This document shows positions 1 to 64,000 of a stretch of 64,000 nt of DNA, in pieces. The position numbers and the translations under genes are program-made. The notes beneath the pieces were generated by a model. That model searched no databases, was not told the DNA's origin, and saw only the letters and a list, made by a program, of their open reading frames with translations. The DNA comes from Neglectibacter sp. X58. Its GTDB lineage: Bacteria > Bacillota > Clostridia > Oscillospirales > Acutalibacteraceae. Position 1 is the stretch's first letter, and the number at the start of each line of letters is the position of its first letter. Where the stretch lies: assembly GCF_009936035.1 (NCBI RefSeq), contig NZ_QWEO01000001.1, positions 310,001-374,000 on the forward strand. Direction: 5' to 3'.

Positions 1-29
1 ATAACAAATACGTTTTCATGGCTTTTCAC
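1..29 (-). CDS. upp: 5' end of a gene, probably uracil phosphoribosyltransferase (partial)
   Basis: Only nine codons are inside the window. A GTG at 29 is preceded, eight bases upstream, by the strong ribosome site GGGAGGAG (complement of 38-45). The visible residues read (M)KSHENVFV, which resembles the N-terminus of uracil phosphoribosyltransferases (ENVFVIDHPL...). The gene directly follows rpiB, a neighbour pairing common in Firmicutes. The identity is an inference from nine residues and synteny. Confidence 0.5.
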
Positions 30-85
30 TGGTAAAACTCCTCCCAACTTTTAAGTATAGCCGCAACGCATAAAGCTGATTGCCT

Positions 86-532
86 TTACAGTGTTCCTTC
101 TTCAATCTGGGCAATCTGGGCAATGCGCCGGGCATGCCGGCCGCCGTCAAATCCTGTGTCCAGGAAGATATCCACGAGCTGTAAAGCGGTTTCCTTGTCG
201 ATTACTTGCCCGCCCATGCACAAAATGTTGGCGTTATTGTGCCGGCGGGTCATTTCGGCACAGTGGGCGTTTGTACACACTGCCGCCCGGATGCCCTTCA
301 CCTTGTTGGCGGCCATGGAAATGCCAATGCCTGTGGAACAGACCAGCACGCCAAAATCTGCCTTTCCCTCCGCCACGCTGCGGGCGGCTTTGGCGGCAAT
401 GGGCGCATAATCTACAGATTCGGTGCTGTATGCGCCAAAGTCCTCGCACTGTATACCCTTTCCCTCCAGATGCTGCCGCACAGCTTCTTTCATCTCAAAA
501 CCGCCGTGGTCACAGCCAAGTGCTATTTTCAA
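86..532 (-). CDS. rpiB: Ribose-5-phosphate isomerase B
   Basis: Interconverts ribose 5-phosphate and ribulose 5-phosphate in the non-oxidative pentose phosphate pathway. The 148-residue length is normal for the LacA/RpiB family. The N-terminus MKIALGCDHGG carries the family Asp-His motif, and residues around 65-70 (VCSTGIGISM) include the catalytic Cys-Thr-Gly-x-Gly. A later RRHNNANIL segment is also typical. It begins one base after the stop of tsaB and is therefore the fourth gene of the fhs-tsaE-tsaB-rpiB run, with a probable upp following. Confidence 0.95.
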   Translation of the reverse strand: MKIALGCDHGGFEMKEAVRQHLEGKGIQCEDFGAYSTESVDYAPIAAKAARSVAEGKADFGVLVCSTGIGISMAANKVKGIRAAVCTNAHCAEMTRRHNNANILCMGGQVIDKETALQLVDIFLDTGFDGGRHARRIAQIAQIEEGTL

Positions 533-533
533 G

Positions 534-1241
534 TCAATTCCCCTCTTTTTCTTTTTTTCGTTTTAACTCCCGCTCTGCCTGGGGCAGGCGCAGGTATACA
601 GGTAGCAGCTCCGCCGCGGAAACTGCCAGCCCCTGCTCTGCCTGCTTGAAACCTAAAAAGGCTACGCTGGAGGCCTGCTGGTACCGCTGGCTTTCCGGAG
701 CCAGGCGCGCCCCCCACGCGGAAAAGGTTTTGTGGCACAGGGCTGCGCCGTCGCCAAAGAGCACCAGCGCCGACCCGTATGCCTCACATTCTGCCGAAAG
801 CGCGGAGATAGCGATGGCCCTGTCCTCCGTCAGCCGGATGAGCGCGCCCTTTTCCACCCGGAACAGGGCATTGTACACCTGCCCGCACCGGGCATCCATG
901 ACAGCGCAGATGACGCAGCCCTCGCAGGCAAGGCCTCCATAAGCAATGGCCTCCAGGGTGGAAACGCCGCAGCAGGGCGTGTTGTTTGGAAAGGCTATTC
1001 CCTTTACACAAGAGACGCCGATACGCACCCCCGTAAAAGAACCTGGCCCGGCGGAAACTGCCAGCAGAGAAAAATCCTGCCAAGACTTCCCCAAGGCCTG
1101 GAGCAGGCTTTCCGCCATAGGCAGCAGGGTCTGGCTGTGGGTCATGGAAACGTTGCAGTAATACTGCCCCAAAAGCCTTTCCCCTTCTACCACAGCCGCC
1201 GAAGCCGCTGTGGCTGAGGATTCAATTCCTAAAACCAGCAT
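534..1241 (-). CDS. tsaB: tRNA threonylcarbamoyladenosine biosynthesis protein TsaB
   Basis: 235-residue member of the YeaZ/TsaB branch of the ASKHA fold. TsaB is the partner that stabilises TsaD and, with TsaE, forms the complex placing threonylcarbamoyl on A37 of ANN-reading tRNAs. Visible motifs are the N-terminal LGIESSATAAS phosphate-loop-like segment, HSQTLLPM, and SAGPGSFTGVRIG near residue 65-75, all diagnostic for TsaB. It starts three bases after tsaE stops, so the two are almost certainly co-transcribed. tsaD is not in the window. Confidence 0.95.
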   Translation of the reverse strand: MLVLGIESSATAASAAVVEGERLLGQYYCNVSMTHSQTLLPMAESLLQALGKSWQDFSLLAVSAGPGSFTGVRIGVSCVKGIAFPNNTPCCGVSTLEAIAYGGLACEGCVICAVMDARCGQVYNALFRVEKGALIRLTEDRAIAISALSAECEAYGSALVLFGDGAALCHKTFSAWGARLAPESQRYQQASSVAFLGFKQAEQGLAVSAAELLPVYLRLPQAERELKRKKEKEGN

Positions 1242-1244
1242 ACC

Positions 1245-1679
1245 CTACAGTTCTCCCTTCCAGCCCTCTATGGTAATGCGCCGCTGGGCCTGTGTTTCCC
1301 CAAGCGACATATGAATATAGACGGTTTCTTCAGGCAAAGCGCCGTCTATGTTTTCGCTCCACTCAATTACCAGCACCCGGTCTGTGCCCAAGTAATCAAA
1401 AAAGCCAGTGGAATACAGATCGTCCCAGGTTTCAATGCGGTACATGTCAAAGTGTTCCACCGTAAGCCTGCCTGTATACTCATTGATAAGAGCAAAGGTG
1501 GGGCTTTGGGCTACGTCTCCTGCTCCCAGTCCTATGACAAGGCCCCGGGTGAAGGCTGTTTTGCCCATGCCCATGCCTCCGGTAAAGGCCAGCACCTCCC
1601 CGCCCTGCAACTGCTTTGCAAGGCGGGAGGCCAGCGCCTGGGTTTCCTCTGGCGAATTCGTCAAAAATGTTTGCGTCAT
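1245..1679 (-). CDS. tsaE: tRNA threonylcarbamoyladenosine biosynthesis ATPase TsaE
   Basis: Small P-loop ATPase (144 residues from the ATG at 1679) that drives the TsaB-TsaD complex in t6A tRNA modification. Walker A is seen as GGMGMGKTAFTRG, followed by SPTFALINEY and the HFDMYR motif characteristic of TsaE. An in-frame upstream extension to 1718 overlaps the end of fhs and does not resemble the family; the ATG at 1679 lies seven bases after the fhs stop and gives the usual TsaE length. Confidence 0.93.
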   Translation of the reverse strand: MTQTFLTNSPEETQALASRLAKQLQGGEVLAFTGGMGMGKTAFTRGLVIGLGAGDVAQSPTFALINEYTGRLTVEHFDMYRIETWDDLYSTGFFDYLGTDRVLVIEWSENIDGALPEETVYIHMSLGETQAQRRITIEGWKGEL

Positions 1680-1686
1680 GCTTTTG

Positions 1687-3366
1687 TTAGAACAGCCCGT
1701 GAATGACAGACATCTCATCCACGTCGATTTTCTCTGCCGCAGGCACTTTGGGCAAGCCGGGCATGGTCATAATATCTCCGGCGTAAGCCACCACAAAGCC
1801 TGCGCCTGCGGAAAGCTTCAAGTCCCGAATGGTGATGGAGAATCCCTCGGGCCGCCCCAGCAGGCTGGGATCGTCAGACAGGGAATACTGGGTCTTGGCA
1901 ATGCACACAGGCATGGCGTCCCCGCCCAGGGCCTTGATGTCCTTTAAAGATTTCTGGGCCTGCTTGGTGAAAATGACGCCCTCCGCGCCGTAAATTTTCT
2001 TGGCTATTGTGTCAATTTTTTCCTCAATAGGAGCCTCGTCCGGGTAGATTGGGGCGAATTTCGTCTGGCAGCCCTCGCACTTTTCAATAACACCGCACAC
2101 AGCCTGGGCCAGCTCTTTGCCGCCTTCGCCGCCCTTGGCGAACACCTCGGAAAGGGCATAATCTACCCCCAGCTCCTTGCAGCAGTTGTCTATAACCTGC
2201 AGCTCTGCGTCTGTATCTGTGCCAAAGCGGTTGATAGCCACCACTACCGGCACGCCAAACTTGTGCATGTTTTCCACATGGGCTTTCAGGTTCACAATTC
2301 CCTTTTCCAGCGCAGCCACATTTTCCGCTGCCAAATCGGCCTTTGCCACGCCGCCGTTATACTTTAAGGCCCGTACAGTGGCCACCACCACAATGCAGGA
2401 AGGCTTCAGCCCTGCCATGCGGCACTTGATATCCAGGAACTTCTCCGCGCCCAGGTCTGAGCCAAACCCCGCTTCTGTAATGCAATAGTCCGCCAGCTTC
2501 AGGGCAAGGCGGGTGGCCCGCACAGAGTTGCACCCATGGGCAATATTGGCGAAAGGCCCGCCGTGCATGATGGCAGGGGTGCCCTCTACGGTCTGCACCA
2601 GGTTGGGATTGACGGCGTCTTTCAAAAGGGCCGCCATAGCGCCCTGGGCCTTGATATCCCGGGCATAGACGGGCTTGTTGTCATAGGTATAGGCGATGAG
2701 GATATTGCCCAGGCGCTTTTTCAGGTCTGGCATATCAGCGGCAAGGCACAGAATTGCCATAACCTCGCTTGCCACCGTGATAATGAAGCCGTCCTCCCGG
2801 GGCACGCCGTTGATTTTGCCGCCCAGGCCCACGTTTACGTTGCGCAGGGCCCGGTCGTTCATGTCCAGGCAGCGCTTGATAAGGATGCGCCGGGGATCAA
2901 TGCCCAGAGGGTTCCCCTGCTGCAGGTGGTTGTCCAGCATGGCGCAGCACAGGTTATTGGCGGAAGTGATGGCGTGCATGTCGCCAGTGAAGTGGAGGTT
3001 GATATTCTCCATGGGCAGCACCTGGGCATAGCCGCCTCCCGCCGCGCCGCCCTTAATGCCGAACACCGGGCCAAGGGAAGGCTCCCGCAGGGCGATGATG
3101 GCGTTTTTGCCAATTTTTGCCATGGCCTGCCCCAAGCCTGCGGTGGTGGTGGTTTTGCCTTCGCCAGCCGGAGTGGGGTTGATGGCCGTCACCAGCACCA
3201 GCTTGCCGTCCGGCTTCTGGGACAGGCGCTGGAAGGCAGCGTCGTTGAGCTTTGCGGTATACCTGCCGTACAGCTCCAGCTCTTCCTCCAGAATGCCCAG
3301 CTCTTTCGCCACCTGGGTGATGGGTTTCATGGTGGTACTCTGTGCGATTTCAATATCGGTTAGCAT
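1687..3366 (-). CDS. fhs: Formate--tetrahydrofolate ligase
   Basis: ATP-dependent synthesis of 10-formyl-tetrahydrofolate, the entry of formate into one-carbon metabolism and, in acetogens, the Wood-Ljungdahl methyl branch. 559 residues, the normal family length. The P-loop [11 protein letters not shown] is at about residue 66-76, and [19 protein letters not shown] and [10 protein letters not shown]-type segments follow. The ATG at 3366 ([10 protein letters not shown]) was chosen over an upstream GTG because GAGG lies six bases ahead of it. A sigma-A promoter at 3423-3451 reads into it. The other acetogenesis genes are not in view, so a purine/serine one-carbon role is equally possible. Confidence 0.97.
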
Positions 3367-3422
3367 AAGGTACCTCACGCCTTTCCGGCCGCTATGGCCA
3401 AAAGATTTTCTTTCCTTTATGC

Positions 3423-3451
3423 ATTATAAATTATCTTGGCGGAATAGTAAA
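3423..3451 (-). promoter_or_regulatory. Sigma-A promoter of fhs operon
   Basis: On the minus strand TTTACT (3446-3451), a 17-base spacer and TATAAT (3423-3428), about 57 bases upstream of the fhs start. It is back to back with the rodA-family promoter, only 17 bp away. Confidence 0.75.
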
Positions 3452-3468
3452 GCCTGAAACAAAAAAAC

Positions 3469-3497
3469 TTGCCGAAAACCGGGAAGCGTGGTATAAT
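3469..3497 (+). promoter_or_regulatory. Sigma-A promoter of the RodA/FtsW-family gene
   Basis: TTGCCG (3469-3474), 17-base spacer, TATAAT (3492-3497). The leader to the start codon at 3596 is about 90 bases. Confidence 0.75.
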
Positions 3498-3595
3498 TGC
3501 TTTACATAAATCGGGAATTCGGGCTGTAGGAGCGTCATAATCAAAATGAAGAAAGGGAAAGGGGCGGGCGCCGCCTTTGGGTTTAACTGCATATT

Positions 3596-4804
3596 ATGGA
3601 AAACCGTTTTTTGAAAGGGCTGTGGGGATATTTAAAGCGGGCCGACATCATCCTCTGGATGCTTTTGGCGGCCATCTCTGTATACAGCCTCCTGCTGCTG
3701 CGCAGTGTGGACACCGCTACCGGGACAAGCTATTTCCGCACGCAGCTTATGGCCACAGCTATCGGCCTTGCCGGCGCTGTGGTGGTCAGCATGATGGACT
3801 ATGCTGAAATTGCCAACTACTGGGTTCTGATATCCGGGGCGTGCATTATCTTGATGATTTATACCGCCCTTTTCGGGGATCAGGTGCTGGGTTCCGGCGG
3901 AGTGGACGCCAGGGCCTGGATCCGCATAGCCGGACGCACCTTCCAGACCTCGGAGCTGGTGAAGATAGCCTTTATGGTTACCTTTGCAAAGCATCTGGAT
4001 ATCCTGAAAAAGCAGGGCAGGCTGGAAGAGCCTATACAGGTTATCCTGCTGGCCTGCCACGCTTTCATCGCTGTGGGGCTGTGCATGTTCCAGGGGGACA
4101 CCGGGGCCGGGGTGGTGTTTTTCTTCATGTTCCTGTCCATGAGCCTGGGCGCCGGGGTGCAGCTTCGGTATTTTGCCATTTTGTTTGTGCTGATTCTCAT
4201 TGCCTTCCCCATCCTCTGGGAGTATGTCATGCCGGAATATCAAAAAAGCCGCTTTACCGCTGTATTTAACCTGGAGGATCCCACTGTCCAGATGGAGGGC
4301 GGTTACCAGCAGTATCAGGGGCGCATCTCCATTGGAAGCGGGAAGCTGCGGGGCCAGGGGCTGTTCCAGGGCACCCGGGTGGCAAGCAATGCGGTAACCT
4401 TCCAGCAAAGCGACTACATTTTTTCTGTGGCAGGGGAAGAACTGGGGTTTATAGGCTGTTCCCTGATTTTACTGCTTCTGTTCCTGCTTATGGTGAAGGT
4501 GCTCCATGTTGCCAGCATGGCCCGCGACGATTTGGGCCGGTTTATGTGCTTTGGCTTTTTTGGCATTATCGCCCTGCAGTCTGTTGTAAATATCGGTATG
4601 TGCCTGGCCCTGCTGCCTGTTATGGGCGTGACGCTGCCCTTCTTCAGCGCAGGCGGATCCTCTGCGGCCTGCCTGTACCTGGGGTTCGGGCTGGTGCAGA
4701 GCGTACACATGCGCCGGAAGGAAAGCGGCGGCCTGCGGCTGCGGCAGAAACAGCCTCTGCGCTTTGTGGGCAAAGCAAAGGGAAAGAGCAAGAGGCTTTC
4801 TTAG
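3596..4804 (+). CDS. FtsW/RodA/SpoVE-family peptidoglycan glycosyltransferase
   Basis: Polytopic SEDS-family membrane protein of 402 residues that polymerises glycan strands from lipid II. About ten membrane segments are visible. Diagnostic motifs are ARAWIRIAG...FQTSELVKIAF (the FQPSE-type motif) in the middle and GVTLPFFSAGGSS near the C-terminus. It stands alone with its own promoter, which favours a RodA-like elongation role over division-cluster FtsW; SpoVE cannot be excluded. No good ribosome site precedes 3596. A 22-codon ORF (3546-3614, MKKGKGAGAAF...) with no strong site either overlaps the start and could couple translation. Confidence 0.9.
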   Translation: MENRFLKGLWGYLKRADIILWMLLAAISVYSLLLLRSVDTATGTSYFRTQLMATAIGLAGAVVVSMMDYAEIANYWVLISGACIILMIYTALFGDQVLGSGGVDARAWIRIAGRTFQTSELVKIAFMVTFAKHLDILKKQGRLEEPIQVILLACHAFIAVGLCMFQGDTGAGVVFFFMFLSMSLGAGVQLRYFAILFVLILIAFPILWEYVMPEYQKSRFTAVFNLEDPTVQMEGGYQQYQGRISIGSGKLRGQGLFQGTRVASNAVTFQQSDYIFSVAGEELGFIGCSLILLLLFLLMVKVLHVASMARDDLGRFMCFGFFGIIALQSVVNIGMCLALLPVMGVTLPFFSAGGSSAACLYLGFGLVQSVHMRRKESGGLRLRQKQPLRFVGKAKGKSKRLS

Positions 4805-4816
4805 GGCCTTGCTTTT

Positions 4817-4859
4817 AAGAATAAAAATCCCCCGGCTCCGCCGGGGGATTTTTATTCTT
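4817..4859. terminator. Bidirectional intrinsic terminator between the RodA-family gene and clpC
   Basis: A 20-bp perfect inverted repeat, arms 4817-4836 and 4840-4859, with a GC-rich core (CCCCCGGC) flanked by A/T runs on both sides, so it works in both directions. One arm overlaps the clpC stop codon. Confidence 0.92.
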
Positions 4860-7314
4860 ATGCCTGTGCTGTTTCCTCTATGCTGAACTCTCCGTCTGCA
4901 AGCCGGCAGGCATAGCGTTTCCCGGCAGCCACCCTGCCTTCCAGCATCTGCTCGGATACTGTGTCCTCAATTTTGCTCTGTATCACCCTGCGCAGGGGCC
5001 GGGCGCCATAAAGGGGATCGTATCCCTTTTCTGCCAGCGCCTCTACCGCTTCCGGCGCAAACTCCATTTCAATGCCCATCTCTGCCAGCTTCCCTTTCAG
5101 GGTTTCCAGCATCTTCCCGGCAATCTTGGCTGTGTCCTCCCGGGTCAGCTTGTGGAACACAATGATATCGTCCACGCGGTTTAAGAACTCTGGCTTGAAA
5201 AGGTTTTTCAGCTCCCCCATCACCAGCTCTTTTATCTTCTCGAAATCTTTGCTTTCCCCGCTGCTTCCGGCAAAGCCCAGGGTGTTCTGCTTTTCGGTGA
5301 TAAGCCTGGCCCCTACGTTGGAGGTCATGATGATAACCGTATTTTTGAAGTCTACGGTTTTGCCCTGGGAGTCTGTTACCCGGCCGTCCTCCAGGATTTG
5401 CAGGAGGATGTTGAACACGTCGGGATGGGCCTTTTCAATCTCGTCAAAGAGCACCACAGAGTAAGGCTTGCGGCGCACTGCCTCTGTAAGCTGCCCGCCC
5501 TCGTCAAAGCCTACATAGCCGGGAGGGGATCCCACCAGCCGGGAAACTGTATGCTTTTCCATATACTCCGACATATCAAAGCGCACTATAGCCTTTTCGT
5601 CCCCGAACATGGCTTCCGCCAGGGCTTTGCACAGCTCGGTCTTGCCCACGCCTGTGGGGCCTAAAAAGATGAAGGAACCAATGGGCCGGTTCTTGTCCTT
5701 CAGGCCTACACGGCCCCGGCGAATGGCCTTTGCAATGGCTGTTACAGCCTCCTCCTGGCCGATGACCCGCTGGTGCAGGGTCTCTTCCAGCCGCAGCAAC
5801 CGCTGGCTCTCCTCCTCTGTAAGCTGGGACACAGGCACCCCCGTCCACATGGAGACGATGTCCGCAATGTCCTCCGGGGTTACCACGCTGTTGCTGCGCT
5901 CGTTTTTCGCGGCCCACTCGTCTTTGGCTTTGTCAAGCTGCTCCTGCAGCTCCTTCTGCTTATCCCGCAGGGAGGCCGCCCGCTCGAAATCCTGGGAATT
6001 GATGGCTGCCGCTTTGTCTATCTCCGCGTCTTTAATCTGCTTTTCCAAGTCCTGCAGGCTCTCCGGGGCTGTGAAGGTGCGCAGGCGCACCCGGGAGGCC
6101 GCCTCGTCCACCAGGTCGATGGCTTTGTCCGGCAGGTAGCGGTCGGCAATATACCGGGCGGAAAGCTGCACCGCCGCGTCAATGGAGGCGTCTGTAATCT
6201 GCACCTTGTGGTGGGCCTCATACCTGTCTTTCAGGCCCCGGAGGATTTCCACCGCCTCTTCTTCTGTAGGCTCCCCTACTGTCACCGGCTGGAACCGGCG
6301 CTCTAAAGCGGCATCCTTTTCAATGTGCTTGCGGTATTCGTTGATAGTGGTGGCGCCGATTACCTGGAAGTCCCCCCGGGCCAGGGCGGGCTTTAAGATG
6401 TTCGCCGCGTCTGCCGAGCCTTCGGCAGAGCCTGCGCCGATGATGGTGTGCAGCTCGTCAATAAACAGGATAACGCTGCCGTCTGCCTTCACTTCATCAA
6501 TGGCTGCCTTAATGCGCTCCTCAAAGTCTCCCCTGTATTTGGCCCCGGCTACCATGCCTGTTAAATCCAGGGAAACCAGCCGCTTGTTTTTCAGGGTTTC
6601 CGGCACGTCTCCCGCGTGGATTTTCAGGGCCAGGCCCTCTGCCACAGCGGTTTTGCCAACGCCAGGCTCGCCAATAAGGACAGGATTATTCTTTGTGCGG
6701 CGGGAAAGGATCTGCACTACCCGCTCAATTTCCGTCTGCCGCCCGATTACCGGGTCAATCTTCCCTTCTGCCGCCAGCTTTGTCAAATCCCTGCCAAACT
6801 GCTCCAGGGCCTTCCCGGCGGGTTTGCCTTCACGTCCCGCCTTGGAGCCGTTTTCCTGCCCGGAAAAGGCTGTGTTGCTCAGCAATGCGGAAAGCTCCCC
6901 CACTATCCTGTCCGGGTCTGCCCCCAGAATCTTTAAAAACCGGATGGCATAGCAGCTTTCGTCCTGCATAATGGCAATGAGCAGGTGCTCTGTGCCCACA
7001 TAGGCGTTGTGCAGCCTTGCGCCTGCCATGGCGGCAACCTGCAGAATCTGCTTCGTCCGGGGGGTGAAAGCGTCTGGGGAAAGGGATGTGGCAGGGCCGG
7101 AACCGATGCGCTCCCGGATGAGCTTTTCAAAAGCCTCCGCTTCCACCCCCAGCTTGCTTAATACGGTATAGGCCACGCCGCTGCCTTCCTTCAGCAGGCC
7201 CAGCATCAGATGTTCGCTGCCAATATAGTCGTGGCCCAGCTCCTGGGCGGATTCCACCGCCAGGTTCAGCGCCTTGTTGGCCTTTTCTGTAAATCCATTA
7301 AAACGGTACTCCAT
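4858..7314 (-). CDS. clpC: ATP-dependent Clp protease ATP-binding subunit ClpC
   Basis: 818-residue Hsp100 unfoldase that feeds ClpP and, with McsB phosphoarginine tagging, degrades damaged or regulatory proteins. Domains in order: two N-terminal Clp repeats (about 1-150), first AAA+ module with Walker [14 protein letters not shown], a UVR-containing middle domain ([19 protein letters not shown]) that binds McsA-type adaptors, the second AAA+ module with Walker [17 protein letters not shown] and Walker [12 protein letters not shown], and a ClpB-type C-terminal domain. It is the last gene of the ctsR-mcsA-mcsB-clpC operon, 26 bases after mcsB. clpP is elsewhere. Confidence 0.98.
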
Positions 7315-7340
7315 ATATGCCAGCTCCTTTCAAAACACGT

Positions 7341-8378
7341 TTATTCCATCACATCTCGAAGCTTCCCGCACACCTGCCGGGCAAGGCAGGCACGTTTGGC
7401 GTCCCGCTGGTTTTCAGAAAGCTTCTGCCCGTTTTGGGCCATCAGCGTGGCAGGCTGGGCGTGTACAGACAGGGCGTTCAGTTCTTCCGGCGTGACCCCC
7501 TGCAAAAGCCCTGCTGCAAGGCCCAGCCGCACATAGGACAGCAGCTCCATAAACTCCCCGGTGGAAATTACCCGGGCGCTGCCCAGCACACCAGCCGCCC
7601 TTGTTATTTTGTCCTGCAAAAGCAGGTTTTTGCACATCTGGTTCCGCAGCCTGCGCTCTTCCTCTATCAACTGCCCTGCAATGGCGCTTAAATTCTCAAT
7701 GGCCTCGTTTTCGCTTAGCCCCAGGGTAATTTGGTTGGAAAGCTGGTACAGCGCCCCTGTAACCTTTGTCCCCTCGCCGTAAGTGCCCCGCAGGGTCAGG
7801 CCCAGCTTGGAAAGGTTTGCGCAGATGCGCGCTATAGATCCGCTTTCCTGCAGGGCTGGCAGGTGCAGCATAACGGAGGCCCGCATACCGGTGCCAAGAT
7901 TTGTGGGACACTGGGTGAGGAAGCCGAATTCCTGGTCAAAGGCAAAGGAAAGGCTTTCCCCCAGCAGGGTGTCCAGCCGATCCGCTGTTTCAGCGGCCTC
8001 TTTCAGGGACAGGCCCTCCCGCAGCACCTGTATACGCAGGTGGTCTTCCTCGTTTATCATAATGGAAATGCTTTCATCCTCTGCAATCAGCACGCCCTTC
8101 CCCTGCCGGCCGGCAATAAACCCGGGGCTGACAATGTGCCGCTCCACCAGGGACACTGCTGTTTCTTCGTCCATCTCCTCCAGGGGCAGGAACTGAAATT
8201 CCTTGGAAAGAATGCTGTTGCCGGAAAGGAGGGCGTCCCGCACACGTTTTTTAATGTCTTCCCGCTGCTCCAGGGAGGCCCTGTCCGGGAAGGGATACTG
8301 TTTCAGGTTCCGCGCCAGCCGCACCCGGGTGCTGCACACCACGTCTCCGCTGGCTCCGGCTTTTTCATACCACTTCAT
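7341..8378 (-). CDS. mcsB: Protein-arginine kinase McsB
   Basis: Phosphagen-kinase-like enzyme that phosphorylates arginines on substrates, including CtsR, marking them for ClpC-ClpP. 345 residues, the usual length. Visible are CSTRVRLARNL at the N-terminus, the TQCPTNLGTGMRASV segment with the active-site cysteine and nucleotide-binding residues, and LRGTYGEGT. The C-terminal RDXXRA-type element is RDAKRACL. It begins two bases after mcsA ends, so translation is likely coupled and the two proteins act as a complex. Confidence 0.97.
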   Translation of the reverse strand: MKWYEKAGASGDVVCSTRVRLARNLKQYPFPDRASLEQREDIKKRVRDALLSGNSILSKEFQFLPLEEMDEETAVSLVERHIVSPGFIAGRQGKGVLIAEDESISIMINEEDHLRIQVLREGLSLKEAAETADRLDTLLGESLSFAFDQEFGFLTQCPTNLGTGMRASVMLHLPALQESGSIARICANLSKLGLTLRGTYGEGTKVTGALYQLSNQITLGLSENEAIENLSAIAGQLIEEERRLRNQMCKNLLLQDKITRAAGVLGSARVISTGEFMELLSYVRLGLAAGLLQGVTPEELNALSVHAQPATLMAQNGQKLSENQRDAKRACLARQVCGKLRDVME

Positions 8379-8380
8379 GA

Positions 8381-8902
8381 TTACTTCTCCCCTTTCTGCT
8401 GTTTCTCCAAATCCCGTATCTCGTCCCGCAGTACAGCGGCCTGTTCAAAGTCCTGGGCTTCTATGGCCTTTTGCAGCAGCCGCTTTTTTTCATCTGCCAG
8501 GGTGGTTTCCACAGCCACCAGCTTCTGGTTGGGATCCGCCACACGCAGGGCCGAGCCGCCGGGCACCTTGCCTTTGTGCCGCGTTGTGCCGTGTACCCGC
8601 TGGATAATGGGCGCCAGTTCTTTGCGGAAGGCATTGTAGCATGCGGCACAGCCCATTTTCCCGCTGCGGGATATTTCTTCAAAGCTTGCCCCGCAGGAAG
8701 GGCAGCGGGGCACCTGGCGCTGGGGAGCGGCCCCGCCCATTAGCCCGCTTACCAGGCTGTTAAATCCCCAGTCTTCAAAAAGATGGGTATACCCCTGTTC
8801 CCTGGCGCATTCCGGGCAGAGGTAAAGCTCTGTCATCTTGCCATTGACAGTCGTTTTGATATGAGTGGTTGCGTTGTTCTTTCCACATCTTTGGCAGATC
8901 AT
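8381..8902 (-). CDS. mcsA: McsB activator McsA (zinc and UVR domains)
   Basis: 173-residue adaptor that activates McsB and binds ClpC. Four CxxC pairs are visible: CQRC at the start, CPEC, CPSC and CAAC, enough for two zinc sites. The C-terminus (about 130-173, LLQKAIEAQDFEQAAVLRDEIRDLEKQ) is a UVR domain matching the partner segment in ClpC. Lies 33 bases downstream of ctsR. Confidence 0.95.
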   Translation of the reverse strand: MICQRCGKNNATTHIKTTVNGKMTELYLCPECAREQGYTHLFEDWGFNSLVSGLMGGAAPQRQVPRCPSCGASFEEISRSGKMGCAACYNAFRKELAPIIQRVHGTTRHKGKVPGGSALRVADPNQKLVAVETTLADEKKRLLQKAIEAQDFEQAAVLRDEIRDLEKQQKGEK

Positions 8903-8935
8903 GCAAATTCCTCCTGTTCCTTCTCTGTTATATGG

Positions 8936-9388
8936 TTACGTCCTGGTTGCCAGCAACATGTTTTTATAGATTGCGGCCCGCACCGCCTCCCGCAGTTCCC
9001 GGGGCACAGCGGCCAGGGACTTTTCTGAAACAGCCGCCTGGATAAGGTCTGCCGCCTGGGGGGCCAGCACAGAATTCTGCACCATGTTGGCGGTCATGGC
9101 CCGGGCTGTGGCGGCGTCCAGGGAATCCCCCACAGCGTTTACAATATGCATAATCATGTCCGCTGTGGAAAGCCGGAGCCTTGTGATGCGGATATACCCG
9201 CCGCCGCCCCGCCTGCTTTCCACCAGATATCCCTGCTCTGGGGTGAAGCGCGAGGTGAGCACATAGTTTATTTGGCTGGGCACGCACCCCAGGAAGCTTG
9301 CCAGCTCGTTGCGCTGGATCTCGGCAATGCCGTCGGCTTCATTTAGGAGCTGCAAAATATAGTTTGCAACGCTGTCGCTGATACGCAT
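8936..9388 (-). CDS. ctsR: Stress-gene repressor CtsR
   Basis: 150-residue winged-helix repressor of class III heat-shock genes. The N-terminus (ISDSVANYILQLL, EIQRNELASFLGCVPSQINYVLTSRF) is the CtsR DNA-binding domain, and RRGGGGYIRI is the glycine-rich wing that senses temperature. It represses its own operon through the operator at 9412-9428. The ATG at 9388 follows GGAG ten bases upstream. Confidence 0.97.
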   Translation of the reverse strand: MRISDSVANYILQLLNEADGIAEIQRNELASFLGCVPSQINYVLTSRFTPEQGYLVESRRGGGGYIRITRLRLSTADMIMHIVNAVGDSLDAATARAMTANMVQNSVLAPQAADLIQAAVSEKSLAAVPRELREAVRAAIYKNMLLATRT

Positions 9389-9411
9389 TCCTTCTCATCT
9401 CCGTTTTTGTC

Positions 9412-9459
9412 TTTGACTTTCTTTGACTTTAAGTATACCAAGTTTTCCGGGAAAGTCAA
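9412..9459 (-). promoter_or_regulatory. CtsR operator and sigma-A promoter of the ctsR-clpC operon
   Basis: On the minus strand AGTCAAA-GAA-AGTCAAA (complement of 9412-9428) is a perfect CtsR heptad direct repeat with the standard three-base spacer. It lies just downstream of TATACT (9432-9437), over the likely transcription start. The -35 is TTGACT (9454-9459) at a 16-base spacing. Bound CtsR would block initiation of ctsR-mcsA-mcsB-clpC. Confidence 0.95.
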
Positions 9460-9569
9460 GAAGGAATTTTAAAAAAATCCGGCTTTCATATTCGCCTATA
9501 CGGATTTATGAGAATATATCTTCTGATTCCTGATAAAATCTCCTGTATTCTCTTTTTTTCATAGCTGTA

Positions 9570-9596
9570 ACACTTTTCCTCCCCTGCCATAAGATA
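9570..9596 (+). promoter_or_regulatory. Possible sporulation (sigma-K-like) promoter
   Basis: AC at 9570-9571, 16 bases, then CATAAGATA at 9588-9596. This fits the Bacillus sigma-K pattern AC-N16/17-CATANNNTA, and no sigma-A promoter is obvious here. It sits 28 bases before the start codon of the cysteine-rich peptide at 9625. The match is short and could be chance. Confidence 0.3.
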
Positions 9597-9624
9597 GAGT
9601 GTAAATGAAAGGAGGCGTTCTTCA

Positions 9625-9774
9625 ATGTGTAACGGAGGTTGCTCTTGGATCATCATCATCGTTCTCATCCTTCTGTGCTGCGGTGGCTGCGGGAATTTCG
9701 GCAGCTACAACAACGGCTGCAACTGCGGCAATGACTGCGGCTGCAACGGCTGCGGCGGCAACTGCGGCTGCTAA
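9625..9774 (+). CDS. Small cysteine/glycine-rich protein (49 residues)
   Basis: An ORF of 49 codons with a near-ideal ribosome site: AAAGGAGG ends nine bases before the ATG at 9625. The protein starts MCNGGCSW, has a hydrophobic stretch IIIIVLILL at residues 9-17, then a tail almost entirely of Cys, Gly and Asn (C18, C19, C22, C32, C34, C38, C40, C43, C47, C49). With C2 and C6 there are twelve cysteines. It resembles the short high-cysteine proteins annotated in clostridial genomes as chorion-class-like. Function is unknown; a spore-coat, metal-binding or membrane-anchored cross-linked role is conjecture. A terminator follows at 9832. Confidence 0.8.
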   Translation: MCNGGCSWIIIIVLILLCCGGCGNFGSYNNGCNCGNDCGCNGCGGNCGC

Positions 9775-9831
9775 CGCCACACAGTCCTGAAAGGACGCGG
9801 CGGCAGGTTTTCACATGAAAGCCTGCGCGCA

Positions 9832-9869
9832 AAAAGGGTGCTGTCCCCCAGCGGGGCCAGCACCCTTTT
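9832..9869. terminator. Bidirectional intrinsic terminator
   Basis: Arms AAAAGGGTGCTG (9832-9843) and CAGCACCCTTTT (9858-9869), with an additional CCCC/GGGG pairing inside. It lies between the convergent cysteine-rich peptide gene and the TSCPD gene. A second, smaller hairpin (GCAGG...CCTGC, about 9803-9825) sits just before it. Confidence 0.85.
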
Positions 9870-9904
9870 CCTTATACATACGCCTTTTTTGAAAAAGCCG
9901 GAGC

Positions 9905-10153
9905 TTATGCCTGCAAAGCCTGGGCCAAGGCTGCGGCAAGCTGATCCGGGCATGACGTGGACTTGACGCCGCAACGGATCCCTTTGCAGCGGTCAATATA
10001 ATCCTGTACCTTCATGCCTTGGGCCAGAGCCGCCACACCCTGGGTGTTGCCGCTGCAGCCTCCGGTAAACTTGACAGACTGGATAATGCCGTCCTCCACA
10101 ACCACATCAATGTGGCGGGAGCAGACGCCTTTCGGCGTAAAATGAATTTCCAT
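9905..10153 (-). CDS. TSCPD domain-containing protein
   Basis: 82-residue protein of the small stand-alone TSCPD family (named after the Thr-Ser-Cys-Pro-Asp motif also found at the C-terminus of class II ribonucleotide reductases). The motif TSCPDQLA is near the end (about residues 69-76), and FTGGCSGNTQGVAALAQG and CKGIRCG supply further conserved cysteines that could bind metal. The ATG at 10153 was chosen because GGAAAGGA lies eight bases ahead; the longer upstream frame runs into repeat DNA. The molecular function of the stand-alone family is not established. Confidence 0.85.
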   Translation of the reverse strand: MEIHFTPKGVCSRHIDVVVEDGIIQSVKFTGGCSGNTQGVAALAQGMKVQDYIDRCKGIRCGVKSTSCPDQLAAALAQALQA

Positions 10154-10253
10154 AGGAACCATCCTTTCCAAAGCTAAAAAGTGAAGGGCAGGGGTAAGAA
10201 AAAGCTGCCCAGCACAAAATTTACCAAATCTTTTTCCATTTGTCAAGAGGAGC

Positions 10254-10417
10254 GTGTCCTGGGGGAGTGTCCGAACACGCAGTTTATATCTACGGTGCAC
10301 ACCTATGGGGCTTTGCCCCATACCCCCACAACCCCTTTTAAAAAAGGGGTTGACCCTAAAACCAAGTTTAAAAATTTATCGGATTTTCTGTATACTCTCT
10401 GCACATTGGATACTCCC
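10254..10417. repeat. Tandem intergenic repeat, unit 1 (164 bp)
   Basis: First of two imperfect head-to-tail units, both opening with GTGTCCTGGG and sharing GTGTCC, TTTATATC, CACA, CCCCAT and AAAACCAA blocks. Unit 1 holds two perfect hairpins: TATGGGG/CCCCATA (10304-10322) and CAACCCCTTTT/AAAAGGGGTTG (10329-10352). No plausible gene lies in 10154-10582. Confidence 0.75.
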
Positions 10418-10545
10418 GTGTCCTGGGAAGTGTCCAAGCCATGCGTTTTATATCCGCGGCACAAGCCCCATGCCCCAAAACATTCCCTTTGAGAATGTTT
10501 TGATCCGAAAACCAATCTCCTGCATTTGTGAAATTTCCCTTTAAC
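10418..10545. repeat. Tandem intergenic repeat, unit 2
   Basis: Second copy, starting 164 bp after unit 1. At the position of the second hairpin of unit 1 it has a different hairpin, CAAAACATTC (10476-10485) with GAATGTTTTG (10493-10502): the stem sequence has changed but pairing is kept. The first hairpin of unit 1 is deleted here. The right boundary is approximate. Confidence 0.7.
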
Positions 10546-10582
10546 AAACTTTGTGCTTTCGCCACGCCTATATCCTGCCGGG

Positions 10583-11521
10583 CTATGATTCGTACACGCT
10601 GTCCCCGGCTTCCTGGACAAAAAGTTTTTCAGGCTGGAAATTTTGGGCCGAAATATTGTACAGGATAACGGAAACTGCCCCCAGCGCTGCTGCCAGCACC
10701 AGCAGGACCGCCCAATGAAGCCGGAACACCCCGGTAAACTGCACCAGATATACCACCACTATTGGCAGAATCAGGTAGCCCAGGGTCTGCATAGCCTCCC
10801 CTGTGCTGTGTACCCGGGTAATAATCAGGCTGATAAACACCACGGAAAACAGGGACATAACAGGCGTTAAGGGGAACAGCGTGATAAGCCAGTCAATGCG
10901 CAGGAAAAAAGGCGCGCCTGTTAGGACATCGGCCACTGTAACTGTCAGGAAAAATGCCGCAAAAGCCATCAAAGACAGGAAAACTGATAGCATTACGCAG
11001 CAGCCGATTTTCGCGCTGAAAATGGAACGGGCGTTCATGCTGGAAAGCATGAGGGTTTCCAGCGTCCCCTCCTCTTTCTCCCCTATAAAGGCGCAGGCGG
11101 CAGAAACCGCGCCGGTGAGCAGGGGCACGCAGAGGAACAGCATGGGGCACAGCAGGGTGGTGAAGGCTTCCATCCACGCCTGCCGGTATGCCAGCTTCCC
11201 CTCATATTCCGGCAGCAAAGCCCATATGCCCTCCGGCACCCGGGCGCCAGGGGCGATGGGCACAAGGGAAATGGCGGTAAAGTATACAATGGGGACAATT
11301 ACCGCCAGAAAAAGCGGCACCAGCACCAGCAGGGCGCGGATGCCTTTGCGGCTCCACAGGCTGCTTAAATCCTTTTTCACCAGGATGATTTCAGAAGAGG
11401 AAAAAACAGCCCTATTCTTCCCCTCTGGGTTCTCCCGGCTGTTCCGTCCCGGATTCTGCTCCGTCCGCTGGGGTTTCTTCTCCGGCAGCCTTGTCCTCTT
11501 GCCGCTGGGTTCCCTGCTCAT
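10583..11521 (-). CDS. ABC-2 type transporter permease
   Basis: 312-residue multi-span protein that pairs with the ATPase encoded just upstream. After a hydrophilic N-terminus come KKDLSSLWSRKGIRALL and about six hydrophobic segments. The cytoplasmic motif GEKEEGTLETLMLSS (ExxxGT) is typical of ABC-2 exporters and sodium/multidrug permeases. The ATG at 11521 has AAGGGAG about eight bases ahead but makes the gene overlap the ATPase by 110 bases in another frame; a GTG at 11380 would give a non-overlapping 265-residue protein. Substrate unknown. Confidence 0.85.
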   Translation of the reverse strand: MSREPSGKRTRLPEKKPQRTEQNPGRNSRENPEGKNRAVFSSSEIILVKKDLSSLWSRKGIRALLVLVPLFLAVIVPIVYFTAISLVPIAPGARVPEGIWALLPEYEGKLAYRQAWMEAFTTLLCPMLFLCVPLLTGAVSAACAFIGEKEEGTLETLMLSSMNARSIFSAKIGCCVMLSVFLSLMAFAAFFLTVTVADVLTGAPFFLRIDWLITLFPLTPVMSLFSVVFISLIITRVHSTGEAMQTLGYLILPIVVVYLVQFTGVFRLHWAVLLVLAAALGAVSVILYNISAQNFQPEKLFVQEAGDSVYES

Positions 11522-12434
11522 AGGCCATCTCCCTTCTCCTGCCTCCCGCCAGGCAGGCGCGATATATTTCATCCAGCGTGGGCCGGATAAGCTTTGCCTC
11601 ATACAGGCTTTTCCCCTGCCCCACTGCCTGGGCGATAATGGCGGGCATTTCGTTTTCGGAATCTATCTCCTTTTGCCACAGCCCGTCCTCCAGATGAAAG
11701 CCAGGAAGGGTTCCCTCCCCTTCCCCCAGGCGCAGGGCGGCCCGGAAACGCACCCCTGCCCCCTGCCGCAGGCTTTCCAGGCTTCCCCTGGCAATGAGCA
11801 CGCCGGCCTGCATGAGGGAAAAGCTGTCGCAGACCCTTTGGGCATACTGCATGTTCCGGGTGCCCAGCAGCAGGGCAATCCCCTCCTCCCGCACCAGATA
11901 GGCCAGCAGATCCTGGACTATTTCCGCGGTTTCCGCGTCCAGACCCCGGGCCGCTTCGTCCATCAGCAGCACCTGGGGGGAGTGCATCAAGGCTCTGGCA
12001 AGGCTGGCCCGGCGGGCCACGCCTGTGGGCAGCGCTCCAGCTTTTTCATCCCGGTATTCCCAAATGCCCAGCCTGTGGAGCAAAAAGGAAGAACGCTCCA
12101 GGCTGTCATTCCCGTCCATATTATGGATGCCCGCGAAAAACCGCAGGTTCTCCCCTAAGGTCATGCCGCTGTACAAAGGGGCCTTGTCCAACACCACCCC
12201 CAGGCGGGCATGAAGCTTCGCCGTTTCAAAGGCCGGGGACATCCCCAAAACAGCGCACTCCCCTGCTGTAGGCCTGCACAGCCCGGACAGCAGCCGTATC
12301 AGGGTGGTTTTCCCGGAGTTCTCCCAGCCAGCGCAGGCCATGGCGCTGCCCTGCTGCACCTGCAGGTTCAGCCCCTGGAGCACTGTGCGCCCGGCATATT
12401 GCTTTGTCAGCCCAAAGGCTGTGATGGCATCCAT
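11412..12434 (-). CDS. ABC transporter ATP-binding protein, degenerate NBD
   Basis: 340-residue nucleotide-binding subunit starting at the ATG at 12434 (GAAAGGGGGG five bases ahead). Walker A is GWENSGKTT and Walker B VLLMDEA. The signature is LPTGVARR instead of LSGGQ, and the switch region reads LLGTRNMQYA where a histidine is expected, so catalytic residues are altered. The last 38 residues are charged low-complexity sequence overlapping the permease N-terminus. It starts 13 bases after the HD-domain gene, suggesting an HD-ATPase-permease operon. Confidence 0.88.
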   Translation of the reverse strand: MDAITAFGLTKQYAGRTVLQGLNLQVQQGSAMACAGWENSGKTTLIRLLSGLCRPTAGECAVLGMSPAFETAKLHARLGVVLDKAPLYSGMTLGENLRFFAGIHNMDGNDSLERSSFLLHRLGIWEYRDEKAGALPTGVARRASLARALMHSPQVLLMDEAARGLDAETAEIVQDLLAYLVREEGIALLLGTRNMQYAQRVCDSFSLMQAGVLIARGSLESLRQGAGVRFRAALRLGEGEGTLPGFHLEDGLWQKEIDSENEMPAIIAQAVGQGKSLYEAKLIRPTLDEIYRACLAGGRRREMAYEQGTQRQEDKAAGEETPADGAESGTEQPGEPRGEE

Positions 12435-12447
12435 ATGCGCCCCCCTT

Positions 12448-13035
12448 TCAGCGTCTGGCCTCTGAGGTGCCATGCTCCCGGAGGTAAGTGGCCTCCAAGT
12501 CTGCCAGATGCAGCTTTACAGCCAGCGGGTAGCGGTCAAACGCAACGCTTAACGCGAAGCTGCCGCCCCGCACTGAGTCGTCAAACCCGCCCATGTGCCA
12601 GCGCACTGCCATGGCCTCGGCAGGCTTTAAGCGCACAAAGCGCTCAATAAGGAATACAGACTTTTCCCCATGGCCATAAGGAAAGGCGTCCTCTACCGAA
12701 TAGAAGGGCTTCTTCTCCCACTGGCCTGTCTCCTCGTTTTTCACATTCCTTGTGGAAATTTTATAAAACTGGGCCTTGCATACGTCATGGAGCAGGCCGC
12801 ACAGGGCAAAGCTTTCCTCGCTGTCCCCTTCCTCGAAATATTTTTCCCGCATAACCTGGTATACATTGACGCTGTGCTGCACCAGGCCGCACTCGCAGGC
12901 GCAGTGGTACTTGGTGCTGGCAGGGGCGGTGAAAAAATCTGTGCCGGAAAGCCAGTTTAAAAGCTTATCCCCGCCGTCCCTTGCCACATGCCGCTGAAAG
13001 ATTTCGATAAATTCCTCTTTATGCTGATTTTCCAT
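12448..13035 (-). CDS. HD-domain protein (probable phosphohydrolase)
   Basis: 195-residue protein from the ATG at 13035. GLVQHSVNVYQV and CGLLHDVCKAQFY give the histidine and His-Asp metal ligands of the HD superfamily, and AVRWHMGG and LHLADLEATY supply later ligands, as in nucleotide or nucleic-acid phosphohydrolases. The substrate cannot be read from the sequence. It is the first gene of a probable operon with the ABC pair. The start is not certain because the ribosome site is weak. Confidence 0.8.
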   Translation of the reverse strand: MENQHKEEFIEIFQRHVARDGGDKLLNWLSGTDFFTAPASTKYHCACECGLVQHSVNVYQVMREKYFEEGDSEESFALCGLLHDVCKAQFYKISTRNVKNEETGQWEKKPFYSVEDAFPYGHGEKSVFLIERFVRLKPAEAMAVRWHMGGFDDSVRGGSFALSVAFDRYPLAVKLHLADLEATYLREHGTSEARR

Positions 13036-13072
13036 TCTCAACTTTACCGCCGTTTCCCTTATTCTCTAAATG

Positions 13073-14062
13073 CTATACTGTCCGGAATCCCTTGCCGATG
13101 ATCTCGCTGGTGTTGGTGATAAACATAAAGCACTTGGGGTCAATGGTTTTGCACTTCTGCCGCAGGCGCACCGCCTCCCCCCGGCGGCAGGCTATGAGCA
13201 CCACCTTGCAGCCCGCGTGGGTATAGGCGCCCATGGCGTCAATGACGGTGGAGCTTCTGTTCATGTCCTGTATGATATAGTCGCAGATCTCCCGGGGCTT
13301 TGAGGTGACAATGGCAAAAAACTTGCACAGGTTAATGCTTTCAATGACAGAATCTACCACGAAAGCCTTTAAAAACAGGCCCAGCAGGGAGAAAAGGCCT
13401 GTCTGCATCCCAAAAATAAAACAGGCGGACAAGGCTATCAGGCCATCGCTGACAAACAGGGCCTTGCCGATATCTGTGATGCTGGCATACTTTTTCAGTA
13501 TCATGGCGACAATATCTGTGCCCCCGCTGGAGGCGTTGCTATTAAAGAGCAGCGCAGAACCTACTGCCGGCAGCATGATGGCAAAGCACAGCTCCAGAAG
13601 GGGCTGGTCGGTGAAGGGCCTGTCCATGGGGAAGATTTTTTCAAAAAGCCATGTCTCAAAGGAGAACATAATGCTGCAATAGGCTGTCCAGAAGCCAAAG
13701 TCCCTGCCAAGGAAGATAAAGCCCACCACCAGCAGGGCAATGTTGATGACAGACATCATGGTGGCAGGCGATATGGCCGGGTTCGGGATGAGCCGCCCCA
13801 GAATAATGGCAATGCCGCTTACGCCGCCTGTGGTGAAGTTATTGGGGAACTTGAAAAAATATACCCCCAGCGAGAGCAGGAACACCCCCGCGTTGATAAT
13901 CAGGAATTTTTTCATGCCTTCCCTGCCGATTTTTGCCAGCAGGGGCTGTTTGGGTGATTCGCCCTCCATCTTAAATCGCCATGCGAACCAGGATTCGCCG
14001 CAAAAAGCCATGAAAAAGCGGCCTTTTGTACCCGGTATCGTTCCTTTCTTTGTATTTTTCAC
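13073..14062 (-). CDS. YitT family membrane protein (DUF161/DUF2179)
   Basis: The conserved part begins at MKKFLIINAGVFLLSLGVYFF, with the motif TTGGVSGIAIIL next and about five membrane segments, then a cytoplasmic C-terminal DUF2179 domain (about the last 80 residues, GAYTHAGCKVVLIACRRGEA, a ferredoxin-like fold). Family members are about 280-290 residues, so one of the internal ATGs (13915, or 14011 with AAAGG upstream) may be the true start rather than the GTG at 14062. Physiological role unknown. Confidence 0.88.
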   Translation of the reverse strand: MKNTKKGTIPGTKGRFFMAFCGESWFAWRFKMEGESPKQPLLAKIGREGMKKFLIINAGVFLLSLGVYFFKFPNNFTTGGVSGIAIILGRLIPNPAISPATMMSVINIALLVVGFIFLGRDFGFWTAYCSIMFSFETWLFEKIFPMDRPFTDQPLLELCFAIMLPAVGSALLFNSNASSGGTDIVAMILKKYASITDIGKALFVSDGLIALSACFIFGMQTGLFSLLGLFLKAFVVDSVIESINLCKFFAIVTSKPREICDYIIQDMNRSSTVIDAMGAYTHAGCKVVLIACRRGEAVRLRQKCKTIDPKCFMFITNTSEIIGKGFRTV

Positions 14063-14144
14063 ACCGCCCGTTCAAAAAGGGCAGTTTTCCTCTTGCAATA
14101 TGGATTTTACCACCCTTTGCCTGAATTTACAACCCGTTTCCCAT

Positions 14145-14182
14145 AAAAAAACAGCCGCCCCCTGGAAATAAAGGCGCGGCTG
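14145..14182 (-). terminator. Terminator of the nitroreductase/isomerase/MazG run
   Basis: On the minus strand CAGCCGC (complement 14176-14182) pairs with GCGGCTG (complement 14152-14158), followed by a run of seven T. Confidence 0.85.
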
Positions 14183-14194
14183 CATTTGGTGCTT

Positions 14195-14524
14195 CTAGCT
14201 TTCTTCCCTGTTCCTGGAACGCTCGGAATCAAAGCCCTTGGGATACCGCTTTTGCAGCTTGTCCAGGTTGCTTTGCAGAACAGCCTCCAGGGGCAGGCCC
14301 AGGGCTGTGGCGGCCTCGGCTAGATACCAGGCCACGTCCCCAAGCTCTTTTATCAAGGCGTCCCGATCAAAACCGTGGCCTGTGAAAAGCCATTTCTTCA
14401 CAAGGTCAATGGCCTCCCCCGATTCCCCGCACAAACCCATCACGCTGTTTATCAGCACGTCCTTAGGGGATAAATCCGGGTTTAAGGTTGCCATGGCCTT
14501 TTCCTGGTATTCGTTTGCCGTCAT
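14195..14524 (-). CDS. MazG-like nucleotide pyrophosphohydrolase
   Basis: 109-residue all-alpha NTP pyrophosphatase-like protein. The metal-binding pattern is seen as LCGESGEAIDLVKKW and KELGDVAWYLAEAA (ExxE...ExxD). Such single-domain MazG proteins hydrolyse non-canonical or excess nucleoside triphosphates to the monophosphate. It lies eight bases downstream of the sugar-isomerase-like gene and is the last gene before the terminator at 14145. Confidence 0.88.
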   Translation of the reverse strand: MTANEYQEKAMATLNPDLSPKDVLINSVMGLCGESGEAIDLVKKWLFTGHGFDRDALIKELGDVAWYLAEAATALGLPLEAVLQSNLDKLQKRYPKGFDSERSRNREES

Positions 14525-14532
14525 AGCCAGCC

Positions 14533-15375
14533 TTACCGGATGAGGTTCTGCAAAAAGCGCACTGCCGCGCCGATGTCCCCTTCCGGGTCATCCCCCACTT
14601 CCCGCTCGATGGTGAGGAAGCCTTTGAAGCCAATGTCGTTTAAGGCTTTCAAGTAGTTGGGGAAATCCACGTCGCCTTCGCCCAAGGGCAGCTCAATATA
14701 AGAGGGGTCACTCAGCATTTCAGACTCTACCATGCCGTAAAGCACTTCCGGATCCCGCACAGCCAGCCTGCGCCCGTCCTTGGCATGGGTGTGGACAATG
14801 TAATCCTTTAAGGTGTATACAGCCTGTACTGGATCGTCCCCAGTGACCATGACAAAGTTTGCGGGATCCAGGTTCACCGCCACGCCGGTGGAGTGCAGGC
14901 CGTCCAGAAAGCCTTTGAGGGTGGCGGCCTTCTCCGGGCCTGTTTCAATGGCAAAATGGGCCTGCATCCCGTCCGCGTAAGCTGCAAGCTTTCCGCAGGC
15001 ATCCTGCATGATTCCATAGCGGGGATGGGCCGGGTCTTCCGGCACCACGCCAATATGGGTAGTTACCACGTCTGTTTCCAAATCCTTTGCCAAGTCCAGA
15101 ATGCGCTTGGACTGCTCAATCAGCCCGGGGTTCAGTTCCGGGTTTACAAAGCCCTTGCCCAGGTCGCCGCACAGGGCGGAAACCGTAAGGCCATGATCCT
15201 TTACAGCTTTCAGGAATTCTTTGCGTTTTTCCCCTGCCAGCTTTTCCGGGGACATTTCCCCCCGGGTAGCATACACCTGGATGCCCTTGGCCCCCAGGGC
15301 CGCGGCCTTGTCCAGGGCAGTGAGCATGTCTGTGCGGAAGGAATCCAGCATGACGCCGATAGAAAAGGGATACAT
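14533..15375 (-). CDS. Sugar phosphate isomerase/epimerase family protein
   Basis: 280-residue TIM-barrel protein of the xylose isomerase-like/AP endonuclease 2 superfamily. Metal-ligand type segments are HIGVVPED, FAIETGPEKA, VNLDPANFVM, HTHAKDGR and FLTIEREVGDD. It starts with AAGGAG seven bases before the ATG. The actual reaction is not identifiable; family members isomerise or epimerise free or phosphorylated sugars and inositol derivatives. The Gfo/Idh/MocA dehydrogenase diverges from the nitroreductase next to it, and these families often work together on inositol-like sugars. Confidence 0.88.
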   Translation of the reverse strand: MYPFSIGVMLDSFRTDMLTALDKAAALGAKGIQVYATRGEMSPEKLAGEKRKEFLKAVKDHGLTVSALCGDLGKGFVNPELNPGLIEQSKRILDLAKDLETDVVTTHIGVVPEDPAHPRYGIMQDACGKLAAYADGMQAHFAIETGPEKAATLKGFLDGLHSTGVAVNLDPANFVMVTGDDPVQAVYTLKDYIVHTHAKDGRRLAVRDPEVLYGMVESEMLSDPSYIELPLGEGDVDFPNYLKALNDIGFKGFLTIEREVGDDPEGDIGAAVRFLQNLIR

Positions 15376-15422
15376 AATTTTGCTCCTTGTTTTTATTTTT
15401 GTAATGGTGGAAGGGCGGGAAA

Positions 15423-16133
15423 TTACGGCTCGCCCATCCAGTTTTTCAAAATCTCCTTGGCGGATCGCTCCATTTCCAGGGCGAAATCCGAGGTGTACTT
15501 CCGTTTGCAGAAAGCGGCGGCCTTCTCGTTATCATAATAGGCCAGCAGTTCTTCATCGGTAAGATCGTGATAACCGTTTTCAAAAACGATCATCTCCTTG
15601 GGGAAGCGGCTGGGCTGCTTGCGGTCCTTCTGAAGCTGGGTGGGATAGCCGAACACCAGCATGGATACCGGGGCCACATACTGGGGCAGGTTAAAAGCCT
15701 TCTGGTGGGTTTCCCACTGCTCAATAATGTCCCCGATGTAGCAGGAGCCGATGCCAAAGCTTTCCGCTGCCACGCAGGCGGCATGGGCGGCGATAACCGC
15801 GTCGTTGGTGGAGAGGATCAGGTCGCTTAAGCGGGGCTTGGGGGCCTCGCACCCGGCCTGGGCAAATTTGCGCACCCAGCGGCGGTAATCCGCCAGAAAA
15901 ACCAGCACCAGAGGGGCTGTGGCGATAAAGGGCTGGTGGTCGCAGCTCTCCGAGAGGAGATCCTTCAGCTTCTGGTCGGTCACGTCCAAAATGGAGTAGA
16001 GCATGGAGTTGCCGGCAGTGGGGGCGCGCATGGCTGCTGCCAGAATGGCTTCCTTTACGTCGGCGGGGATTTCCTTTTCTTCAAACTGGCGGACAGATTT
16101 CCGTTTCATCAATACGTCAATGGTCTGGTTCAT
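15423..16133 (-). CDS. Nitroreductase family oxidoreductase (NfsA/FRP-like)
   Basis: 236-residue FMN-dependent oxidoreductase. RKSVRQFEEKEIP near residue 12-24 is the phosphate-binding N-terminal motif, AAMRAPTAGNSM the flavin-contacting helix, and GSCYIGDI plus FGYPTQLQKDRKQPSRF match the NfsA/Frp subgroup. It probably reduces nitro-compounds or quinones with NAD(P)H. First gene of the minus-strand run toward 14195, with its own promoter at 16166-16194 and the ribosome site AGGGAGG. Confidence 0.92.
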   Translation of the reverse strand: MNQTIDVLMKRKSVRQFEEKEIPADVKEAILAAAMRAPTAGNSMLYSILDVTDQKLKDLLSESCDHQPFIATAPLVLVFLADYRRWVRKFAQAGCEAPKPRLSDLILSTNDAVIAAHAACVAAESFGIGSCYIGDIIEQWETHQKAFNLPQYVAPVSMLVFGYPTQLQKDRKQPSRFPKEMIVFENGYHDLTDEELLAYYDNEKAAAFCKRKYTSDFALEMERSAKEILKNWMGEP

Positions 16134-16165
16134 AGGTGGAACCTCCCTTTTTCATAGTTTCGTCT

Positions 16166-16194
16166 ATTGTACCACACTTGCCCGCAGGTGTAAA
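16166..16194 (-). promoter_or_regulatory. Sigma-A promoter of the nitroreductase gene
   Basis: Minus strand TTTACA (16189-16194), 17-base spacer, TACAAT (16166-16171). Confidence 0.75.
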
Positions 16195-16236
16195 TCAGGA
16201 AAAAAGGCGGCGGGGGGATTTTTTCTAAAATCCGCA

Positions 16237-16265
16237 TTGCAAATACCGGCGCGCTAAGGTATAAT
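16237..16265 (+). promoter_or_regulatory. Sigma-A promoter of the Gfo/Idh/MocA gene
   Basis: TTGCAA (16237-16242), 17-base spacer, TATAAT (16260-16265), 50 bases before the start codon. Confidence 0.8.
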
Positions 16266-16315
16266 CACCATAAAGCCCGAAAACGATGTGAAACTGATAA
16301 GGAGAGTGTATCATC

Positions 16316-17371
16316 ATGAAGGTAGCTGTTATCGGCTGCGGCACCATTGCCAACGCCGCCCACATCCCGTCCTATATGAAGAACCCCGAGGCGGAAATCA
16401 AATATTTCTGCGACATCATCCCTGAGCGGGCCGAGAAAGCCGTGAAAGAGTATGGCTGCGGCACGGCCATTGTGGATTACCATGCGGCGCTGGCCGACCC
16501 GGAAATTGAAGCTGTGTCTGTCTGCACCCCCAACGACATGCACCCGGTTATCGCTATGGACGCCCTGCGGGCCGGGAAAAACGTGCTGTGCGAAAAGCCT
16601 GCCTCCCGCACTTACGCGGAAGCCCTGGAGATGCAGAAGGTACAGCACGAAACAGGGAAGGTTTTGAACATCGGCGTGGTAAACCGCTTTAACGACGGCG
16701 TAAACCGCATAAAGGAATACATTGATTCCGGCCGCCTGGGGAACATCCACCACGTCTATGTGAGCTTCCGCGCCCACCGCTCTATCCCCGGCCTGGGCGG
16801 CGCTTTCACCACCAAGGCCATTGCAGGCGGCGGCGCCCTTATCGACTGGGGCGTACACTACCTGGATATTGTTATGTACTGCTGCGGCGATCCCACTGTG
16901 CGCACTGTCACAGGCGAGGCCTTCTGCAAGCTGGGCAAGGATATGGAAAGCTATGTGTATAAAGACATGTGGGCAGGGCCTCCCAAGTATGACGGCGTGT
17001 ACGACGTGGACGATTCCGTTACCGGCATGATCCGCACCTCCGGCCCTGTGATTACCTTAAACGGCGCCTGGGCGCAGAATATCGGCGCGGAAGACCGCTA
17101 TATCGACTTTATGGGGGACAAGGGCGGCATCCGGCTGCAGTATGGCAAGGAGTTCACCCTGTACACAGTGGAAAACGGCGCGCTGGTGGAGTTTACCCCT
17201 CAGTATACATCCCGGGATATGTTCCAAAATGAGATAGACGCTTTTGTGGACTGTATCAAGACAGGCAGGAAGCTGCCTTCCCACATCGACACCGTTATTG
17301 TCACAGCCCAGATGATGCAGGCCATTTACGATTCTTCCGAACAGCATAAGGAGATTGTGCTGGGCAGCTAA
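16316..17371 (+). CDS. Gfo/Idh/MocA family oxidoreductase
   Basis: 351-residue NAD(P)-dependent dehydrogenase. The N-terminal Rossmann fold begins with VAVIGCGTIANAAH, followed by VSVCTPNDMH and the CEKP motif (VLCEKPASRT, about residue 93-102). The C-terminal GFO_IDH_MocA domain includes GGALIDWGVHYLDI, carrying the conserved Asp/His. Substrates in this family are sugars, inositols or amino sugars; this one is not identifiable. Ribosome site AAGGAG; own promoter upstream and terminator at 17403. Confidence 0.92.
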   Translation: MKVAVIGCGTIANAAHIPSYMKNPEAEIKYFCDIIPERAEKAVKEYGCGTAIVDYHAALADPEIEAVSVCTPNDMHPVIAMDALRAGKNVLCEKPASRTYAEALEMQKVQHETGKVLNIGVVNRFNDGVNRIKEYIDSGRLGNIHHVYVSFRAHRSIPGLGGAFTTKAIAGGGALIDWGVHYLDIVMYCCGDPTVRTVTGEAFCKLGKDMESYVYKDMWAGPPKYDGVYDVDDSVTGMIRTSGPVITLNGAWAQNIGAEDRYIDFMGDKGGIRLQYGKEFTLYTVENGALVEFTPQYTSRDMFQNEIDAFVDCIKTGRKLPSHIDTVIVTAQMMQAIYDSSEQHKEIVLGS

Positions 17372-17402
17372 ATTTTCAGGCTATGCCTGCTGGCATGACA
17401 AA

Positions 17403-17440
17403 GGGCACACTGTAAAGGCAATTTGCTTTGCAGTGTGCCC
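17403..17440. terminator. Convergent terminator
   Basis: Arms GGGCACACTG (17403-17412) and CAGTGTGCCC (17431-17440), inner GGCAA/TTGC pairing, followed by CTTCTTTTCT on the plus strand. Separates the dehydrogenase gene from the opposing repair gene. Confidence 0.8.
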
Positions 17441-17451
17441 CTTCTTTTCTG

Positions 17452-20400
17452 TTAAAACAGGCGGAGCTGCTCGGCTGGCTTTTCCCTTAGAGGGATTTTC
17501 TCCTTTTCCAGCAGTTCCGGTGGGATTTCCTCCATAAAGGGAGAAGGCTCCCCGGAGGAAAGCAAGACAAGCTCCTCCCGGGCGCGGGTCATGCCCACAT
17601 AAAACAGGCGGCGTTCCTCCTCGGCGTCTGCCTGGCCTTTGGCGGATTCCAGGGGCAGGGTCCCCTTGTCCACTCCAGCTAGAAAGACTACGGAGAATTC
17701 CAGCCCCTTGGCCCCGTGCAAGGTGCTGAGATACACGGCCCCGGAGGCGTAAGTTTTGCCGGACTGGCGGCGCAGATCTCCCTCCTCGCCTAACAGCAGG
17801 GTGTTGAGGAAATCTTCCAGGCTGGAGGAAAAGGCCGCGACGCCTGCCAGGCGCTTTAATGCCCGGGACTTTGGCTGCCTGGCTGCCCAGCTTTCCAAAA
17901 GCTTTTCCGGCTTTTCCTTTACCCGGGGCAGATACTCTTCCGCTGCCTGCAAAAAGCCCTGCAGTGCCGGGATATCCCCCAGCCGCCCTTTCAAAGGCTC
18001 TATGCTCCCCTGCCCGGTTTCCCCGCAGCAGGCGGCGGCTGTTTCCCGGTGGTAAGCAGGGCAGCCCCACAAAAGCTCCAGGCAGGATTTTAAAGCGCCC
18101 GCATCTGTAAAGTCCAGCAGGAACCGGAAAAAGGCGGCTGTGCCCAGCACCTCCTTTTCCTGCAGGAAATCATCCCGGCCCCCGATTACGCAGGGGATGT
18201 CCTCCCGGCGCAGGCAGCGTTCCAAGGCCTCAAGCTGGCGGCGGGTGCGGCACAGCACCGCAATTTCAGAAAAAGCATAGAAGGCTTCCCGCTGGCGCGC
18301 CCCCAGCATGTCCATGCCCCCTGTCATGGCGGCAATTTCCTTGGCGCAGAATATCCCCTGGGAAAACTCGTCCTCTCCTTTGCACCACCGCACAAGGGGG
18401 CCTTTAGGGGCTTCGCTTGCAAGGACGCGCGGCCCGCCGGGGTTATGGGAGATGACTTCCAGGGCGCTCTGCAGGATTTCCGGGGTGGAGCGGTAGTTTC
18501 GCACAAGGCGTATTTCCCGCAGGCCGGGCCTGTCCTCCTTTAGCTGCTGGAAGCACCTGCCTGCCGCGCCCCGGAAGCCATAGATGGACTGATCCGGATC
18601 CCCGATGACAAAAAGGCTTTTCCCCTTTTCCGCCCAATGCAGGGCCAGCCGGTATTGCAGGCTGTTGCAGTCCTGGAACTCGTCTATAAGCAGATGGGTA
18701 AGGCTTTTGGGGGCTGGCGGGTCAAGGGCCAGGGATTGTAAAAGAAGATCGTCAAAGTCCAGCCGCCCCTCCAGCAGGATGCGGTATTCCTCCAGCAAAC
18801 TCTCCTCCACTGCCGTTTCCTTTGGCCCCATGCCGTTTTTCCGCCGGGAAAGCTCCTCTAAAAACCGCCTGGGCGTGACACGAATTCCCCGGCCCTCCAA
18901 AAGCTTTTCCGCAAGGGAGAGGGCCTCGCTTTCGCTTACCAGCCCGGGCTTTCCCAACTGCTGCCAGCACACGCTGTGGAAGGTGCCAATGGTCATGCCG
19001 GAAACAGCCCGCCTGCCTCCCAGCTTTGACGCGAGCCTGTCCCGCAATTCCCCAGCGGCCTGGTTTGTAAAGGTGACTGCCGTAATCTCCCGGGGCTTTG
19101 CCCCCGTTTGGGCGAGCAGGAATTCCACCCTGTCCGCAAGGGTTTTAGTCTTCCCGCTTCCCGGCCCGGCTATCACCGCCACTACTGGCTCCACAGCGCA
19201 GGCAGCGGCCTGCTGCTCCGGGTTTGGTATGGCGGATTGGGGAAGCAGAGGCTTTTCCGCGGCTTTCACCTGGGGCTTTTTCCCGGCTTTTTTCTTTTGG
19301 CCAGGCTTTTTTCCGGCGCTGTACAGGGCGAACAGGCTGGTCTGCCCCTCAAGGGCCTCTATTTCCGCTGGGGTCAGCAGAATCACAGCGCCAAACTGCC
19401 CGTCAAACCCAGCTTTGCGCTCCACCCGGCCCTGGCGCAGGCGGCCAATTCCCTCCGCCACAGCAGGCCCTGCCACCTGGCTGATGTCGGAAAGAGGGCT
19501 TTCCCGCAGGATGGAAAACTCCGGGCCAAGCTCTGCTATCATGTGTTCGTAACAGGCCCGCACCTTTTTGCTGCCCTCCGAATACCCGCAGCAGGCTCCT
19601 ATCACCTCCGGCAGGGGCGCTAAGCTTTCAAAGGGCTTGGCCTTTACAGGCCGGAAGCCTTCTTCCCTGTCTGCCAGTTCTTCCACCCGGTGCTCCACCC
19701 CGATGGTCAGCTTTTTCCCGCAAACCGGGCAGCGTCCCCCCAGGGCCTCCGTTTCGGCGGGAGAAAGCACCACGCCGCAGTTCCGGTGGCCGTCCAGATG
19801 GTATTTCCCCTCCTCTGGGAAAAATTCCAGGGTGCCCCCAAAGCCTTCTCCCGTCTCAATGGCCTGTTTCAGCGCAGGATAGGACAGCTCCGTATCCAAC
19901 AGGTTCCCTTCCCGGCCCAGCTTCTGGGGGGAATGAGCGTCAGAGTTTGACACCAGGGTGTAGCCGTCCAACTGGGAAACCCGCCAGTTCATGGGAGGAT
20001 CTGAGGAAAGCCCTGTTTCCAGGGCATGAATTTCCCCGGACATATCCCCAAAACATTCCTCTATGGTATTAAAGCCGGAAAAAGCCCCAAAAAGGGAAAA
20101 ATGGGGCGTCCAGATATGGGCGGGAATGAACATGGCCTGGGGGCAGGCCTCCAGGGTGATTTCCAGCAAATCCCGGCAGTCCAGGCCCAGGATGGGCCTG
20201 CCGTCGGAGTGAAGGTTGCCGATGGCCTCCAGGCGGGCGGAAAGCCGGCGGGCGCTGTCGAAATCAGGCAGGAGGATAACCGAATGCACCTTGCGCACCC
20301 TGCCGTCCTTCTTGTAGATGGAGCTGATTTCCCCGGAAATCACAAAGCGCGCAGCCGCCTCAGGCCCGTCCAGAAGCTGGTGCTCCGTCTTTAACGCATA

Positions 20401-20586
20401 AAATCCTTCCTCCGCAGGCACAAGCTGATCCTCCAGCTCCCTGCGCCATGCCGGGTGGGTGAAGTCTCCTGTGCCCAGCAGGGCAATCCCTTTTTTCCTG
20501 GCCCAGAGATCCAGGTGAGGCCCGTCGCAGTCCCGGCTGGTGGCCCGGGCGTACCGGGAATGGATGTGCAGATCAGCAATGTACAT
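17452..20586 (-). CDS. Endonuclease Q-like nuclease fused to UvrD/PcrA-family helicase
   Basis: 1044-residue fusion. Residues 1-420 match the endonuclease Q/TIGR00375 family (PHP-like fold): ADLHIHSRYAR (4-14), LLGTGDFTHP (36-45), IPAHIWTPHFSLFG (154-167), VSNSDAHSP (212-220) and a zinc site with C270 and CPVC (286-289) followed by KKLTIGVEHRVEELA. EndoQ cuts 5' of deaminated bases and abasic sites. Residues about 455-1044 are a superfamily 1A helicase: Walker A AGPGSGKT (473-480), LLIDEFQD, GDPDQSIYGFRGA, RNYRST, STLHGAKGLEF, FYVGMTRARE. Two candidate sliding-clamp motifs: QTSLF (415-419) at the junction and QLRLF as the last five residues. The ATG at 20586 follows AAGGGGGGG. Repair coupled to unwinding is an inference. 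Confidence 0.9.
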   Translation of the reverse strand: MYIADLHIHSRYARATSRDCDGPHLDLWARKKGIALLGTGDFTHPAWRRELEDQLVPAEEGFYALKTEHQLLDGPEAAARFVISGEISSIYKKDGRVRKVHSVILLPDFDSARRLSARLEAIGNLHSDGRPILGLDCRDLLEITLEACPQAMFIPAHIWTPHFSLFGAFSGFNTIEECFGDMSGEIHALETGLSSDPPMNWRVSQLDGYTLVSNSDAHSPQKLGREGNLLDTELSYPALKQAIETGEGFGGTLEFFPEEGKYHLDGHRNCGVVLSPAETEALGGRCPVCGKKLTIGVEHRVEELADREEGFRPVKAKPFESLAPLPEVIGACCGYSEGSKKVRACYEHMIAELGPEFSILRESPLSDISQVAGPAVAEGIGRLRQGRVERKAGFDGQFGAVILLTPAEIEALEGQTSLFALYSAGKKPGQKKKAGKKPQVKAAEKPLLPQSAIPNPEQQAAACAVEPVVAVIAGPGSGKTKTLADRVEFLLAQTGAKPREITAVTFTNQAAGELRDRLASKLGGRRAVSGMTIGTFHSVCWQQLGKPGLVSESEALSLAEKLLEGRGIRVTPRRFLEELSRRKNGMGPKETAVEESLLEEYRILLEGRLDFDDLLLQSLALDPPAPKSLTHLLIDEFQDCNSLQYRLALHWAEKGKSLFVIGDPDQSIYGFRGAAGRCFQQLKEDRPGLREIRLVRNYRSTPEILQSALEVISHNPGGPRVLASEAPKGPLVRWCKGEDEFSQGIFCAKEIAAMTGGMDMLGARQREAFYAFSEIAVLCRTRRQLEALERCLRREDIPCVIGGRDDFLQEKEVLGTAAFFRFLLDFTDAGALKSCLELLWGCPAYHRETAAACCGETGQGSIEPLKGRLGDIPALQGFLQAAEEYLPRVKEKPEKLLESWAARQPKSRALKRLAGVAAFSSSLEDFLNTLLLGEEGDLRRQSGKTYASGAVYLSTLHGAKGLEFSVVFLAGVDKGTLPLESAKGQADAEEERRLFYVGMTRAREELVLLSSGEPSPFMEEIPPELLEKEKIPLREKPAEQLRLF

Positions 20587-20658
20587 GGAACCCCCCCTTT
20601 TTTGTGTAAATCCGTGTGCTTTACACAATTGGCTGTTTCATACTTTTACGGATAATAT

Positions 20659-20686
20659 ATTATAGCATACCAAGCCAGGCTTGCAA
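20659..20686 (-). promoter_or_regulatory. Sigma-A promoter of the EndoQ-UvrD gene
   Basis: Minus strand TTGCAA (20681-20686), 16-base spacer, TATAAT (20659-20664), about 73 bases upstream of the start. Confidence 0.65.
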
Positions 20687-20750
20687 GCCTTTTCTGCATA
20701 ACACGCCCTTTTTGCGCCCATTCTATATTTTCAGAAAGGAGCGTGCAAAG

Positions 20751-20921
20751 ATGGAAGAAAACCGGACAGCCCTCTCGCCACTGGCAGAAGCGCAGTATCT
20801 GGCGCTGGAATATATGCGCCAAAAAGCGCTGACAGATGACGCCCCCGCTGATATTGCCCGGGAGTACAGTACCCTGCGGCAGCAGCTATATGCAGCCTTA
20901 AGCGGCAGCGTCTCCCAATAA
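20751..20921 (+). CDS. Small hypothetical protein (56 residues)
   Basis: Starts MEENRTALSPLAEAQY after a good ribosome site (AGAAAGGAG) and ends at its own terminator (20930-20959), so it is very likely a real gene. The protein is charged and predicted mostly helical, with no signal peptide, membrane segment or cysteine. I do not recognise a family. It diverges from the repair gene, and the region between them (20587-20750) carries the promoter of that gene. Confidence 0.65.
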   Translation: MEENRTALSPLAEAQYLALEYMRQKALTDDAPADIAREYSTLRQQLYAALSGSVSQ

Positions 20922-20929
20922 TACGGCAG

Positions 20930-20959
20930 AAAAGGATCCCAGCAGCCTGGGATCCTTTT
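20930..20959 (+). terminator. Intrinsic terminator of the 56-residue ORF
   Basis: 13-bp perfect stem AAAAGGATCCCAG (20930-20942) / CTGGGATCCTTTT (20947-20959), four-base loop, T-rich tail. Confidence 0.9.
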
Positions 20960-21114
20960 CTTGTAATGCCGATGTGCTTTACAGGCAGGCTTTTGACAGC
21001 GCAAATGGCAGCAGGGCCTTGCTTTTTCATGCTTCCTGTGGCAAAATAAGGAAAACACCCTGCCATAATGGGGCGAAAATCAAGGAAGATATTGCGGAGG
21101 GCAGGAGGGTATTT

Positions 21115-21537
21115 ATGAAAATCCTGAAAGAGTTTAAAGAGTTCATCTCCAAGGGCAATGTGCTGGATATGGCGGTAGGCGTTATTATTGGCGGCGCTTT
21201 TACAGCCATTGTCAATTCCCTGGTAAACGACATTTTTATGCCCCTGCTAGGGCTGCTTACAGGCGGCATGAATTTTGCCGGGCTTTCCCTGCGGCTGGGG
21301 GGAAATGACGGGGACGCGCTGCAATACGGCGCGTTTATTGCTGCTGTCATAAACTTCCTGCTTATTGCCCTGGTGCTGTTTTTGGTTATCAAGGCTATCA
21401 ACCGGCTGCGCAATTTGAAAAAAGCCGAACCGGATAAGCCAGCCCCTGCGGTGAAGGCCTGCCCTTACTGCAAAAGCGAAATTGCCCTGGAAGCTTCCCG
21501 CTGCCCCCACTGCACTTCTGTGCTGGAAGAGGGATAA
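21115..21537 (+). CDS. mscL: Large-conductance mechanosensitive channel MscL with zinc ribbon
   Basis: 140-residue channel opened by membrane tension to release solutes on hypo-osmotic shock. Starts MKILKEFKEFISKGNVLDMAVG, the canonical MscL N-terminus and first membrane helix with GVIIGGAF; the second helix is AAVINFLLIALVLFLVI. Instead of the usual short amphipathic C-terminus it ends in a CPYCKSEI...CPHC zinc ribbon (about 115-135). The ATG at 21115 has GGAGG just ahead; an upstream in-frame extension has no family similarity. Confidence 0.95.
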   Translation: MKILKEFKEFISKGNVLDMAVGVIIGGAFTAIVNSLVNDIFMPLLGLLTGGMNFAGLSLRLGGNDGDALQYGAFIAAVINFLLIALVLFLVIKAINRLRNLKKAEPDKPAPAVKACPYCKSEIALEASRCPHCTSVLEEG

Positions 21538-21689
21538 GCATATAATCTTTTCATTCCAAAGCTGCTGATTTGGGCAAAAAAGAAAAAATTCTGCGCTTTT
21601 CAAAAACCTATTGCGCCTTTTTGTTCTTTGTGGTAGGATAGGCAAGGTAGGGACAGGCCTGCGGCACGTACCAAGTAATGATACATTCC

Positions 21690-21762
21690 AAAAGGGCTGT
21701 TGATGCAGCCCTTTTTTCTGGCACTGCCTCTTTTTATTCTGTAAAGGAAACTCTCTTTACAG
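21690..21762 (+). terminator. Terminator and inverted repeat between mscL and trkA
   Basis: AAAAGGGCTG (21690-21699) pairs with CAGCCCTTTT (21706-21715), followed by TTCTG: an intrinsic terminator. A second inverted repeat, CTGTAAAG (21739-21746) / CTTTACAG (21755-21762), has no T run and could be an operator ahead of trkA. Nothing else was seen in the roughly 300-base gap. Confidence 0.7.
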
Positions 21763-21836
21763 AGCGGATGTAAAATCATGGGAGAAAGGAATGGCGCAGG
21801 GCGCGGGAAAGCCCTGTACCCAATGGCGGTTTCTTT

Positions 21837-23201
21837 ATGAGAATTGTGATTGTGGGCGATGGCAAGGTGGGTTCCGCTCTTGCTGTACAGCTCTCCAAGG
21901 AAAATCACGATATTGTCATCATTGACAGCAATAAAATGGTGTTGCAGGAATCGGAGCAGTCTTTGGATGTGAACGTGGTATACGGCAACGGGGCGGCTTT
22001 GAAGGTGCAGAAGCAGGCTAATGTGGACGCAAGCGATCTGCTTATTGCCGCCACTTCCGCCGATGAGATCAACCTGCTGTGCTGTATTCTGGCGCGGAAG
22101 CTGGGCTGTGCCCACACTATCGCCCGGGTGCGCAACCCCGACTATTTTGGCCAGCTTTTCCTTTTGCAGGAGGAATTTGGCCTGAACATGGCCATCAATC
22201 CGGAACGGGCCACGGCAAACGAAATTTCCCGCCTGCTGCAGTTCCCCTCTTTTTTGAAGCGGGAGGCTTTTGCAAGAGGCCGGGTGGAGATTGTGGAGCT
22301 GGTGCTTAAAGGGGACAGCGTTTTGAACGGCGCGCGGCTGCTGGATCTGTATAAAATTGTGAAGGTAAAGGTGCTGGTGTGCGCGGTAAAGCGCGGCTCC
22401 CAGGTGGTTATCCCGGACGGCAATTTCACCCTGCTGGAAGGCGACAGGCTTTATGTTACGGCCTCCACCAGCGACCTGGCAAGGCTTATCCGCAGCCTGG
22501 GCATTGCCCAGAAAAAGGTGCGGGACGTGTTGATTATAGGCGGCAGCCGCATTGCCTTTTATCTGGCGGAAGATCTCATTAAGGCCGGCGTCAATGTAAA
22601 ACTGATTGAAATCGACGAGAACCGCTGCATAGAGCTTGCGGAAAACCTGCCTAAGGCCACCATCCTCCACGCAGACGGCTCTGACCGTTTTGTGCTGGAT
22701 TCCGAGGGACTGGCCCAGACAGACGCAGTGGTTACCCTGACGGACTTTGACGAGCAGAACCTTATCATTTCCATGTATGCCAATTTCCTGGGCACCTACA
22801 AGGTTATCACCAAAATCAACCGTACAGAATTCAGCGAGGTTTTAAACGAAAAGGGAATTGACTGCGTGGTAAGCCCCAAGGACTTGTGCTGCAACGACAT
22901 TGCCCGGTATGTGCGTGCCATGGGAAACCGCAAGGGCGGTTCGGTGCAGGCCCTGCACCGGCTGGTGGAGGATCAGGTGGAGGCCCTGGAGTTTACTGCC
23001 ACCAAGCAGCTCCCCCATCTGGGAGAACCCCTTTACCAGGTGGCATTAAAGCCCGGCACCCTGATTGCCAGCATCACCCGCCGGGGCAAGGTCATCATCC
23101 CCAGCGGCGGCGACTGCATTGAGCCTCATGACAACGTGGTGGTTATTTCTCCCGCAGAGCGGGGCATTGCAGACTTGAGCGATATTTTTATTGACGATTG
23201 A
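21837..23201 (+). CDS. trkA: Trk-type potassium uptake regulatory subunit TrkA
   Basis: 454 residues with two tandem RCK units, each an NAD-binding Rossmann domain (MRIVIVGDGKVGSALA at 1-16, and VLIIGGSRIAFYLAEDLI near 228-245) followed by an RCK_C domain. It sits on the cytoplasmic face of TrkH and gates K+ uptake in response to nucleotides. Same orientation as trkH two genes downstream. The start has only GGCGG as ribosome site. Confidence 0.95.
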   Translation: MRIVIVGDGKVGSALAVQLSKENHDIVIIDSNKMVLQESEQSLDVNVVYGNGAALKVQKQANVDASDLLIAATSADEINLLCCILARKLGCAHTIARVRNPDYFGQLFLLQEEFGLNMAINPERATANEISRLLQFPSFLKREAFARGRVEIVELVLKGDSVLNGARLLDLYKIVKVKVLVCAVKRGSQVVIPDGNFTLLEGDRLYVTASTSDLARLIRSLGIAQKKVRDVLIIGGSRIAFYLAEDLIKAGVNVKLIEIDENRCIELAENLPKATILHADGSDRFVLDSEGLAQTDAVVTLTDFDEQNLIISMYANFLGTYKVITKINRTEFSEVLNEKGIDCVVSPKDLCCNDIARYVRAMGNRKGGSVQALHRLVEDQVEALEFTATKQLPHLGEPLYQVALKPGTLIASITRRGKVIIPSGGDCIEPHDNVVVISPAERGIADLSDIFIDD

Positions 23202-23222
23202 CATTTTGCGGAAAGGAACGGT

Positions 23223-23579
23223 ATGGGGCATGAATCCCCTGCCGCATGGCGGTTTTTTATGGTGGAAAATCCACGGCACATTGACATCCTGGGCGCGCGC
23301 AAGGACGGGGGCGCGGATCTGGTTATGGTTTCCCCTGATCCTCTGGACGAAACGCCGGAAGGCCAGACCCTGCTGCTGGACAAGGTGGAAACCTACTTGA
23401 AATATATCCGTACCCCGGATTTCCGCGGGCAGTGCCCTGCCGCCACGCCGGAAAACACCCATGTTGTCCTGCTGGTGCGGGAGGAGCCTTCCCCCTTTAT
23501 GCAGGAGCTGCTGCAAAAAATTGCGGCATGGGTGGCGGACAACCATGCACGTTTTTTCGTGCGCATTGAAAAGGAATAA
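23223..23579 (+). CDS. DUF6572-like hypothetical protein
   Basis: 118 residues. HIDILGARKDGGADLVMVSPDPLD followed by LLLDKVETYLKYI resembles the DUF6572 pattern (short beta hairpin, a two-strand core and a helix, then a second helix FMQELLQKIAAWV). It lies between trkA and trkH, 21 bases after trkA. AAAGGAA precedes the ATG at 23223; a second ATG at 23259 is preceded by a segment nearly identical to that before trkA. Function unknown. Confidence 0.65.
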   Translation: MGHESPAAWRFFMVENPRHIDILGARKDGGADLVMVSPDPLDETPEGQTLLLDKVETYLKYIRTPDFRGQCPAATPENTHVVLLVREEPSPFMQELLQKIAAWVADNHARFFVRIEKE

Positions 23580-23653
23580 GTTTTTCCGGCTTTTATCATC
23601 TCAAATCAGGAAAGGAGCGCCCCGGATACGGCCTGGGGCCTGTGCCTGCTGCT

Positions 23654-25105
23654 ATGAATCACAGAATGATCCTGCGCTTAATCTGCTATATCCTGCGCGT
23701 GGAAGCAGTGTGCCTGCTGCCGTCTATCGGCATATCCCTCTATAAAGGGGAACATGCGGCCCTTTTCGGGCTTATCCTCTCCACCGCCCTGGCGGGCGGC
23801 CTCAGCCTGAGCACCTACCTGTTCCGTCCCCGCAGCCGGGAAATAGGCGCTAGGGAAGGCTTTCTCAGCGTGGGCCTGTGCTGGATAGCTGTGTCTGCCC
23901 TGGGCGCCCTCCCCTTCTTTCTCAGCGGCGCTATCCCCCATTTTATCGATGCCTTTTTTGAGACGATTTCCGGCTTCACCACCACCGGCGCCAGTATCCT
24001 CACCGATGTGGAGGCCATGCCCATGGGCCTGCTTTATTGGCGCAGCTTTACCCACTGGCTGGGCGGCATGGGGGTGCTGGTGTTCCTGTTAGCCGTAGTG
24101 CCCATGGGAAAGGGGAAAAATTCCCTGCTGTACGTAATGCGGGCGGAAAGCCCCGGCCCCCAGGTGGACAAGCTGGTGCCCAAGCTGCAAAACAGCGCTA
24201 AAATATTATATGCCATTTATATCGCCTTGACCCTTATCCAGACTATACTGCTGCTGATAGGCGGCATGCCCTTTTTCGACAGCATCACCACAGCTTTCGG
24301 TACGGCGGGCACCGGCGGCTTTGGCATCAAAGGGGACAGCCTTGCCGGGTACAGCCACTATCTGCAGGGGGTCTGTACAGTTTTCATGGCGCTGTTCGGG
24401 ATAAATTTCAGCGTGTTCTATCTGCTGCTCTTACGGCAGTTTTCCCGGGTGCTCCACAACCAGGAGCTGTGGACGTATTTAGGCGTTATGATAGGCTCTG
24501 CCGGGCTTATTGCCTGGAATATCCTGCCCCAGTTTGGCGGCAACGTATGGGAAGCCCTGCACCACGCGGCTTTCCAGGTTTCCTCTATTATGACTACCAC
24601 TGGCTTTGCCACTGTGGATTTTAACCAATGGCCCACCCTTTCCAAAACCCTTTTGGTGGTGTTGATGGTGCTGGGGGCCTGCGCCGGATCTACTGGCGGC
24701 GGTATCAAGGTGGCCCGGGCTGTGGTGCTTACAAAAGCAGGGCACCGGAACATCAAGCGGATGCTGCGGCCCAGGTCTGTTGCCCAGGTGCATATAGACG
24801 GGCAGCTTGCCAGCGAGGACATGATTCAGAACGCCTACAGCTATCTTTCCGCTTACTGCGCCATTATCCTCTTGTCTATGCTGCTGATTGCCAGAGACGG
24901 CTTCTCCCTGGAAACAAACATAACCGCCGTATTGGCCTGCCTGAACAATATCGGGCCGGGCCTTGACATGGTTGGCCCCACAGGGAATTTCTCCCATTTT
25001 TCCGGTTTCAGCAAGCTGGTGCTTTCCTTTGACATGCTGGTGGGCCGGCTGGAAATCTTCCCCATGCTCCTTTTGTTTGTGCCCTCGGCCTGGCGGAAAA
25101 GCTGA
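23654..25105 (+). CDS. trkH: Trk-type potassium transporter membrane subunit TrkH
   Basis: 483 residues from the ATG at 23654, with the four repeated M1-P-M2 units of the K+ channel-derived SKT superfamily. Selectivity-filter-like segments are [27 protein letters not shown] and the last loop [19 protein letters not shown]. TrkA encoded upstream is its regulator. An in-frame GTG at 23642 adds four residues. Confidence 0.95.
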
Positions 25106-25131
25106 AAAGCGGGATTTGGAGTGATTGGCTG

Positions 25132-25740
25132 ATGAACAAAACAATCGCAAAGGCGGGGGCTTTTATCGTAACGGTTTCCGTGCTGCTGTTTGCCCTCTGT
25201 ATGCTTATTCCCTTTGACTTTGGAAGCTATTTTGTGTGTATGCTGCTGCCTATCGGATACATCATGGCGGCCGCCGGCTTTTGCAAGGAAAGCGATGAAA
25301 AGCATAAGGTGGCGGCTCTTGCTGGAATGGCCTTTGCCGTGTTGTATGCTGGCTTCATCTTCCTGGTATATTTTGCCCAGACTACATCCGTCCGGCTGGA
25401 CGGGCTTAACGAGCAGGCCATAAGGATCCTCGATTTTTCAAGGGGCGGGCTGATTTTCAATTATGACCTGCTTGGATATGGCATGATGGCGCTTTCGACT
25501 TTCTTTCTGGGGCTTACGATAGAGGCAAAGACAAAAGCGGACAAATGGTTACAGGTTTTGATGGTGGTTCATGGAATTTTCTTTTTCTCCTGTTTTATAC
25601 TGCCCATGACAGGCGTGTTCCGCTCTATGGCGGACGGGGAGAACAGCCTGGGCGGCGTTATAGCGCTGGAATTCTGGTGCGCCTATTTTATCCCCATCGG
25701 CATTTTATCCTTTATCCATTTTAGGAGAAGCAATTTGTAA
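25132..25740 (+). CDS. Hypothetical integral membrane protein
   Basis: 202 residues with about six hydrophobic segments (starting AGAFIVTVSVLLFALCML, and later YIMAAAGF, AFAVLYAGFIFLVYF, LLGYGMMALSTFFLGL, VVHGIFFFSCFILPM and FWCAYFIPIGILSFI). I do not recognise a family. It begins 26 bases after trkH in the same direction, so it may be co-transcribed, and ends at the terminator at 25771. Confidence 0.7.
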   Translation: MNKTIAKAGAFIVTVSVLLFALCMLIPFDFGSYFVCMLLPIGYIMAAAGFCKESDEKHKVAALAGMAFAVLYAGFIFLVYFAQTTSVRLDGLNEQAIRILDFSRGGLIFNYDLLGYGMMALSTFFLGLTIEAKTKADKWLQVLMVVHGIFFFSCFILPMTGVFRSMADGENSLGGVIALEFWCAYFIPIGILSFIHFRRSNL

Positions 25741-25770
25741 GAACCGCCATACAGAAGCACACAGCATAGC

Positions 25771-25803
25771 GCGTAAGACAAGCCATGATGGCCTGTCTTA
25801 CGC
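25771..25803. terminator. Convergent terminator
   Basis: GCGTAAGACA (25771-25780) / TGTCTTACGC (25794-25803) with an inner GCC/GGC pairing and a following ATTTTTC run on the plus strand; between the membrane protein gene and the opposing DtxR-type regulator. Confidence 0.85.
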
Positions 25804-25809
25804 ATTTTT

Positions 25810-26232
25810 CTATTTGGAGGGGGTTTCCAGCCCCTCTAAAAATTTTTCTATATTTGCCACAGTGCGGGGCGACAGGAAGTGCTCGATTTTTTCCACCTCT
25901 TCCAGCTCGCTTTCTGTCTGGTTAATGGTACACAGAAGCCTGCCCACCACCCGGTGCCTGTGTACCAGATAGGCCCCCATGCGCCTGCCCCATTCCGTCA
26001 GGGTGATGTAACCGTATTTGGGAAACTCAATCAGCCCCTGGCCCCGGAGGTTTGCCGCCATCTTGGAGGCGGAGGGCGGCTTTACGTGCAGGGCCTGGGC
26101 CAGGGCTGTGATGCGCACATAGCCCTCCTCCCCCATGCGGTATATCATTTCCAGATAGTCCTCCATGGATGCGGTAAGCTGCCCATGCTCCAGCAGCGTA
26201 TACCCTTTCATGGTGTAAAACCCTTCCTGCAT
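25810..26232 (-). CDS. DtxR/MntR-family metal-dependent regulator
   Basis: 140 residues. The N-terminal winged helix includes SMEDYLEMIYRM, RITALAQALHVKPPSASKMAANL (recognition helix) and YGYITLTEWGR, followed by the dimerisation and metal-sensing helices (HRHRVVGRLL, ELEEVEKIEHFLS). No SH3-like third domain, as in MntR. The ATG at 26232 has GGAGG seven bases ahead. It diverges from feoAB, so Fe2+ or Mn2+ control of iron uptake is the likely role, by context. Confidence 0.92.
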   Translation of the reverse strand: MQEGFYTMKGYTLLEHGQLTASMEDYLEMIYRMGEEGYVRITALAQALHVKPPSASKMAANLRGQGLIEFPKYGYITLTEWGRRMGAYLVHRHRVVGRLLCTINQTESELEEVEKIEHFLSPRTVANIEKFLEGLETPSK

Positions 26233-26255
26233 CCCGGCTCCTCCCGTCACAAGTT

Positions 26256-26286
26256 TTTCTCTCAGGAATATAGTAGTGGAGAGAAA
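26256..26286. promoter_or_regulatory. Inverted repeat in the DtxR-feoA intergenic region
   Basis: TTTCTCTC (26256-26263) and GAGAGAAA (26279-26286), 15 bases apart, between the divergent regulator and feoA. A possible operator for the regulator; it does not match a known MntR or DtxR consensus. Confidence 0.35.
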
Positions 26287-26331
26287 GAATTTTGCCTTTC
26301 CCTAACAAATTATTCAGGAGTGACTGTATAT

Positions 26332-26574
26332 ATGAAACCATTCAGCAATCTTTCCAGCCTGCTGCCAGGGCAGTCGGCTGCTGTAACGGAGCTGTCCGCC
26401 CAAGGCCCTATGCGCCGCCGCCTGCAGGATATCGGCCTTGTACATGGCACAGTTGTAAAATGCCTGGGGGCAAGCCCTTTGGGTGACCCCTCTGCCTATT
26501 TAATCCGTGGGGCTGTTATCGCCCTGCGCAGCCAGGACGCCGCCGGGGTTCTGCTGGACGGGCCGGCGGTTTGA
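26332..26574 (+). CDS. feoA: Ferrous iron transport protein A
   Basis: 80-residue SH3-like cytoplasmic protein that supports FeoB. MRRRLQDIGLVHGTVVKCLGASPLGDPSAYLIRGAVIALRS is the FeoA core, split here by ordinary residues. ATG at 26332, with AGGAG about 11 bases upstream. feoB follows after 27 bases. Confidence 0.93.
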   Translation: MKPFSNLSSLLPGQSAAVTELSAQGPMRRRLQDIGLVHGTVVKCLGASPLGDPSAYLIRGAVIALRSQDAAGVLLDGPAV

Positions 26575-26601
26575 CGCCGAAGAAAGGAGCGTGGCAGAAC
26601 C

Positions 26602-28758
26602 ATGGGGCTTTCTAAGGACTCCACCGGGGCGCGTGCCGCTGGGAGCGAACTGGTTATTGAGAAAAAAGAGCCGGGAGATCTGGTGCTGGCACTGGCGGGC
26701 AATCCCAACGTGGGCAAAAGCACTGTGTTTAACGCTTTAACTGGAATGCATCAGCATACTGGTAACTGGCCCGGAAAAACTGTGACCAATGCCCAGGGAT
26801 ATGTAAACCGCCAAAATCAGGGGTATGTTCTGGTGGATTTACCTGGATGCTACTCCCTGCTGGCCCATTCCGCCGAGGAAGAAGTGGCCCGGGACTTCCT
26901 CTGCTTCGGCGGCGCGGACGCTGCTGTGGTGGTGTGCGACGCCACCTGCTTGGAGCGGAATTTAAACCTGGTGCTGCAGGCCATGGAGATTACGCCCCGG
27001 GTAGTGGTGTGCGTGAACCTTTTGGACGAGGCCAGGCGCAAGGGCGTCAAGGTTCATCTGGAGAAGCTTTCAGAGCTTTTAGGCGTGCCGGTGGTGGGCG
27101 CCTCTGCCCGCAGCGGCACAGGCCTGGAAAAGCTTTTAGAGGAGGCGGGAAAAAGCGCCCGGGGTCTGTCTCCTGAGGCTGGCAGCGCCCCTATCCCCTA
27201 TTCCCCCTTTACAGAGGAAGCTGTGGCAAAGCTGCAGCCTGTTGTAGAGGGCTTGTGCGGGGGGCGGGTCAATGCCCGGTGGCTGGCCCTGAAGCTGCTG
27301 GACAGCAACGACACAAGCCTGGACCTTGCTATGGAGAAAAACCTGGGCCTGCGCCTGCGGGCACAGCCGGAGGTGCGGGAAATCCTGGAGGCCTTAGAAA
27401 AGCAGTGGGAAAAGGAAGGCCTTACCCCGGAGCGGCTGCGGGATGACATTGCCGCCGGGGCTGTGGGCAAGGCAGAGGAGATTGCCCGGCAGGCGGTTTC
27501 CTTTGGGCAAAACAGCTACAGCGAACGGGACAGGAAATGGGATCGGCTTTTAACAGGCAAGGCCACAGGGTTCCCTCTTATGCTGCTTTTGCTGCTGGGG
27601 ATTTTCTGGCTTACCATCACCGGGGCAAACTATCCCTCCCAGCTTCTCAGCACTGCCCTTTTCTGGCTGGGCGATCGCTTAGGGGATCTGTGCGCCCTGT
27701 GCCAGCTTCCCCCCTTTCTCACTGGGCTGCTGGTTGACGGCATGTACCGCACCCTTGCCTGGGTGGTTTCTGTAATGCTGCCGCCCATGGCGATTTTCTT
27801 CCCCCTCTTTACCCTGCTGGAGGATTTGGGGTATCTGCCCCGGGTGGCCTTTAACCTGGACAAATGCTTTCAGGCCTGCGGGGCCTGCGGGAAGCAGTCC
27901 CTCACCACTGCCATGGGATTTGGCTGCAACGCCGCCGGCGTGGTGGGGTGCCGCATTATCGACTCCCCCCGGGAACGGCTGATTGCCATGCTCACCAATA
28001 ATTTCGTCCCCTGCAACGGCAGGCTGCCCATGCTTATTGCCCTTATCACCATGTTTTTTGCCGGGGCCGCGGGAGGTTTTGGCGGCTCCCTGCTTTCTGC
28101 CCTGCTGCTTTTGTGCGTCATCCTTTTGGGTCTGTTCATGACACTGGCTGTTTCCAAATTCCTCTCCAAAACCCTGCTGAAAGGCGTGCCCTCCTCCTTC
28201 ACCTTGGAGCTGCCTCCCTACCGCCGCCCGCAAATCGGCAAGGTTATTGTCCGCTCTGTGTTTGACCGCACCCTGTTCGTGCTGGGCAGGGCAGCGGCGG
28301 TGGCTGCCCCGGCAGGGCTTATCATCTGGCTTTTAGCCAACATCACCCTGGGAGACGCTACCCTCCTGGCCCACTGCGCCAGGTTTTTAGATCCCTTCGC
28401 AAGGCTTTTCGGCCTGGACGGCGTGATACTTTTAGCCTTCATCCTGGGCCTGCCGGCAAATGAAATCGTTATCCCCCTTATCATCATGGCCTACACCAGC
28501 GGCGGGGCTTTGACAGAGCTGAGCGACCTGACAGCCCTTCATGCCCTGCTGGCAGATAACGGCTGGACATGGGTGACAGCACTGTGTACCATGCTGTTCG
28601 GGCTGATGCACTGGCCCTGCTCCACCACCTGCATGACCATCAAAAAAGAGAGCGGAAGCCTGAAATGGACGGCTGTGGCCTTCCTGCTGCCCACAGCCTG
28701 CGGGCTGGGCCTGTGCTTTATAACAGCCTGTGCCGCAAGGCTTCTGGGGCTTGCGTGA
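26602..28758 (+). CDS. feoB: Ferrous iron transport protein B (GTPase permease)
   Basis: 718 residues. N-terminal G domain: G1 GNPNVGKST (33-41), G2 region, G3 DLPG (79-82), G4 NLLD (139-142), G5 SARSG; then a helical linker and a C-terminal permease with two Gate motifs (GFGCNAAGVVGCRII and the later GLPANEIVIPLI). Imports Fe2+ in anaerobes. Ribosome site AAAGGAG. Translationally adjacent to feoA and under the same putative control. Confidence 0.97.
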   Translation: MGLSKDSTGARAAGSELVIEKKEPGDLVLALAGNPNVGKSTVFNALTGMHQHTGNWPGKTVTNAQGYVNRQNQGYVLVDLPGCYSLLAHSAEEEVARDFLCFGGADAAVVVCDATCLERNLNLVLQAMEITPRVVVCVNLLDEARRKGVKVHLEKLSELLGVPVVGASARSGTGLEKLLEEAGKSARGLSPEAGSAPIPYSPFTEEAVAKLQPVVEGLCGGRVNARWLALKLLDSNDTSLDLAMEKNLGLRLRAQPEVREILEALEKQWEKEGLTPERLRDDIAAGAVGKAEEIARQAVSFGQNSYSERDRKWDRLLTGKATGFPLMLLLLLGIFWLTITGANYPSQLLSTALFWLGDRLGDLCALCQLPPFLTGLLVDGMYRTLAWVVSVMLPPMAIFFPLFTLLEDLGYLPRVAFNLDKCFQACGACGKQSLTTAMGFGCNAAGVVGCRIIDSPRERLIAMLTNNFVPCNGRLPMLIALITMFFAGAAGGFGGSLLSALLLLCVILLGLFMTLAVSKFLSKTLLKGVPSSFTLELPPYRRPQIGKVIVRSVFDRTLFVLGRAAAVAAPAGLIIWLLANITLGDATLLAHCARFLDPFARLFGLDGVILLAFILGLPANEIVIPLIIMAYTSGGALTELSDLTALHALLADNGWTWVTALCTMLFGLMHWPCSTTCMTIKKESGSLKWTAVAFLLPTACGLGLCFITACAARLLGLA

Positions 28759-28864
28759 AGAACCTAAAAGCGGGTTTGAAAATCCTGCACGCTGCATTTT
28801 TCCAAAAACATGGCATACACTATAGGGGAATCCCTGTATTTTTCCTGGAAAGGCAGGATGCCTC

Positions 28865-29356
28865 ATGTCAAAACGCATAAACCATACCCCTGTCCAGTGG
28901 AAGCCCTTATTCATAAGCCTTTTCATCCCCCTGGCTGTGGGGGGACTGTCTGCCTGGCTTACCCATGACGCCATGGATGCATATAAAAACCTGAGGCAGC
29001 CGCCCCTGGCCCCGCCGGGCTGGGTGTTCCCGGCTGTATGGAGTGTCCTTTACGCGCTGATGGGCATTGCCGCCTGTCTGGTGTGGGTGCGGGACAGCAC
29101 CGGGCGCACCGGCGCCCTTTTCTGGTATGGCCTGCAGCTTGCCTGCAATTTCCTCTGGACGCTTATCTTCTTTAACATGGGGCAGCATGCCCTGGCTTTT
29201 TTCTGGCTCCTTGGCCTGTGGATACTCATTTTCATAACCACAGTGCGTTTCTTCCGGGAAACCAGCGCCGCTGGCTGGCTGCTGCTCCCCTATCTGTTGT
29301 GGACTGCCTTCGCGGCTTACCTGAACCTGGGGGTATGGTTTTTAGGGCTTGCTTAA
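28865..29356 (+). CDS. tspO: TspO/MBR family protein
   Basis: 163-residue five-helix membrane protein with the tryptophan-rich pattern of the family: PLAVGGLSAWLT, QPPLAPPGWVFPAVWSVLYALMGIAA, NFLWTLIFF and LLPYLLWTAFAAYLNLGVW. TspO binds tetrapyrroles or cholesterol-like ligands; its bacterial job is not settled. Oddity: the last codons (GGG CTT GCT TAA) lie inside the end of the MITE-like repeat beginning at 29344, so the present C-terminus and stop are supplied by the repeat. Confidence 0.93.
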   Translation: MSKRINHTPVQWKPLFISLFIPLAVGGLSAWLTHDAMDAYKNLRQPPLAPPGWVFPAVWSVLYALMGIAACLVWVRDSTGRTGALFWYGLQLACNFLWTLIFFNMGQHALAFFWLLGLWILIFITTVRFFRETSAAGWLLLPYLLWTAFAAYLNLGVWFLGLA

Positions 29357-29506
29357 AAAATCGCAAACGCCGTCTTTTTGTTCAAGATACACGCTTTCTT
29401 TGTTGGAAATCCTCGAAAGGCGACAGCCTTTCTTGCGGTTTCCGCCTTGAAACCGCTGCATTTTGATTCAAAAATCCGTCACTTGCTCTATTTTCAAACA
29501 AGCCCT
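29344..29506. mobile_element. MITE-like repeat, copy A (163 bp)
   Basis: Non-coding element with imperfect terminal inverted repeats: AGGGCTTGCTTAAAAAAT at 29344-29361 and the complement of AGGGCTTGTTTGAAAAT at 29490-29506. The minus strand aligns with copy B at 32339-32438 over both ends (for example CTTGTTTGAAAATAGAG, ATTTTTGA, CAAAAAGAC, ATTTTTTAA). No target duplication is visible. The left end overlaps the tspO stop codon. Confidence 0.75.
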
Positions 29507-29526
29507 GAACCACTGAACCCCAGGCC

Positions 29527-29564
29527 GCGCCTCTTCTGCTCACCGGGCGGAGAGGCGCTTTTTT
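29527..29564 (+). terminator. Intrinsic terminator downstream of tspO
   Basis: GCGCCTCT (29527-29534) / AGAGGCGC (29551-29558) then six T. Confidence 0.88.
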
Positions 29565-29629
29565 GCTGCCATAAGGCGGAAAATGCAAAAGAAACCTGGA
29601 AAAAGCCGGGATTTTCGGCAGACAGGCCC

Positions 29630-29658
29630 TTGCATTGCGGAAAAGAACATGGTATAAT
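29630..29658 (+). promoter_or_regulatory. Sigma-A promoter of rpsF-ssb-rpsR
   Basis: TTGCAT (29630-29635), 17-base spacer, TATAAT (29653-29658), about 97 bases before rpsF. The leader could hold S6:S18 autoregulatory RNA, but I could not assign the known motif. Confidence 0.75.
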
Positions 29659-29755
29659 AGCAAAGTTGTTTGAGACAAAGTTTCAAACTTCCTTGCTCCG
29701 CGACAATACATCATAAGAGCGCGGGGCCAACAGACCAAAAGGAGGTGCAATACAA

Positions 29756-30163
29756 ATGGCAGAAGGAAAGAACCTGTACGAGACGGTTATCGTCACTTCC
29801 GCAAAGCTTGGGGAAGAAGGCAGCGCCGCGCTGGTAGAGCGGTTCAAGGCTCTCATCGCGGAGCACGGTACTGTGCAGAGTGTTGACGACTGGGGGAAGC
29901 GGCGGTTTGCCTATCCCATCCAGAAGCAGACCGAGGGCTATTACACGCTTATCAACTTTGAGAGCAGCCCTGAGTTTACCGCTGAGCTGGACAGGCGGTA
30001 CCAGATTACAGACGGCATCATGCGCACCATTATTGTCAAGCGCGATCCCCGTCATGTGAACGCCCAGAAGCCTCAGAAGGCCCACAAGGCTGAAGAATCC
30101 AACATTGATGTGGAAGCCATCGCAGCCGAAGCTGTGGAGGCCCCCGCAGAGAGCGCCCAGTAA
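29756..30163 (+). CDS. rpsF: 30S ribosomal protein S6
   Basis: 135 residues. LYETVIVTSAKL at the start, GKRRFAYPIQKQTEGYYTLINFES and RRYQITDGIMRTIIVKRD are S6 signatures. It binds S18 in the 30S platform. The C-terminus is an Ala/Glu-rich tail longer than the minimal protein. Ribosome site AAAGGAGGT. First gene of the conserved rpsF-ssb-rpsR operon. Confidence 0.97.
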   Translation: MAEGKNLYETVIVTSAKLGEEGSAALVERFKALIAEHGTVQSVDDWGKRRFAYPIQKQTEGYYTLINFESSPEFTAELDRRYQITDGIMRTIIVKRDPRHVNAQKPQKAHKAEESNIDVEAIAAEAVEAPAESAQ

Positions 30164-30196
30164 GGCGCTTGTTTTGGGAAAGCGAGTTCTGAAATT

Positions 30197-30658
30197 ATGC
30201 TGAATGTTGCCGTAATCATGGGGCGGCTGGTAGCCGACCCTGAGTTGAGACATACCGCAAATGATATTGCCGTTACCAGCTTCCGCGTGGCGGTTGACCG
30301 CAGCTATGCCCGCCAGGGCACAGAGCGCCAGACTGACTTTATCGACGTGGTGGCCTGGCGCCAGACCGCGGAATTTATCTGCCGCTATTTTACAAAGGGG
30401 CAGATGATAGCCGTAAACGGCTCTATCCAGACCCGCAATTACGAGGACAGGCAGGGCAACAAGCGCACCGCTGTGGAGATTGTGGCAAGCGACGTGAGCT
30501 TTACCGGTTCCAAGCGGGAAAGCGGCGGCGCAGGCGCTTTTGACGGCCCTCCCCCGCCCCAGCAGCCGCCGGCCCTTTCAGAGCCGGCCCCCGCTTATTC
30601 CAGCGGGAGCAGCGAATCCTTTGAGGAGATGTTTAACGACGACGATCTCCCCTTCTAA
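30197..30658 (+). CDS. ssb: Single-stranded DNA-binding protein
   Basis: 153 residues: an OB fold in the first about 105 ([58 protein letters not shown]) then a Pro/Gly/Ser linker and the acidic tip DDDLPF that recruits repair and replication partners. Between rpsF and rpsR as in most Firmicutes. Confidence 0.97.
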
Positions 30659-30720
30659 GAAGGCAAGCGCTGTTTTGCAACGATTCTGTATCAAGATACT
30701 GTAAAGGAGGCTTTTTGGCT

Positions 30721-30969
30721 ATGGCAGATAGACCTGAAAGAGAAGTGCGCCGTGGACGCAAGGGGCGCAAAAAGGTATGCAGCTTTTGCGTAGACCGGGC
30801 TGAATTCATCGACTACAAAGATGTGGCCAAGCTGCGCCGCTTCATTTCCGAGCGCGGGAAGATCCTTCCCCGCCGTGTTACCGGCACCTGCGCCCGCCAC
30901 CAGCGGGCACTTACGGTGGCAATTAAGCGTGCGCGCCATCTGGCTCTGCTCCCCTACACCAGCGACTGA
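30721..30969 (+). CDS. rpsR: 30S ribosomal protein S18
   Basis: 82 residues, with [32 protein letters not shown] as CxxC-bearing core and [30 protein letters not shown] at the end. ATG at 30721 follows AAGGAGG. A terminator at 30986 closes the operon. Confidence 0.97.
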
Positions 30970-30985
30970 TGAATACGTTTTGGAG

Positions 30986-31019
30986 AGGCCTTCCGCCAGC
31001 AGGCGGTGGGCCTTTCTTT
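30986..31019 (+). terminator. Terminator of rpsF-ssb-rpsR
   Basis: AGGCC (30986-30990) / GGCCT (31009-31013) with inner CCGCC/GGCGG pairing, followed by TTCTTT. Confidence 0.8.
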
Positions 31020-31036
31020 CACTTGGAGGCACGTGT

Positions 31037-31849
31037 ATGAAATTTTTTGATTCCCATGTTCATTTTTTTCCGGACAAGCTGGCAGGCAAAGCCCTGCCCC
31101 AGCTCTCCCGCACCTGCGGGTGCCCCTATTACAGCGACGGCACCAGGACAGGCACTCTGGCAAAAATGGAGGCCTGGCAGGGGGAAAATTTCTTTGCCGG
31201 CGCCATGGCCCTGCACATTGCCACCAGCCCCCATCAGCAGGCTGCTGTGAACAATTTCGCGGCACAGAGCCAGCAGGGAAAGCTGTTCTGCTTTGGCAGC
31301 GTGTGCCCCACCGCGCCGGACGCTTTAGAAGAAATGGAACGCATAAAGGCGCTGGGGCTGCATGGCGTAAAGCTCCACCCGGACTACCAGGCGTTTTTCA
31401 TAGAGGATCCCTGTGCCCTGCCCCTCTATGCCCAGGCGGAAAAGCTGGGCCTTCCTGTGGCTTTCCACACAGGACGGGATCCCTATTCCCCCTATCTTGT
31501 CCACTGCCACCCTGCCGCTGTGGCGCGTGTTGCCCGCCGTTTCCCAGGGCTGACCATTATCGCGGCCCACATGGGCGGCATGGAGCAGCCGGAGGACGCC
31601 GCCAAATACCTTTGCGGGCAGGAGAACGTGTATTTTGACACAGCCTTTGCCTCCCGCTTCCTTACGCCGGAGCAGTTTACAAAGCTTGTGCGCCTCCATG
31701 GCCCGGAACGCGTGCTGTTCGCCACAGACTGCCCCTGGAGCACTGTGCCTGAGGAGCTTGCCCTGCTGGGGGCGGCAGAGTTGACGGAGGAGGAGCGGGA
31801 AAATATCGCCTGGAAAAACGCCGCCAGATTATTCCATCTGGATATTTGA
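31037..31849 (+). CDS. Amidohydrolase family protein (metal-dependent TIM barrel)
   Basis: 270 residues from the ATG at 31037, with GGAGG seven bases ahead. HxH at FDSHVHFF (residue about 5-9), then GVKLHPDYQ, VAFHTG, IIAAHMGG and FATDCPW give the metal ligands of the amidohydrolase 2 (PF04909-type) family, which includes hydrolases and decarboxylases. Substrate unknown. The promoter of the next gene overlaps its stop. Confidence 0.9.
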   Translation: MKFFDSHVHFFPDKLAGKALPQLSRTCGCPYYSDGTRTGTLAKMEAWQGENFFAGAMALHIATSPHQQAAVNNFAAQSQQGKLFCFGSVCPTAPDALEEMERIKALGLHGVKLHPDYQAFFIEDPCALPLYAQAEKLGLPVAFHTGRDPYSPYLVHCHPAAVARVARRFPGLTIIAAHMGGMEQPEDAAKYLCGQENVYFDTAFASRFLTPEQFTKLVRLHGPERVLFATDCPWSTVPEELALLGAAELTEEERENIAWKNAARLFHLDI

Positions 31850-31874
31850 CTTTTTCCCGGAAAGCAGGTACAAT
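31846..31874 (+). promoter_or_regulatory. Sigma-A promoter of the lipoprotein gene
   Basis: TTGACT (31846-31851), 17-base spacer, TACAAT (31869-31874). Confidence 0.7.
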
Positions 31875-31948
31875 ATAAACATGGTAATGAGACATGGGAA
31901 GCCACTGGAGCGCTTCCTTCACTTGCTTAATAAAAAGGAAATCTGCCT

Positions 31949-32341
31949 ATGAAAAAACTGCTTTTTAGCTTATGCCTTTTCTCCCTGCTTCTTCTGCTTT
32001 CTGGCTGTGAGACAGCCTCCCGCCTGAACCTTTCCCAAGGCTATGGCAACGGGCTGAAGCTGGTACACCTGAGCGCTGGCTCTGGTGAAACCTACCAGCG
32101 CATTACAGACTTCCAGACAGCGCTGGAGAATTCCACCCCCTTGGAAAAGGATCCCGCCCTGTTCGCCTATTACCCGGACTTCCTGCTGGAAATTCAAACC
32201 CCAGGCGTCCAGGAGCCGCTGCAGGCGGTGGTGGATATCAACGGGGATTTTGTGGACTTCTACTATGTAGGCCAGGAGGATACCCTGTACCGGGCGCAGG
32301 CCAGCGCGGAGGAATTTTTGGCCCTTGTCCACGGGGACTAG
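31949..32341 (+). CDS. Hypothetical lipoprotein
   Basis: 130 residues with a lipoprotein signal peptide: MKKLLF, hydrophobic core SLCLFSLLLLLSGC with lipobox LLSGC (Cys about residue 20). The rest is soluble; YPDFLLEIQTPG...LQAVVDINGDFVDFYYVG suggests a small beta-sheet domain of a type seen in secreted clostridial lipoproteins. No named family recognised. Its stop codon TAG coincides with the first bases of MITE-like copy B. Confidence 0.82.
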   Translation: MKKLLFSLCLFSLLLLLSGCETASRLNLSQGYGNGLKLVHLSAGSGETYQRITDFQTALENSTPLEKDPALFAYYPDFLLEIQTPGVQEPLQAVVDINGDFVDFYYVGQEDTLYRAQASAEEFLALVHGD

Positions 32342-32438
32342 AGCTTGTTTGAAAATAGAGGAAATGACGAATTTTTGACGCAAAAATGGCTGATTATGGG
32401 CAAAAAGACAAGGTTTTCAATTTTTTAAACATGCCTTA
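32339..32438. mobile_element. MITE-like repeat, copy B (100 bp, internally deleted)
   Basis: Left end TAGAGCTTGTTTGAAAATAG at 32339-32358 and right end whose complement begins TAAGGCATGTTTAAAAAATT. Relative to copy A (minus strand) it lacks about 60 bp from the centre and is in the opposite orientation. It too begins at the stop codon of the preceding gene. Confidence 0.65.
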
Positions 32439-32494
32439 ACCCCAAGCTGCACGCGAAAACCTGCCGGAATGCTTTCAAAACCTGCATATAAAAT

Positions 32495-32532
32495 CAGGCG
32501 CACCCCTTTTATGGCGGCGTGCCTGGTTTTTT
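32495..32532 (+). terminator. Probable terminator of the lipoprotein transcript
   Basis: CAGGC (32495-32499) pairs with GCCTG (32521-32525) with further imperfect pairs inside, followed by six T (32527-32532). Nothing else seen in 32439-32638. Confidence 0.65.
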
Positions 32533-32638
32533 GTCCTTTTGTTATAGCCACTACACTTAAAAAGCGGTGAAAATTTTAAGGGTGGTGGATAAACGAGTTG
32601 TTCTGTTTTCCAGCCCGCCGGGCAGGCCGGTGTTTCCT

Positions 32639-34423
32639 TTACTTCTTTTCGATTGCCGCCGGGGCCGCAAAGCCTTCCCGTATCACCTGATAGACCGCCT
32701 CCGAGAACTTGGGCTTGCGGTCATAGGTGTACAGGCCGTTTTGCTCCTGCTCCACATCGGTGAGCTGGGTGTAGCAATAGGCGCACATTTTGGGATCGTC
32801 CAGCAGGGCCTTGGTGAGGGCCGCAATGCGCTTGCCTGCTTCCTCCTCTGTAAGGGGCCTTGCGCCGTATCCCCAGCCGGTCAGGCCGCCTTCGCCGTTT
32901 TCCATGCGCACCCGCTGGGTGGCGGCCTCCTCCGCGTTCCACCAGGTGCCGCCGTATTCGCTGACAAAATAGGGCTGGCCCCCGTACTGCTGGCGCTGGG
33001 GATGAGTCTCATATGGCTCCGGGTTTTCCGCATAGCGCTTGTAGAACACTTCCGGATCCTGCTCGTAATCATGTACGTCATAAATGTCTGTGACAACATG
33101 GAAGTTGCCGCTGGTGTCAATGACGGGCCGGGTGGGATCGGCGGCCTTGGTGGCATAATAGATGCCGGAAAGCACCCGGTCGTCCTGAGGGCGGCCGTTA
33201 AAGTCCCAGGTTTCATTGAAAGGGCACCAGCCGATGAGGGCGGGATGGTTAAAGTCCCGCTTCACTTCCTCCAGCCACTGGGGCAGTACTGTACACAGGG
33301 CGTCAGCCTCTGCTATGTTCAGGCCCCAGTTGGGGAATTCGCCCCACACCAGGTAGCCCATACGGTCGGCCCAATAAAGGAACCGCTCCTCGAAAACCTT
33401 TTCGTGAAGCCTGGCCCCGTTGAAGCCCATTTCCATGGAGAGCCGGATGTCCTGCCGCAGGGCCTCGTCTGTGGGGGCCGTGTAAATGCCGTCGGGATAA
33501 AAGCCCTGATCCAGCACCAGGCGCTGGAACACAGGCTTGCCGTTGATTGTAACAGCCCCGCCCTGCAGCTCGATTTTCCGCAGGCCAAAATAAGAGGACA
33601 CCTTGTCCGCCGCCTTCCCTTCCCCGCTTTCCAGGGTGAGGGCCAGATCGTAAAGCCTGGGGGAACCCGGCTCCCACAAGGCTGTTTCAGACAGGGGCAG
33701 GGTGAAAGCGGTGCAGGAGCCTGTGCAGGCGGCAGCAGCCTCCCCTGCCTCCCTGCCTTCCAGGGAAGCGGCAGCCCGCAGCTTCATGCCGGAAGCGGGA
33801 ACATTGGTGAAAGCCCGCAGATGCACGCAGCCGTTGTCCGGATCGGGAACGGCCTCCAGGGAGGCAAGGTATACCTTCGGTACAAACTCCAGCCAGACCG
33901 TCTGCCAAATGCCTGTGGTGCGGGTGTAGAAGCAGCCAAAGGAAGCAAACTGATGGCTCTGTTTGCCAGAGGGCTGCTTGCCAGTGCGCAGATGGTCGGA
34001 AGCGTATACGGTGACAGCATTTTCCCCAGCATGGACTGCCTCTGTGATGTCCACTGTAAAAGAGGTATAGCCTCCATCATGGGAGCCTGCGGCCTGTCCG
34101 TTTACAAACACCTCGCAGTGGTAATCCACTGCGCCAAAGTGGAGGAGCACCCGGCCCTCCAGTTCCTGTTCCGTCAGGGCAACCTCCCGGCGGTACCACA
34201 CCGCGTCTACAAAATCTGTGGCGCCAAGGCCGGAAAGGCTGCTTTCCGGGCAGAAGGGCACTGTAATGGAAAGGGGCAGGCTGTCTTTCTCAGCCCAGCC
34301 CTGGGCCTTTTTAGAATCGCTGTAATCGAAATCAAACTGCCAGGCGCCGTTTAAGCTGCGCCAGCTTTCCCGGTAAAACTGGGGCCGGGGGTGTTCGGGG
34401 CGGGGGATGGAAATGGGGTCCAT
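32639..34423 (-). CDS. Glycoside hydrolase family 2 protein
   Basis: 594 residues, cytoplasmic (no signal peptide). N-terminal sugar-binding jelly roll (YRESWRSLNGAWQFDFD, HFGAVDYHCEVFVNG, GGYTSFTVDIT), an Ig-like domain, then the (beta/alpha)8 barrel with the acid/base Glu in CPFNETWD (about 400) and the probable nucleophile in VSEYGG (about 487). GH2 includes beta-galactosidases, beta-glucuronidases and beta-mannosidases; the exact sugar cannot be assigned. It is a short single-gene version with its own promoter and no adjacent transporter. Confidence 0.9.
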   Translation of the reverse strand: MDPISIPRPEHPRPQFYRESWRSLNGAWQFDFDYSDSKKAQGWAEKDSLPLSITVPFCPESSLSGLGATDFVDAVWYRREVALTEQELEGRVLLHFGAVDYHCEVFVNGQAAGSHDGGYTSFTVDITEAVHAGENAVTVYASDHLRTGKQPSGKQSHQFASFGCFYTRTTGIWQTVWLEFVPKVYLASLEAVPDPDNGCVHLRAFTNVPASGMKLRAAASLEGREAGEAAAACTGSCTAFTLPLSETALWEPGSPRLYDLALTLESGEGKAADKVSSYFGLRKIELQGGAVTINGKPVFQRLVLDQGFYPDGIYTAPTDEALRQDIRLSMEMGFNGARLHEKVFEERFLYWADRMGYLVWGEFPNWGLNIAEADALCTVLPQWLEEVKRDFNHPALIGWCPFNETWDFNGRPQDDRVLSGIYYATKAADPTRPVIDTSGNFHVVTDIYDVHDYEQDPEVFYKRYAENPEPYETHPQRQQYGGQPYFVSEYGGTWWNAEEAATQRVRMENGEGGLTGWGYGARPLTEEEAGKRIAALTKALLDDPKMCAYCYTQLTDVEQEQNGLYTYDRKPKFSEAVYQVIREGFAAPAAIEKK

Positions 34424-34472
34424 AGGGAGCCTCCTTATATGGGGTTATTTGAAGCGGCTGTGCCGCCTGTCC

Positions 34473-34495
34473 AGAAGAAGCTGTCCGCTTCTTCT
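34473..34495 (-). promoter_or_regulatory. Hairpin in the GH2 leader
   Basis: A perfect 9-bp inverted repeat AGAAGAAGC / GCTTCTTCT with a five-base loop lies between the GH2 promoter and gene, in the untranslated leader. Possible repressor site or RNA element. Confidence 0.4.
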
Positions 34496-34506
34496 AAACT
34501 GCGATA

Positions 34507-34535
34507 ACTATAGCATACAGCCCTCCAAAAAGCAA
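34507..34535 (-). promoter_or_regulatory. Sigma-A promoter of the GH2 gene
   Basis: Minus strand TTGCTT (34530-34535), 17-base spacer, TATAGT (34507-34512). Confidence 0.65.
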
Positions 34536-34647
34536 CATCAAACTGCATTCTTTTTTATTATTATTTCTGAAAAAACAGAGGGCCGGCCTTGCCCCCTGCC
34601 CCTTGCAGAGGCGGCAGGAAAAAAAGCGGAATTTTCAACCGAATGTT

Positions 34648-34676
34648 TTGCAATTCCTGTCAACATATGGTATACT
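34648..34676 (+). promoter_or_regulatory. Sigma-A promoter of the membrane-anchored hypothetical gene
   Basis: TTGCAA (34648-34653), 17-base spacer, TATACT (34671-34676). Confidence 0.7.
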
Positions 34677-34718
34677 AAAAAGAAAAAGCAACAACAGCTT
34701 ATAGAAATGGAGAGGAAT

Positions 34719-35198
34719 ATGCGGCTTTTTAAACGCATCGCTATCGGGGTTGCCTGTGTGCCGGTATTCCTTTTCGCCTTGTTTGTGGCATATGAGCTTA
34801 TAGGCATGGCGGTAAACCATATTGCCACCAGCATGCAGACCAGCCGACTGGAAAAGACGCTGGAGAAGGAGCTGCCTGGTGTGGAAATCCTTGGCTCCTA
34901 TTCTGAAACTGGGAACACCAGCGGCACAGGCAACCATGTGGATATGCTGTCTGTCGTGCTGTTTCGGACAGAGCTGGCGAGGGACGGGATAACCCGCAGG
35001 CTGGAACCCTTCTTCCGCTTTACAGATGGCTGGAGCTGTTGGATTGCCGATGCAGGCGTTATAAAAAGGGAACATGAAAAGGATCGGTACGCGCTCTCCT
35101 TTTTTGATAAGCTGGACGCCCCGGCAGAGCTTACCAACTGCTATATCCTTTATTTGAATGAAAGCGCGCCCTTTCCGGATAATATAGAGGGCCATTAG
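34719..35198 (+). CDS. Hypothetical membrane-anchored protein
   Basis: 159 residues from the ATG at 34719 (GGAGAGG just upstream; an in-frame ATG at 34707 adds four residues). One N-terminal membrane helix (IAIGVACVPVFLFALFVAYELIG) followed by an extracytoplasmic domain with no cysteine cluster. I do not recognise the family. Only 18 bases separate it from rarA, so they may share the promoter at 34648. Confidence 0.7.
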   Translation: MRLFKRIAIGVACVPVFLFALFVAYELIGMAVNHIATSMQTSRLEKTLEKELPGVEILGSYSETGNTSGTGNHVDMLSVVLFRTELARDGITRRLEPFFRFTDGWSCWIADAGVIKREHEKDRYALSFFDKLDAPAELTNCYILYLNESAPFPDNIEGH

Positions 35199-35216
35199 GT
35201 GGGAGGGAGATAGGAA

Positions 35217-36485
35217 ATGGGCCAGCCCCTTGCAGACAGGATACGGCCCGCCGCCCTTAGCGAGGTGGTGGGGCAAAAGCATATTTTAGGCCCTGATAAG
35301 GCCCTGCGGCGGATTATCGAATCCGGGCAGGTGCCCAACATGGTTTTTTACGGGCCTTCCGGCGTGGGCAAAACCACAGTGGCCTCCATTATCGCCAAAA
35401 ATACGGACAGGCACCTGGTAAAGCTTAACGGCACCACAGCTTCCACCGCGGATATCAAGGAGGCTGTGCAGAGCACAGGCACTTTTGAAGGGATAAACGG
35501 GGTGCTGCTGTATCTGGACGAAATCCAATACTTTAACAAAAAGCAGCAGCAAACCTTGCTGGAGTGCATAGAAAACGGAAGCGTAACGCTGATTGCTTCC
35601 ACCACAGAGAATCCTTATTTTTATGTATATAACGCCATTTTAAGCCGCTCTACTGTGTTTGAGTTCAAGCCTGTGGAGCGGGAGGAGGTGGAAAAGGCGG
35701 TGCAGCGGGCCTTCTCCATTTTGGCTGATGATCTGGGCCAGGAATTGGAGCTGGAAGAAGGGGTGTGCAGGCACATTTCCTTTGCCTGCGGAGGCGACGT
35801 GCGCAAGGCCATGAACGCTGCGGAACTGTGTGTGCTGGCCTGCGGCGGGGACGGCGGGCCTGTCCGGGTGACCCTGGAAAGCGCCCGGGAGCTTACCCAG
35901 AAAAGCGCTCTGCGGTATGACCGGGCCGGGGACGAGCATTACGACATCCTTTCTGCCTTCCAGAAATCCATGCGCGGCTCTGACCCGGACGCGGCCCTGC
36001 ACTATCTGGCCCGGCTGCTGGAGGCCGGGGACATGCCCTCTGTGTGCAGGCGGCTGATGGTATGCGCCTGCGAGGATGTGGGCCTGGCCTGGCCCCAGAT
36101 TATCCCTATTGTCAAGGCCTGTGTGGACGCGGCCATGATGGTGGGAATGCCGGAAGCTGCCCTCCCCCTTTCCGACGGGGTGGTGCTGGTAAGCACAGCC
36201 CCCAAGTCAAATTCCGCCCACGACGCTTATGCAGCCGCCCTGGCAGATGTAAAGGCAGGGAACACAGGGGCCATCCCCCGGCACCTGCAGAACAAGCATT
36301 ATGACAGCGCCGAAGTGGCCCGCAAAGGGCAATTTTACCAATATCCCCACAACGCGCCCCACCACTGGCTTCCCCAGCAGTATCTCCCGGACGCTCTTCT
36401 GGGGGCGAAATATTATGAATATGGAGACAACAAGAACGAGCAGGGCTTTAAAGCCTATTGGGACAGGATAAAGGGAGGAAGCTAA
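35217..36485 (+). CDS. rarA: Replication-associated recombination protein RarA (MgsA)
   Basis: 422-residue AAA+ clamp-loader-like ATPase acting at stalled forks. Walker A GPSGVGKTTVASII (about 46-59), Walker B LLYLDEIQYF, sensor 1 STTENPYF, arginine-finger region ILSRSTVF, then the MgsA C-terminal tetramerisation domain (RGSDPDAALHYLARLLEAGD, ACEDVGLAWPQ, LPLSDGVVLVSTAPKSN). Strong ribosome site GGGAGGGAGA. Confidence 0.96.
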   Translation: MGQPLADRIRPAALSEVVGQKHILGPDKALRRIIESGQVPNMVFYGPSGVGKTTVASIIAKNTDRHLVKLNGTTASTADIKEAVQSTGTFEGINGVLLYLDEIQYFNKKQQQTLLECIENGSVTLIASTTENPYFYVYNAILSRSTVFEFKPVEREEVEKAVQRAFSILADDLGQELELEEGVCRHISFACGGDVRKAMNAAELCVLACGGDGGPVRVTLESARELTQKSALRYDRAGDEHYDILSAFQKSMRGSDPDAALHYLARLLEAGDMPSVCRRLMVCACEDVGLAWPQIIPIVKACVDAAMMVGMPEAALPLSDGVVLVSTAPKSNSAHDAYAAALADVKAGNTGAIPRHLQNKHYDSAEVARKGQFYQYPHNAPHHWLPQQYLPDALLGAKYYEYGDNKNEQGFKAYWDRIKGGS

Positions 36486-36585
36486 AGCTCCCAGGCAGCC
36501 ATGCATAAGAAAAGCCGCCAGGCTGTATTATATTGTAGAGCGCCATCTGAATAGTACATGATTTGGGGAAACGGAGGTACACATT

Positions 36586-37257
36586 ATGAAACCCCTGGTA
36601 TTAGAAAATCTTTCTTACGGGCTGTATGCCATTGGCGTACAGGACGGCACACGTACAAACGCCTGCATTGTCAGTTCCTTGATGCAGATTACAAAGGCTA
36701 CGCCTTCTGCCGCGCCCCTGGTGGCCTTAAGCCTGCACCAGGACAGCTTTAGCTGCCAGTGCGTGGAGGCGACAGGCATCTTCAGCATTTCTGTGCTCAG
36801 CCGGGAAACCCCTGCCGCCGTAATCGGGGCGCTGGGCTATCTTTCCGGCCGGGGGACGGATAAGCTGGAGAACATCCGCCACCGGGTGCTCCATGAAGGG
36901 GTGCCGGTTATCAAGGAAAACACCTGCTGCTGGTTTTTGTGCCGCGTGAAGGATATGCTGCCCGCTGGGAACCAGAAGCTGTTCGTGGCGGAAATTATTG
37001 CCGGCAGCGATGAGGCCGAGGGCGTCCCCATGACTTATGACTACTATATCAAGGAGCTGGGCGGGGCCGCTCCCAAAAAGGCCCCTGGCTATCTGCCTCC
37101 GGCCCAGGGCCACGACCGCAAAAGCGGGGAAAGCTTTGTGTGCTCTGTATGCGGGTATGTGTACAGCGATCCCAATTTTGGCTTCGAGGAGCTGCCGCCA
37201 GACTGGATCTGCCCCATTTGCAGTATGCCCAAAAAGGCCTTTGTGCGCAAAAAATAA
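36586..37257 (+). CDS. Flavin reductase-like protein fused to rubredoxin (Hrb-type)
   Basis: 223 residues. N-terminal about 1-160 is the FMN-binding split-barrel flavin reductase domain ([38 protein letters not shown]). C-terminal about 180-220 is rubredoxin: [12 protein letters not shown]...[14 protein letters not shown] with the four iron cysteines in two CxxC pairs. This order is that of high-molecular-weight rubredoxin, which passes electrons from NAD(P)H to flavodiiron O2 or NO reductases in anaerobes. No flavodiiron gene is in the window. GGAGG precedes the start. Confidence 0.92.
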
Positions 37258-37270
37258 AAATTCCTGCTGC

Positions 37271-37311
37271 GCGTTCCCCTGTCCTGCGGATGGGGGAACG
37301 CTTCTTTTTTC
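37271..37311 (+). terminator. Intrinsic terminator
   Basis: GCGTTCCCC (37271-37279) / GGGGAACGC (37293-37301), then TTCTTTTTTC. Confidence 0.88.
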
Positions 37312-37416
37312 CTGCTGATTTGTTCTGAAATGGCAGAAAAACCGGGCAAAAGTGGGGATAAAGCCGCTTTTTTTGTGAATTTCCGTGGAAAATCTTACAA
37401 TTTCCCGTCAAGAAGA

Positions 37417-37445
37417 TTGCATTTTTGTAATCTTTCGTATATAAT
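37417..37445 (+). promoter_or_regulatory. Sigma-A promoter of the SLH/lysozyme gene
   Basis: TTGCAT (37417-37422), 17-base spacer, TATAAT (37440-37445), about 50 bases before the GTG start. Confidence 0.78.
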
Positions 37446-37494
37446 ATATGTATCATGCCATTTTGAAACAAGGCATTACATATGGAGGTATACA

Positions 37495-40080
37495 GTGAAA
37501 CAGATGATAAAGAGAACGGGAAAGCGGGCTTTGCTTCTGCTGCTGGCAGCGCTTATGCTGACGGCAGGGCTGCCGGTTCTGGCGGCAGAGGATTTATCCT
37601 CCCAGGTTTCCGCCATCACCTCCCAGTTGGAAGATCTGGAGGGAACTTCCTCCAGCCCTGAAGAGGAACCGCCGGAAAGCCAGCCGGAGGAATCTCCCCT
37701 CCCCTCCAAGCCTGAGGGCAGCGAGCCTGCGGGCGGGGAGGATGATCCAGGAGAGGAAGAAGAGCCTGACGAGGAAAACCCGGAAGAGAAAGCGCCGCTG
37801 GACGCCTCTTCCCTGCTGGTGACAGGCGGGCACAATACATATCTTTCCGGCTATGAAGGGGCGCTTTTCAAGCCCGACAACAATATGAGCCGGGGTGAGG
37901 TGGCCTATATGTTTTATAACCTTCTGGCCGCAAAGCCCCCTGTCTCCCAGTCCCAGTTTTCCGATGTGTCCTTCTCCAGTTGGTGGGGTCCTGCTATCAA
38001 CACAGTGGCAGCGGCCGGGGTTTTCCAGGGCAAGGGCGGGAATATTTTCGATCCCACCGCCCCTATCAGCCGCGCTGAATACGTCACCGCCCTCTCCAAT
38101 TGTTTTGCGCTGGAGTCTGGCGCCGTAAGTTTCCCTGACGTGGAAGGCCACTGGGCTTATCCCTACATCGCTTCCGCTGTGGCAAAGGGCTGGATAACCG
38201 GCTTTGAGGACGGCACCTTTGGCCCGGATAAGCCTATCACCCGCTGCCAGGCAGTGAAAATTATGAACTCTGCCCTGGAGCGCCGGGACGAAGATTTCGC
38301 CAAAGACCGGGCACAGCAGAAATTCTATGACGTGCCCTCTTCCCACTGGGCCTATCTGGAGATTGCCGAGGCCGCCAAGCCTGTGGACTCCATGGTAGAT
38401 CCCCCTCCTGATGATCGTCCCTTTAAAAAAGGCGACACCGTGAAGGTGACTGCTGATATCGGGCTGAACGTGCGGGATAAGCCCAACGGCGCCGTTATTA
38501 CCACTGTGGCCCAGGGTACTCTGCTTACCATTGTGGATACCGCCTCCTGGCCCTGGGTGCAGATCCGTATGAGCAACAGCCGGGTGGGGTATGTCCATTC
38601 CGATTATATCGAACTTGCCAATGGCAGCGGCGGGGATCTGCCTGTTACAGGAGATGGGGCGAAAATTTCCACCGGCAGGGTTTCCCTGCACCAATACCAG
38701 ACCTTCCGGCTGGATGCCTCCGTTACAAAGGGCATGGACGCTATGGTGTGGAGCAGCAGCGATCCCAGCGTGGCAGAGGTGGGCTATACTGTCCCTTACA
38801 ACAAAACAGAACACGGGGCCATGATATACGGCAAAAAGCCCGGCAGCGCCACGCTCACCTTCTCAGACAGGGCCGGAACCACGAAAGTGTCCTGCGCCGT
38901 TACGGTTACTGCCCCGGAATCTGTCCGGTATGCCTATAATGACGCAAACACAGTAACCACCAATACGCCCTGCAACCTGGTGGCTGTAACGGACACCAGC
39001 CGCAGTGCTGTGCGGTTTGAGATTGTAAAAGGTCCTGCCCAAGGAACGTATAATGTTTCCGAATATGAAACCCAAACACGCAAGTCCAGCTATGGCCTGC
39101 CGGACAATACGGTTCGCGTTTTCAAAAAGAATATGTCCTTCAGCGTGGCAGGCTCCTATACCCTCCGGGCCTATTCCCAGGACAGCAGCGGCGCTTTCTC
39201 GACAGATTACAAGGAGTTTAACCTGCTTGTCACCGCCGCCGCCTCCACCACCGTTACAAACGAAACCCGCCTGCCAAGCCGCGCAATCCTGGATCAGATT
39301 AAAAGCTTTGAGGGGAACGTGTGGGAGATTGAGGATGACATGGCGAACCGGAAGCATCCCACTGTGGGCCATGGGTATGTCGTGAACCTGCACAAAACCT
39401 TTTATAACACCCTGACGGAAGCAGAGGCCTATGCCCTGCTGGTCGAGCAGGTAAACAGCAACTATGGCTCTACGGTCAATAATTTCCGCACAAAATATGG
39501 CGTGCGCATGAGCCAGGCCCAGTATGACGCCCTGGTAAGCTTTGTGTACAACTGCGGGGGCAATACCTTGAACCCCAGCAGCTATTATACCCCCGCTGTC
39601 ATCCTGAACGCTGTGGTGCCCCCCAGCGATTTGGGGATGAAAACCTATGCGGGCAAATTGAACGTAGGCAATGGCCTTCTCTTCTCCTCCGCGGATATTA
39701 CCAGCTCCCGGCTGGCTACTGTGCCTGGAGGCAGCACCGTAACGGTGCGGGAATATAAACGCTTCTCCAGCAGCACCAAGCAGGAAGTGTGGTATAAGGT
39801 GACCTATGGCTCCACCACAGGCTGGATGCCTGCCGGCTATGTGAACCTGAACCTTTCCAATCCCATTCATGACCTGAACTATGTGGATTCCACAGTGCTT
39901 GCTTATAACTTCCTCCAGTGGCATACTTCGTCCGGCACCCACTATGTAGGGCTGCTGCGCCGCAGGCTGGCGGAATGCAAGATATTCTTCTTCGGCAACT
40001 ATGCGGAGGCAAACTCAAGCCATCCGAATTACAAGAAAAATACTTACGGCTTTGTGTTCCCCACCTGCTGTACCTCATAA
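37495..40080 (+). CDS. Secreted SLH/SH3/Ig-like protein with GH24-type lysozyme domain
   Basis: 861 residues from a GTG with GGAGGT ahead. Order: signal peptide (ALLLLLAALMLTAGLPVLAA, cut near 30), acidic Pro/Glu linker (40-100), three SLH repeats (about 110-165, 170-225, 230-300) for wall anchoring, an SH3b domain (312-368), two Ig-like segments (387-470, 476-575), then a GH24 lysozyme domain starting near 592: Glu in IKSFEGN, an Asp nine residues on, PTVGHGY, LTEAEAYALL and SQAQYDALVSFVYNCG. A second SH3b (about 719-788) sits inside the lysozyme fold; its last helix, YVGLLRRRLAECKIFFFG (about 820-837), follows. Probable peptidoglycan hydrolase for wall remodelling. Confidence 0.85.
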   Translation: MKQMIKRTGKRALLLLLAALMLTAGLPVLAAEDLSSQVSAITSQLEDLEGTSSSPEEEPPESQPEESPLPSKPEGSEPAGGEDDPGEEEEPDEENPEEKAPLDASSLLVTGGHNTYLSGYEGALFKPDNNMSRGEVAYMFYNLLAAKPPVSQSQFSDVSFSSWWGPAINTVAAAGVFQGKGGNIFDPTAPISRAEYVTALSNCFALESGAVSFPDVEGHWAYPYIASAVAKGWITGFEDGTFGPDKPITRCQAVKIMNSALERRDEDFAKDRAQQKFYDVPSSHWAYLEIAEAAKPVDSMVDPPPDDRPFKKGDTVKVTADIGLNVRDKPNGAVITTVAQGTLLTIVDTASWPWVQIRMSNSRVGYVHSDYIELANGSGGDLPVTGDGAKISTGRVSLHQYQTFRLDASVTKGMDAMVWSSSDPSVAEVGYTVPYNKTEHGAMIYGKKPGSATLTFSDRAGTTKVSCAVTVTAPESVRYAYNDANTVTTNTPCNLVAVTDTSRSAVRFEIVKGPAQGTYNVSEYETQTRKSSYGLPDNTVRVFKKNMSFSVAGSYTLRAYSQDSSGAFSTDYKEFNLLVTAAASTTVTNETRLPSRAILDQIKSFEGNVWEIEDDMANRKHPTVGHGYVVNLHKTFYNTLTEAEAYALLVEQVNSNYGSTVNNFRTKYGVRMSQAQYDALVSFVYNCGGNTLNPSSYYTPAVILNAVVPPSDLGMKTYAGKLNVGNGLLFSSADITSSRLATVPGGSTVTVREYKRFSSSTKQEVWYKVTYGSTTGWMPAGYVNLNLSNPIHDLNYVDSTVLAYNFLQWHTSSGTHYVGLLRRRLAECKIFFFGNYAEANSSHPNYKKNTYGFVFPTCCTS

Positions 40081-40092
40081 TCTATAAAAAAG

Positions 40093-40126
40093 AAGCTCCC
40101 TGACCAACAAGCTAGGGAGCTTTTTT
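40093..40126 (+). terminator. Intrinsic terminator
   Basis: AAGCTCCCT (40093-40101) / AGGGAGCTT (40114-40122), followed by a T run to 40126. Confidence 0.9.
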
Positions 40127-40130
40127 AGAA

Positions 40131-40175
40131 GGAAAGCCGCTCCCATGCCTTTTAAGGGCACAGGGGCGGCCTTTC
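40131..40175 (-). terminator. Terminator of RNase P RNA
   Basis: Minus-strand GAAAGGCCGCCCC pairs with GGGAGCGGCTTTCC around a GCC-TTAAAA-GGC tip; T run CTTCTAAAAAA is weak, so efficiency is uncertain. Confidence 0.6.
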
Positions 40176-40177
40176 TT

Positions 40178-40534
40178 GTGACCAAACCTGTAAGCCGGGT
40201 TCTGTCGCGGACAGTCATCTATCTTGGCCTGCCGTTGCCAGCAAGCTCTCGCCACCTCCATAGGACGCGCGGGCCGCGCTTGCAGACTGAACTGCCGTCC
40301 TGCCACGGTGTTGCTCCGGATAGGGTTTACAGGGCCGCGCAGTCCCCTGCGCGCCGGTGAGCTTTTACCTCGCCTTTCCACCCTTACCGGGGTTTCCCCC
40401 GGCGGTATATCTCTGTTGCACTTTCCCTGGGGTCACCCCCGGCGGCCGTTAGCCGTTATCCTTGCCCTGTGGAGCCCGGACTTTCCTCAGACGCCCGCTT
40501 TCGCAAAGCGCCCGCAACTGTCTGGTTTGCTCAC
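40178..40534 (-). ncRNA. rnpB: RNase P RNA, bacterial type A-like
   Basis: Ribozyme that removes tRNA 5' leaders. On the minus strand the conserved core is plain: GAGGAAAGTCCGGGCTCC near the 5' end, CAGGGAAAGTGCAACAGAGA, CCCGGTAAGGGTGGAAAGG, the CCCTATCCGGAGCAA and ACAGAACCCGGCTTA blocks. The proposed ends pair as helix P1: GTGAGCAAACC at the 5' end with GGTTTGGTCAC at the 3' end (10 of 11). Length about 357 nt. Confidence 0.95.
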
Positions 40535-40538
40535 ATCT

Positions 40539-40568
40539 AGTCTAATACGGCGCACTGCCCTTTGTCAA
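40539..40568 (-). promoter_or_regulatory. Promoter of RNase P RNA
   Basis: Minus strand TTGACA (40563-40568) and TAGACT (40539-40544) at 18 bases, five bases before the proposed RNA 5' end. Confidence 0.7.
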
Positions 40569-40584
40569 GGGGAGGGCGCGGCTT

Positions 40585-42045
40585 TTAGCAGGATTTTGCA
40601 GAAAGCAGGCGGTTCTTTTCCTCCCACAGGCTCTGGGACAAGTCTACATAGTAGGTGTGGGGGTTTTCAAACCGGGTAACTTCTTCCCAAAGCGTGTCCA
40701 CCTGGGCCATGCAATATGCCTTAATGGCCTTCAAGGCCCGGGGGGTGTAGGTGCAGGCCCCGCCTTTAAAAATCTGGGTCATCAGGGATACGGCATAGAA
40801 ATTCTGGACAGTTTTGCGCTTCCAGGTGTGGTTGGGGTCGAAGATGGTGTAAGGCTTTGTATCGTCAATAATCTCATCGTGGAGGGTTATCACGTCGGCA
40901 ATGGCCTTGTCCGTCTCCTTGTCAAAAAGCCTCCACACATTTTTAAAGCAGGGCGTAGTGATTTTTGCCACGTTTTCGCTGATTTTAATTTTAGGAATTA
41001 CCTGCCCGTCCGGCTTTTCCACTGCCACCAGCTTATACACGCCGCCGAACACAGGCTCCGAGGAGGAGGTGATAAGCCGCTCGCCCACGCCGAAGGAGTC
41101 CACCCTGGCGCCCTGTATCAGCATGTCCCGGATGATATACTCATCCAGGGAGTTGGAGGCGCAGATGGCACAGTCCTCAAAGCCCGCGTCATCCAGAAGC
41201 TTGCGGGCCTTGCGGGAAAGATAGGTGATGTCGCCGCTGTCAATGCGTATGCCAGCGGGCCGGAATCCCTGGGGCACCAGCACTTCGTTGAATACCTTTA
41301 TGGCGTTGGGCACGCCAGACTTTAACACGTTATAGGTGTCCACCAGCAGCACGCAGTTCTGGGGATATGCCTCCGCGTATGCCTTGAAGGCGTCGTATTC
41401 GCTGTCGAAAAGCTGCACCCAGCTATGGGCCATGGTGCCCAGTGCCGGCACGCCGAAAAGCTGGTCGCTGATGGTGCAGGCGGTGCCTGCGCACCCGCCG
41501 ATAAAGGCGGCCCGGGCGCCGTATACCGCGCCGTCAAAGCCCTGGGCGCGGCGGGAGCCAAACTCCATCACAGCCCGGCCCTGGGCAGCCCGGACAATGC
41601 GGTTGGTCTTGGTGGCAATAAGGCTTTGGTGGTTGATGCATAAAAGCACCATGGTTTCCACAAACTGTGCTTGGATGGCCGGGCCGCGCACGGTTACAAT
41701 CGGCTCGCCAGGGAAAATAGGCGTGCCCTCGGGCACAGCCCACACATCGCACTGGAATTTGAAATTGCGCAGGTATTCTAAAAATTCCTTGGAGAAAATA
41801 TGCTTGCCCGCCAGGTATGCAATATCCTCCTCAGAAAAATGCAGGTTGCGCAGATAGTCCACAAGCTGCTCCACGCCTGCCATAATGGCAAAGCCGCCGT
41901 TATCAGGCACTTTGCGGAAAAACATATCAAAATAACAGATGGCATCCTCCAAGCCGTTCTGGAAATAGCCGTTTGCCATTGTCAGTTCGTAAAAGTCTGT
42001 AAGCATAGTCAGATTTCTTTCATTGCCGGTAAAATTTTTTCCCAT
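40585..42045 (-). CDS. pncB: Nicotinate phosphoribosyltransferase
   Basis: 486 residues; converts nicotinate and PRPP to nicotinate mononucleotide for NAD salvage. The N-terminus LTDFYELTMANGYF, FGSRRAQGFDGAVYGARAAFIGG, GTMAHSWVQLF and the RIDSGDITYLSRKARKLLD phosphate-binding region identify the long-form enzyme. An extended -10 TGGTATAAT (complement of 42126-42134) lies 80 bases upstream. Confidence 0.96.
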   Translation of the reverse strand: MGKNFTGNERNLTMLTDFYELTMANGYFQNGLEDAICYFDMFFRKVPDNGGFAIMAGVEQLVDYLRNLHFSEEDIAYLAGKHIFSKEFLEYLRNFKFQCDVWAVPEGTPIFPGEPIVTVRGPAIQAQFVETMVLLCINHQSLIATKTNRIVRAAQGRAVMEFGSRRAQGFDGAVYGARAAFIGGCAGTACTISDQLFGVPALGTMAHSWVQLFDSEYDAFKAYAEAYPQNCVLLVDTYNVLKSGVPNAIKVFNEVLVPQGFRPAGIRIDSGDITYLSRKARKLLDDAGFEDCAICASNSLDEYIIRDMLIQGARVDSFGVGERLITSSSEPVFGGVYKLVAVEKPDGQVIPKIKISENVAKITTPCFKNVWRLFDKETDKAIADVITLHDEIIDDTKPYTIFDPNHTWKRKTVQNFYAVSLMTQIFKGGACTYTPRALKAIKAYCMAQVDTLWEEVTRFENPHTYYVDLSQSLWEEKNRLLSAKSC

Positions 42046-42125
42046 GGCGTTTTGCCCTTCCTTTCTTTATGCAGAGCATAGAGAGCTAAAGATACAATGT
42101 TTATAAAGCGATTTTTACCGTTTCT

Positions 42126-42134
42126 ATTATACCA
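42126..42134 (-). promoter_or_regulatory. Extended -10 promoter of pncB
   Basis: Minus strand TGGTATAAT; the -35 position 17 bases upstream (TGTACT) is poor, compatible with an extended -10 promoter. Confidence 0.55.
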
Positions 42135-42255
42135 GCTTTTGGCAAAAAGTACAGTGTGTTTTGCAAAACTATTTTCTTTGCAAAAGAAAGACGCGGTATG
42201 CGGAAACAAACTGTATAAATTCTAAAATTTTTCTGGTATAATTCTTTAAAGTAGA

Positions 42256-42284
42256 TTGATTTCCCCGTTCCCCTTCCTTATAAT
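42256..42284 (+). promoter_or_regulatory. Sigma-A promoter of the XRE regulator
   Basis: TTGATT (42256-42261), 17-base spacer, TATAAT (42279-42284). Confidence 0.75.
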
Positions 42285-42327
42285 ATGGGTAGGATACTGA
42301 AACTTTTTGGGAAAAGAGGGTATAGCT

Positions 42328-42579
42328 ATGAGATTGCGCAGCCAGCCCTTGGGCTCAAAAAACTTGGTAGGTGCCAGAGTAGAGTCTGCCCGTAAAAGCC
42401 AGGGCATGAAACAAAAGGAGCTTTTAGCCCAGCTGCAGGTGCGCGGCGTAGATTTAAACGCCTCGGGCCTGTCCAAGCTGGAAGGACAACTGCGCTTTGT
42501 CACAGACATGGAGCTGCTGGCTTTGTCCAACATCCTAAACGTCTCTGTGGACTGGCTGCTTACCGGCAAAGAAAAGTAG
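42328..42579 (+). CDS. XRE-family helix-turn-helix regulator
   Basis: 83 residues. VGARVESARKSQGMKQKELLAQLQVRGVDLNASGLSKLEGQLRFVTDMELLALSNILNV is a Cro/CI-type HTH with a slightly long loop between helices 2 and 3, ending VSVDWLLTGKEK as in many XRE proteins. ATG at 42328 with GAGGG ahead. No ligand domain; targets unknown. Confidence 0.88.
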   Translation: MRLRSQPLGSKNLVGARVESARKSQGMKQKELLAQLQVRGVDLNASGLSKLEGQLRFVTDMELLALSNILNVSVDWLLTGKEK

Positions 42580-42621
42580 CTGTGGCAAACCAGACAGAAA
42601 ACTAAAAACCTCCTTCAAAGG

Positions 42622-42657
42622 ATGCCTTCCAGGCCTTCGGGCTTGGAGGGCATTTTT
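42622..42657 (+). terminator. Intrinsic terminator
   Basis: ATGCCTTCCAGGCC pairs with GGCTTGGAGGGCAT across a TTCG loop, then TTTTTG. Confidence 0.85.
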
Positions 42658-42715
42658 GTGCTCTATGAGGGCATACTCTTTTGTATATCAGCCCATCATG
42701 AAAGGAGGCGCGGCT

Positions 42716-43801
42716 GTGCTTCAAAAAGGCGAACTGCGGCGGCTTTGGCCCCTGCTGGTGTTTTTTGCCCTGTATTCCCTGGGCTTTTTCCTATGGGTGA
42801 AAACCTTTTTCTATTCCCTCCCCTTCCTCCTGGGCCTGCTGGCGGCTGCGGCAGTGCAGCCAGTTATTGCTTTCCTGGAAAAGCGCTGCAAATGCTCCCA
42901 TGCTGCCGCCTCTGCCTGGGGGGCGGCCCTTGCCCTGCTGGCGGCGGCAGCTCTCACCGGGCTGGTGGCCTTTTTCGGCATCCGGGAGGCTATTTCTTTT
43001 TTGGTGAAGGCTTCTAACGGCGGGTTTCCAGAGTTTTCCCCGGCGGTGAAAGCTTTTTTCCAGCGGGTGAACAGCTTTTTTGCAGAGCTTGACATGGAAT
43101 TCTTCCAGCGCAACCAGGAAGAACTGATGGACTTTTTAAAAAGCAGCATGGATCTGGTGCTCTCCTTCCTCCGGGCGCTGCTGGGGGTGGTCACCTCCCT
43201 GCCCACCCTGCTGGCACTGGTGCTGACGGCTGGGTTTTCCACCTTCTGCTTTTCCCGGGATATGGGGCGGCTGCGAGGCTGGGTGCGGCGGATGCTCAGC
43301 GACAGCACCGCAGAGCAGGTGAAGGGCGGGCTGGAAAGCTCTGCAGGGACAGGGCGGAAATACTTCCTCTCCTATCTCTTTCTATACTTCATCACATTCT
43401 GCGAAACCTGCGTAATCCTGTCCCTTCTGCATATCCCCTATCCCCTCACTACCAGCCTGATCACCGCCGTTGCAGACCTTCTGCCTGTGCTGGGGCCGGG
43501 CATTGTGTTTACCCCCCTTGCCGTGTATCAGGTGCTTATTGGGGAATACTGGAAGGCTTTGGGGCTGTTCATCGGGTGGGTTACCATCACCTGCATCCGG
43601 CAGGTGATGGAGCCAAAGCTGGTGGCGTCCACCACAAAAATCCATCCCCTTGCCATGCTGGCGGCAGTGTATTTTTCCCTGGTCAGCGGCAGCTTCTGGA
43701 TGCTGCTCTATGTGATGGGCCTGTGTATGCTGTACGCCTTCCTGAAGGAATCTGGCATCCTGCCTCCATTGCTGCCAAAGGAGGAAACGGAGGCCTCCTA
43801 G
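42716..43801 (+). CDS. AI-2E transporter family / YtvI-like membrane protein
   Basis: 361 residues from the GTG at 42716, chosen because AAAGGAGG ends seven bases ahead of it. About eight hydrophobic segments and the PF01594-type end: PYPLTTSLITAVADLLPVLGPGIVFTPLAVYQVLIG and KLVASTTKIHPLAMLAAVYFSLVSGSFWMLLYVMG. YtvI members are sporulation-associated in Bacillus; others are transporters. The specific role here is not shown. Confidence 0.85.
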   Translation: MLQKGELRRLWPLLVFFALYSLGFFLWVKTFFYSLPFLLGLLAAAAVQPVIAFLEKRCKCSHAAASAWGAALALLAAAALTGLVAFFGIREAISFLVKASNGGFPEFSPAVKAFFQRVNSFFAELDMEFFQRNQEELMDFLKSSMDLVLSFLRALLGVVTSLPTLLALVLTAGFSTFCFSRDMGRLRGWVRRMLSDSTAEQVKGGLESSAGTGRKYFLSYLFLYFITFCETCVILSLLHIPYPLTTSLITAVADLLPVLGPGIVFTPLAVYQVLIGEYWKALGLFIGWVTITCIRQVMEPKLVASTTKIHPLAMLAAVYFSLVSGSFWMLLYVMGLCMLYAFLKESGILPPLLPKEETEAS

Positions 43802-43815
43802 ACAAGCGCATCGCA

Positions 43816-43843
43816 CAAAGGGAGGGGGCGGCCCCTCCCTTTG
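43816..43843. terminator. Probable terminator after the YtvI-like gene
   Basis: 12-bp perfect arms CAAAGGGAGGGG (43816-43827) / CCCCTCCCTTTG (43832-43843), weak T tail. Confidence 0.6.
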
Positions 43844-43917
43844 CTTTGCTGGTAAAAGGATTATGCCGCCTTTTGCGTGGTTTCCTGGGGACTTCTGCAA
43901 TTTTTTTTGAAAACCCC

Positions 43918-43980
43918 TTGCAAAATACCCCTAAGGGGTATATAATAGAAATTGTCAAATACCCCTATAGGGTATTTGAC
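43918..43980 (+). promoter_or_regulatory. csoR-copA promoter with two CsoR operators
   Basis: TTGCAA (43918-43923), 17-base spacer, TATAAT (43941-43946). The spacer itself is operator 1, ATACCCCTAAGGGGTAT (43925-43941). Operator 2 at 43954-43980 is a larger palindrome: GTCAAATACCC, five bases, GGGTATTTGAC. Both carry the TACCC...GGGTA core of CsoR sites, so copper-free CsoR would sit on the promoter and just past the start point. Confidence 0.9.
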
Positions 43981-44013
43981 ACGCACCACGCTTATGAGAA
44001 AGAAGGGATATCT

Positions 44014-44319
44014 ATGGGAGAAGCGGAAAAAAACTGCTGCCGCTATAAGTCCTCCCCCCGCAGCCCGGAAACCCTCCGGCAACTGCAAAACCGCCTAAGC
44101 CGCATAGCAGGGCAGTTAGGGGGCATCAGCAAAATGCTGGAGGAAAACCGCTATTGCGGCGACATCCTCACCCAGGTGGCGGCTGTGGAGAGCGCCCTGC
44201 AAAGCTTTGGCTACACAGTTTTGCAGGAACACATGGAAACCTGCGTGGCAGAAGGGGTGCGGGCCGGGGATATGGAAATCCTGGAGGAGGCCCTGGGCCT
44301 GATTAAAAAACTGAAATGA
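44014..44319 (+). CDS. csoR: Copper-sensing repressor CsoR
   Basis: 101-residue all-helical tetrameric repressor. The Cu(I) ligands Cys-His-Cys are at C48 (NRYCGD), H73 and C77 (QEHMETC), the arrangement of true copper sensors rather than FrmR or RcnR. ATG at 44014 with AGAAGGGA ahead. It autoregulates through the operators at 43925-43980 and precedes copA by 11 bases. Confidence 0.95.
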   Translation: MGEAEKNCCRYKSSPRSPETLRQLQNRLSRIAGQLGGISKMLEENRYCGDILTQVAAVESALQSFGYTVLQEHMETCVAEGVRAGDMEILEEALGLIKKLK

Positions 44320-44330
44320 GGGGGTAACAT

Positions 44331-46928
44331 ATGACAACAGAGAAATTCCGCGTAACCGGCATGACCTGCGCCGCCTGCCAGGCCAATGTCACCCGCCGGG
44401 TGCAGAAGCTGTCCGGCGTGCAGGAGGTGGATGTGAGCCTGCTGAAAAACCAGATGCAGGTCACCTTTGACGAAAGCGCAGTGGCAGAAGGGGATATCTG
44501 CGCCGCTGTGACAGAGATAGGCTATGGGGCGGAACCGGCGGAGGCCCCTGCCCCAGGCGGGGACGGAAGCAGCCGGGATTTCCAGAGCCAGTGGAAAAAA
44601 CGCCAGCAGGACGCAGAGGAGGAACAGGCTGCCATGAAAAAGCGGCTTACCCTCTCGGTCATCCTGCTCGTGCCCCTCATGTACGTGGCTATGGGGTCCA
44701 TGATGGGCCTGCCTGTGCCCTCTTTCCTCATTGGCATGGAAAACGCCCTTGTTTCCGCCATGACCCAACTGCTCATCACCCTGCCCATTCTGGTGCTTAA
44801 CCGGAAGTTTTACACCGGCGGCCTGCGTTCCCTGTGGAAGCGCAGCCCCAACATGGACTCCCTGGTGGCGGTAGGCTCTGGCGCGTCCCTGCTGTATGGC
44901 ATTTTCGCCCTGTACCGCATGGCCTGGGGCTTTGGGCATGGCGATATGGCCCTTGTCCACCAATATGCCCACGACCTGTATTTTGAGTCCAGCGCCATGA
45001 TTGTCACTCTGGTAACAGTGGGCAAATATCTGGAAAGCCGCTCCAAAGCCAAAACCAGCGGCGCCTTGGACAAGCTGGTGGATTTAGCCCCTAAAACCGC
45101 CACAGTGCTGCGGGAAGGCGCAGAAACCGTTATACCTGCCCAGCAGGTGCAGGCAGGGGATATTGTGGTAATACGCCCCGGGGAGAGCCTGCCTGTAGAC
45201 GGCGTGGTGACAGAAGGCCACGGGTATGTGGATCAGTCTGCCATTACCGGAGAAAGCCTGCCTGTAGAGCGCGGCCCTGGGGATCCGGTGCTGTCCGCCA
45301 CCATAAACAAAAACGGTTCTTTTCACTTTCGCGCTTCCAAGGTGGGCGATGACACCACTCTGGCCCAAATCATCCGTCTGGTGGACGAGGCGGGCAGTAC
45401 CAAAGCGCCTATTGCCCGGCTGGCGGATAAAATCAGCGGGGTGTTCGTGCCCATCGTCATGGTCATTGCCCTGGTGACTGCCATTGTGTGGCTCATAGCT
45501 GGGCAGACCTTTGAGTTCTCCCTTTCCTGCGCCATTGCCGTTCTGGTAATTTCCTGTCCCTGCGCCTTAGGGCTTGCCACGCCGGTTGCCATTATGGTGG
45601 GCACAGGCAAGGCGGCAGAATACGGCATCCTGGTGAAGTCGGCGGAAAGCCTGGAGAACCTGCACCGGGTGGATACCATTGTACTGGATAAAACCGGCAC
45701 CCTCACCAGCGGCAAGCCTGCCGTCACGGATGTGCAGGTGCTGGACAACACTCTCTCCCCCGCCGGCTTCCTGGCTCTTGCCGCCGCTCTGGAAACAGGC
45801 AGCGAGCATCCCTTAGCCCAGGCCGTTACCGAATATGCCAAATCCCAAGGCATCACCCCCTACAAGGCGGAAGATTTTTCCGCCACTGCCGGACGGGGCG
45901 TGCAGGCTGAAATCCAAGGGGATCTGTGCCTGGCAGGCAACCTGGCTTTTCTACGGGAGCAGGGCATTGAGGCAGACAGCGCTGCGGCCCAGGGAGAATC
46001 CTTTGCCAGGCAGGGCAAAACGCCCCTGTTCTTCGTGAAAGCCGGACAGCTTGCAGGCGTTATCGCTGTGGCAGATTCCCTGCGGGAGTCCAGCCTGCGG
46101 GCAGTAGAGCGGTTCCACAAAATGGGCTTGCGGGTGGTTATGCTCACTGGGGACAACAAGGCCACCGCCCAGGCTATCCGCCAGCAGGCAGGCATTGAGG
46201 AGGCAGTTTCCGATGTGCTGCCCGCGGAAAAAGAGGCGGTTATCCGCCGCCTGCAGGGAGAAAACCGCCGGGTAGCCATGGTGGGTGACGGCATAAATGA
46301 CGCCCCCGCCCTCACCCGGGCAGACATCGGCATTGCCATCGGGGCAGGGACGGATATTGCTATCGACTCTGCCGACGTGGTGCTGATGAAGAACTCCCTG
46401 GAGGACGTATGCACTGCCATTGAACTGAGCAAGTCCGTTATCCGCAATATCCGCATGAACCTGTTCTGGGCCTTTTTCTATAACGTCCTGGGGATCCCTG
46501 TGGCGGCAGGATTGCTGTGGCCCCTGTTTGCCATCAAGCTCAGCCCTATGCTGGGTTCCGCTGCCATGAGCCTAAGCTCTGTGTGTGTGGTGGCAAACGC
46601 CCTGCGCCTACGGTTCTTTAAAGACAAGGCGCGCACCCTGGAGATACCCCCCAAAACAGCAAGCCCTATGGAAACACCCATTCTTAATACAACTGTGGAA
46701 GGAGCAAATACCATGAAAAAAGTTTTGACTGTTGAGGGCATGATGTGCGCCCACTGCCAGTCCCATGTGCAGAAAGCCCTGGAGGGCGTTGCCGGCGTTA
46801 CTGCTGTCAACGTAGATCTGGAGGCCAAAAAAGCCACTGTGGAGATGGCAGAGAATGTGGCAGATGAGCTGCTCACAGCCGCTGTTAAGGACGCAGGCTA
46901 TGAACCTGTGGACTGCAAGGCAGTGTAA
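44331..46928 (+). CDS. copA: Copper-exporting P1B-type ATPase CopA with C-terminal CopZ-like domain
   Basis: 865 residues. N-terminal metal-binding domain with GMTCAAC (10-16), eight membrane helices, SCPCALGLATP (CPC near 408), phosphorylation motif DKTGTLT (near 453), GSEHPLAQ (SEHP type, hinting at Cu(I) P1B-1) and GDGINDAPAL. Unusually, after the last helices there is a second HMA domain (795-865) with GMMCAHC, typical of the chaperone CopZ. That domain begins with an ATG (46713) preceded by AAGGAG at eight bases. Co-operonic with csoR. Confidence 0.95.
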   Translation: MTTEKFRVTGMTCAACQANVTRRVQKLSGVQEVDVSLLKNQMQVTFDESAVAEGDICAAVTEIGYGAEPAEAPAPGGDGSSRDFQSQWKKRQQDAEEEQAAMKKRLTLSVILLVPLMYVAMGSMMGLPVPSFLIGMENALVSAMTQLLITLPILVLNRKFYTGGLRSLWKRSPNMDSLVAVGSGASLLYGIFALYRMAWGFGHGDMALVHQYAHDLYFESSAMIVTLVTVGKYLESRSKAKTSGALDKLVDLAPKTATVLREGAETVIPAQQVQAGDIVVIRPGESLPVDGVVTEGHGYVDQSAITGESLPVERGPGDPVLSATINKNGSFHFRASKVGDDTTLAQIIRLVDEAGSTKAPIARLADKISGVFVPIVMVIALVTAIVWLIAGQTFEFSLSCAIAVLVISCPCALGLATPVAIMVGTGKAAEYGILVKSAESLENLHRVDTIVLDKTGTLTSGKPAVTDVQVLDNTLSPAGFLALAAALETGSEHPLAQAVTEYAKSQGITPYKAEDFSATAGRGVQAEIQGDLCLAGNLAFLREQGIEADSAAAQGESFARQGKTPLFFVKAGQLAGVIAVADSLRESSLRAVERFHKMGLRVVMLTGDNKATAQAIRQQAGIEEAVSDVLPAEKEAVIRRLQGENRRVAMVGDGINDAPALTRADIGIAIGAGTDIAIDSADVVLMKNSLEDVCTAIELSKSVIRNIRMNLFWAFFYNVLGIPVAAGLLWPLFAIKLSPMLGSAAMSLSSVCVVANALRLRFFKDKARTLEIPPKTASPMETPILNTTVEGANTMKKVLTVEGMMCAHCQSHVQKALEGVAGVTAVNVDLEAKKATVEMAENVADELLTAAVKDAGYEPVDCKAV
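46713..46928 (+). CDS. copZ: Possible separately translated copper chaperone CopZ (in-frame within copA)
   Basis: In-frame ATG at 46713 (codon 795 of copA) with the ribosome site GGAAGGAG (AAGGAG at 46699-46704). The 71-residue product MKKVLTVEGMMCAHCQ... is a complete HMA fold and has the length and start of free CopZ. Whether it is made as a separate protein, only as a CopA domain, or both is not decidable from sequence. Confidence 0.5.
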   Translation: MKKVLTVEGMMCAHCQSHVQKALEGVAGVTAVNVDLEAKKATVEMAENVADELLTAAVKDAGYEPVDCKAV

Positions 46929-46936
46929 GAAAACGC

Positions 46937-46982
46937 AAAAAGCAGAGCGGCCTGGAAAAGCTTCCAGGCCGCTCTGCTTTTT
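46937..46982 (+). terminator. Terminator of csoR-copA
   Basis: 21-bp perfect stem (46937-46957 / 46962-46982) with AAAAAGCAGAGCGGCC and its complement, AAGC loop, T run within the right arm. Confidence 0.93.
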
Positions 46983-47018
46983 ATGAGCAACCATCGTCTA
47001 AGCTGATGGTTGCTCATA
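46982..47018. repeat. Isolated inverted repeat
   Basis: 14-bp perfect arms TATGAGCAACCATC (46982-46995) / GATGGTTGCTCATA (47005-47018), nine-base loop, sandwiched between the copA and gapdh terminators. No T run; role unknown. Confidence 0.6.
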
Positions 47019-47025
47019 TAACGAA

Positions 47026-47054
47026 ACCCCCTGCGGAGCTTGTCCGCAGGGGGT
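47026..47054 (-). terminator. Terminator of gapdh
   Basis: ACCCCCTGCGGA (47026-47037) / TCCGCAGGGGGT (47043-47054); on the minus strand it is followed by TTTCGTTAT. Confidence 0.82.
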
Positions 47055-47089
47055 CCTTATTCCTACCAAAAAGGGCTTTACGCCGGTTT

Positions 47090-48103
47090 TTAGATAGAAG
47101 CGAAGTACTTAATGGTGCGCACCATCTGGCTGGTGTAGCTGTTCTCGTTGTCATACCAGGATACAACCTGTACCTGATACAGCCCGTCGCCAATCTCGGT
47201 AACCATGGTCTGGGTGGCGTCGAACAGGGAGCCATAGGTGATGCCGATGATATCGGAGGATACCAGAGGCTCTTCGGTGTAGCCGAAGGAATCGGAAGCG
47301 GCTGCCTTCATGGCGGCATTGATGCCGTCAACAGTCACGTTCTCGCCCTTGACAACGGCAACCAGCAGAGTGGTGGAGCCGGTGGGTACGGGCACGCGCT
47401 GGGCAGAGCCGATGAGCTTGCCGTTGAGTTCGGGGATAACCAGACCGATAGCCTTGGCAGCGCCGGTGGAGTTGGGAACAATGTTCACAGCAGCGGCGCG
47501 GGCGCGGCGGAGATCACCCTTGCGGTGGGGGCCGTCCAGAACCATCTGGTCGCCGGTGAAGGCATGTACAGTGGTCATGATGCCGCTCTGGATGGGAGCA
47601 TACTTGTTCAGGGTGTCGGCCATGGGAGCCAGGCAGTTGGTGGTGCAGGAAGCTGCGGAGATGATCTTGTCTTCAGCAGTCAGGGTGTTCTCGTTCACGC
47701 TGTACACGATGGTCTTGAGGTCGCTGCCAGCAGGAGCGGAGATAACAACCTTCTTGGCGCCAGCGTCGATGTGAGCCTGGGACTTTGCCAGGGAGCAATA
47801 GAAGCCGGTGCACTCCAGAACAACGTCAACGCCGATCTGGCCCCAAGGCAGATCCTTGGCATCCTTTTCAGCATAGATCTTGATGGTCTTGCCGTCTACA
47901 GTGATGGAGTCCTCGCCGGCCTCCACCTTGTCGGCCAGAGCATAGCGGCCCTGGGCAGAGTCATACTTCAGCAGATGAGCCAGCATTTTGGGGCTGGTCA
48001 GATCGTTGATAGCTACGACCTCATACCCTTCGGCGCCGAACATCTGGCGGAAAGCCAGACGGCCGATGCGGCCAAAACCATTGATTGCAACTTTAACAGA
48101 CAT
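47090..48103 (-). CDS. gap: Type I glyceraldehyde-3-phosphate dehydrogenase
   Basis: 337 residues; NAD-dependent glycolytic enzyme. [19 protein letters not shown]-binding start, [12 protein letters not shown] catalytic Cys, RVPVPTGS, and [12 protein letters not shown]. The ATG at 48103 has CAGGAGGT eight bases ahead; the longer in-frame extension has no similarity. Stands alone, without pgk or tpi neighbours. Confidence 0.97.
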
Positions 48104-48146
48104 TGGTAAAACCTCCTGAAATTGGTATAGGGTTTTGTATACCATT

Positions 48147-48175
48147 ATTTTAATGCATTTTACACAAGAATACAA
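48147..48175 (-). promoter_or_regulatory. Promoter of gapdh
   Basis: Minus strand TTGTAT (48170-48175), 17-base spacer, TAAAAT (48147-48152). A GGTATA/TATACC inverted repeat (48124-48143) lies in the leader and might be an operator. Confidence 0.6.
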
Positions 48176-48237
48176 GAGCCAAACCAAAAAATCCCCGGAA
48201 AATTTTTGTGATTTTTTTCTCAAAGTCCTACAAAAAT

Positions 48238-48273
48238 CCGGGGCCGCAGCATTTTTTCATGCTGAAGCCCCGG
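48238..48273 (-). terminator. Terminator of the amino-acid ABC operon
   Basis: CCGGGGC (48238-48244) / GCCCCGG (48267-48273) with inner CAGCAT/ATGCTG; on the minus strand followed by ATTTTTG. Confidence 0.82.
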
Positions 48274-48330
48274 GAAGCGGTTCCATATCAGGGTTATCCG
48301 GGCAGGAAGCCTCTGTTAAAACCCTGGCCC

Positions 48331-49179
48331 TTATTCTGCCTGTGAGATATCAACCCCGAAATATTTTTCAGAGAGTTCTGTGAGGGTGCCGTCCTCTTTC
48401 AGCTCTGCCAAGGCTTTGTCCACAGCCTCCCGCAGGGTGCGGGTTTCCTCGCCTTTGCGCATGGGAATGGCAACCTGTACTGCCTCGTCGCTTAAAACGG
48501 CAATTTTAATGTCTGCGTCCGGATGGTTCTTCATGTAATCATAATACGCCACTTCGTCATTGAGGGTTGCGTCGATGCGCCCGGAAAACAGCAGTTCAAA
48601 GGTCTGGTTCAGATCGTCCACGCCAGTAACCTCCGCCCCATGGGCTTCGGCAATCTTGGCATAGGTGCTGTTCAGGGTATTGGCGGTGTGCTTGCCCTCC
48701 AGATCCTCCATGGACTTGATGTCCTCGTTTTCGTTCTTCACAATGACGGCGGTACGGTTGGCGGCATAGGGGATGCTGAAATCATACTTCTCTTTGCGCT
48801 CCTCGTCCACGCTGACGCCGTTTACCATGAGATCATAGCGGCCGGAGTCCAGGCCAGCCAGCAGGCCGTCCCATTCGCCTTCAATGAAGTTTACCTTCAC
48901 CCCCAGCTTTTCCCCGATTTTCTGGGAAACCTCTACGTCATAGCCCACCAGGTTGTCGTCCTCGTCATGGAAAGTCCAAGGCGCCCAAGTGCCCTCCATG
49001 GCTACGGTTATTTCCCCCTTTCCCTGGATTTGTGCCAGCAGATCTCCTTCTGTCCCGCCGGAGGCGGCAGAGCCTGCAGGCTCTGAGTTTGCGGAGCCTC
49101 CCTCTCCGCCGCAGGCCGCCAGGGCCAGTGTCAGGCACAGGGCCAGCAGCAGTGCCAAAAGCTTCTTCATTTTCATCAT
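48331..49179 (-). CDS. Amino-acid ABC transporter substrate-binding lipoprotein
   Basis: 282 residues. Lipoprotein signal MMKMKKLLALLLALCLTLALAAC with lipobox LAAC, Gly/Ser-rich linker, then a SBP_bac_3 (type F) fold: ITVAMEGTWAPWTFHDEDDNLVGYDVEVSQKIGEKLGVK, GLDSGRYDLMVNGVSVDEER. Captures polar amino acids or cystine outside the cell. Third gene of the operon, about 75 bases after the ATPase. Confidence 0.93.
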   Translation of the reverse strand: MMKMKKLLALLLALCLTLALAACGGEGGSANSEPAGSAASGGTEGDLLAQIQGKGEITVAMEGTWAPWTFHDEDDNLVGYDVEVSQKIGEKLGVKVNFIEGEWDGLLAGLDSGRYDLMVNGVSVDEERKEKYDFSIPYAANRTAVIVKNENEDIKSMEDLEGKHTANTLNSTYAKIAEAHGAEVTGVDDLNQTFELLFSGRIDATLNDEVAYYDYMKNHPDADIKIAVLSDEAVQVAIPMRKGEETRTLREAVDKALAELKEDGTLTELSEKYFGVDISQAE

Positions 49180-49252
49180 GGTTTCTCCTTTCTGAAATCA
49201 CAAATGGTAAATATACTATATCTCTATGGATAGCAATTTAAAACGCGGCCCG

Positions 49253-49990
49253 TTACTCCTGCCCCACCAGCCGCAGAAATTCCTGGGTGCGCTGGGAGCG
49301 GGGGCTTTGGAAAAACTCCTTGGAGGGAGCCGATTCCACCACCAGGCCGTCCTCCATAAATACCACCTGGCTGGATACATTCCTGGCAAAGCCCATTTCA
49401 TGGGTGACCACCAGCATGGTCATGCCCTCCTCTGCAAGCTGCCGCATGACAGCAAGGACTTCCCCTGTAAGCTCTGGATCCAGGGCAGAGGTAGGCTCGT
49501 CAAAGTAGATGATTTCCGGCTGTGCTGCCAGCGCCCGGGCAATGGCTACGCGCTGCTGCTGCCCGCCGGAAAGCTGGCTGGGGTAGTAATCCATCCGGTC
49601 GGAAAGGCCCACCTTTTCAAGGGCTTGCTCTGCCGTCTGCCTGGCCTGATCCTTTGGCATCTTCCGGGCAATGACCAAACCTTCCGTCACATTCTGCAGG
49701 GCAGTCTTATTCAAAAACAAATTATAATTTTGGAACACAAAGGTAGTTTTCCGGCGGATGGCGGCGATTTCCTTCTTCGTAACCTTATGTAAATCATAGG
49801 CCTGCCCATCAAACACCAGTTGGCCTGCCTGGGCGCGCTCCAGGAAATTCATGCACCGCAGCAGGGTGGTTTTGCCGGAGCCGCTGGGGCCTAAAATGGC
49901 CACCACGTCTCCCTGCTCCACCTTGATGTCTACACCTTTGAGCACTTCTGTGCCCCCAAAGGACTTCTTGATGCCCTTTACTTCCACCAT
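49253..49990 (-). CDS. Amino-acid ABC transporter ATP-binding protein
   Basis: 245 residues of the GlnQ/HisP type. Walker A GPSGSGKTTLLR, Q-loop FQNYNLF, signature LSGGQQQR, Walker B IIYFDEPTSALDPEL, H-loop VTHEM. ATG at 49990 (MVEVKGIKKSFGG); starts 13 bases inside the permease gene, as usual for this operon type. Confidence 0.95.
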   Translation of the reverse strand: MVEVKGIKKSFGGTEVLKGVDIKVEQGDVVAILGPSGSGKTTLLRCMNFLERAQAGQLVFDGQAYDLHKVTKKEIAAIRRKTTFVFQNYNLFLNKTALQNVTEGLVIARKMPKDQARQTAEQALEKVGLSDRMDYYPSQLSGGQQQRVAIARALAAQPEIIYFDEPTSALDPELTGEVLAVMRQLAEEGMTMLVVTHEMGFARNVSSQVVFMEDGLVVESAPSKEFFQSPRSQRTQEFLRLVGQE

Positions 49991-50697
49991 TTCGCCTGGG
50001 GCCTCCTTTTCGGCAGGATTATCATGGACTCTTTCGCCGTATATACACTGAGCCTCTTCTCCCCCAGCTTTTGCAGCTTTGTCAGCACCGTGGAGAACAG
50101 CAGGTAAATTATGCCTGCCTCCATATACAGGGCCAAAGGCTCGTAAGTGCGGGCAATAATGCGCTGGGTGGACATGAGCATTTCCGTTACCGTAATGGTA
50201 GACGCCAGGGAGGTGTCCTTCATCATGGCGATAAGGGAATTTGCCAAGGATGGGAAAGCTGTGCGCATAGCCTGGGGCAGCACAATGCGCCGCATGGTCT
50301 GCAAATAGGACATGCCTACGCAATAGCCCGCCTCCAACTGTCCGGCAGGCACAGCCTCCAAGGCGGCCCGGACGATTTCCGCGCAATAGGCGCCCTCGTT
50401 TAAAGAGAACACCAGCACTGCCGCCGGAAAGGGATCGATAATCACGCCCAAACCCGGCAGTCCATAAAACACCAGATAGAGCTGCAAAAGCAGGGGCGTA
50501 CCCCGGAACACCCAAATGTGAAACCTGGAAAGCTGCTTCAGCACCGGCACGCCCGCAAACTGCGCCAGGGCCATAAAAACGGCCAGCACCATGGCAAAGA
50601 AAAAGGCGATTGCTGTCAGGGGCAGGGTCATGGTCAGGCCCGGCACCAGGATTTTTGTGAAAGAATCTGACAGTATCTCCCACAGCCGCTCTGTCAT
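49978..50697 (-). CDS. Amino-acid ABC transporter permease
   Basis: 239 residues of the HisM/GlnP family with about five membrane helices. FRGTPLLLQLYLVFYGLP, AYCAEIVRAALEAVPAGQLEAG (EAA loop) and RIVLPQAMRTAFPSLANSLIAMMKDTSLASTI are diagnostic. First gene of the operon, own promoter at 50747. Confidence 0.95.
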   Translation of the reverse strand: MTERLWEILSDSFTKILVPGLTMTLPLTAIAFFFAMVLAVFMALAQFAGVPVLKQLSRFHIWVFRGTPLLLQLYLVFYGLPGLGVIIDPFPAAVLVFSLNEGAYCAEIVRAALEAVPAGQLEAGYCVGMSYLQTMRRIVLPQAMRTAFPSLANSLIAMMKDTSLASTITVTEMLMSTQRIIARTYEPLALYMEAGIIYLLFSTVLTKLQKLGEKRLSVYTAKESMIILPKRRPQAKWWK

Positions 50698-50746
50698 ACC
50701 TCGTTTCTCCCTTCGTTATAACCTCCGCCCTTGGCGGCTGGGATAA

Positions 50747-50775
50747 AGTATACCATATTACTCCACTTTATGCAA
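50747..50775 (-). promoter_or_regulatory. Sigma-A promoter of the amino-acid ABC operon
   Basis: Minus strand TTGCAT (50770-50775), 17-base spacer, TATACT (50747-50752). A small CCGCC/GGCGG hairpin (50727-50739) is in the leader. A further CTATGCC/GGGCATAG inverted repeat is at 50814-50833. Confidence 0.75.
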
Positions 50776-50847
50776 ATACCTTTTTTCTATAGTAAACCCT
50801 ACTTCAGCAAAAGAACTATGCCTATAGGGCATAGAATCTCGCATAAG

Positions 50848-50877
50848 AAAGCCGCCCCCCGCAAAGGAACGGCTTTT
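50848..50877 (-). terminator. Terminator of the BlaI-type regulator
   Basis: AAAGCCG (50848-50854) / CGGCTTTT (50870-50877); on the minus strand followed by CTTTCTTATG. Confidence 0.6.
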
Positions 50878-50908
50878 AAAACATCTTGATTTGAGGCTGA
50901 AACAAAAA

Positions 50909-51325
50909 TCAGTAGGCTGCTGTCACCTGCTCGGCCTGCTCCTCAATTTTATGGAGCACCATGGAAGCATCGTCTACCTTGGCATATTGCAGCAGGGAGC
51001 ACACAATGTCCGGAATATCCATAGGGGCAAAATTGCCGGACTGGACTATCTGCAAGGCAAAATGCTGGTTGCGGGTGAGGGTGGGCGCGTAGCTACGGGC
51101 GTGCTTCCGGCCACGGCCTGTACCATTCGTTACTTTTATGTATCCCTTCTCCAGCAGTTCGTTTACCAGAAGATGAAAGGAACTGACAGCAAACAAAGGC
51201 TCTCCCCGCTCGTTTACAGCGGCAGAGATGATCTCTGGCCTGCATAGCGGATGATCCGCCTGCCAAAGGATCTCCATAAGGATCAATTCAGAGTTTGTAA
51301 GCTGATGCGCCTTTTTTCTTTTCAT
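50909..51325 (-). CDS. BlaI/MecI/CopY-family transcriptional regulator
   Basis: 138 residues from the ATG at 51325. The winged helix is LTNSELILMEILWQADHPLCRPEIISAAV, FAVSSFHLLVNELLEKGYIKV; the C-terminal helices (FALQIVQSGNFAPMDIPDIV) would form the dimer. In this family proteolysis by BlaR1-type sensors or Cu+ relieves repression, but no beta-lactamase, BlaR1 or peptidase gene is near. Promoter at 51475 leaves a leader of about 140 bases. Confidence 0.8.
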   Translation of the reverse strand: MKRKKAHQLTNSELILMEILWQADHPLCRPEIISAAVNERGEPLFAVSSFHLLVNELLEKGYIKVTNGTGRGRKHARSYAPTLTRNQHFALQIVQSGNFAPMDIPDIVCSLLQYAKVDDASMVLHKIEEQAEQVTAAY

Positions 51326-51474
51326 AAGGGGGACAACTCCTTTGCAGCGAATAGAGAATTGCCCGGCCTGCCAGCGCCGGGCTGCCAAATCCTTCTTAAA
51401 CAGGTGGGCTACATCATTCTCCTTAGTTCCTTCCAAAAGGGATACACTTTTCCCTTTGGCATTGTCTTTGATAT

Positions 51475-51503
51475 ATTTTATAATATATTTTCGGAATTGT
51501 CAA
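51475..51503 (-). promoter_or_regulatory. Sigma-A promoter of the BlaI-type gene
   Basis: Minus strand TTGACA (51498-51503), 17-base spacer, TAAAAT (51475-51480). A downstream inverted repeat CCAAAGGGA / TCCCTTTTGG (about 51432-51458) may be the self-operator. Confidence 0.75.
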
Positions 51504-51566
51504 TGCGTTCCCCTAAAAAAACAGGTAAAAATTTTTAAAAGCAAACAGTTAATAAATACAGAAATT

Positions 51567-52652
51567 CTATCTTTTTTCGCTCATACTTTCCTGTACTCCT
51601 GCCCTGAGCTGCCGCCGGCGGTACAGGAACTGATCGGCTACAACCAGCAGCGCGCCGGCAATCACAACCAGATAGTAAGTGAAAAATCGCCACACCATTA
51701 CAGCGGCATACAGATCGTTATGGACGAAATATCCCCGGAAGTAGGACGAAAACCCGATTTCCTGAGCGCCGGAGGCGCCGGGCATGGGCATGAAAGACAC
51801 AGAAACCTGCAAAAGGCTTTGCACTGCGACAATCTCCCAATAGCTTGCGTCCTGGTATCCAAAAGCCCGGAAGATGAAAAAAATCACGCTCATTTGCAGG
51901 AAAAACTGCGGAACGGACAGCACAATCCCCCACAGGACGCTGGCTTTTTTCTCCTTGAAATTGTCGGTAAAGCTGCCAAAATCGGCCTCGAATTTGTCGA
52001 TTGTTTCCATCAGGTGGAAGCGTTCCCGCAGAAAGCGGAACCGGGAAGCCAGCCACTTGGCAAAACGGCAGATTACATGAAAGACAGGCTTGATAAACAG
52101 GGAGGCGAAAAATAGGATGGAACCGCCGTTTATCATAAGGCCCAAGACTATCAGCGGGAGAATGCCTGGGTTTTCCGCCTGAATCTTTCCGTACATCATG
52201 GCGTAAAACACAATTGAACACAACACAAAGGCGCACTGATAGCAGAAGAATTTCATCAGCAGCACAGCAGTGGAAAGGCCCACAGGTATGTTGTCCCGGC
52301 GCAGGTATGCTGCCTGCATGGGCTGCCCCCCTGTGGAGCTGGGGGTGATATAGGAATAATAAATGCCGATAAGGCCGATTTTTATGCCGCTGCCCCAACC
52401 CATAGGAATATGCTGGCTGCGCATAAGCAGGCGGATTATGCCCCCCTCAAAACCAAAAAAAATAACGGTGATGACAATCGCCAAACTGAGCCATCCCGGC
52501 GTAAGCCCAGCCATGGTGGCAAACACGTTGCCAAATTCCCGATTGAACACGCCAAACAGCACCACTGCCACAATAGTCGCGGCAATATAAAGCAGGCTCC
52601 AAGGAATACGCTTTTTCTTTTTCATGGGAGCCACCCCCTCTTTTCCTTTCAT
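51567..52652 (-). CDS. Lysylphosphatidylglycerol synthase TM-region (YbhN/UPF0104) family protein
   Basis: 361 residues, about eight membrane helices of the LPG_synthase_TM (PF03706) family: FFGFEGGIIRLLMRSQ, YYSYITPSSTGGQPMQAAYL and the C-terminal SFMPMPGASGAQEIGFSSYF motifs. Lacks the cytoplasmic aminoacyl-transferase domain of MprF, so it is more likely a lipid flippase-like or glycolipid-transport protein. The ATG at 52652 has AGGAG seven bases ahead. Confidence 0.88.
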   Translation of the reverse strand: MKGKEGVAPMKKKKRIPWSLLYIAATIVAVVLFGVFNREFGNVFATMAGLTPGWLSLAIVITVIFFGFEGGIIRLLMRSQHIPMGWGSGIKIGLIGIYYSYITPSSTGGQPMQAAYLRRDNIPVGLSTAVLLMKFFCYQCAFVLCSIVFYAMMYGKIQAENPGILPLIVLGLMINGGSILFFASLFIKPVFHVICRFAKWLASRFRFLRERFHLMETIDKFEADFGSFTDNFKEKKASVLWGIVLSVPQFFLQMSVIFFIFRAFGYQDASYWEIVAVQSLLQVSVSFMPMPGASGAQEIGFSSYFRGYFVHNDLYAAVMVWRFFTYYLVVIAGALLVVADQFLYRRRQLRAGVQESMSEKR

Positions 52653-52802
52653 AGCCACTCTCCTCTTAGAATCTGTTTCTATGGAGAATTATAGCACAGC
52701 CCATTTTCCCTGTAAACCTTGCTAAGAAAAACGTAAGAAACAGCGTTGCGGCACAGGCTGTTCCAAGGCTGGGCTTTGAAATGCGCAGGTAATATTGCCG
52801 TG

Positions 52803-52941
52803 AAAAAAGCAGGAGGGACTGGGCTTTTGACCCAGTCCCTCCATACTCACTCTAAATTTACAATTACCCAATTGTTGTCCGCGTGTCATGGAATCCATGG
52901 CAAAAAAGCCGAAAAGCTTCTCGCACACGAGCTTCTTTTGT
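52803..52941 (-). ncRNA. Candidate small structured RNA
   Basis: A compact transcription unit with no convincing ORF: strong promoter (52948-52977), start expected near 52941, and a terminator hairpin at 52812-52842 followed by TGCTTTTTTC. Predicted from the start: a stem AAAAG..AGCTCG/CGAG..GCTTTT, GGC/GCC around six T, ATGG/CCAT, ACAATT/AATTGT (about 52860-52876), then the terminator. About 130-140 nt. It matches no class I can name (not 6S, SRP, tmRNA or RNase P). A 58-codon frame from 52898 has no ribosome site and reads through the terminator. Confidence 0.55.
52812..52842 (-). terminator. Terminator of the candidate small RNA
   Basis: GGAGGGACTGGG (52812-52823) / CCCAGTCCCTCC (52831-52842), seven-base loop; minus strand continues TGCTTTTTTC. 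Confidence 0.88.
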
Positions 52942-52947
52942 GAAAAG

Positions 52948-52977
52948 ATTATAACACTTTTTTGTATGGTTTGTCAA
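52948..52977 (-). promoter_or_regulatory. Strong sigma-A promoter of the candidate small RNA
   Basis: Minus strand TTGACA (52972-52977), 18-base spacer, TATAAT (52948-52953): both hexamers perfect. It lies 36 bases beyond the ilvE stop, too far downstream to serve ilvE. Confidence 0.8.
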
Positions 52978-53013
52978 GCGTTTACAACCGGAAATCTATG
53001 GATAGTATATTCC

Positions 53014-54084
53014 TTATTTTACCTCAACTACCCAGCCGAAGGGATCCTCTGCCTTCCCTGTCTGGATGCCAGTGACAGTGTTATAAAGCTTCTGGCTTAC
53101 AGGGCCAATGCCCCCGCCGGAAATTACCATCACCTCGTCCCCAAAGCGCAAGGCACCAACTGGGGAGATGACAGCCGCAGTACCGCTGCCCCAGCACTCT
53201 TCCAGGGAGCCGTCCCTGGCGGCGGCCACCAGTTCCTCTACAGAAACGCGGCGTTCCTCCACCTCCATGCCCCAGTGCCTGCACAGATCCAGGCAGGAGG
53301 CCCGGGTGACGCCGGGCAGGATACTGCCGTTTAGCATGGGGGTGACCACCTTGCCGTTTATCTTGAAGAAGATATTCATGGCCCCCACCTCTTCAATATA
53401 TTTGCGCTCCACGCCGTCCAGCCACAGCACCTGGGAGTAGCCTTCTTCGTGGGCTTTCATCTGGGCTTTCAGGCTTGCCACATAGTTTCCGCCTGTTTTG
53501 GCCTCGCCAATGCCGCCCCGCACAGCCCGCACATAGTCATCTTCGATCCAGATTTTCACTGGATCCAGGCCGCTTTCATAGTATGCGCCGGAGGGGGACA
53601 GGATGATCATAAAGAGATATGTATCGGAAGGGCGCACGCCCAGGAAGGGATCTGTGGCGATAATAAAGGGCCGGATGTACAGGGAGGTGCCGGGAGCTGT
53701 GGGAATCCAGTCCTTTTCAATACTTACCAGGGTTTTGAGGGCATTCATAAAATCATCCTCCGGCACCTCCGGGATACAGATGCGCCGGTTGGAATTGTTG
53801 GCCCGGGCAATGTTCCGGTCAGGGCGGAACAGCAGGGTGCGGCCGTCCTCCGCCCGGTAAGCCTTCATCCCCTCAAACATCTCCTGGCCATAATGGAACA
53901 CCATGGCGGAAGGATCCAGCTCCAGGCTGTGGTACGGCTCTATGCGGGGATCGTGCCAGCCCTTTTCCTTATTATAGGGCATAATGTACATGTGATCGGT
54001 GAATATCTTACCGAAGCCCAGCTTAGACTGGTCTGCGGGCTTTGCCTTTGGTTTTTTTGTCAGTTCAATCTTGATTTCCTGCAT
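53014..54084 (-). CDS. ilvE: Branched-chain amino acid aminotransferase
   Basis: 356 residues, PLP fold type IV, long BCAT form. HYGQEMFEGMKAYRAEDG, SLYIRPFIIATDPFLGV, the PLP lysine in GEAKTGGNYVASLKAQ, and LDGVERKYIEEVGAMNIFF are characteristic. Transfers the amino group between branched-chain amino and keto acids. ATG at 54084; the promoter TTGCAT-N17-TATAAT is at 54158-54186. Confidence 0.96.
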   Translation of the reverse strand: MQEIKIELTKKPKAKPADQSKLGFGKIFTDHMYIMPYNKEKGWHDPRIEPYHSLELDPSAMVFHYGQEMFEGMKAYRAEDGRTLLFRPDRNIARANNSNRRICIPEVPEDDFMNALKTLVSIEKDWIPTAPGTSLYIRPFIIATDPFLGVRPSDTYLFMIILSPSGAYYESGLDPVKIWIEDDYVRAVRGGIGEAKTGGNYVASLKAQMKAHEEGYSQVLWLDGVERKYIEEVGAMNIFFKINGKVVTPMLNGSILPGVTRASCLDLCRHWGMEVEERRVSVEELVAAARDGSLEECWGSGTAAVISPVGALRFGDEVMVISGGGIGPVSQKLYNTVTGIQTGKAEDPFGWVVEVK

Positions 54085-54157
54085 AATCAACACCACTTTC
54101 TTTGCCTGTCCATTAGGCTTTTGCCGCCTGCCGCAGGCTGATTTTTCCTATTTCCCT

Positions 54158-54186
54158 ATTATAGCCCCTGGGAGGCAAAAATGCAA
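54158..54186 (-). promoter_or_regulatory. Sigma-A promoter of ilvE
   Basis: Minus strand TTGCAT (54181-54186), 17-base spacer, TATAAT (54158-54163). The leader contains a GCCTGC/GCAGGC palindrome at 54126-54138; no T-box features recognised. Confidence 0.78.
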
Positions 54187-54231
54187 GCCAAACCAAATAA
54201 TCCTGCAAAAATTCTCCTGCAAGCTTATTGG

Positions 54232-54262
54232 AAAAGCGCCGGGATGCCTCCCGGCGCTTTTT
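54232..54262. terminator. Intrinsic terminator of yebC
   Basis: AAAAGCGCCGGGA (54232-54244) / TCCCGGCGCTTTT (54249-54261) with T/A tracts on both sides. Confidence 0.92.
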
Positions 54263-54269
54263 GCCTGTC

Positions 54270-55016
54270 TCACTCGTCGTCCTCATCCTCCGGGGCATCC
54301 CAGTTGTGCCAGACGTTCTGCACGTCGTCGTTGTCCTCCAGCAGATCCAGCATCTTCTGCATTTTGACAACTACCTCCGGATCCGCAATGGCGGTGTAAG
54401 TATCGGGCACCATTTCCACCTCGGCGGAGACAAATGCATAGCCTTTCTTTTCCAGGTCTTCCCGCACGCCGCTGAAATCGGCAGGCTCGGTGGAAATCTC
54501 AAACACATCCTCATCGGCGGCAAAATCGGAAGCGCCAGCCTCCAGTGCGTCTGTCATAACGGTATCCTCGTCCAGGCCTTCCCGCTCAATCACGATAACG
54601 CCTTTCTTGTTGAACATAAAGGACACGCAGCCAGTGGTGCCCAGGTTCCCGCCGTATTTGTCAAAGGCATGGCGCACATCGGCAGCAGTGCGGTTTCGGT
54701 TATCGGTGAGGGCCTCTACAATGACAGCCACGCCGCAGGGGCCATAGCCCTCATAGGTTACATCTTCATAGTTGTCGGCATTGCCGTCTCCGGCGGCCTT
54801 TTTGATAATGCGCTCAATATTGTCATTGGGGACGTTTGCGGCCTTTGCCTTGGCGATACAGTCCCGCAGGCGGGAGTTTGCGGCCGGATCCGCGCTGCCC
54901 CCTTCCTTTACGGCAACAGTCAGCTCGCGCCCAATCTTCGTAAAGATTTTAGCCTTTGCCCCGTCGGCCTTTTCCTTCTTCCGTTTAATGTTGTTCCATT
55001 TTGAATGTCCAGACAT
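54270..55016 (-). CDS. YebC/PmpR family protein
   Basis: 248 residues. [40 protein letters not shown] is the invariant N-terminus; [25 protein letters not shown] follows. Described in the literature as a transcriptional regulator and, more recently, as a ribosome-associated factor (TACO1-like) that helps translation of polyproline stretches. Ends in an acidic tail (DEDDE). It stands alone. Confidence 0.96.
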
Positions 55017-55066
55017 GCTGTACCCTCTTCCTTATTAGTATAAAATAAGCTGGCGCTTAAAATTTG

Positions 55067-55091
55067 CCGCTTATAATCATATCATAAGCGG
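55067..55091 (-). terminator. Possible weak terminator of the flavoprotein gene
   Basis: CCGCTTAT / ATAAGCGG arms (55067-55074, 55084-55091) overlap the stop codon; the minus strand then reads CAAATTTTAAG. Confidence 0.45.
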
Positions 55092-55669
55092 GAAAGGATT
55101 TCAAGACCAAGGCTTCCCGCTTTTTTCTGGGCCTGCACCTGTTTCTCCCGCCCCAGGTCAGTGGCGTCCCACACCACGCAGCCCGTAAGCTGGGTGTTCA
55201 TCACACTGAAGGATCGCTTAAGCTGGTAAGTGGTCACCTCTACCCCGAAATCCTCCTCGCTGCCCATGGAAAGGAGCAGCACAGCTTCCCGGCGCTTTTT
55301 AATGGGCGGCTTTTTGTTTAAGGAGAACCGGGCTTCAAAATACCGCTGGGTTCTGTCCAGCAGGGCCTTCATAGGCGCGGGAAAGGAAGCGTTGTATACA
55401 GGCGACGCCACTACCAGCAGGTCGCTTTTCCGCAGTTCCTTGTCAAAGCCGTCCAAATCGGAAAATTTGCATCCTTCCTTTTTGGCGCAGGCCCCGCAGG
55501 CTATGCAGGGATTTGGATGCAGATCGTACACATCTATCTCCTTGATTTCCCATTCCTTCTTCCCTTTGAACCCTTCCAGGAAGCTGTCCAGCAGCATCCT
55601 GGTGTGGCCATGCCCGTTGGGGGAGCAGAACAGCACCAGCAGCCGCTTTTTGCTTTCAAAAAATCCCAT
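55082..55669 (-). CDS. Iron-sulfur flavoprotein / NADPH-dependent FMN reductase family
   Basis: 195 residues with a flavodoxin-like fold: LLVLFCSPNGHGHTRMLLDSFLEGF binds FMN phosphate. PCIACGACAKKEGC (about 54-67) is the compact CxxCxxCxnC cluster motif of the Isf family, and VVASPVYNASFPAPMKALLDRTQRYF the flavin-edge loop. Probably an electron-transfer or quinone/O2-detoxifying protein in anaerobes; the partner is unknown. Confidence 0.88.
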   Translation of the reverse strand: MGFFESKKRLLVLFCSPNGHGHTRMLLDSFLEGFKGKKEWEIKEIDVYDLHPNPCIACGACAKKEGCKFSDLDGFDKELRKSDLLVVASPVYNASFPAPMKALLDRTQRYFEARFSLNKKPPIKKRREAVLLLSMGSEEDFGVEVTTYQLKRSFSVMNTQLTGCVVWDATDLGREKQVQAQKKAGSLGLEILSRL

Positions 55670-55738
55670 TTCTTTCTCCTTTCCGCTTGTTCTTTCGTAA
55701 AAACAGGCGCTGCCTGCCGCCGGAAACCTGCGGGGCGC

Positions 55739-57160
55739 TTACCTGTCTGCGTCTCCCCGCTCGGGGAGCACTTCTTCGCTTTTTACCACATGGGACACCA
55801 TGCCCTTGCCTGTAGCCTCCCGGTTGGGGATAACCAGGTTCAGGATAATGCCCACAATAATGCCCAGGCCGATGTTGGAAAAGCTAAAGGTGGCATTGCC
55901 AATGACAGCCCCGCCGATTGCCAGCACCAGCATGACAGCGGCAATGCACAGGTTGCGGTTCTTGGTGAAGTCCACATGGTTTTCCACCAGGGTGCGCAGG
56001 CCCACAGAGGCTATCATGCCGTAAAGCACTATGCAGGCCCCGCCCAGCACACAGTTAGGCACAGACTGGATAACGCCGATGCCCTTGCCAAAGAAGCTGA
56101 CCGCTATGGCGACAAGCGCCGCTATGCGCAGGGAGGCAGGGTTATAATTCCCGGTAGCAGCCAGTACAGCGGTGTTTTCGCTGTAGGTTGTGTTGGGAGG
56201 GCCGCCTACAAAGCCGGCAAATACCGTAGCCAGGCCGTCCCCCAGCATGGTGCGGTGCAGGCCGGGCTTTTCTGTGAACTTCTTGCCTACCACCGCGCCG
56301 TTTGCGTATACGTCTCCCACATGCTCCACGCAGGTGACAATGGCAATGGGCGCAATCATGCCAATGGCAGTGATGTTAAAGACGGGAAGCACGAAATGAG
56401 GGGCCTGCAGCCAACCATAGCCTGCGATGACGCTGGTATCCATCAGGGAAGCCGGGGCAATGCCGGTTTTGGTGAGGATGAGGGTGAGCACATAACCGCT
56501 GACTAAAGCTATCACAATGGAGGACATCTTTACCATCCCCCTGCCGCAGCTTGACAGGAACACAGCCAGCAGGCACACCACCGCAGCGATTACCCAGGCC
56601 CATACATAAGTGGGCATATGATAGCCCTCTGTAAAGGGGGACATGGCGGCGCCGTCAGGGCCATATTGGGTCTGGATGTTGGAAATGGCGGTGGAGGCAA
56701 GGTTCAGGCCGATGAGGGTGATGCCCACGCCCCGCACAACAGGCGGGAAAAGGGTGTCAATAAGCCCTTTGCCAAAAATGCGGATCACCAGGGACAACAG
56801 CAAATAGAAAATGCCGGAAACGATTATGCCGCCCATTGCCGCCGCTATCTGCTCATCCTTGGTGGCGCCAAAGGCAGAATTGCCGACCACACCGCAGATG
56901 GCGGAGATAAAGGCAAAGGAGCTGCCCAGGAAGGTGGGCATACGCCCGCCTGTACAGAGATGGAAAATCAGGGTGCCAACGCCTGCGCAGAACAGGGCCA
57001 CCCCCACGTCCAGCCCGGTGAGAAGCGGCACCAGGATTGTGGCGCAGCTCATAGCGAAAGCGTGCTGAAAGCCTAAGGCAATGGCCTTCTTCGCGCCCAG
57101 CTTTTCATACTCCCCGGCACAGGGAAATAAAAAGCTGTTGATTTTAGAAAACATGCTCAT
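55739..57160 (-). CDS. Uracil-xanthine permease family protein (NCS2)
   Basis: 473 residues, about 14 membrane segments. NCS2 motifs: TFLGSSFAFISAI, the substrate-helix segment IAIVTCVEHVGDVYANGAVVG and GGPPNTTYSENTAVLAATGNYNP. The sequence resembles UraA/PyrP-type uracil permeases. GGGAGGG lies seven bases ahead of the ATG. It is preceded by a long structured leader (57161-57306), which suggests RNA-level control by a nucleobase or PRPP-related signal. Confidence 0.93.
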   Translation of the reverse strand: MSMFSKINSFLFPCAGEYEKLGAKKAIALGFQHAFAMSCATILVPLLTGLDVGVALFCAGVGTLIFHLCTGGRMPTFLGSSFAFISAICGVVGNSAFGATKDEQIAAAMGGIIVSGIFYLLLSLVIRIFGKGLIDTLFPPVVRGVGITLIGLNLASTAISNIQTQYGPDGAAMSPFTEGYHMPTYVWAWVIAAVVCLLAVFLSSCGRGMVKMSSIVIALVSGYVLTLILTKTGIAPASLMDTSVIAGYGWLQAPHFVLPVFNITAIGMIAPIAIVTCVEHVGDVYANGAVVGKKFTEKPGLHRTMLGDGLATVFAGFVGGPPNTTYSENTAVLAATGNYNPASLRIAALVAIAVSFFGKGIGVIQSVPNCVLGGACIVLYGMIASVGLRTLVENHVDFTKNRNLCIAAVMLVLAIGGAVIGNATFSFSNIGLGIIVGIILNLVIPNREATGKGMVSHVVKSEEVLPERGDADR

Positions 57161-57306
57161 TTTTCTGCCCTCCCGTTTTCATTGCAGGGGCTTTTCCCTG
57201 CCCGCAGTTGTTTTGCCTGCCGGCTTACGGGCACATCCGGAGCCTTACGAAACCCGGGTCCCCTCTCCCCTCTTTTCTTCCCGCACGGGGAGGCTGGCAG
57301 GCGCTC
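57161..57306 (-). promoter_or_regulatory. Structured 5' leader of the uracil/xanthine permease
   Basis: About 146 nt from the promoter to the start codon. On the minus strand GCCTGCC (complement of 57296-57302) pairs with GGCAGGC (complement of 57215-57221), extended inward, closing a domain with at least two inner stems: CCCG/CGGG and GGGGAC..CCGG/CCGG..GTGCCC. A GCAGGG/CCCTGC hairpin then lies close to the ribosome site. It looks like a three-way-junction RNA, but matches no riboswitch class I know, and it lacks the PyrR-box consensus. Confidence 0.5.
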
Positions 57307-57312
57307 TTGCCT

Positions 57313-57341
57313 ATTTTATCACTGCGGGGAAGAAATAGCAA
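57313..57341 (-). promoter_or_regulatory. Promoter of the uracil/xanthine permease
   Basis: Minus strand TTGCTA (57336-57341), 17-base spacer, TAAAAT (57313-57318). Confidence 0.65.
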
Positions 57342-57400
57342 GAAAAAATGCCAAAAGGCGGAGAAAAGGATGGATGTTATGGGGGCCATCCATAGATACA

Positions 57401-57440
57401 AAAAGGGCCTGCGCGGAAAAAATTCTTCCCCGCAGGCCCC
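57401..57440 (-). terminator. Terminator of the M29 aminopeptidase
   Basis: Minus strand GGGCCTGCG...CGCAGGCCC hairpin (one mismatch) followed by TTTTTG. Confidence 0.85.
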
Positions 57441-57467
57441 CGTCTATATCATTTTTCCTGTTTCTGC

Positions 57468-58697
57468 TTAAATGGCCCAGTTGCCGTTCCTAAGAACCGG
57501 CACAGCCTTGCCGTCCCGGGTGTATCCGGTGACATTCAACTCCTTGCTGCCAACCATAAAGTCCACATGGATAATAGAATCGTTAATGCCTTTTGCCTGG
57601 ATCTCTTCCTTGGACATCCCGGCAAAGCCGGGAATGGTGTCATTAAAGCCCATGCCCAAAGCCACATGGCAGGCTGCGTTCTCGTCAAAGAGGGTGTTAT
57701 AAAACAGGATGCCGGAATTGGAGATAGGGGAATCATCCGGCACCAGGGCCAGTTCTCCCAGCATGGAAGCGCCCTCGTCCATGGCGATCATCTTTTCCAG
57801 CAGCGCCTGGCCCTGCTCAGCCTTACAGGAAACGGCTTTGCCGTCTTTAAAGGTGATAGAGAACTTATCAATCAGGTTCCCCTGATAGGAAAGGGGCAGG
57901 GTGGCAACCAGGGTGCCCTCGCACTTGCCCTTTAAAGGAGAAGTGAAAGCCTCCTCAGTGGGCATATTGGGGTTGAAGAAGGTGCCGTCGATAAGGGTTT
58001 CCCCGCCGCCGTTCCACTTGCCGCCAGGGATGAGCCAGCACTTAAAGTCTGTGCCATTCTGGCTTTCATAGTGGAGGTAGTCGAAATCATAAGCCGTGAG
58101 CTTTTCGCACTTCTCGATAATGGTACGGTTGTGCTTGTCCCACTCTGCCTGGGGATCGTTGTCCTCGGTGACGCGCACCGTTTTCAAAATGACCTCCCAC
58201 AGCTTTTCCACCGCTGTGCTGGTGCGCTCTCCAGGGAACACCTTCTTGGCCCACTTTTTAGAGGGCACCGCCACGATAGTCCACTGGTGCTTGTTCTCAA
58301 TGGCATCCCGGTAGGGCTTGAGCACTTTGCCCCGGGCGGCGTTTATCTTCTGCATTTTGTCCACATTTATGCCCTTGAGGCCGTCAGGATCGGCGGACAC
58401 GATAGAGATACGCACCGGCAGCTCGTCCACAATGAACTGCTGCTGGGCTTTCTCCCACTCCTCTACCCGGGAGCGCTGGGTGACGCTTTCATGGCGGAAC
58501 TGGAGCTTGTTGAAATCCTGATCCTGCCACTGCATGTGTACCCACTTAGCCCCGGCCCGGTAAGCCTCCTCAGCCACCATTTCGGCAAACTCATGCTGCT
58601 CCACCTGGGCGAAAATCACAGCACCCTGGCCCTTCTTGATATTTACGCCGGTTTTTACTGTCAACTGCGCGTACTTGCGCATCATTGTTTTTTTCAT
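57468..58697 (-). CDS. M29-family aminopeptidase
   Basis: 409 residues of the thermophilic metalloaminopeptidase family (AmpS/AmpT/PepS). KYAQLTVKTGVNIKKGQGAVIFAQVE at the N-terminus, NMPTEEAFTSPLKGKCEGTLVATLPLSYQG with metal-binding Glu, ALGMGFNDTIPG and NDSIIHVDFMVGS with the last ligands. Releases N-terminal residues from peptides in the cytoplasm. It lies 54 bases downstream of purE. Confidence 0.93.
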   Translation of the reverse strand: MKKTMMRKYAQLTVKTGVNIKKGQGAVIFAQVEQHEFAEMVAEEAYRAGAKWVHMQWQDQDFNKLQFRHESVTQRSRVEEWEKAQQQFIVDELPVRISIVSADPDGLKGINVDKMQKINAARGKVLKPYRDAIENKHQWTIVAVPSKKWAKKVFPGERTSTAVEKLWEVILKTVRVTEDNDPQAEWDKHNRTIIEKCEKLTAYDFDYLHYESQNGTDFKCWLIPGGKWNGGGETLIDGTFFNPNMPTEEAFTSPLKGKCEGTLVATLPLSYQGNLIDKFSITFKDGKAVSCKAEQGQALLEKMIAMDEGASMLGELALVPDDSPISNSGILFYNTLFDENAACHVALGMGFNDTIPGFAGMSKEEIQAKGINDSIIHVDFMVGSKELNVTGYTRDGKAVPVLRNGNWAI

Positions 58698-58751
58698 ATT
58701 GTTTTCCTTTCTTTATCTCCGCATTGCGGCCTTGGGCAGCGCCCCAAAGCC

Positions 58752-59252
58752 TTACAGCGCCGCCACCTTCTCCTGGAGAGCCGCGTCCTTTTTCATAACG
58801 CCCGCTTCCAAGTCCCGCTTCATCTGGGAGAGCTTTTCTGCCAGCGCCTCATCGGACAGGGCCAGCATCTGGGCCGCCAGGATGGCGGCGTTTTCCCCGC
58901 CGTCAATGGCTACTGTGGCCACAGGGATGCCCGCGGGCATCTGGACAGTGGCCAGAAGGGCGTCCAGGCCGTCCAGAGTAGAGGACTTCACCGGAATGCC
59001 GATGACGGGCAGGGTGGTGTGGGCGGCAAGCACCCCCGCCAGATGGGCGGCCTTTCCTGCCGCGGCAATCACCACGCCAAAGCCCTCATCCCGGGCGCTG
59101 GCGGCAAAAGCCCCTGCTGCCGCCGGCGTGCGGTGGGCGGACATGACATGCACCTCCGTCTCTACCCCCAGGGCCTTCAGGCGCCTGATACATGGCTCCA
59201 ACACAGGGAAATCGCTGTCGCTTCCCATAATTACGGCTGCTTTCTTACTCAT
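58752..59252 (-). CDS. purE: 5-(carboxyamino)imidazole ribonucleotide mutase
   Basis: 166-residue class I PurE. IMGSDSDFPVLEPC (8-21) binds the nucleotide phosphate; MSAHRTP (37-43) holds the catalytic His; AAAGKAAHLAGVLAAHTTLPVIGIPV is typical. Rearranges N5-CAIR to CAIR in purine synthesis. Neither purK nor the rest of the pur cluster is adjacent. Confidence 0.96.
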   Translation of the reverse strand: MSKKAAVIMGSDSDFPVLEPCIRRLKALGVETEVHVMSAHRTPAAAGAFAASARDEGFGVVIAAAGKAAHLAGVLAAHTTLPVIGIPVKSSTLDGLDALLATVQMPAGIPVATVAIDGGENAAILAAQMLALSDEALAEKLSQMKRDLEAGVMKKDAALQEKVAAL

Positions 59253-59297
59253 AGCTTGACCATTCCTTTCCTTTTGCCAGCATATCTTTTTAGGCGG

Positions 59298-59624
59298 TCA
59301 GTTCCAGAACCAGCGGGACACTTCCTCAAATTTCAGGTATACGTGCTTTGCGCCCAGCTCCCGCTCCAGCAGAGGGATTACCGCGGCCTGAAAGCGCTCG
59401 CAGGCCTCCTGGGCGGCGGTGCCGTAGATCATCACGTTCACAAAGGCAATGGGGCCGTCCTGCTCCCCTCCCATCCACAGGCGGCAGTTGTCTGTAAACT
59501 GCGCCATCAGGCTGCTTTCGCTTTTGCCGGGAATCAGGGAAATGGCTTTGCCAAGCTCTGCTTTTAACAGGGTTTCCTGCTCGCTGCTTACAGGGCAGCT
59601 TGTGCGGACATCTAAAAATGGCAT
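59298..59624 (-). CDS. MIF-like tautomerase family protein
   Basis: 108 residues from the ATG at 59624 (GAGG eight bases ahead), so the second residue is proline, the catalytic base of the tautomerase superfamily after Met removal. MPFLDVRTSCPVS, FTDNCRLWMGG, AFVNVMIYG and VYLKFEEVSRWFWN line up with macrophage migration inhibitory factor (PxxxxxTNxP..., ...VYINYYDM...GWN). Phenylpyruvate/enol tautomerase activity is likely; the physiological substrate is unknown. First gene of a probable MIF-purE-M29 transcript. Confidence 0.87.
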   Translation of the reverse strand: MPFLDVRTSCPVSSEQETLLKAELGKAISLIPGKSESSLMAQFTDNCRLWMGGEQDGPIAFVNVMIYGTAAQEACERFQAAVIPLLERELGAKHVYLKFEEVSRWFWN

Positions 59625-59660
59625 ATGCTTCATCCTCTCAGTTTTTTCCATAATACAGGA

Positions 59661-59689
59661 AGTATACACCCAATCCCCTAAAAGTGCAA
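59661..59689 (-). promoter_or_regulatory. Sigma-A promoter of the MIF-like gene
   Basis: Minus strand TTGCAC (59684-59689), 17-base spacer, TATACT (59661-59666). Confidence 0.7.
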
Positions 59690-59783
59690 GGGCTGTTTTC
59701 TTCAAGAGCATGGCTAAAACGCATACGCACGCGGAAAGCGGGCAGGATTTGCCCCCGCCTTTGCCTCCTGATGCTATAAAAGG

Positions 59784-59812
59784 TTGACACCTCCTGGATT
59801 TTCACGTATAAT
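59784..59812 (+). promoter_or_regulatory. Consensus sigma-A promoter of the FIST-MCP pair
   Basis: TTGACA (59784-59789), 17-base spacer, TATAAT (59807-59812): perfect at both hexamers, about 45 bases before the GTG start. Confidence 0.88.
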
Positions 59813-59857
59813 TTATAAAGAAATGAAACTACCAATTCATGGGAGGGCGACAGCAGC

Positions 59858-60913
59858 GTGAAACAGTTTTTCGGTATGAGCCAGCGCGGGAATTTGGATG
59901 AGGCACTCCGCGGCCTCCATGCCCCGCAGTTTATCATGCTATTTTCTAATGACGGCCAGTTTGAAAAGCACGTGGAAGAATTGGAGAAAAGGTTCCCTGG
60001 GGTACCCAGCATCGGGTGCGTGGGGATGAGCTACCAGACGCAGGTGGTGGAAAAGGGCGTGGGCATTATTGCTTTTTCCAATGGCGTGCGCGCCGCCGCC
60101 AACGTGCTGGAACAGGTTTCCACCATGCCCGTCAAGCATATCCAGCGTTTGGAAGCGGACATGAAGGCGGTAGGCGGTTCCGGGGAAAACACAGTGTGCA
60201 TAGATTTTTGCAGCGGCAATGACGCCTGCGTGCTGACTACTATCAACACATCCCTGGGCAAGCGCAGCATCCCCTTGGTGGGCGGCACAGGCGATCAGGG
60301 CAAAGTGTCTGCCAACGGGCGGGTATACCAGGACGCGGTGGCCTATGGGCTGGTGCGCAACGAAAACGGGCGGGTGAAAACCTACAAGGAAAACATCTAC
60401 CATCAATTGGGGAATTACCGCTTTATTGCCTCCAACACAGACAGGGCCAACTACATACTGGGTTCCTTAAACGGCAAGCCCGCCAAGCAGGTCTACAAAG
60501 ACATCCTCCACGTTACGGACGAGGAAATCCTTACCCGCACCTTCCAGAATCCTTTTGGCAAGCTGAATGGGAATGACACCTGCATTATCTCCATCAAGGA
60601 GGTACACGGCAACGCTCTGGCCTGCTTCCGGCAGGTCAACGATTCAGACGTGCTGATTTTACTGGAGCTGGGGGATTATAAGGCCATCACCCAGGAGACT
60701 ATCCAGCGGATTTGCGCGGACTTCCCCCGGCGGTCGGCTATTTTCTCTGTAAACTGCCTGTTCCGCTACAAGCTTTTCTCCCAGCACAACTACATGCAGG
60801 CCTATTTGCAGGATATGGCCGCGCTGGGGTGCCACGCAGGCCTTGTGGGCTATGGGGAGCATTATAACAACCGTTTTGTAAACCAGTCCATGACCTGCGT
60901 GGTCTTTGAATAA
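59858..60913 (+). CDS. FIST N/C domain sensory protein
   Basis: 351 residues, GTG start, GGGAGG upstream. FIST_N (about 15-200: PQFIMLFSNDGQFEKHVEELEKRFPGVPSIGCVGMS, VPLVGGTGDQG-like segment) and FIST_C (about 215-345: QVYKDILHVTDEEI, NPFGKLNGND, AIFSVNCLFRYKLFSQHN, GLVGYGEHYNNRFVNQSMTCVVF). No membrane segment. FIST proteins are thought to bind small ligands such as amino acids and to signal through linked effectors; here the effector is the MCP gene 14 bases downstream. Confidence 0.9.
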   Translation: MKQFFGMSQRGNLDEALRGLHAPQFIMLFSNDGQFEKHVEELEKRFPGVPSIGCVGMSYQTQVVEKGVGIIAFSNGVRAAANVLEQVSTMPVKHIQRLEADMKAVGGSGENTVCIDFCSGNDACVLTTINTSLGKRSIPLVGGTGDQGKVSANGRVYQDAVAYGLVRNENGRVKTYKENIYHQLGNYRFIASNTDRANYILGSLNGKPAKQVYKDILHVTDEEILTRTFQNPFGKLNGNDTCIISIKEVHGNALACFRQVNDSDVLILLELGDYKAITQETIQRICADFPRRSAIFSVNCLFRYKLFSQHNYMQAYLQDMAALGCHAGLVGYGEHYNNRFVNQSMTCVVFE

Positions 60914-60927
60914 AGGAGGGGGAAGCC

Positions 60928-61878
60928 ATGGGGTTCTTTTTTAAGAAACAGGAAAAACAGGCCCAGGAGGAAAGAAGCCTTTATCCCATGCTGCACATCG
61001 CCGGCAGCCTGAAAGGCTGCCGGCAGGAATTGGTACAGAAGGAGGTTGCCGCTCTCCAGGAGCTGAGCCTGGTAAGTTCCTCCTTCTCCGGCGTCATGCG
61101 GGAGGCTGATTTGTTCCAGAACAAGCTTTCTGATTTAGGAGATTCCTTTTCCAATATTGACGAAGCGGCAGGGCAATTCGGGCAGGTACGGGGAGACATT
61201 GCGGAAAGCGTGACCGGCGCCCAGGCCCAGATGGTGGAGCTGGGAAAAATCTCCGCAGCGGTGCAGGCTTCCTATGAGGAGATGGCTGGCACCTTCTCCC
61301 AACTGCAGGCTGCTGTAAATGGCATACAGCAGTGCATGGGCAAAATTGTGTCCATTGCCGATGAAACCAACATTCTGGCCCTCAACGCCTCTATTGAGGC
61401 GGCCCGGGTGGGGGCGGCAGGCCGGGGCTTTTCTGTAGTGGCCGCCCAGGTGAAGGAGCTTGCCGGGGAAATCAAGGCCCTGGCAGGGGAAGTGAGCGAT
61501 GGCGTAAGCGAGGTAGAGCAGCGGGCAAACGAGTTGAGCGGCCGCATTTCCTCTTCCCAGGAAACACTGGGCTTAGGCGTGGGCATCGTTTCCCAAGCAG
61601 ACGAAAGCTTTCAAACCATCACTTCCGCCGCTGACGGCGCTTCTGCTGTCCAGTCGGAAATTTCTGATGTCATTGAATCCTCCCAGGCAGAGCTGCAGAT
61701 TATCTGCCGGTTCTTTGACCGGATTAAGGACTTATACCAGGATGTTCAGAAGCATATTAACAATGCCAGCAACCTGGGCACCACGAAAAGCGCCATGTTT
61801 GAGGACATGGACAACATGATTTCCCAAATCCAGCCTTTGGTGCGGGATATTGAGAACCACTCATCTTTGAAATCCTGA
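60928..61878 (+). CDS. Soluble methyl-accepting chemotaxis-type signalling protein
   Basis: 316 residues, start after AAAGGAGG. No membrane helix; an N-terminal coiled-coil region of about 120 residues, then the MCP hairpin with the signature IVSIADETNILALNASIEAARVGAAGRGFSVVAAQVKELA (about 145-185). It lacks an obvious own sensor domain, so the adjacent FIST protein is the natural candidate for supplying the input. Could signal to CheA or to another kinase; no che genes are in the window. Confidence 0.92.
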   Translation: MGFFFKKQEKQAQEERSLYPMLHIAGSLKGCRQELVQKEVAALQELSLVSSSFSGVMREADLFQNKLSDLGDSFSNIDEAAGQFGQVRGDIAESVTGAQAQMVELGKISAAVQASYEEMAGTFSQLQAAVNGIQQCMGKIVSIADETNILALNASIEAARVGAAGRGFSVVAAQVKELAGEIKALAGEVSDGVSEVEQRANELSGRISSSQETLGLGVGIVSQADESFQTITSAADGASAVQSEISDVIESSQAELQIICRFFDRIKDLYQDVQKHINNASNLGTTKSAMFEDMDNMISQIQPLVRDIENHSSLKS

Positions 61879-61898
61879 GTATCTTTGAACGCCAAAAG

Positions 61899-61930
61899 CG
61901 CCTGTCCTGAGTCCTGGACAGGCGTTTTTT
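61899..61930 (+). terminator. Terminator of the FIST-MCP operon
   Basis: CGCCTGTCC (61899-61907) / GGACAGGCG (61916-61924), then six T. Confidence 0.9.
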
Positions 61931-61953
61931 ATCTGCATACTTATACCGTAAAG

Positions 61954-62964
61954 TCAGCCTGCGGCGGAGGCTTTCACCACCTGCATGTTTCCTGAGGTAG
62001 TGGAAAAGGACAATTCACCGCTGGGCTTTCCAGTGCCGCATACGCGTTTCCCGCCTTTCCCGTCTGTGGAAGGGAAGTCGGAGGAGAAGGAGCCGGAGAC
62101 AGTGTCATGCTCTACAGTAAAGCTGGCGTTTGACGGAAGCTCCACTATGATGGCCCCGGAGACAGATTCCATTTTCACCTCTTCCGGGCAGGCAGAGAGA
62201 GCAGCCCGGCTGGAACCGGAGACGCTGGAGGAATCGAATTTCTGCGCGGCGCCCTCCACATTAATTTCACCAGACACAGAATGGCAGTGCATTTCCTCTG
62301 CTATAGTATCCGCAAAGCGCAGCATGCCGCTGGTAGTGCTGGCATCCAGGTTTTCAGAAGAAAAGCCCTTCAGGATAATGTTGCCGCTGGTGGTGCTGAG
62401 TCCGCAGTCCTCGCTAAAGGCCAGCTTGCTAAGACGCAGCGCGCCGGAGACAGAGGAGAATTCCCCTTCTGTGCCGGTAAGGCCGGAGATATCCATGTCT
62501 CCGGAAATGTTGGAGCAGTCTATCTCCGTAAGCTGGGAGGCAACCTCTTGGGGAAGCTCTACAACCAGGGATTTGCTGTTCATACCAAAGAAATTCAAGG
62601 AAAAGAGCTTAAAACGGCTGTGATCCCAGGAAATTTCCAGTTTATTCCCGTTTACCCGCACCTGCATCTGCTCTGACTCCTCCAGCTTGTGGCCGCTGCT
62701 TTCTGTGATGCGGATTTTGCCTGCCGGGACGGCCTTCACCTCTACCGGGCCTGCTTCCCAGTTTATTTCCAACTGGGCGACAACGTTTTCCTCCGGATCC
62801 AGGGTTATTACATTGTCGTAGCCATAGGAATGTTCATCTGAGCTGGCCTGTGCGGCCATAAGCCCAAACCCGTTGCTGCTGAGGCCTACCAATAGGATGC
62901 CAGAAAGGAACACCACTGCAATGGAACCGGCTACAATAGTAAAAATCGCGCGCTTCTTTTTCAT
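61954..62964 (-). CDS. DUF4097 family membrane-anchored beta-repeat protein
   Basis: 336 residues. MKKKRAIFTIVAGSIAVVFLSGILLVGL is an N-terminal anchor; the rest is extracytoplasmic. About nine S/T-x-S-G turns recur every 15-25 residues (NISGD, SVSGA, TTSGN, TTSGM, SVSGE, SVSGS, SVSGA, TVSGS, TTSGN), the beta-helix pattern of DUF4097. The ATG at 62964 has GGGGAG ahead. It follows the DUF1700-like gene by 20 bases and belongs to the PadR-controlled module. Confidence 0.88.
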   Translation of the reverse strand: MKKKRAIFTIVAGSIAVVFLSGILLVGLSSNGFGLMAAQASSDEHSYGYDNVITLDPEENVVAQLEINWEAGPVEVKAVPAGKIRITESSGHKLEESEQMQVRVNGNKLEISWDHSRFKLFSLNFFGMNSKSLVVELPQEVASQLTEIDCSNISGDMDISGLTGTEGEFSSVSGALRLSKLAFSEDCGLSTTSGNIILKGFSSENLDASTTSGMLRFADTIAEEMHCHSVSGEINVEGAAQKFDSSSVSGSSRAALSACPEEVKMESVSGAIIVELPSNASFTVEHDTVSGSFSSDFPSTDGKGGKRVCGTGKPSGELSFSTTSGNMQVVKASAAG

Positions 62965-62984
62965 ATAAGTCTCCCCTTTCCGGC

Positions 62985-63686
62985 CTACCGCACATTTTTG
63001 TCCTGGAGGGTCAGCACCGCGCTGATAATGCTGTCCACTGCCGGGGCAATTAAGAAAATAATCCAGGTGATGTACCACTTGCCTGTGCCAAAGCTTAGGA
63101 GGAAATACAGGGCCAGCACCAGGGGCCAGTATGCCGACCGGATGGATTTCATCATCTGCTTTTTCTGGGACTTGCCTGCCTGCCACTCTTTAAATTCTTC
63201 CACCACAGTGCCCGGCATGACATAAGGCTGGTTTTTGGGCTTTGTCATGTGATCATAAATCAGCAGGCCTGTGGCGGCGGCTATCATCACAAACATCAGC
63301 GCAACGCCCAGCACCGGCCAGCCTTCCCCATAGCCGCCAAACAGGCTGGAAATCACGATGACAGGCACCACGCTCAAAATGTACAGCATTACAGCTATGG
63401 TAACCACGGCAGCATGGCGGGCCCGGCCTTCCTCCGGCATAGCGGGCTGGGCCATGGGCGGCGGAACATCCTCATCCTCGGAAAGCCCGGCAAAAAGCTC
63501 CCGCACATCGCCAATGCTCATAACCGTAAGGTTATAGGCATCGTCTTCGCTTTTGCCCTCGCTTAAAAGGGCAAAATATTTATCCAAAAGGTTCTGGGTC
63601 AGCTCCACTTTCAACTCATAGGCCCGCTGGGTGCGGGGTGCGCTTTGAAAAAGCTCATCCACATAGGCCCTTAAACGGTATTCCAT
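62985..63686 (-). CDS. DUF1700-like membrane protein (permease-prefix domain)
   Basis: 233 residues. The cytoplasmic N-terminus (LRAYVDELFQSAPRTQRAYELKVELTQNLLDKYFALLSEGKSEDDAYN) is the helical prefix seen in DUF1700 and PadR-linked membrane proteins, followed by about four membrane segments in two pairs. Between PadR and DUF4097 genes, in the same direction and nearly contiguous. Role likely in envelope stress sensing, by context only. Confidence 0.8.
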   Translation of the reverse strand: MEYRLRAYVDELFQSAPRTQRAYELKVELTQNLLDKYFALLSEGKSEDDAYNLTVMSIGDVRELFAGLSEDEDVPPPMAQPAMPEEGRARHAAVVTIAVMLYILSVVPVIVISSLFGGYGEGWPVLGVALMFVMIAAATGLLIYDHMTKPKNQPYVMPGTVVEEFKEWQAGKSQKKQMMKSIRSAYWPLVLALYFLLSFGTGKWYITWIIFLIAPAVDSIISAVLTLQDKNVR

Positions 63687-63702
63687 ACAATCGCGTCCTT
63701 TC

Positions 63703-64000
63703 TCACTTTTTCATCTCAGTTTCCGGATAAATCAGCCGCTGCAAAAGCCGGGCTGACTGCTCCCACTCTGCCGCCATGCGGGTATACTGTTCTACCCCAT
63801 ACGGGGTGATGGAATAATACCGCCTGCGCGCGCCGGTGTTCTCATCTCCCCAATAAGAGGTGATACACCCTAACTGCTCCAGCCGCCGGAAGGCCGTATA
63901 CAAGGTGGCTTCCTTTAGCTCGAACAGACCCTCTGTCTTTTCTACAATGGCCCGGTTGATTTTATACCCATAGCTGTCTTCCTGCATCAACTGGGCCAGA
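63703..64000 (-). CDS. PadR-family transcriptional regulator (5' end beyond window)
   Basis: At least 98 residues visible, the frame running out of the window. LMQEDSYGYKIN, FELKEATLYTAFRRLEQLGCITSYWGDENTGARRRYYSITPYGVEQ is the PadR winged helix (recognition helix ATLYTAFRRLE, wing GARRRYY). It precedes the DUF1700-like gene by 16 bases and probably represses this three-gene module. Confidence 0.93.
   Translation of the reverse strand, partial: LAQLMQEDSYGYKINRAIVEKTEGLFELKEATLYTAFRRLEQLGCITSYWGDENTGARRRYYSITPYGVEQYTRMAAEWEQSARLLQRLIYPETEMKK

Follow-up and report, generated by a model that had tools for sequence, protein, structure and literature searches.

An EndoQ-type nuclease fused to a UvrD-like helicase carries two conserved clamp-type motifs

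Among the described endonuclease Q (EndoQ) enzymes, that of Bacillus pumilus is reported to nick DNA containing uracil, hypoxanthine or abasic sites (PMC8438529). For P. furiosus EndoQ (PfuEndoQ), one review reports that the E76A, H84A and H139A exchanges each abolish activity, and that the pocket residues H139, G169 and S171 shut out T and A (PMC8307549). As to what follows incision, the model reported from a 2015 EndoQ paper is that a helicase activity removes the piece excised by EndoQ and EndoV together (PMC4357722). A compact EndoQ-based repair route looked to be limited to archaea and a small number of bacteria. Here we analysed a protein from Neglectibacter sp. X58 that joins an EndoQ-type nuclease to a helicase and thereby suggests a wider reach of such a route; no description of an EndoQ-helicase fusion was found in the literature library searched. 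The protein is encoded in a stretch of 64,000 nucleotides (hereafter the window; contig NZ_QWEO01000001.1, positions 310,001 to 374,000), in which the following features were assigned:

17452-20586, minus strand: EndoQ-UvrD fusion gene, 1044 aa (open reading frame and translation)
19342-20586, minus strand: EndoQ-type PHP nuclease domain with zinc-binding region, residues 1-415 (TIGR00375, PfuEndoQ in the PDB, fold match to 7k30, catalytic residues)
19330-19344, minus strand: junction clamp-type motif QTSLF, residues 415-419 (in register in 66/73 fusions; its position matches that of the end motif in separately encoded Nitrospirota EndoQs)
19237-19341, minus strand: disordered linker, residues 416-450 (pLDDT below 50; poorly conserved past the junction motif)
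17491-19236, minus strand: UvrD/PcrA-like SF1A helicase, residues 451-1032 (Pfam, fold matches to 4c30/4c2t with Z 39, helicase trees)
17455-17469, minus strand: C-terminal clamp-type motif QLRLF, residues 1040-1044 (Q-motif within the last 28 residues in 72/73 fusions)
20659-20686, minus strand: sigma-70-like promoter TTGCAA-N16-TATAAT, 10/12 (consensus scan only)
17403-17440, no strand assigned: terminator-like 15-bp stem between convergent genes (consensus scan only)

The reading frame runs on the minus strand from an ATG at 20586 to a stop ending at 17452, and its product is the single full-length match in its own genome, the remaining matches being helicase-only. The predicted structure of the whole fusion reached a pLDDT of 87.7 and a pTM of 0.82, with residues 416-450 and 1042-1044 falling below a pLDDT of 50. 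The original prediction of an EndoQ-like nuclease joined to a complete SF1A helicase was borne out by profile, PDB and fold matches of the first half and Pfam and fold matches of the second, and the folds of both resemble DNA complexes, of EndoQ for the N-terminal and of UvrD for the C-terminal half. The N-terminal half matched PfuEndoQ in the PDB (E 1.6e-44), and residues 1-417 of the predicted structure matched EndoQ 7k30 with a Z-score of 48.8 over 388 residues. Against NCBIfam TIGR00375, residues 4-400 scored 163.1 bits (E 1.2e-47), below the equivalog cut-off of 326.6. Because this cut-off was passed by just 2 of the 398 genomes sampled in the window's phylum and by 2 of 3 control genomes, it marks a group narrower than EndoQ. 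All mapped metal, catalytic and pocket residues, whose loss would have spoken against the prediction, were kept: the counterparts of Pfu D6, H8, H10, E76, H84, H139, E167, G169, S171, S192, D193 and H195 are identical in the window's protein, and each is invariant in 73/73 fusions (the window's and 72 aligned relatives), including the pocket residues H157, G192 and S194 (Pfu H139, G169 and S171). The zinc-binding region with its CPxCG signature (C286-P-V-C289-G) is also present; the predicted CPVC thus stands at residues 286-289, whereas the full site is H267-C270-C286-C289 and not four cysteines. A Pfam scan of the fusion protein showed no nuclease domain besides the EndoQ half.

In the C-terminal half, the Pfam UvrD-helicase and UvrD_C domains both scored above their cut-offs, and residues 451-1032 of the predicted structure matched D. 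radiodurans UvrD (4c30/4c2t) with a Z-score of 39.1. Residues K479, T480, D635, E636, R672 and R1001, which we take to be the Walker and arginine-finger residues, are invariant in the alignment of full-length fusions (A2). The half did not reach the equivalog cut-offs of pcrA (272.5 vs 911.2), rep (240.7 vs 951.45) or uvrD (222.5 vs 1144.45), and fused and tandem helicases stand apart from PcrA in the tree with a support of 98. PcrA and UvrD carry an extra C-terminal domain; in the fusion, the helicase core is followed by just 12 residues, which leaves no space for such a domain.

What follows the core is instead the second of two Q-motifs, QTSLF at 415-419 and QLRLF at 1040-1044, both present as originally claimed. 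Motifs were counted from 80 named loci, eight of which were left out of A2: two with their halves in separate frames or genes (L080, L139), four at contig ends (L098, L124, L131, L138) and two short ones (L112, L123). The junction motif was found in register in 66/73 fusions and anywhere in the stretch in 67/73, with Q415 kept in 72/73 and G414 in 70/73, while a C-terminal Q-motif occurred within the last 28 residues in 72/73. Shuffled stretches gave 6.1 (junction) and 6.3 (C-terminus) of 73, a control that, the rows being related, is no phylogenetic test. The survey of orthologues therefore upheld the predicted motifs. Among the eight loci left out, the junction pattern was present in L080, L098, L112, L123, L131 and L139 and absent in L124 and L138; it was lost in 5/19 more divergent fusions, which read QDALW, EPSLF (twice), EPRLF and QASLP. 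The commonest C-terminal form is QLSLF (24/73), reported as the clamp motif of B. subtilis PolC, with QMGLF as that of DnaE; both fusion motifs fit the form QxxLF given in the same source (PMC12309361). The PIP box of archaeal EndoQ is reported at the place where the fusion has its junction motif (PMC4858679). At two sites, the protein thus offers a conserved QxxLF-type peptide at or inside a stretch predicted to be disordered, as looked for in a beta-clamp-binding peptide. None of 20 free UvrD-family helicase rows had a Q-motif in its tail.

The fusion turned out to be widespread, occurring in 51/398 genomes sampled from the window's phylum (four truncated at contig ends, and G504 assigned on the length of its frame alone) and in records that carry the labels Myxococcota, Gemmatimonadota, KSB1 and Desulfobacteraceae. 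In the window's order, intact or broken copies were present in 13/245 genomes; the only other genome of the genus in the sample had none. Some copies look broken: among the 51, those of G581 and G284 contain a stop within the match, and in L015 and L080 the gene is divided between frames. A TIGR00375 match was obtained in 207/398 genomes, an upper figure because the hits, taken up to E 0.001, may contain a small number of remote PHP proteins, such as those of G031 and G339. Together with 39/80 in the phylum of L139, the counts of 207/398 and 51/398 make EndoQ a common bacterial protein.

In Nitrospirota, the two halves are separate genes, standing in tandem at 12 of the 37 loci read. Where a same-strand helicase lies downstream, EndoQ ended in a Q-motif in 12/12 loci, and the tandem helicase did so in 11/11 readable cases (tails read by eye). 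Where the fetched stretch showed no downstream helicase, several such stretches being cut by contig ends, 12/25 EndoQs also ended in a Q-motif under a loose pattern. Because these helicase-less EndoQs share it, the junction motif is best read, on sequence grounds, as the old C-terminal tail of EndoQ. In the window's phylum, the 12/12 non-fused EndoQs of the fusion's subfamily that were read had neither Q-motif nor helicase, so that EndoQ can do its work there, whatever this is, without both. They had suggested that the junction motif was born with the fusion, an origin we rejected in view of the Nitrospirota tails. The EndoQ tree contains many changes between fused and solo labels, at least eight on starred branches (the fused row L087 is mislabelled solo there), and helicase trees group the fused with the tandem helicases, a long AddA row straying among them in one tree. 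We favour a single EndoQ-helicase pairing with the helicase later lost in places, although these quick trees do not settle the matter.

We also asked which other uracil and hypoxanthine repair genes accompany the fusion. Uracil-DNA glycosylase (UDG) was missing in 18/51 fused genomes compared to 23/347 others (Fisher p 1.1e-7), relatedness being handled in these co-occurrence tests only by counting families. The 41 genomes without UDG comprise 20 named in the search listing and 21 read as gaps in it, the total agreeing, and 16 of the 18 fused ones are at least 90% complete. A UDG-family gene accompanies the fusion in 33/51 genomes, the window's own included; the fusion is therefore often not the sole uracil enzyme. 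EndoV occurred in 7/398 genomes of the phylum, none of them with EndoQ (0/7, p 0.0055); since not one of the 207 EndoQ genomes carries it, the helicase would here work from a lone nick made by EndoQ. With EndoV in 0/51 fused genomes, a double cut by EndoQ and EndoV followed by helicase removal was rejected for this phylum.

Directly observed, then, are the domains, the intact active-site residues, the conserved motifs, the tandem and fused arrangements and the co-occurrence pattern of UDG and EndoV. From this sequence evidence, we consider it probable that the protein is a clamp-tethered 'nick and unwind' excision-repair enzyme acting on uracil, hypoxanthine and abasic sites. The original interpretation is supported because the EndoQ residues are kept and both Q-motifs are conserved in orthologues, and it gains further from the Nitrospirota tandem genes with a motif ending each protein, the shared helicase lineage and the UDG/EndoV pattern. 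An abasic site or a deaminated base (uracil, hypoxanthine) would be flipped into the pocket of the EndoQ domain, which would cut the bond immediately on its 5' side and so create a 3'-OH. The 3'-5' helicase joined to this domain would then load on the intact strand where the nick lies and peel away the 5'-ended, lesion-bearing strand, while a clamp-bound polymerase would extend the 3'-OH, with a flap nuclease and ligase finishing the repair. The two Q-motifs, one after each domain, would tether the protein to the beta clamp, perhaps with a motif in each pocket of the clamp dimer. Nicking, helicase activity, clamp binding, strand choice, hand-over, the order of events and use in the cell are what we infer here. 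The fusion thereby names a partner for the step after the EndoQ nick, and every step lends itself to testing on a single purified protein and a handful of point mutants. More tentatively, and with rather more doubt than belief, we suggest that the fusion is the core of a glycosylase-free excision pathway replacing UDG- and EndoV-based repair in many bacteria, a single polypeptide uniting incision at the lesion, removal of the strand and coupling to the clamp, and a two-gene version persisting in Nitrospirota. If so, possession of the fusion could have allowed UDG to be lost on repeated occasions.

The two clamp-type motifs would also suit an enzyme riding the clamp behind the fork and cutting new strands at misincorporated dU or dI, its nick and helicase providing strand discrimination for mismatch repair, in which UvrD is reported to have a role in E. 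coli (PMC6876574). We regard this post-replicative role as unlikely, since no link to mutS or mutL was seen and no neighbour is widely shared among the named loci: the largest group, ABC-transporter-like ATPases at scattered distances, covers 14/80 loci, and the next group seven.

Even less probable is anti-phage defence, with the protein cutting uracil-containing or base-altered phage DNA and the helicase feeding the cut end to destruction. The patchy presence of the fusion would fit such a role, a review reports that bacterial EndoQ may join in antiviral defence (PMC8307549), and GajB as well as one further PADLOC helicase model match the helicase half. However, the 25 PADLOC matches listed of 53 all fall in the helicase half, as expected for any UvrD relative; 0/10 scanned neighbours match GajA at E 0.001, and 3/10 window neighbours have weak PADLOC matches only (mad3/mad8, Cas3 and E1-E2 models; best E 2.9e-7). 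The scattered neighbourhood likewise argues against it, as does the scarcity of SOS-like boxes, which also led us to reject SOS control: a LexA-like core (at most one mismatch) was found in 3/77 upstream regions and not in the window's. Moreover, searches of 72,556 plasmid records (E 1e-10) and 50,697 phage records (E 1e-5) gave no match to the EndoQ half, and whole-protein phage matches begin at residue 455 or later in all 10 rows listed of 17, so that a mobile element was rejected as well; conserved clamp-type motifs also suit repair better. Finally, we give little credence to a protein working without the clamp, its Q-motifs serving folding or another partner, for which the divergent fusions without the junction pattern and the motif-less non-fused EndoQs could speak, but against which stand the predicted disorder, the QxxLF fit, the archaeal PIP-box place and the motif-free UvrD-family tails.

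Compared to known systems, the probable clamp-tethered repair enzyme is closest to archaeal EndoQ (PfuEndoQ, PDB 5zb8 and 7k30-7k33), with which it shares the fold, the metal, catalytic and pocket residues, the zinc-binding region and a clamp-type motif directly past the domain. PfuEndoQ, however, stands alone and pairs with PCNA, whereas the fusion continues into a helicase and has a predicted beta-clamp-type motif; in addition, the first zinc ligand is a histidine (H267) in the fusion and a cysteine in PfuEndoQ. The Bacillus-type enzymes (B. pumilus, B. subtilis) belong to the same EndoQ family, but the Bacillus-like non-fused EndoQs sampled, taken here in place of these two enzymes, branch separately (support 100), lack a helicase and end near a GGGGxYGK region, with no Q-motif in 30 tails checked by eye. 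With UvrD, PcrA and Rep, the helicase half shares the SF1A fold and motifs, while differing in its position apart from PcrA in trees, its scores far under the equivalog cut-offs and its Q-motif in place of a PcrA-type tail. Like AddAB, RecBCD and AdnAB, the fusion links an SF1 motor to a nuclease; unlike in these, the nuclease is a lesion-type PHP enzyme and sits at the N-terminus.

The fusion gene stands alone between a GFO/IDH/MocA oxidoreductase gene and mscL, with the following features.

17452-20586, minus strand: EndoQ-UvrD fusion open reading frame, 1044 aa, ATG at 20586
20686-20659, minus strand: putative sigma-70-like promoter, from a consensus scan only
17403-17440: putative terminator-like stem of 15 bp, from a consensus scan only

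The upstream side (window 20974-28755) carries mscL, trkA, trkH and feoB, none with a tie to repair. A perfect 9 bp inverted repeat, TTGTGTAAA-N9-TTTACACAA (window 20602-20628), lies directly upstream of the ribosome-binding stretch and is a possible operator or leader hairpin; of the 78 upstream regions examined in relatives, only two held a comparable repeat close to the start. The window's genome comprises 3.36 Mb in 185 contigs, and the sole full-length match in it to the fusion protein was the fusion gene itself, the remaining matches being what we take, by resemblance, to be one PcrA-like helicase and one AddA-sized protein. Among the 80 loci kept from at least 588 relatives in the named-genome scan, five (including L068) share a neighbour that we presume to resemble YaaA, a stress protein; its start lies less than 1 kb upstream of the fusion at four of the five.

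The original prediction of an EndoQ-type N-terminal half joined to an SF1A helicase was borne out by both family matches and structure prediction. Residues 4-400 matched the EndoQ-related model TIGR00375 with 163 bits, below the model's cut-off, and P. furiosus EndoQ (PfuEndoQ) at E 1.6e-44, and UvrD-helicase and UvrD_C matches spanned residues 455-1009. In the structure predicted from 73 sequences (pLDDT 87.7, pTM 0.82; pLDDT <50 at residues 416-450 and 1042-1044), residues 1-417 aligned with EndoQ bound to dU DNA (7k30; Z 48.8, 388 residues) and residues 451-1032 with UvrD (4c30; Z 39.1, 552 residues). Alignment to PfuEndoQ placed the metal and catalytic positions at D5, H7, H9, E86, H101, H157, E190, D216 and H218, and these residues have not been lost: each is kept in 73/73 fusions, as are the pocket residues G192 and S194, the zinc site (H267, C270, C286, C289) and the helicase residues K479, T480, D635, E636, R672 and R1001. 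PfuEndoQ is described as abolished by E76A, H84A and H139A (E86, H101 and H157 in the window protein), with H139, G169 and S171 excluding T and A (PMC8307549).

The two clamp-type Q-motifs likewise proved to be conserved among the 73 full-length fusions, 72 of which share 40-71% identity with the window protein. The junction motif (QTSLF, residues 415-419) was in register in 66 of them, vs 6.1 upon shuffling, and a Q-motif lay inside the last 28 residues (QLRLF in the window protein) in 72, vs 6.3; past this junction motif, the linker shows little further conservation. The single fusion lacking the terminal motif, L075, ends near a contig end. Of 19 more divergent fusions, 14 kept the junction pattern, the other five reading QDALW, EPSLF (twice), EPRLF and QASLP, and 16 of 17 readable C-termini finished, as judged by eye, in or near a Q-motif, the remaining one being QLALQF. 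Free UvrD-family helicases of related genomes (20 rows, with the window genome's PcrA counted twice) had no Q-motif in the last 28 residues. The clamp-binding consensus is given as QL[S/D]LF or QxxLF, with QLSLF in B. subtilis PolC (KD 3.8 uM) and QMGLF in DnaE (PMC12309361).

Within the window's order, the fusion occurred in 13 of 245 genomes (10 as full-length genes, one split over two frames and two as fragments); the sole other genome sampled in the window's genus had a PcrA-type match only. Across Bacillota, taken as the phylum from the window's named relatives, 207 of 398 genomes matched TIGR00375 at E 0.001 or better and 60 held an EndoQ of the fusion's subfamily at E 1e-80 or better, which by open-frame length and match range was fused in 51 (47 with frames of at least 980 aa, four cut by contig ends), non-fused in eight and unclear in one. 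Fusions also appeared under the record labels Gemmatimonadota (L137), KSB1 (L140), Polyangium (L141), Deltaproteobacteria (L142, L143) and Desulfobacteraceae (L144); MAG taxon labels of such records may be mistaken, and we suspect the "Treponema" label of L082. Two genomes of one genus (L156, L157) have both forms, the non-fused EndoQ lying ~5 to 7 kb from the fused one. At L148:1018-3317, a gene that we take to resemble endonuclease III precedes a non-fused EndoQ.

Uracil-DNA glycosylase (UDG, PF03167) was present in 357 of the 398 Bacillota genomes. It was absent from 18/51 fused genomes, 16/147 with other EndoQ matches, 7/191 without EndoQ and 0/9 whose subfamily EndoQ is non-fused (the unclear genome counted in); for fused genomes vs all others (23/347), p was 1.1e-7, uncorrected for phylogeny and with drafts included. 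The 18 belong to 13 families; the fusion is held by 24, as counted by hand. In one family, f52, UDG was missing from 4/4 fused genomes and present in 4/4 with non-fused subfamily EndoQ. EndoV (PF04493) was rare, occurring in 7/398 genomes and never in one that has EndoQ (p 0.0055, likewise uncorrected and including drafts), as if EndoQ were its replacement. In the window's own genome UDG was present and EndoV was not found.

The direction of travel of SF1A helicases is 3' to 5', and the dimeric beta clamp offers two peptide pockets. The helicase, on the intact strand, would start at the nick and head for the side of the lesion, displacing the lesion strand, with the two tails engaging the clamp. 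Loading on the 3'-OH strand would instead strip the undamaged side and appears the less useful alternative. The EndoQ half would cut 5' of the lesion, as in the EndoQ literature, leaving a 3'-OH and a 5'-phosphate (PMC4357722). Both domains are known, and we rate the conserved joint machine as new. An EndoQ-helicase fusion was undescribed among the matches listed in the open PMC literature.

A two-gene form occurs in Nitrospirota, where, at locus L139, an EndoQ of 423 aa ending in QGTLF precedes, by a gap of 9 bases, a helicase of 650 aa ending in QMGLF. This EndoQ was present in 39 of 80 genomes of the phylum, with no frame >516 aa, and 12 of the 37 loci read had a helicase downstream on the same strand. 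Its frame opens from 25 bases before to 85 bases after the EndoQ stop in 11 of these, and 839 bases past it in the twelfth (L218). Each of these 12 EndoQs terminates in a Q-motif of a loose pattern (F last in 10, L in 2), as do 12 EndoQs at the other 25 loci, and a Q-motif closes 11/11 readable tandem helicases (QMGLF, QIGLF, QLGLF, QKxLF, QLSLL). In the helicase tree, the tandem helicases group with the fused ones, separate from PcrA (support 98). The simplest reading is that the fusion arose by joining of former neighbour genes, with both tails retained. One non-fused Nitrospirota EndoQ (L233), with a GLF stretch past the domain and a terminal QQKLF, is possibly a fusion minus its helicase. 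Of 67 genomes in the Polyangium phylum, four matched, every frame being at least 1003 aa; the three newly read ones all contain the helicase, and the loose junction pattern is present in one and missing in two. As described in PMC4858679, archaeal EndoQ carries a PIP box at the C-terminal spot that the Q-motif takes in separate Nitrospirota EndoQs, and bacterial homologues are said to have beta-clamp motifs at that spot.
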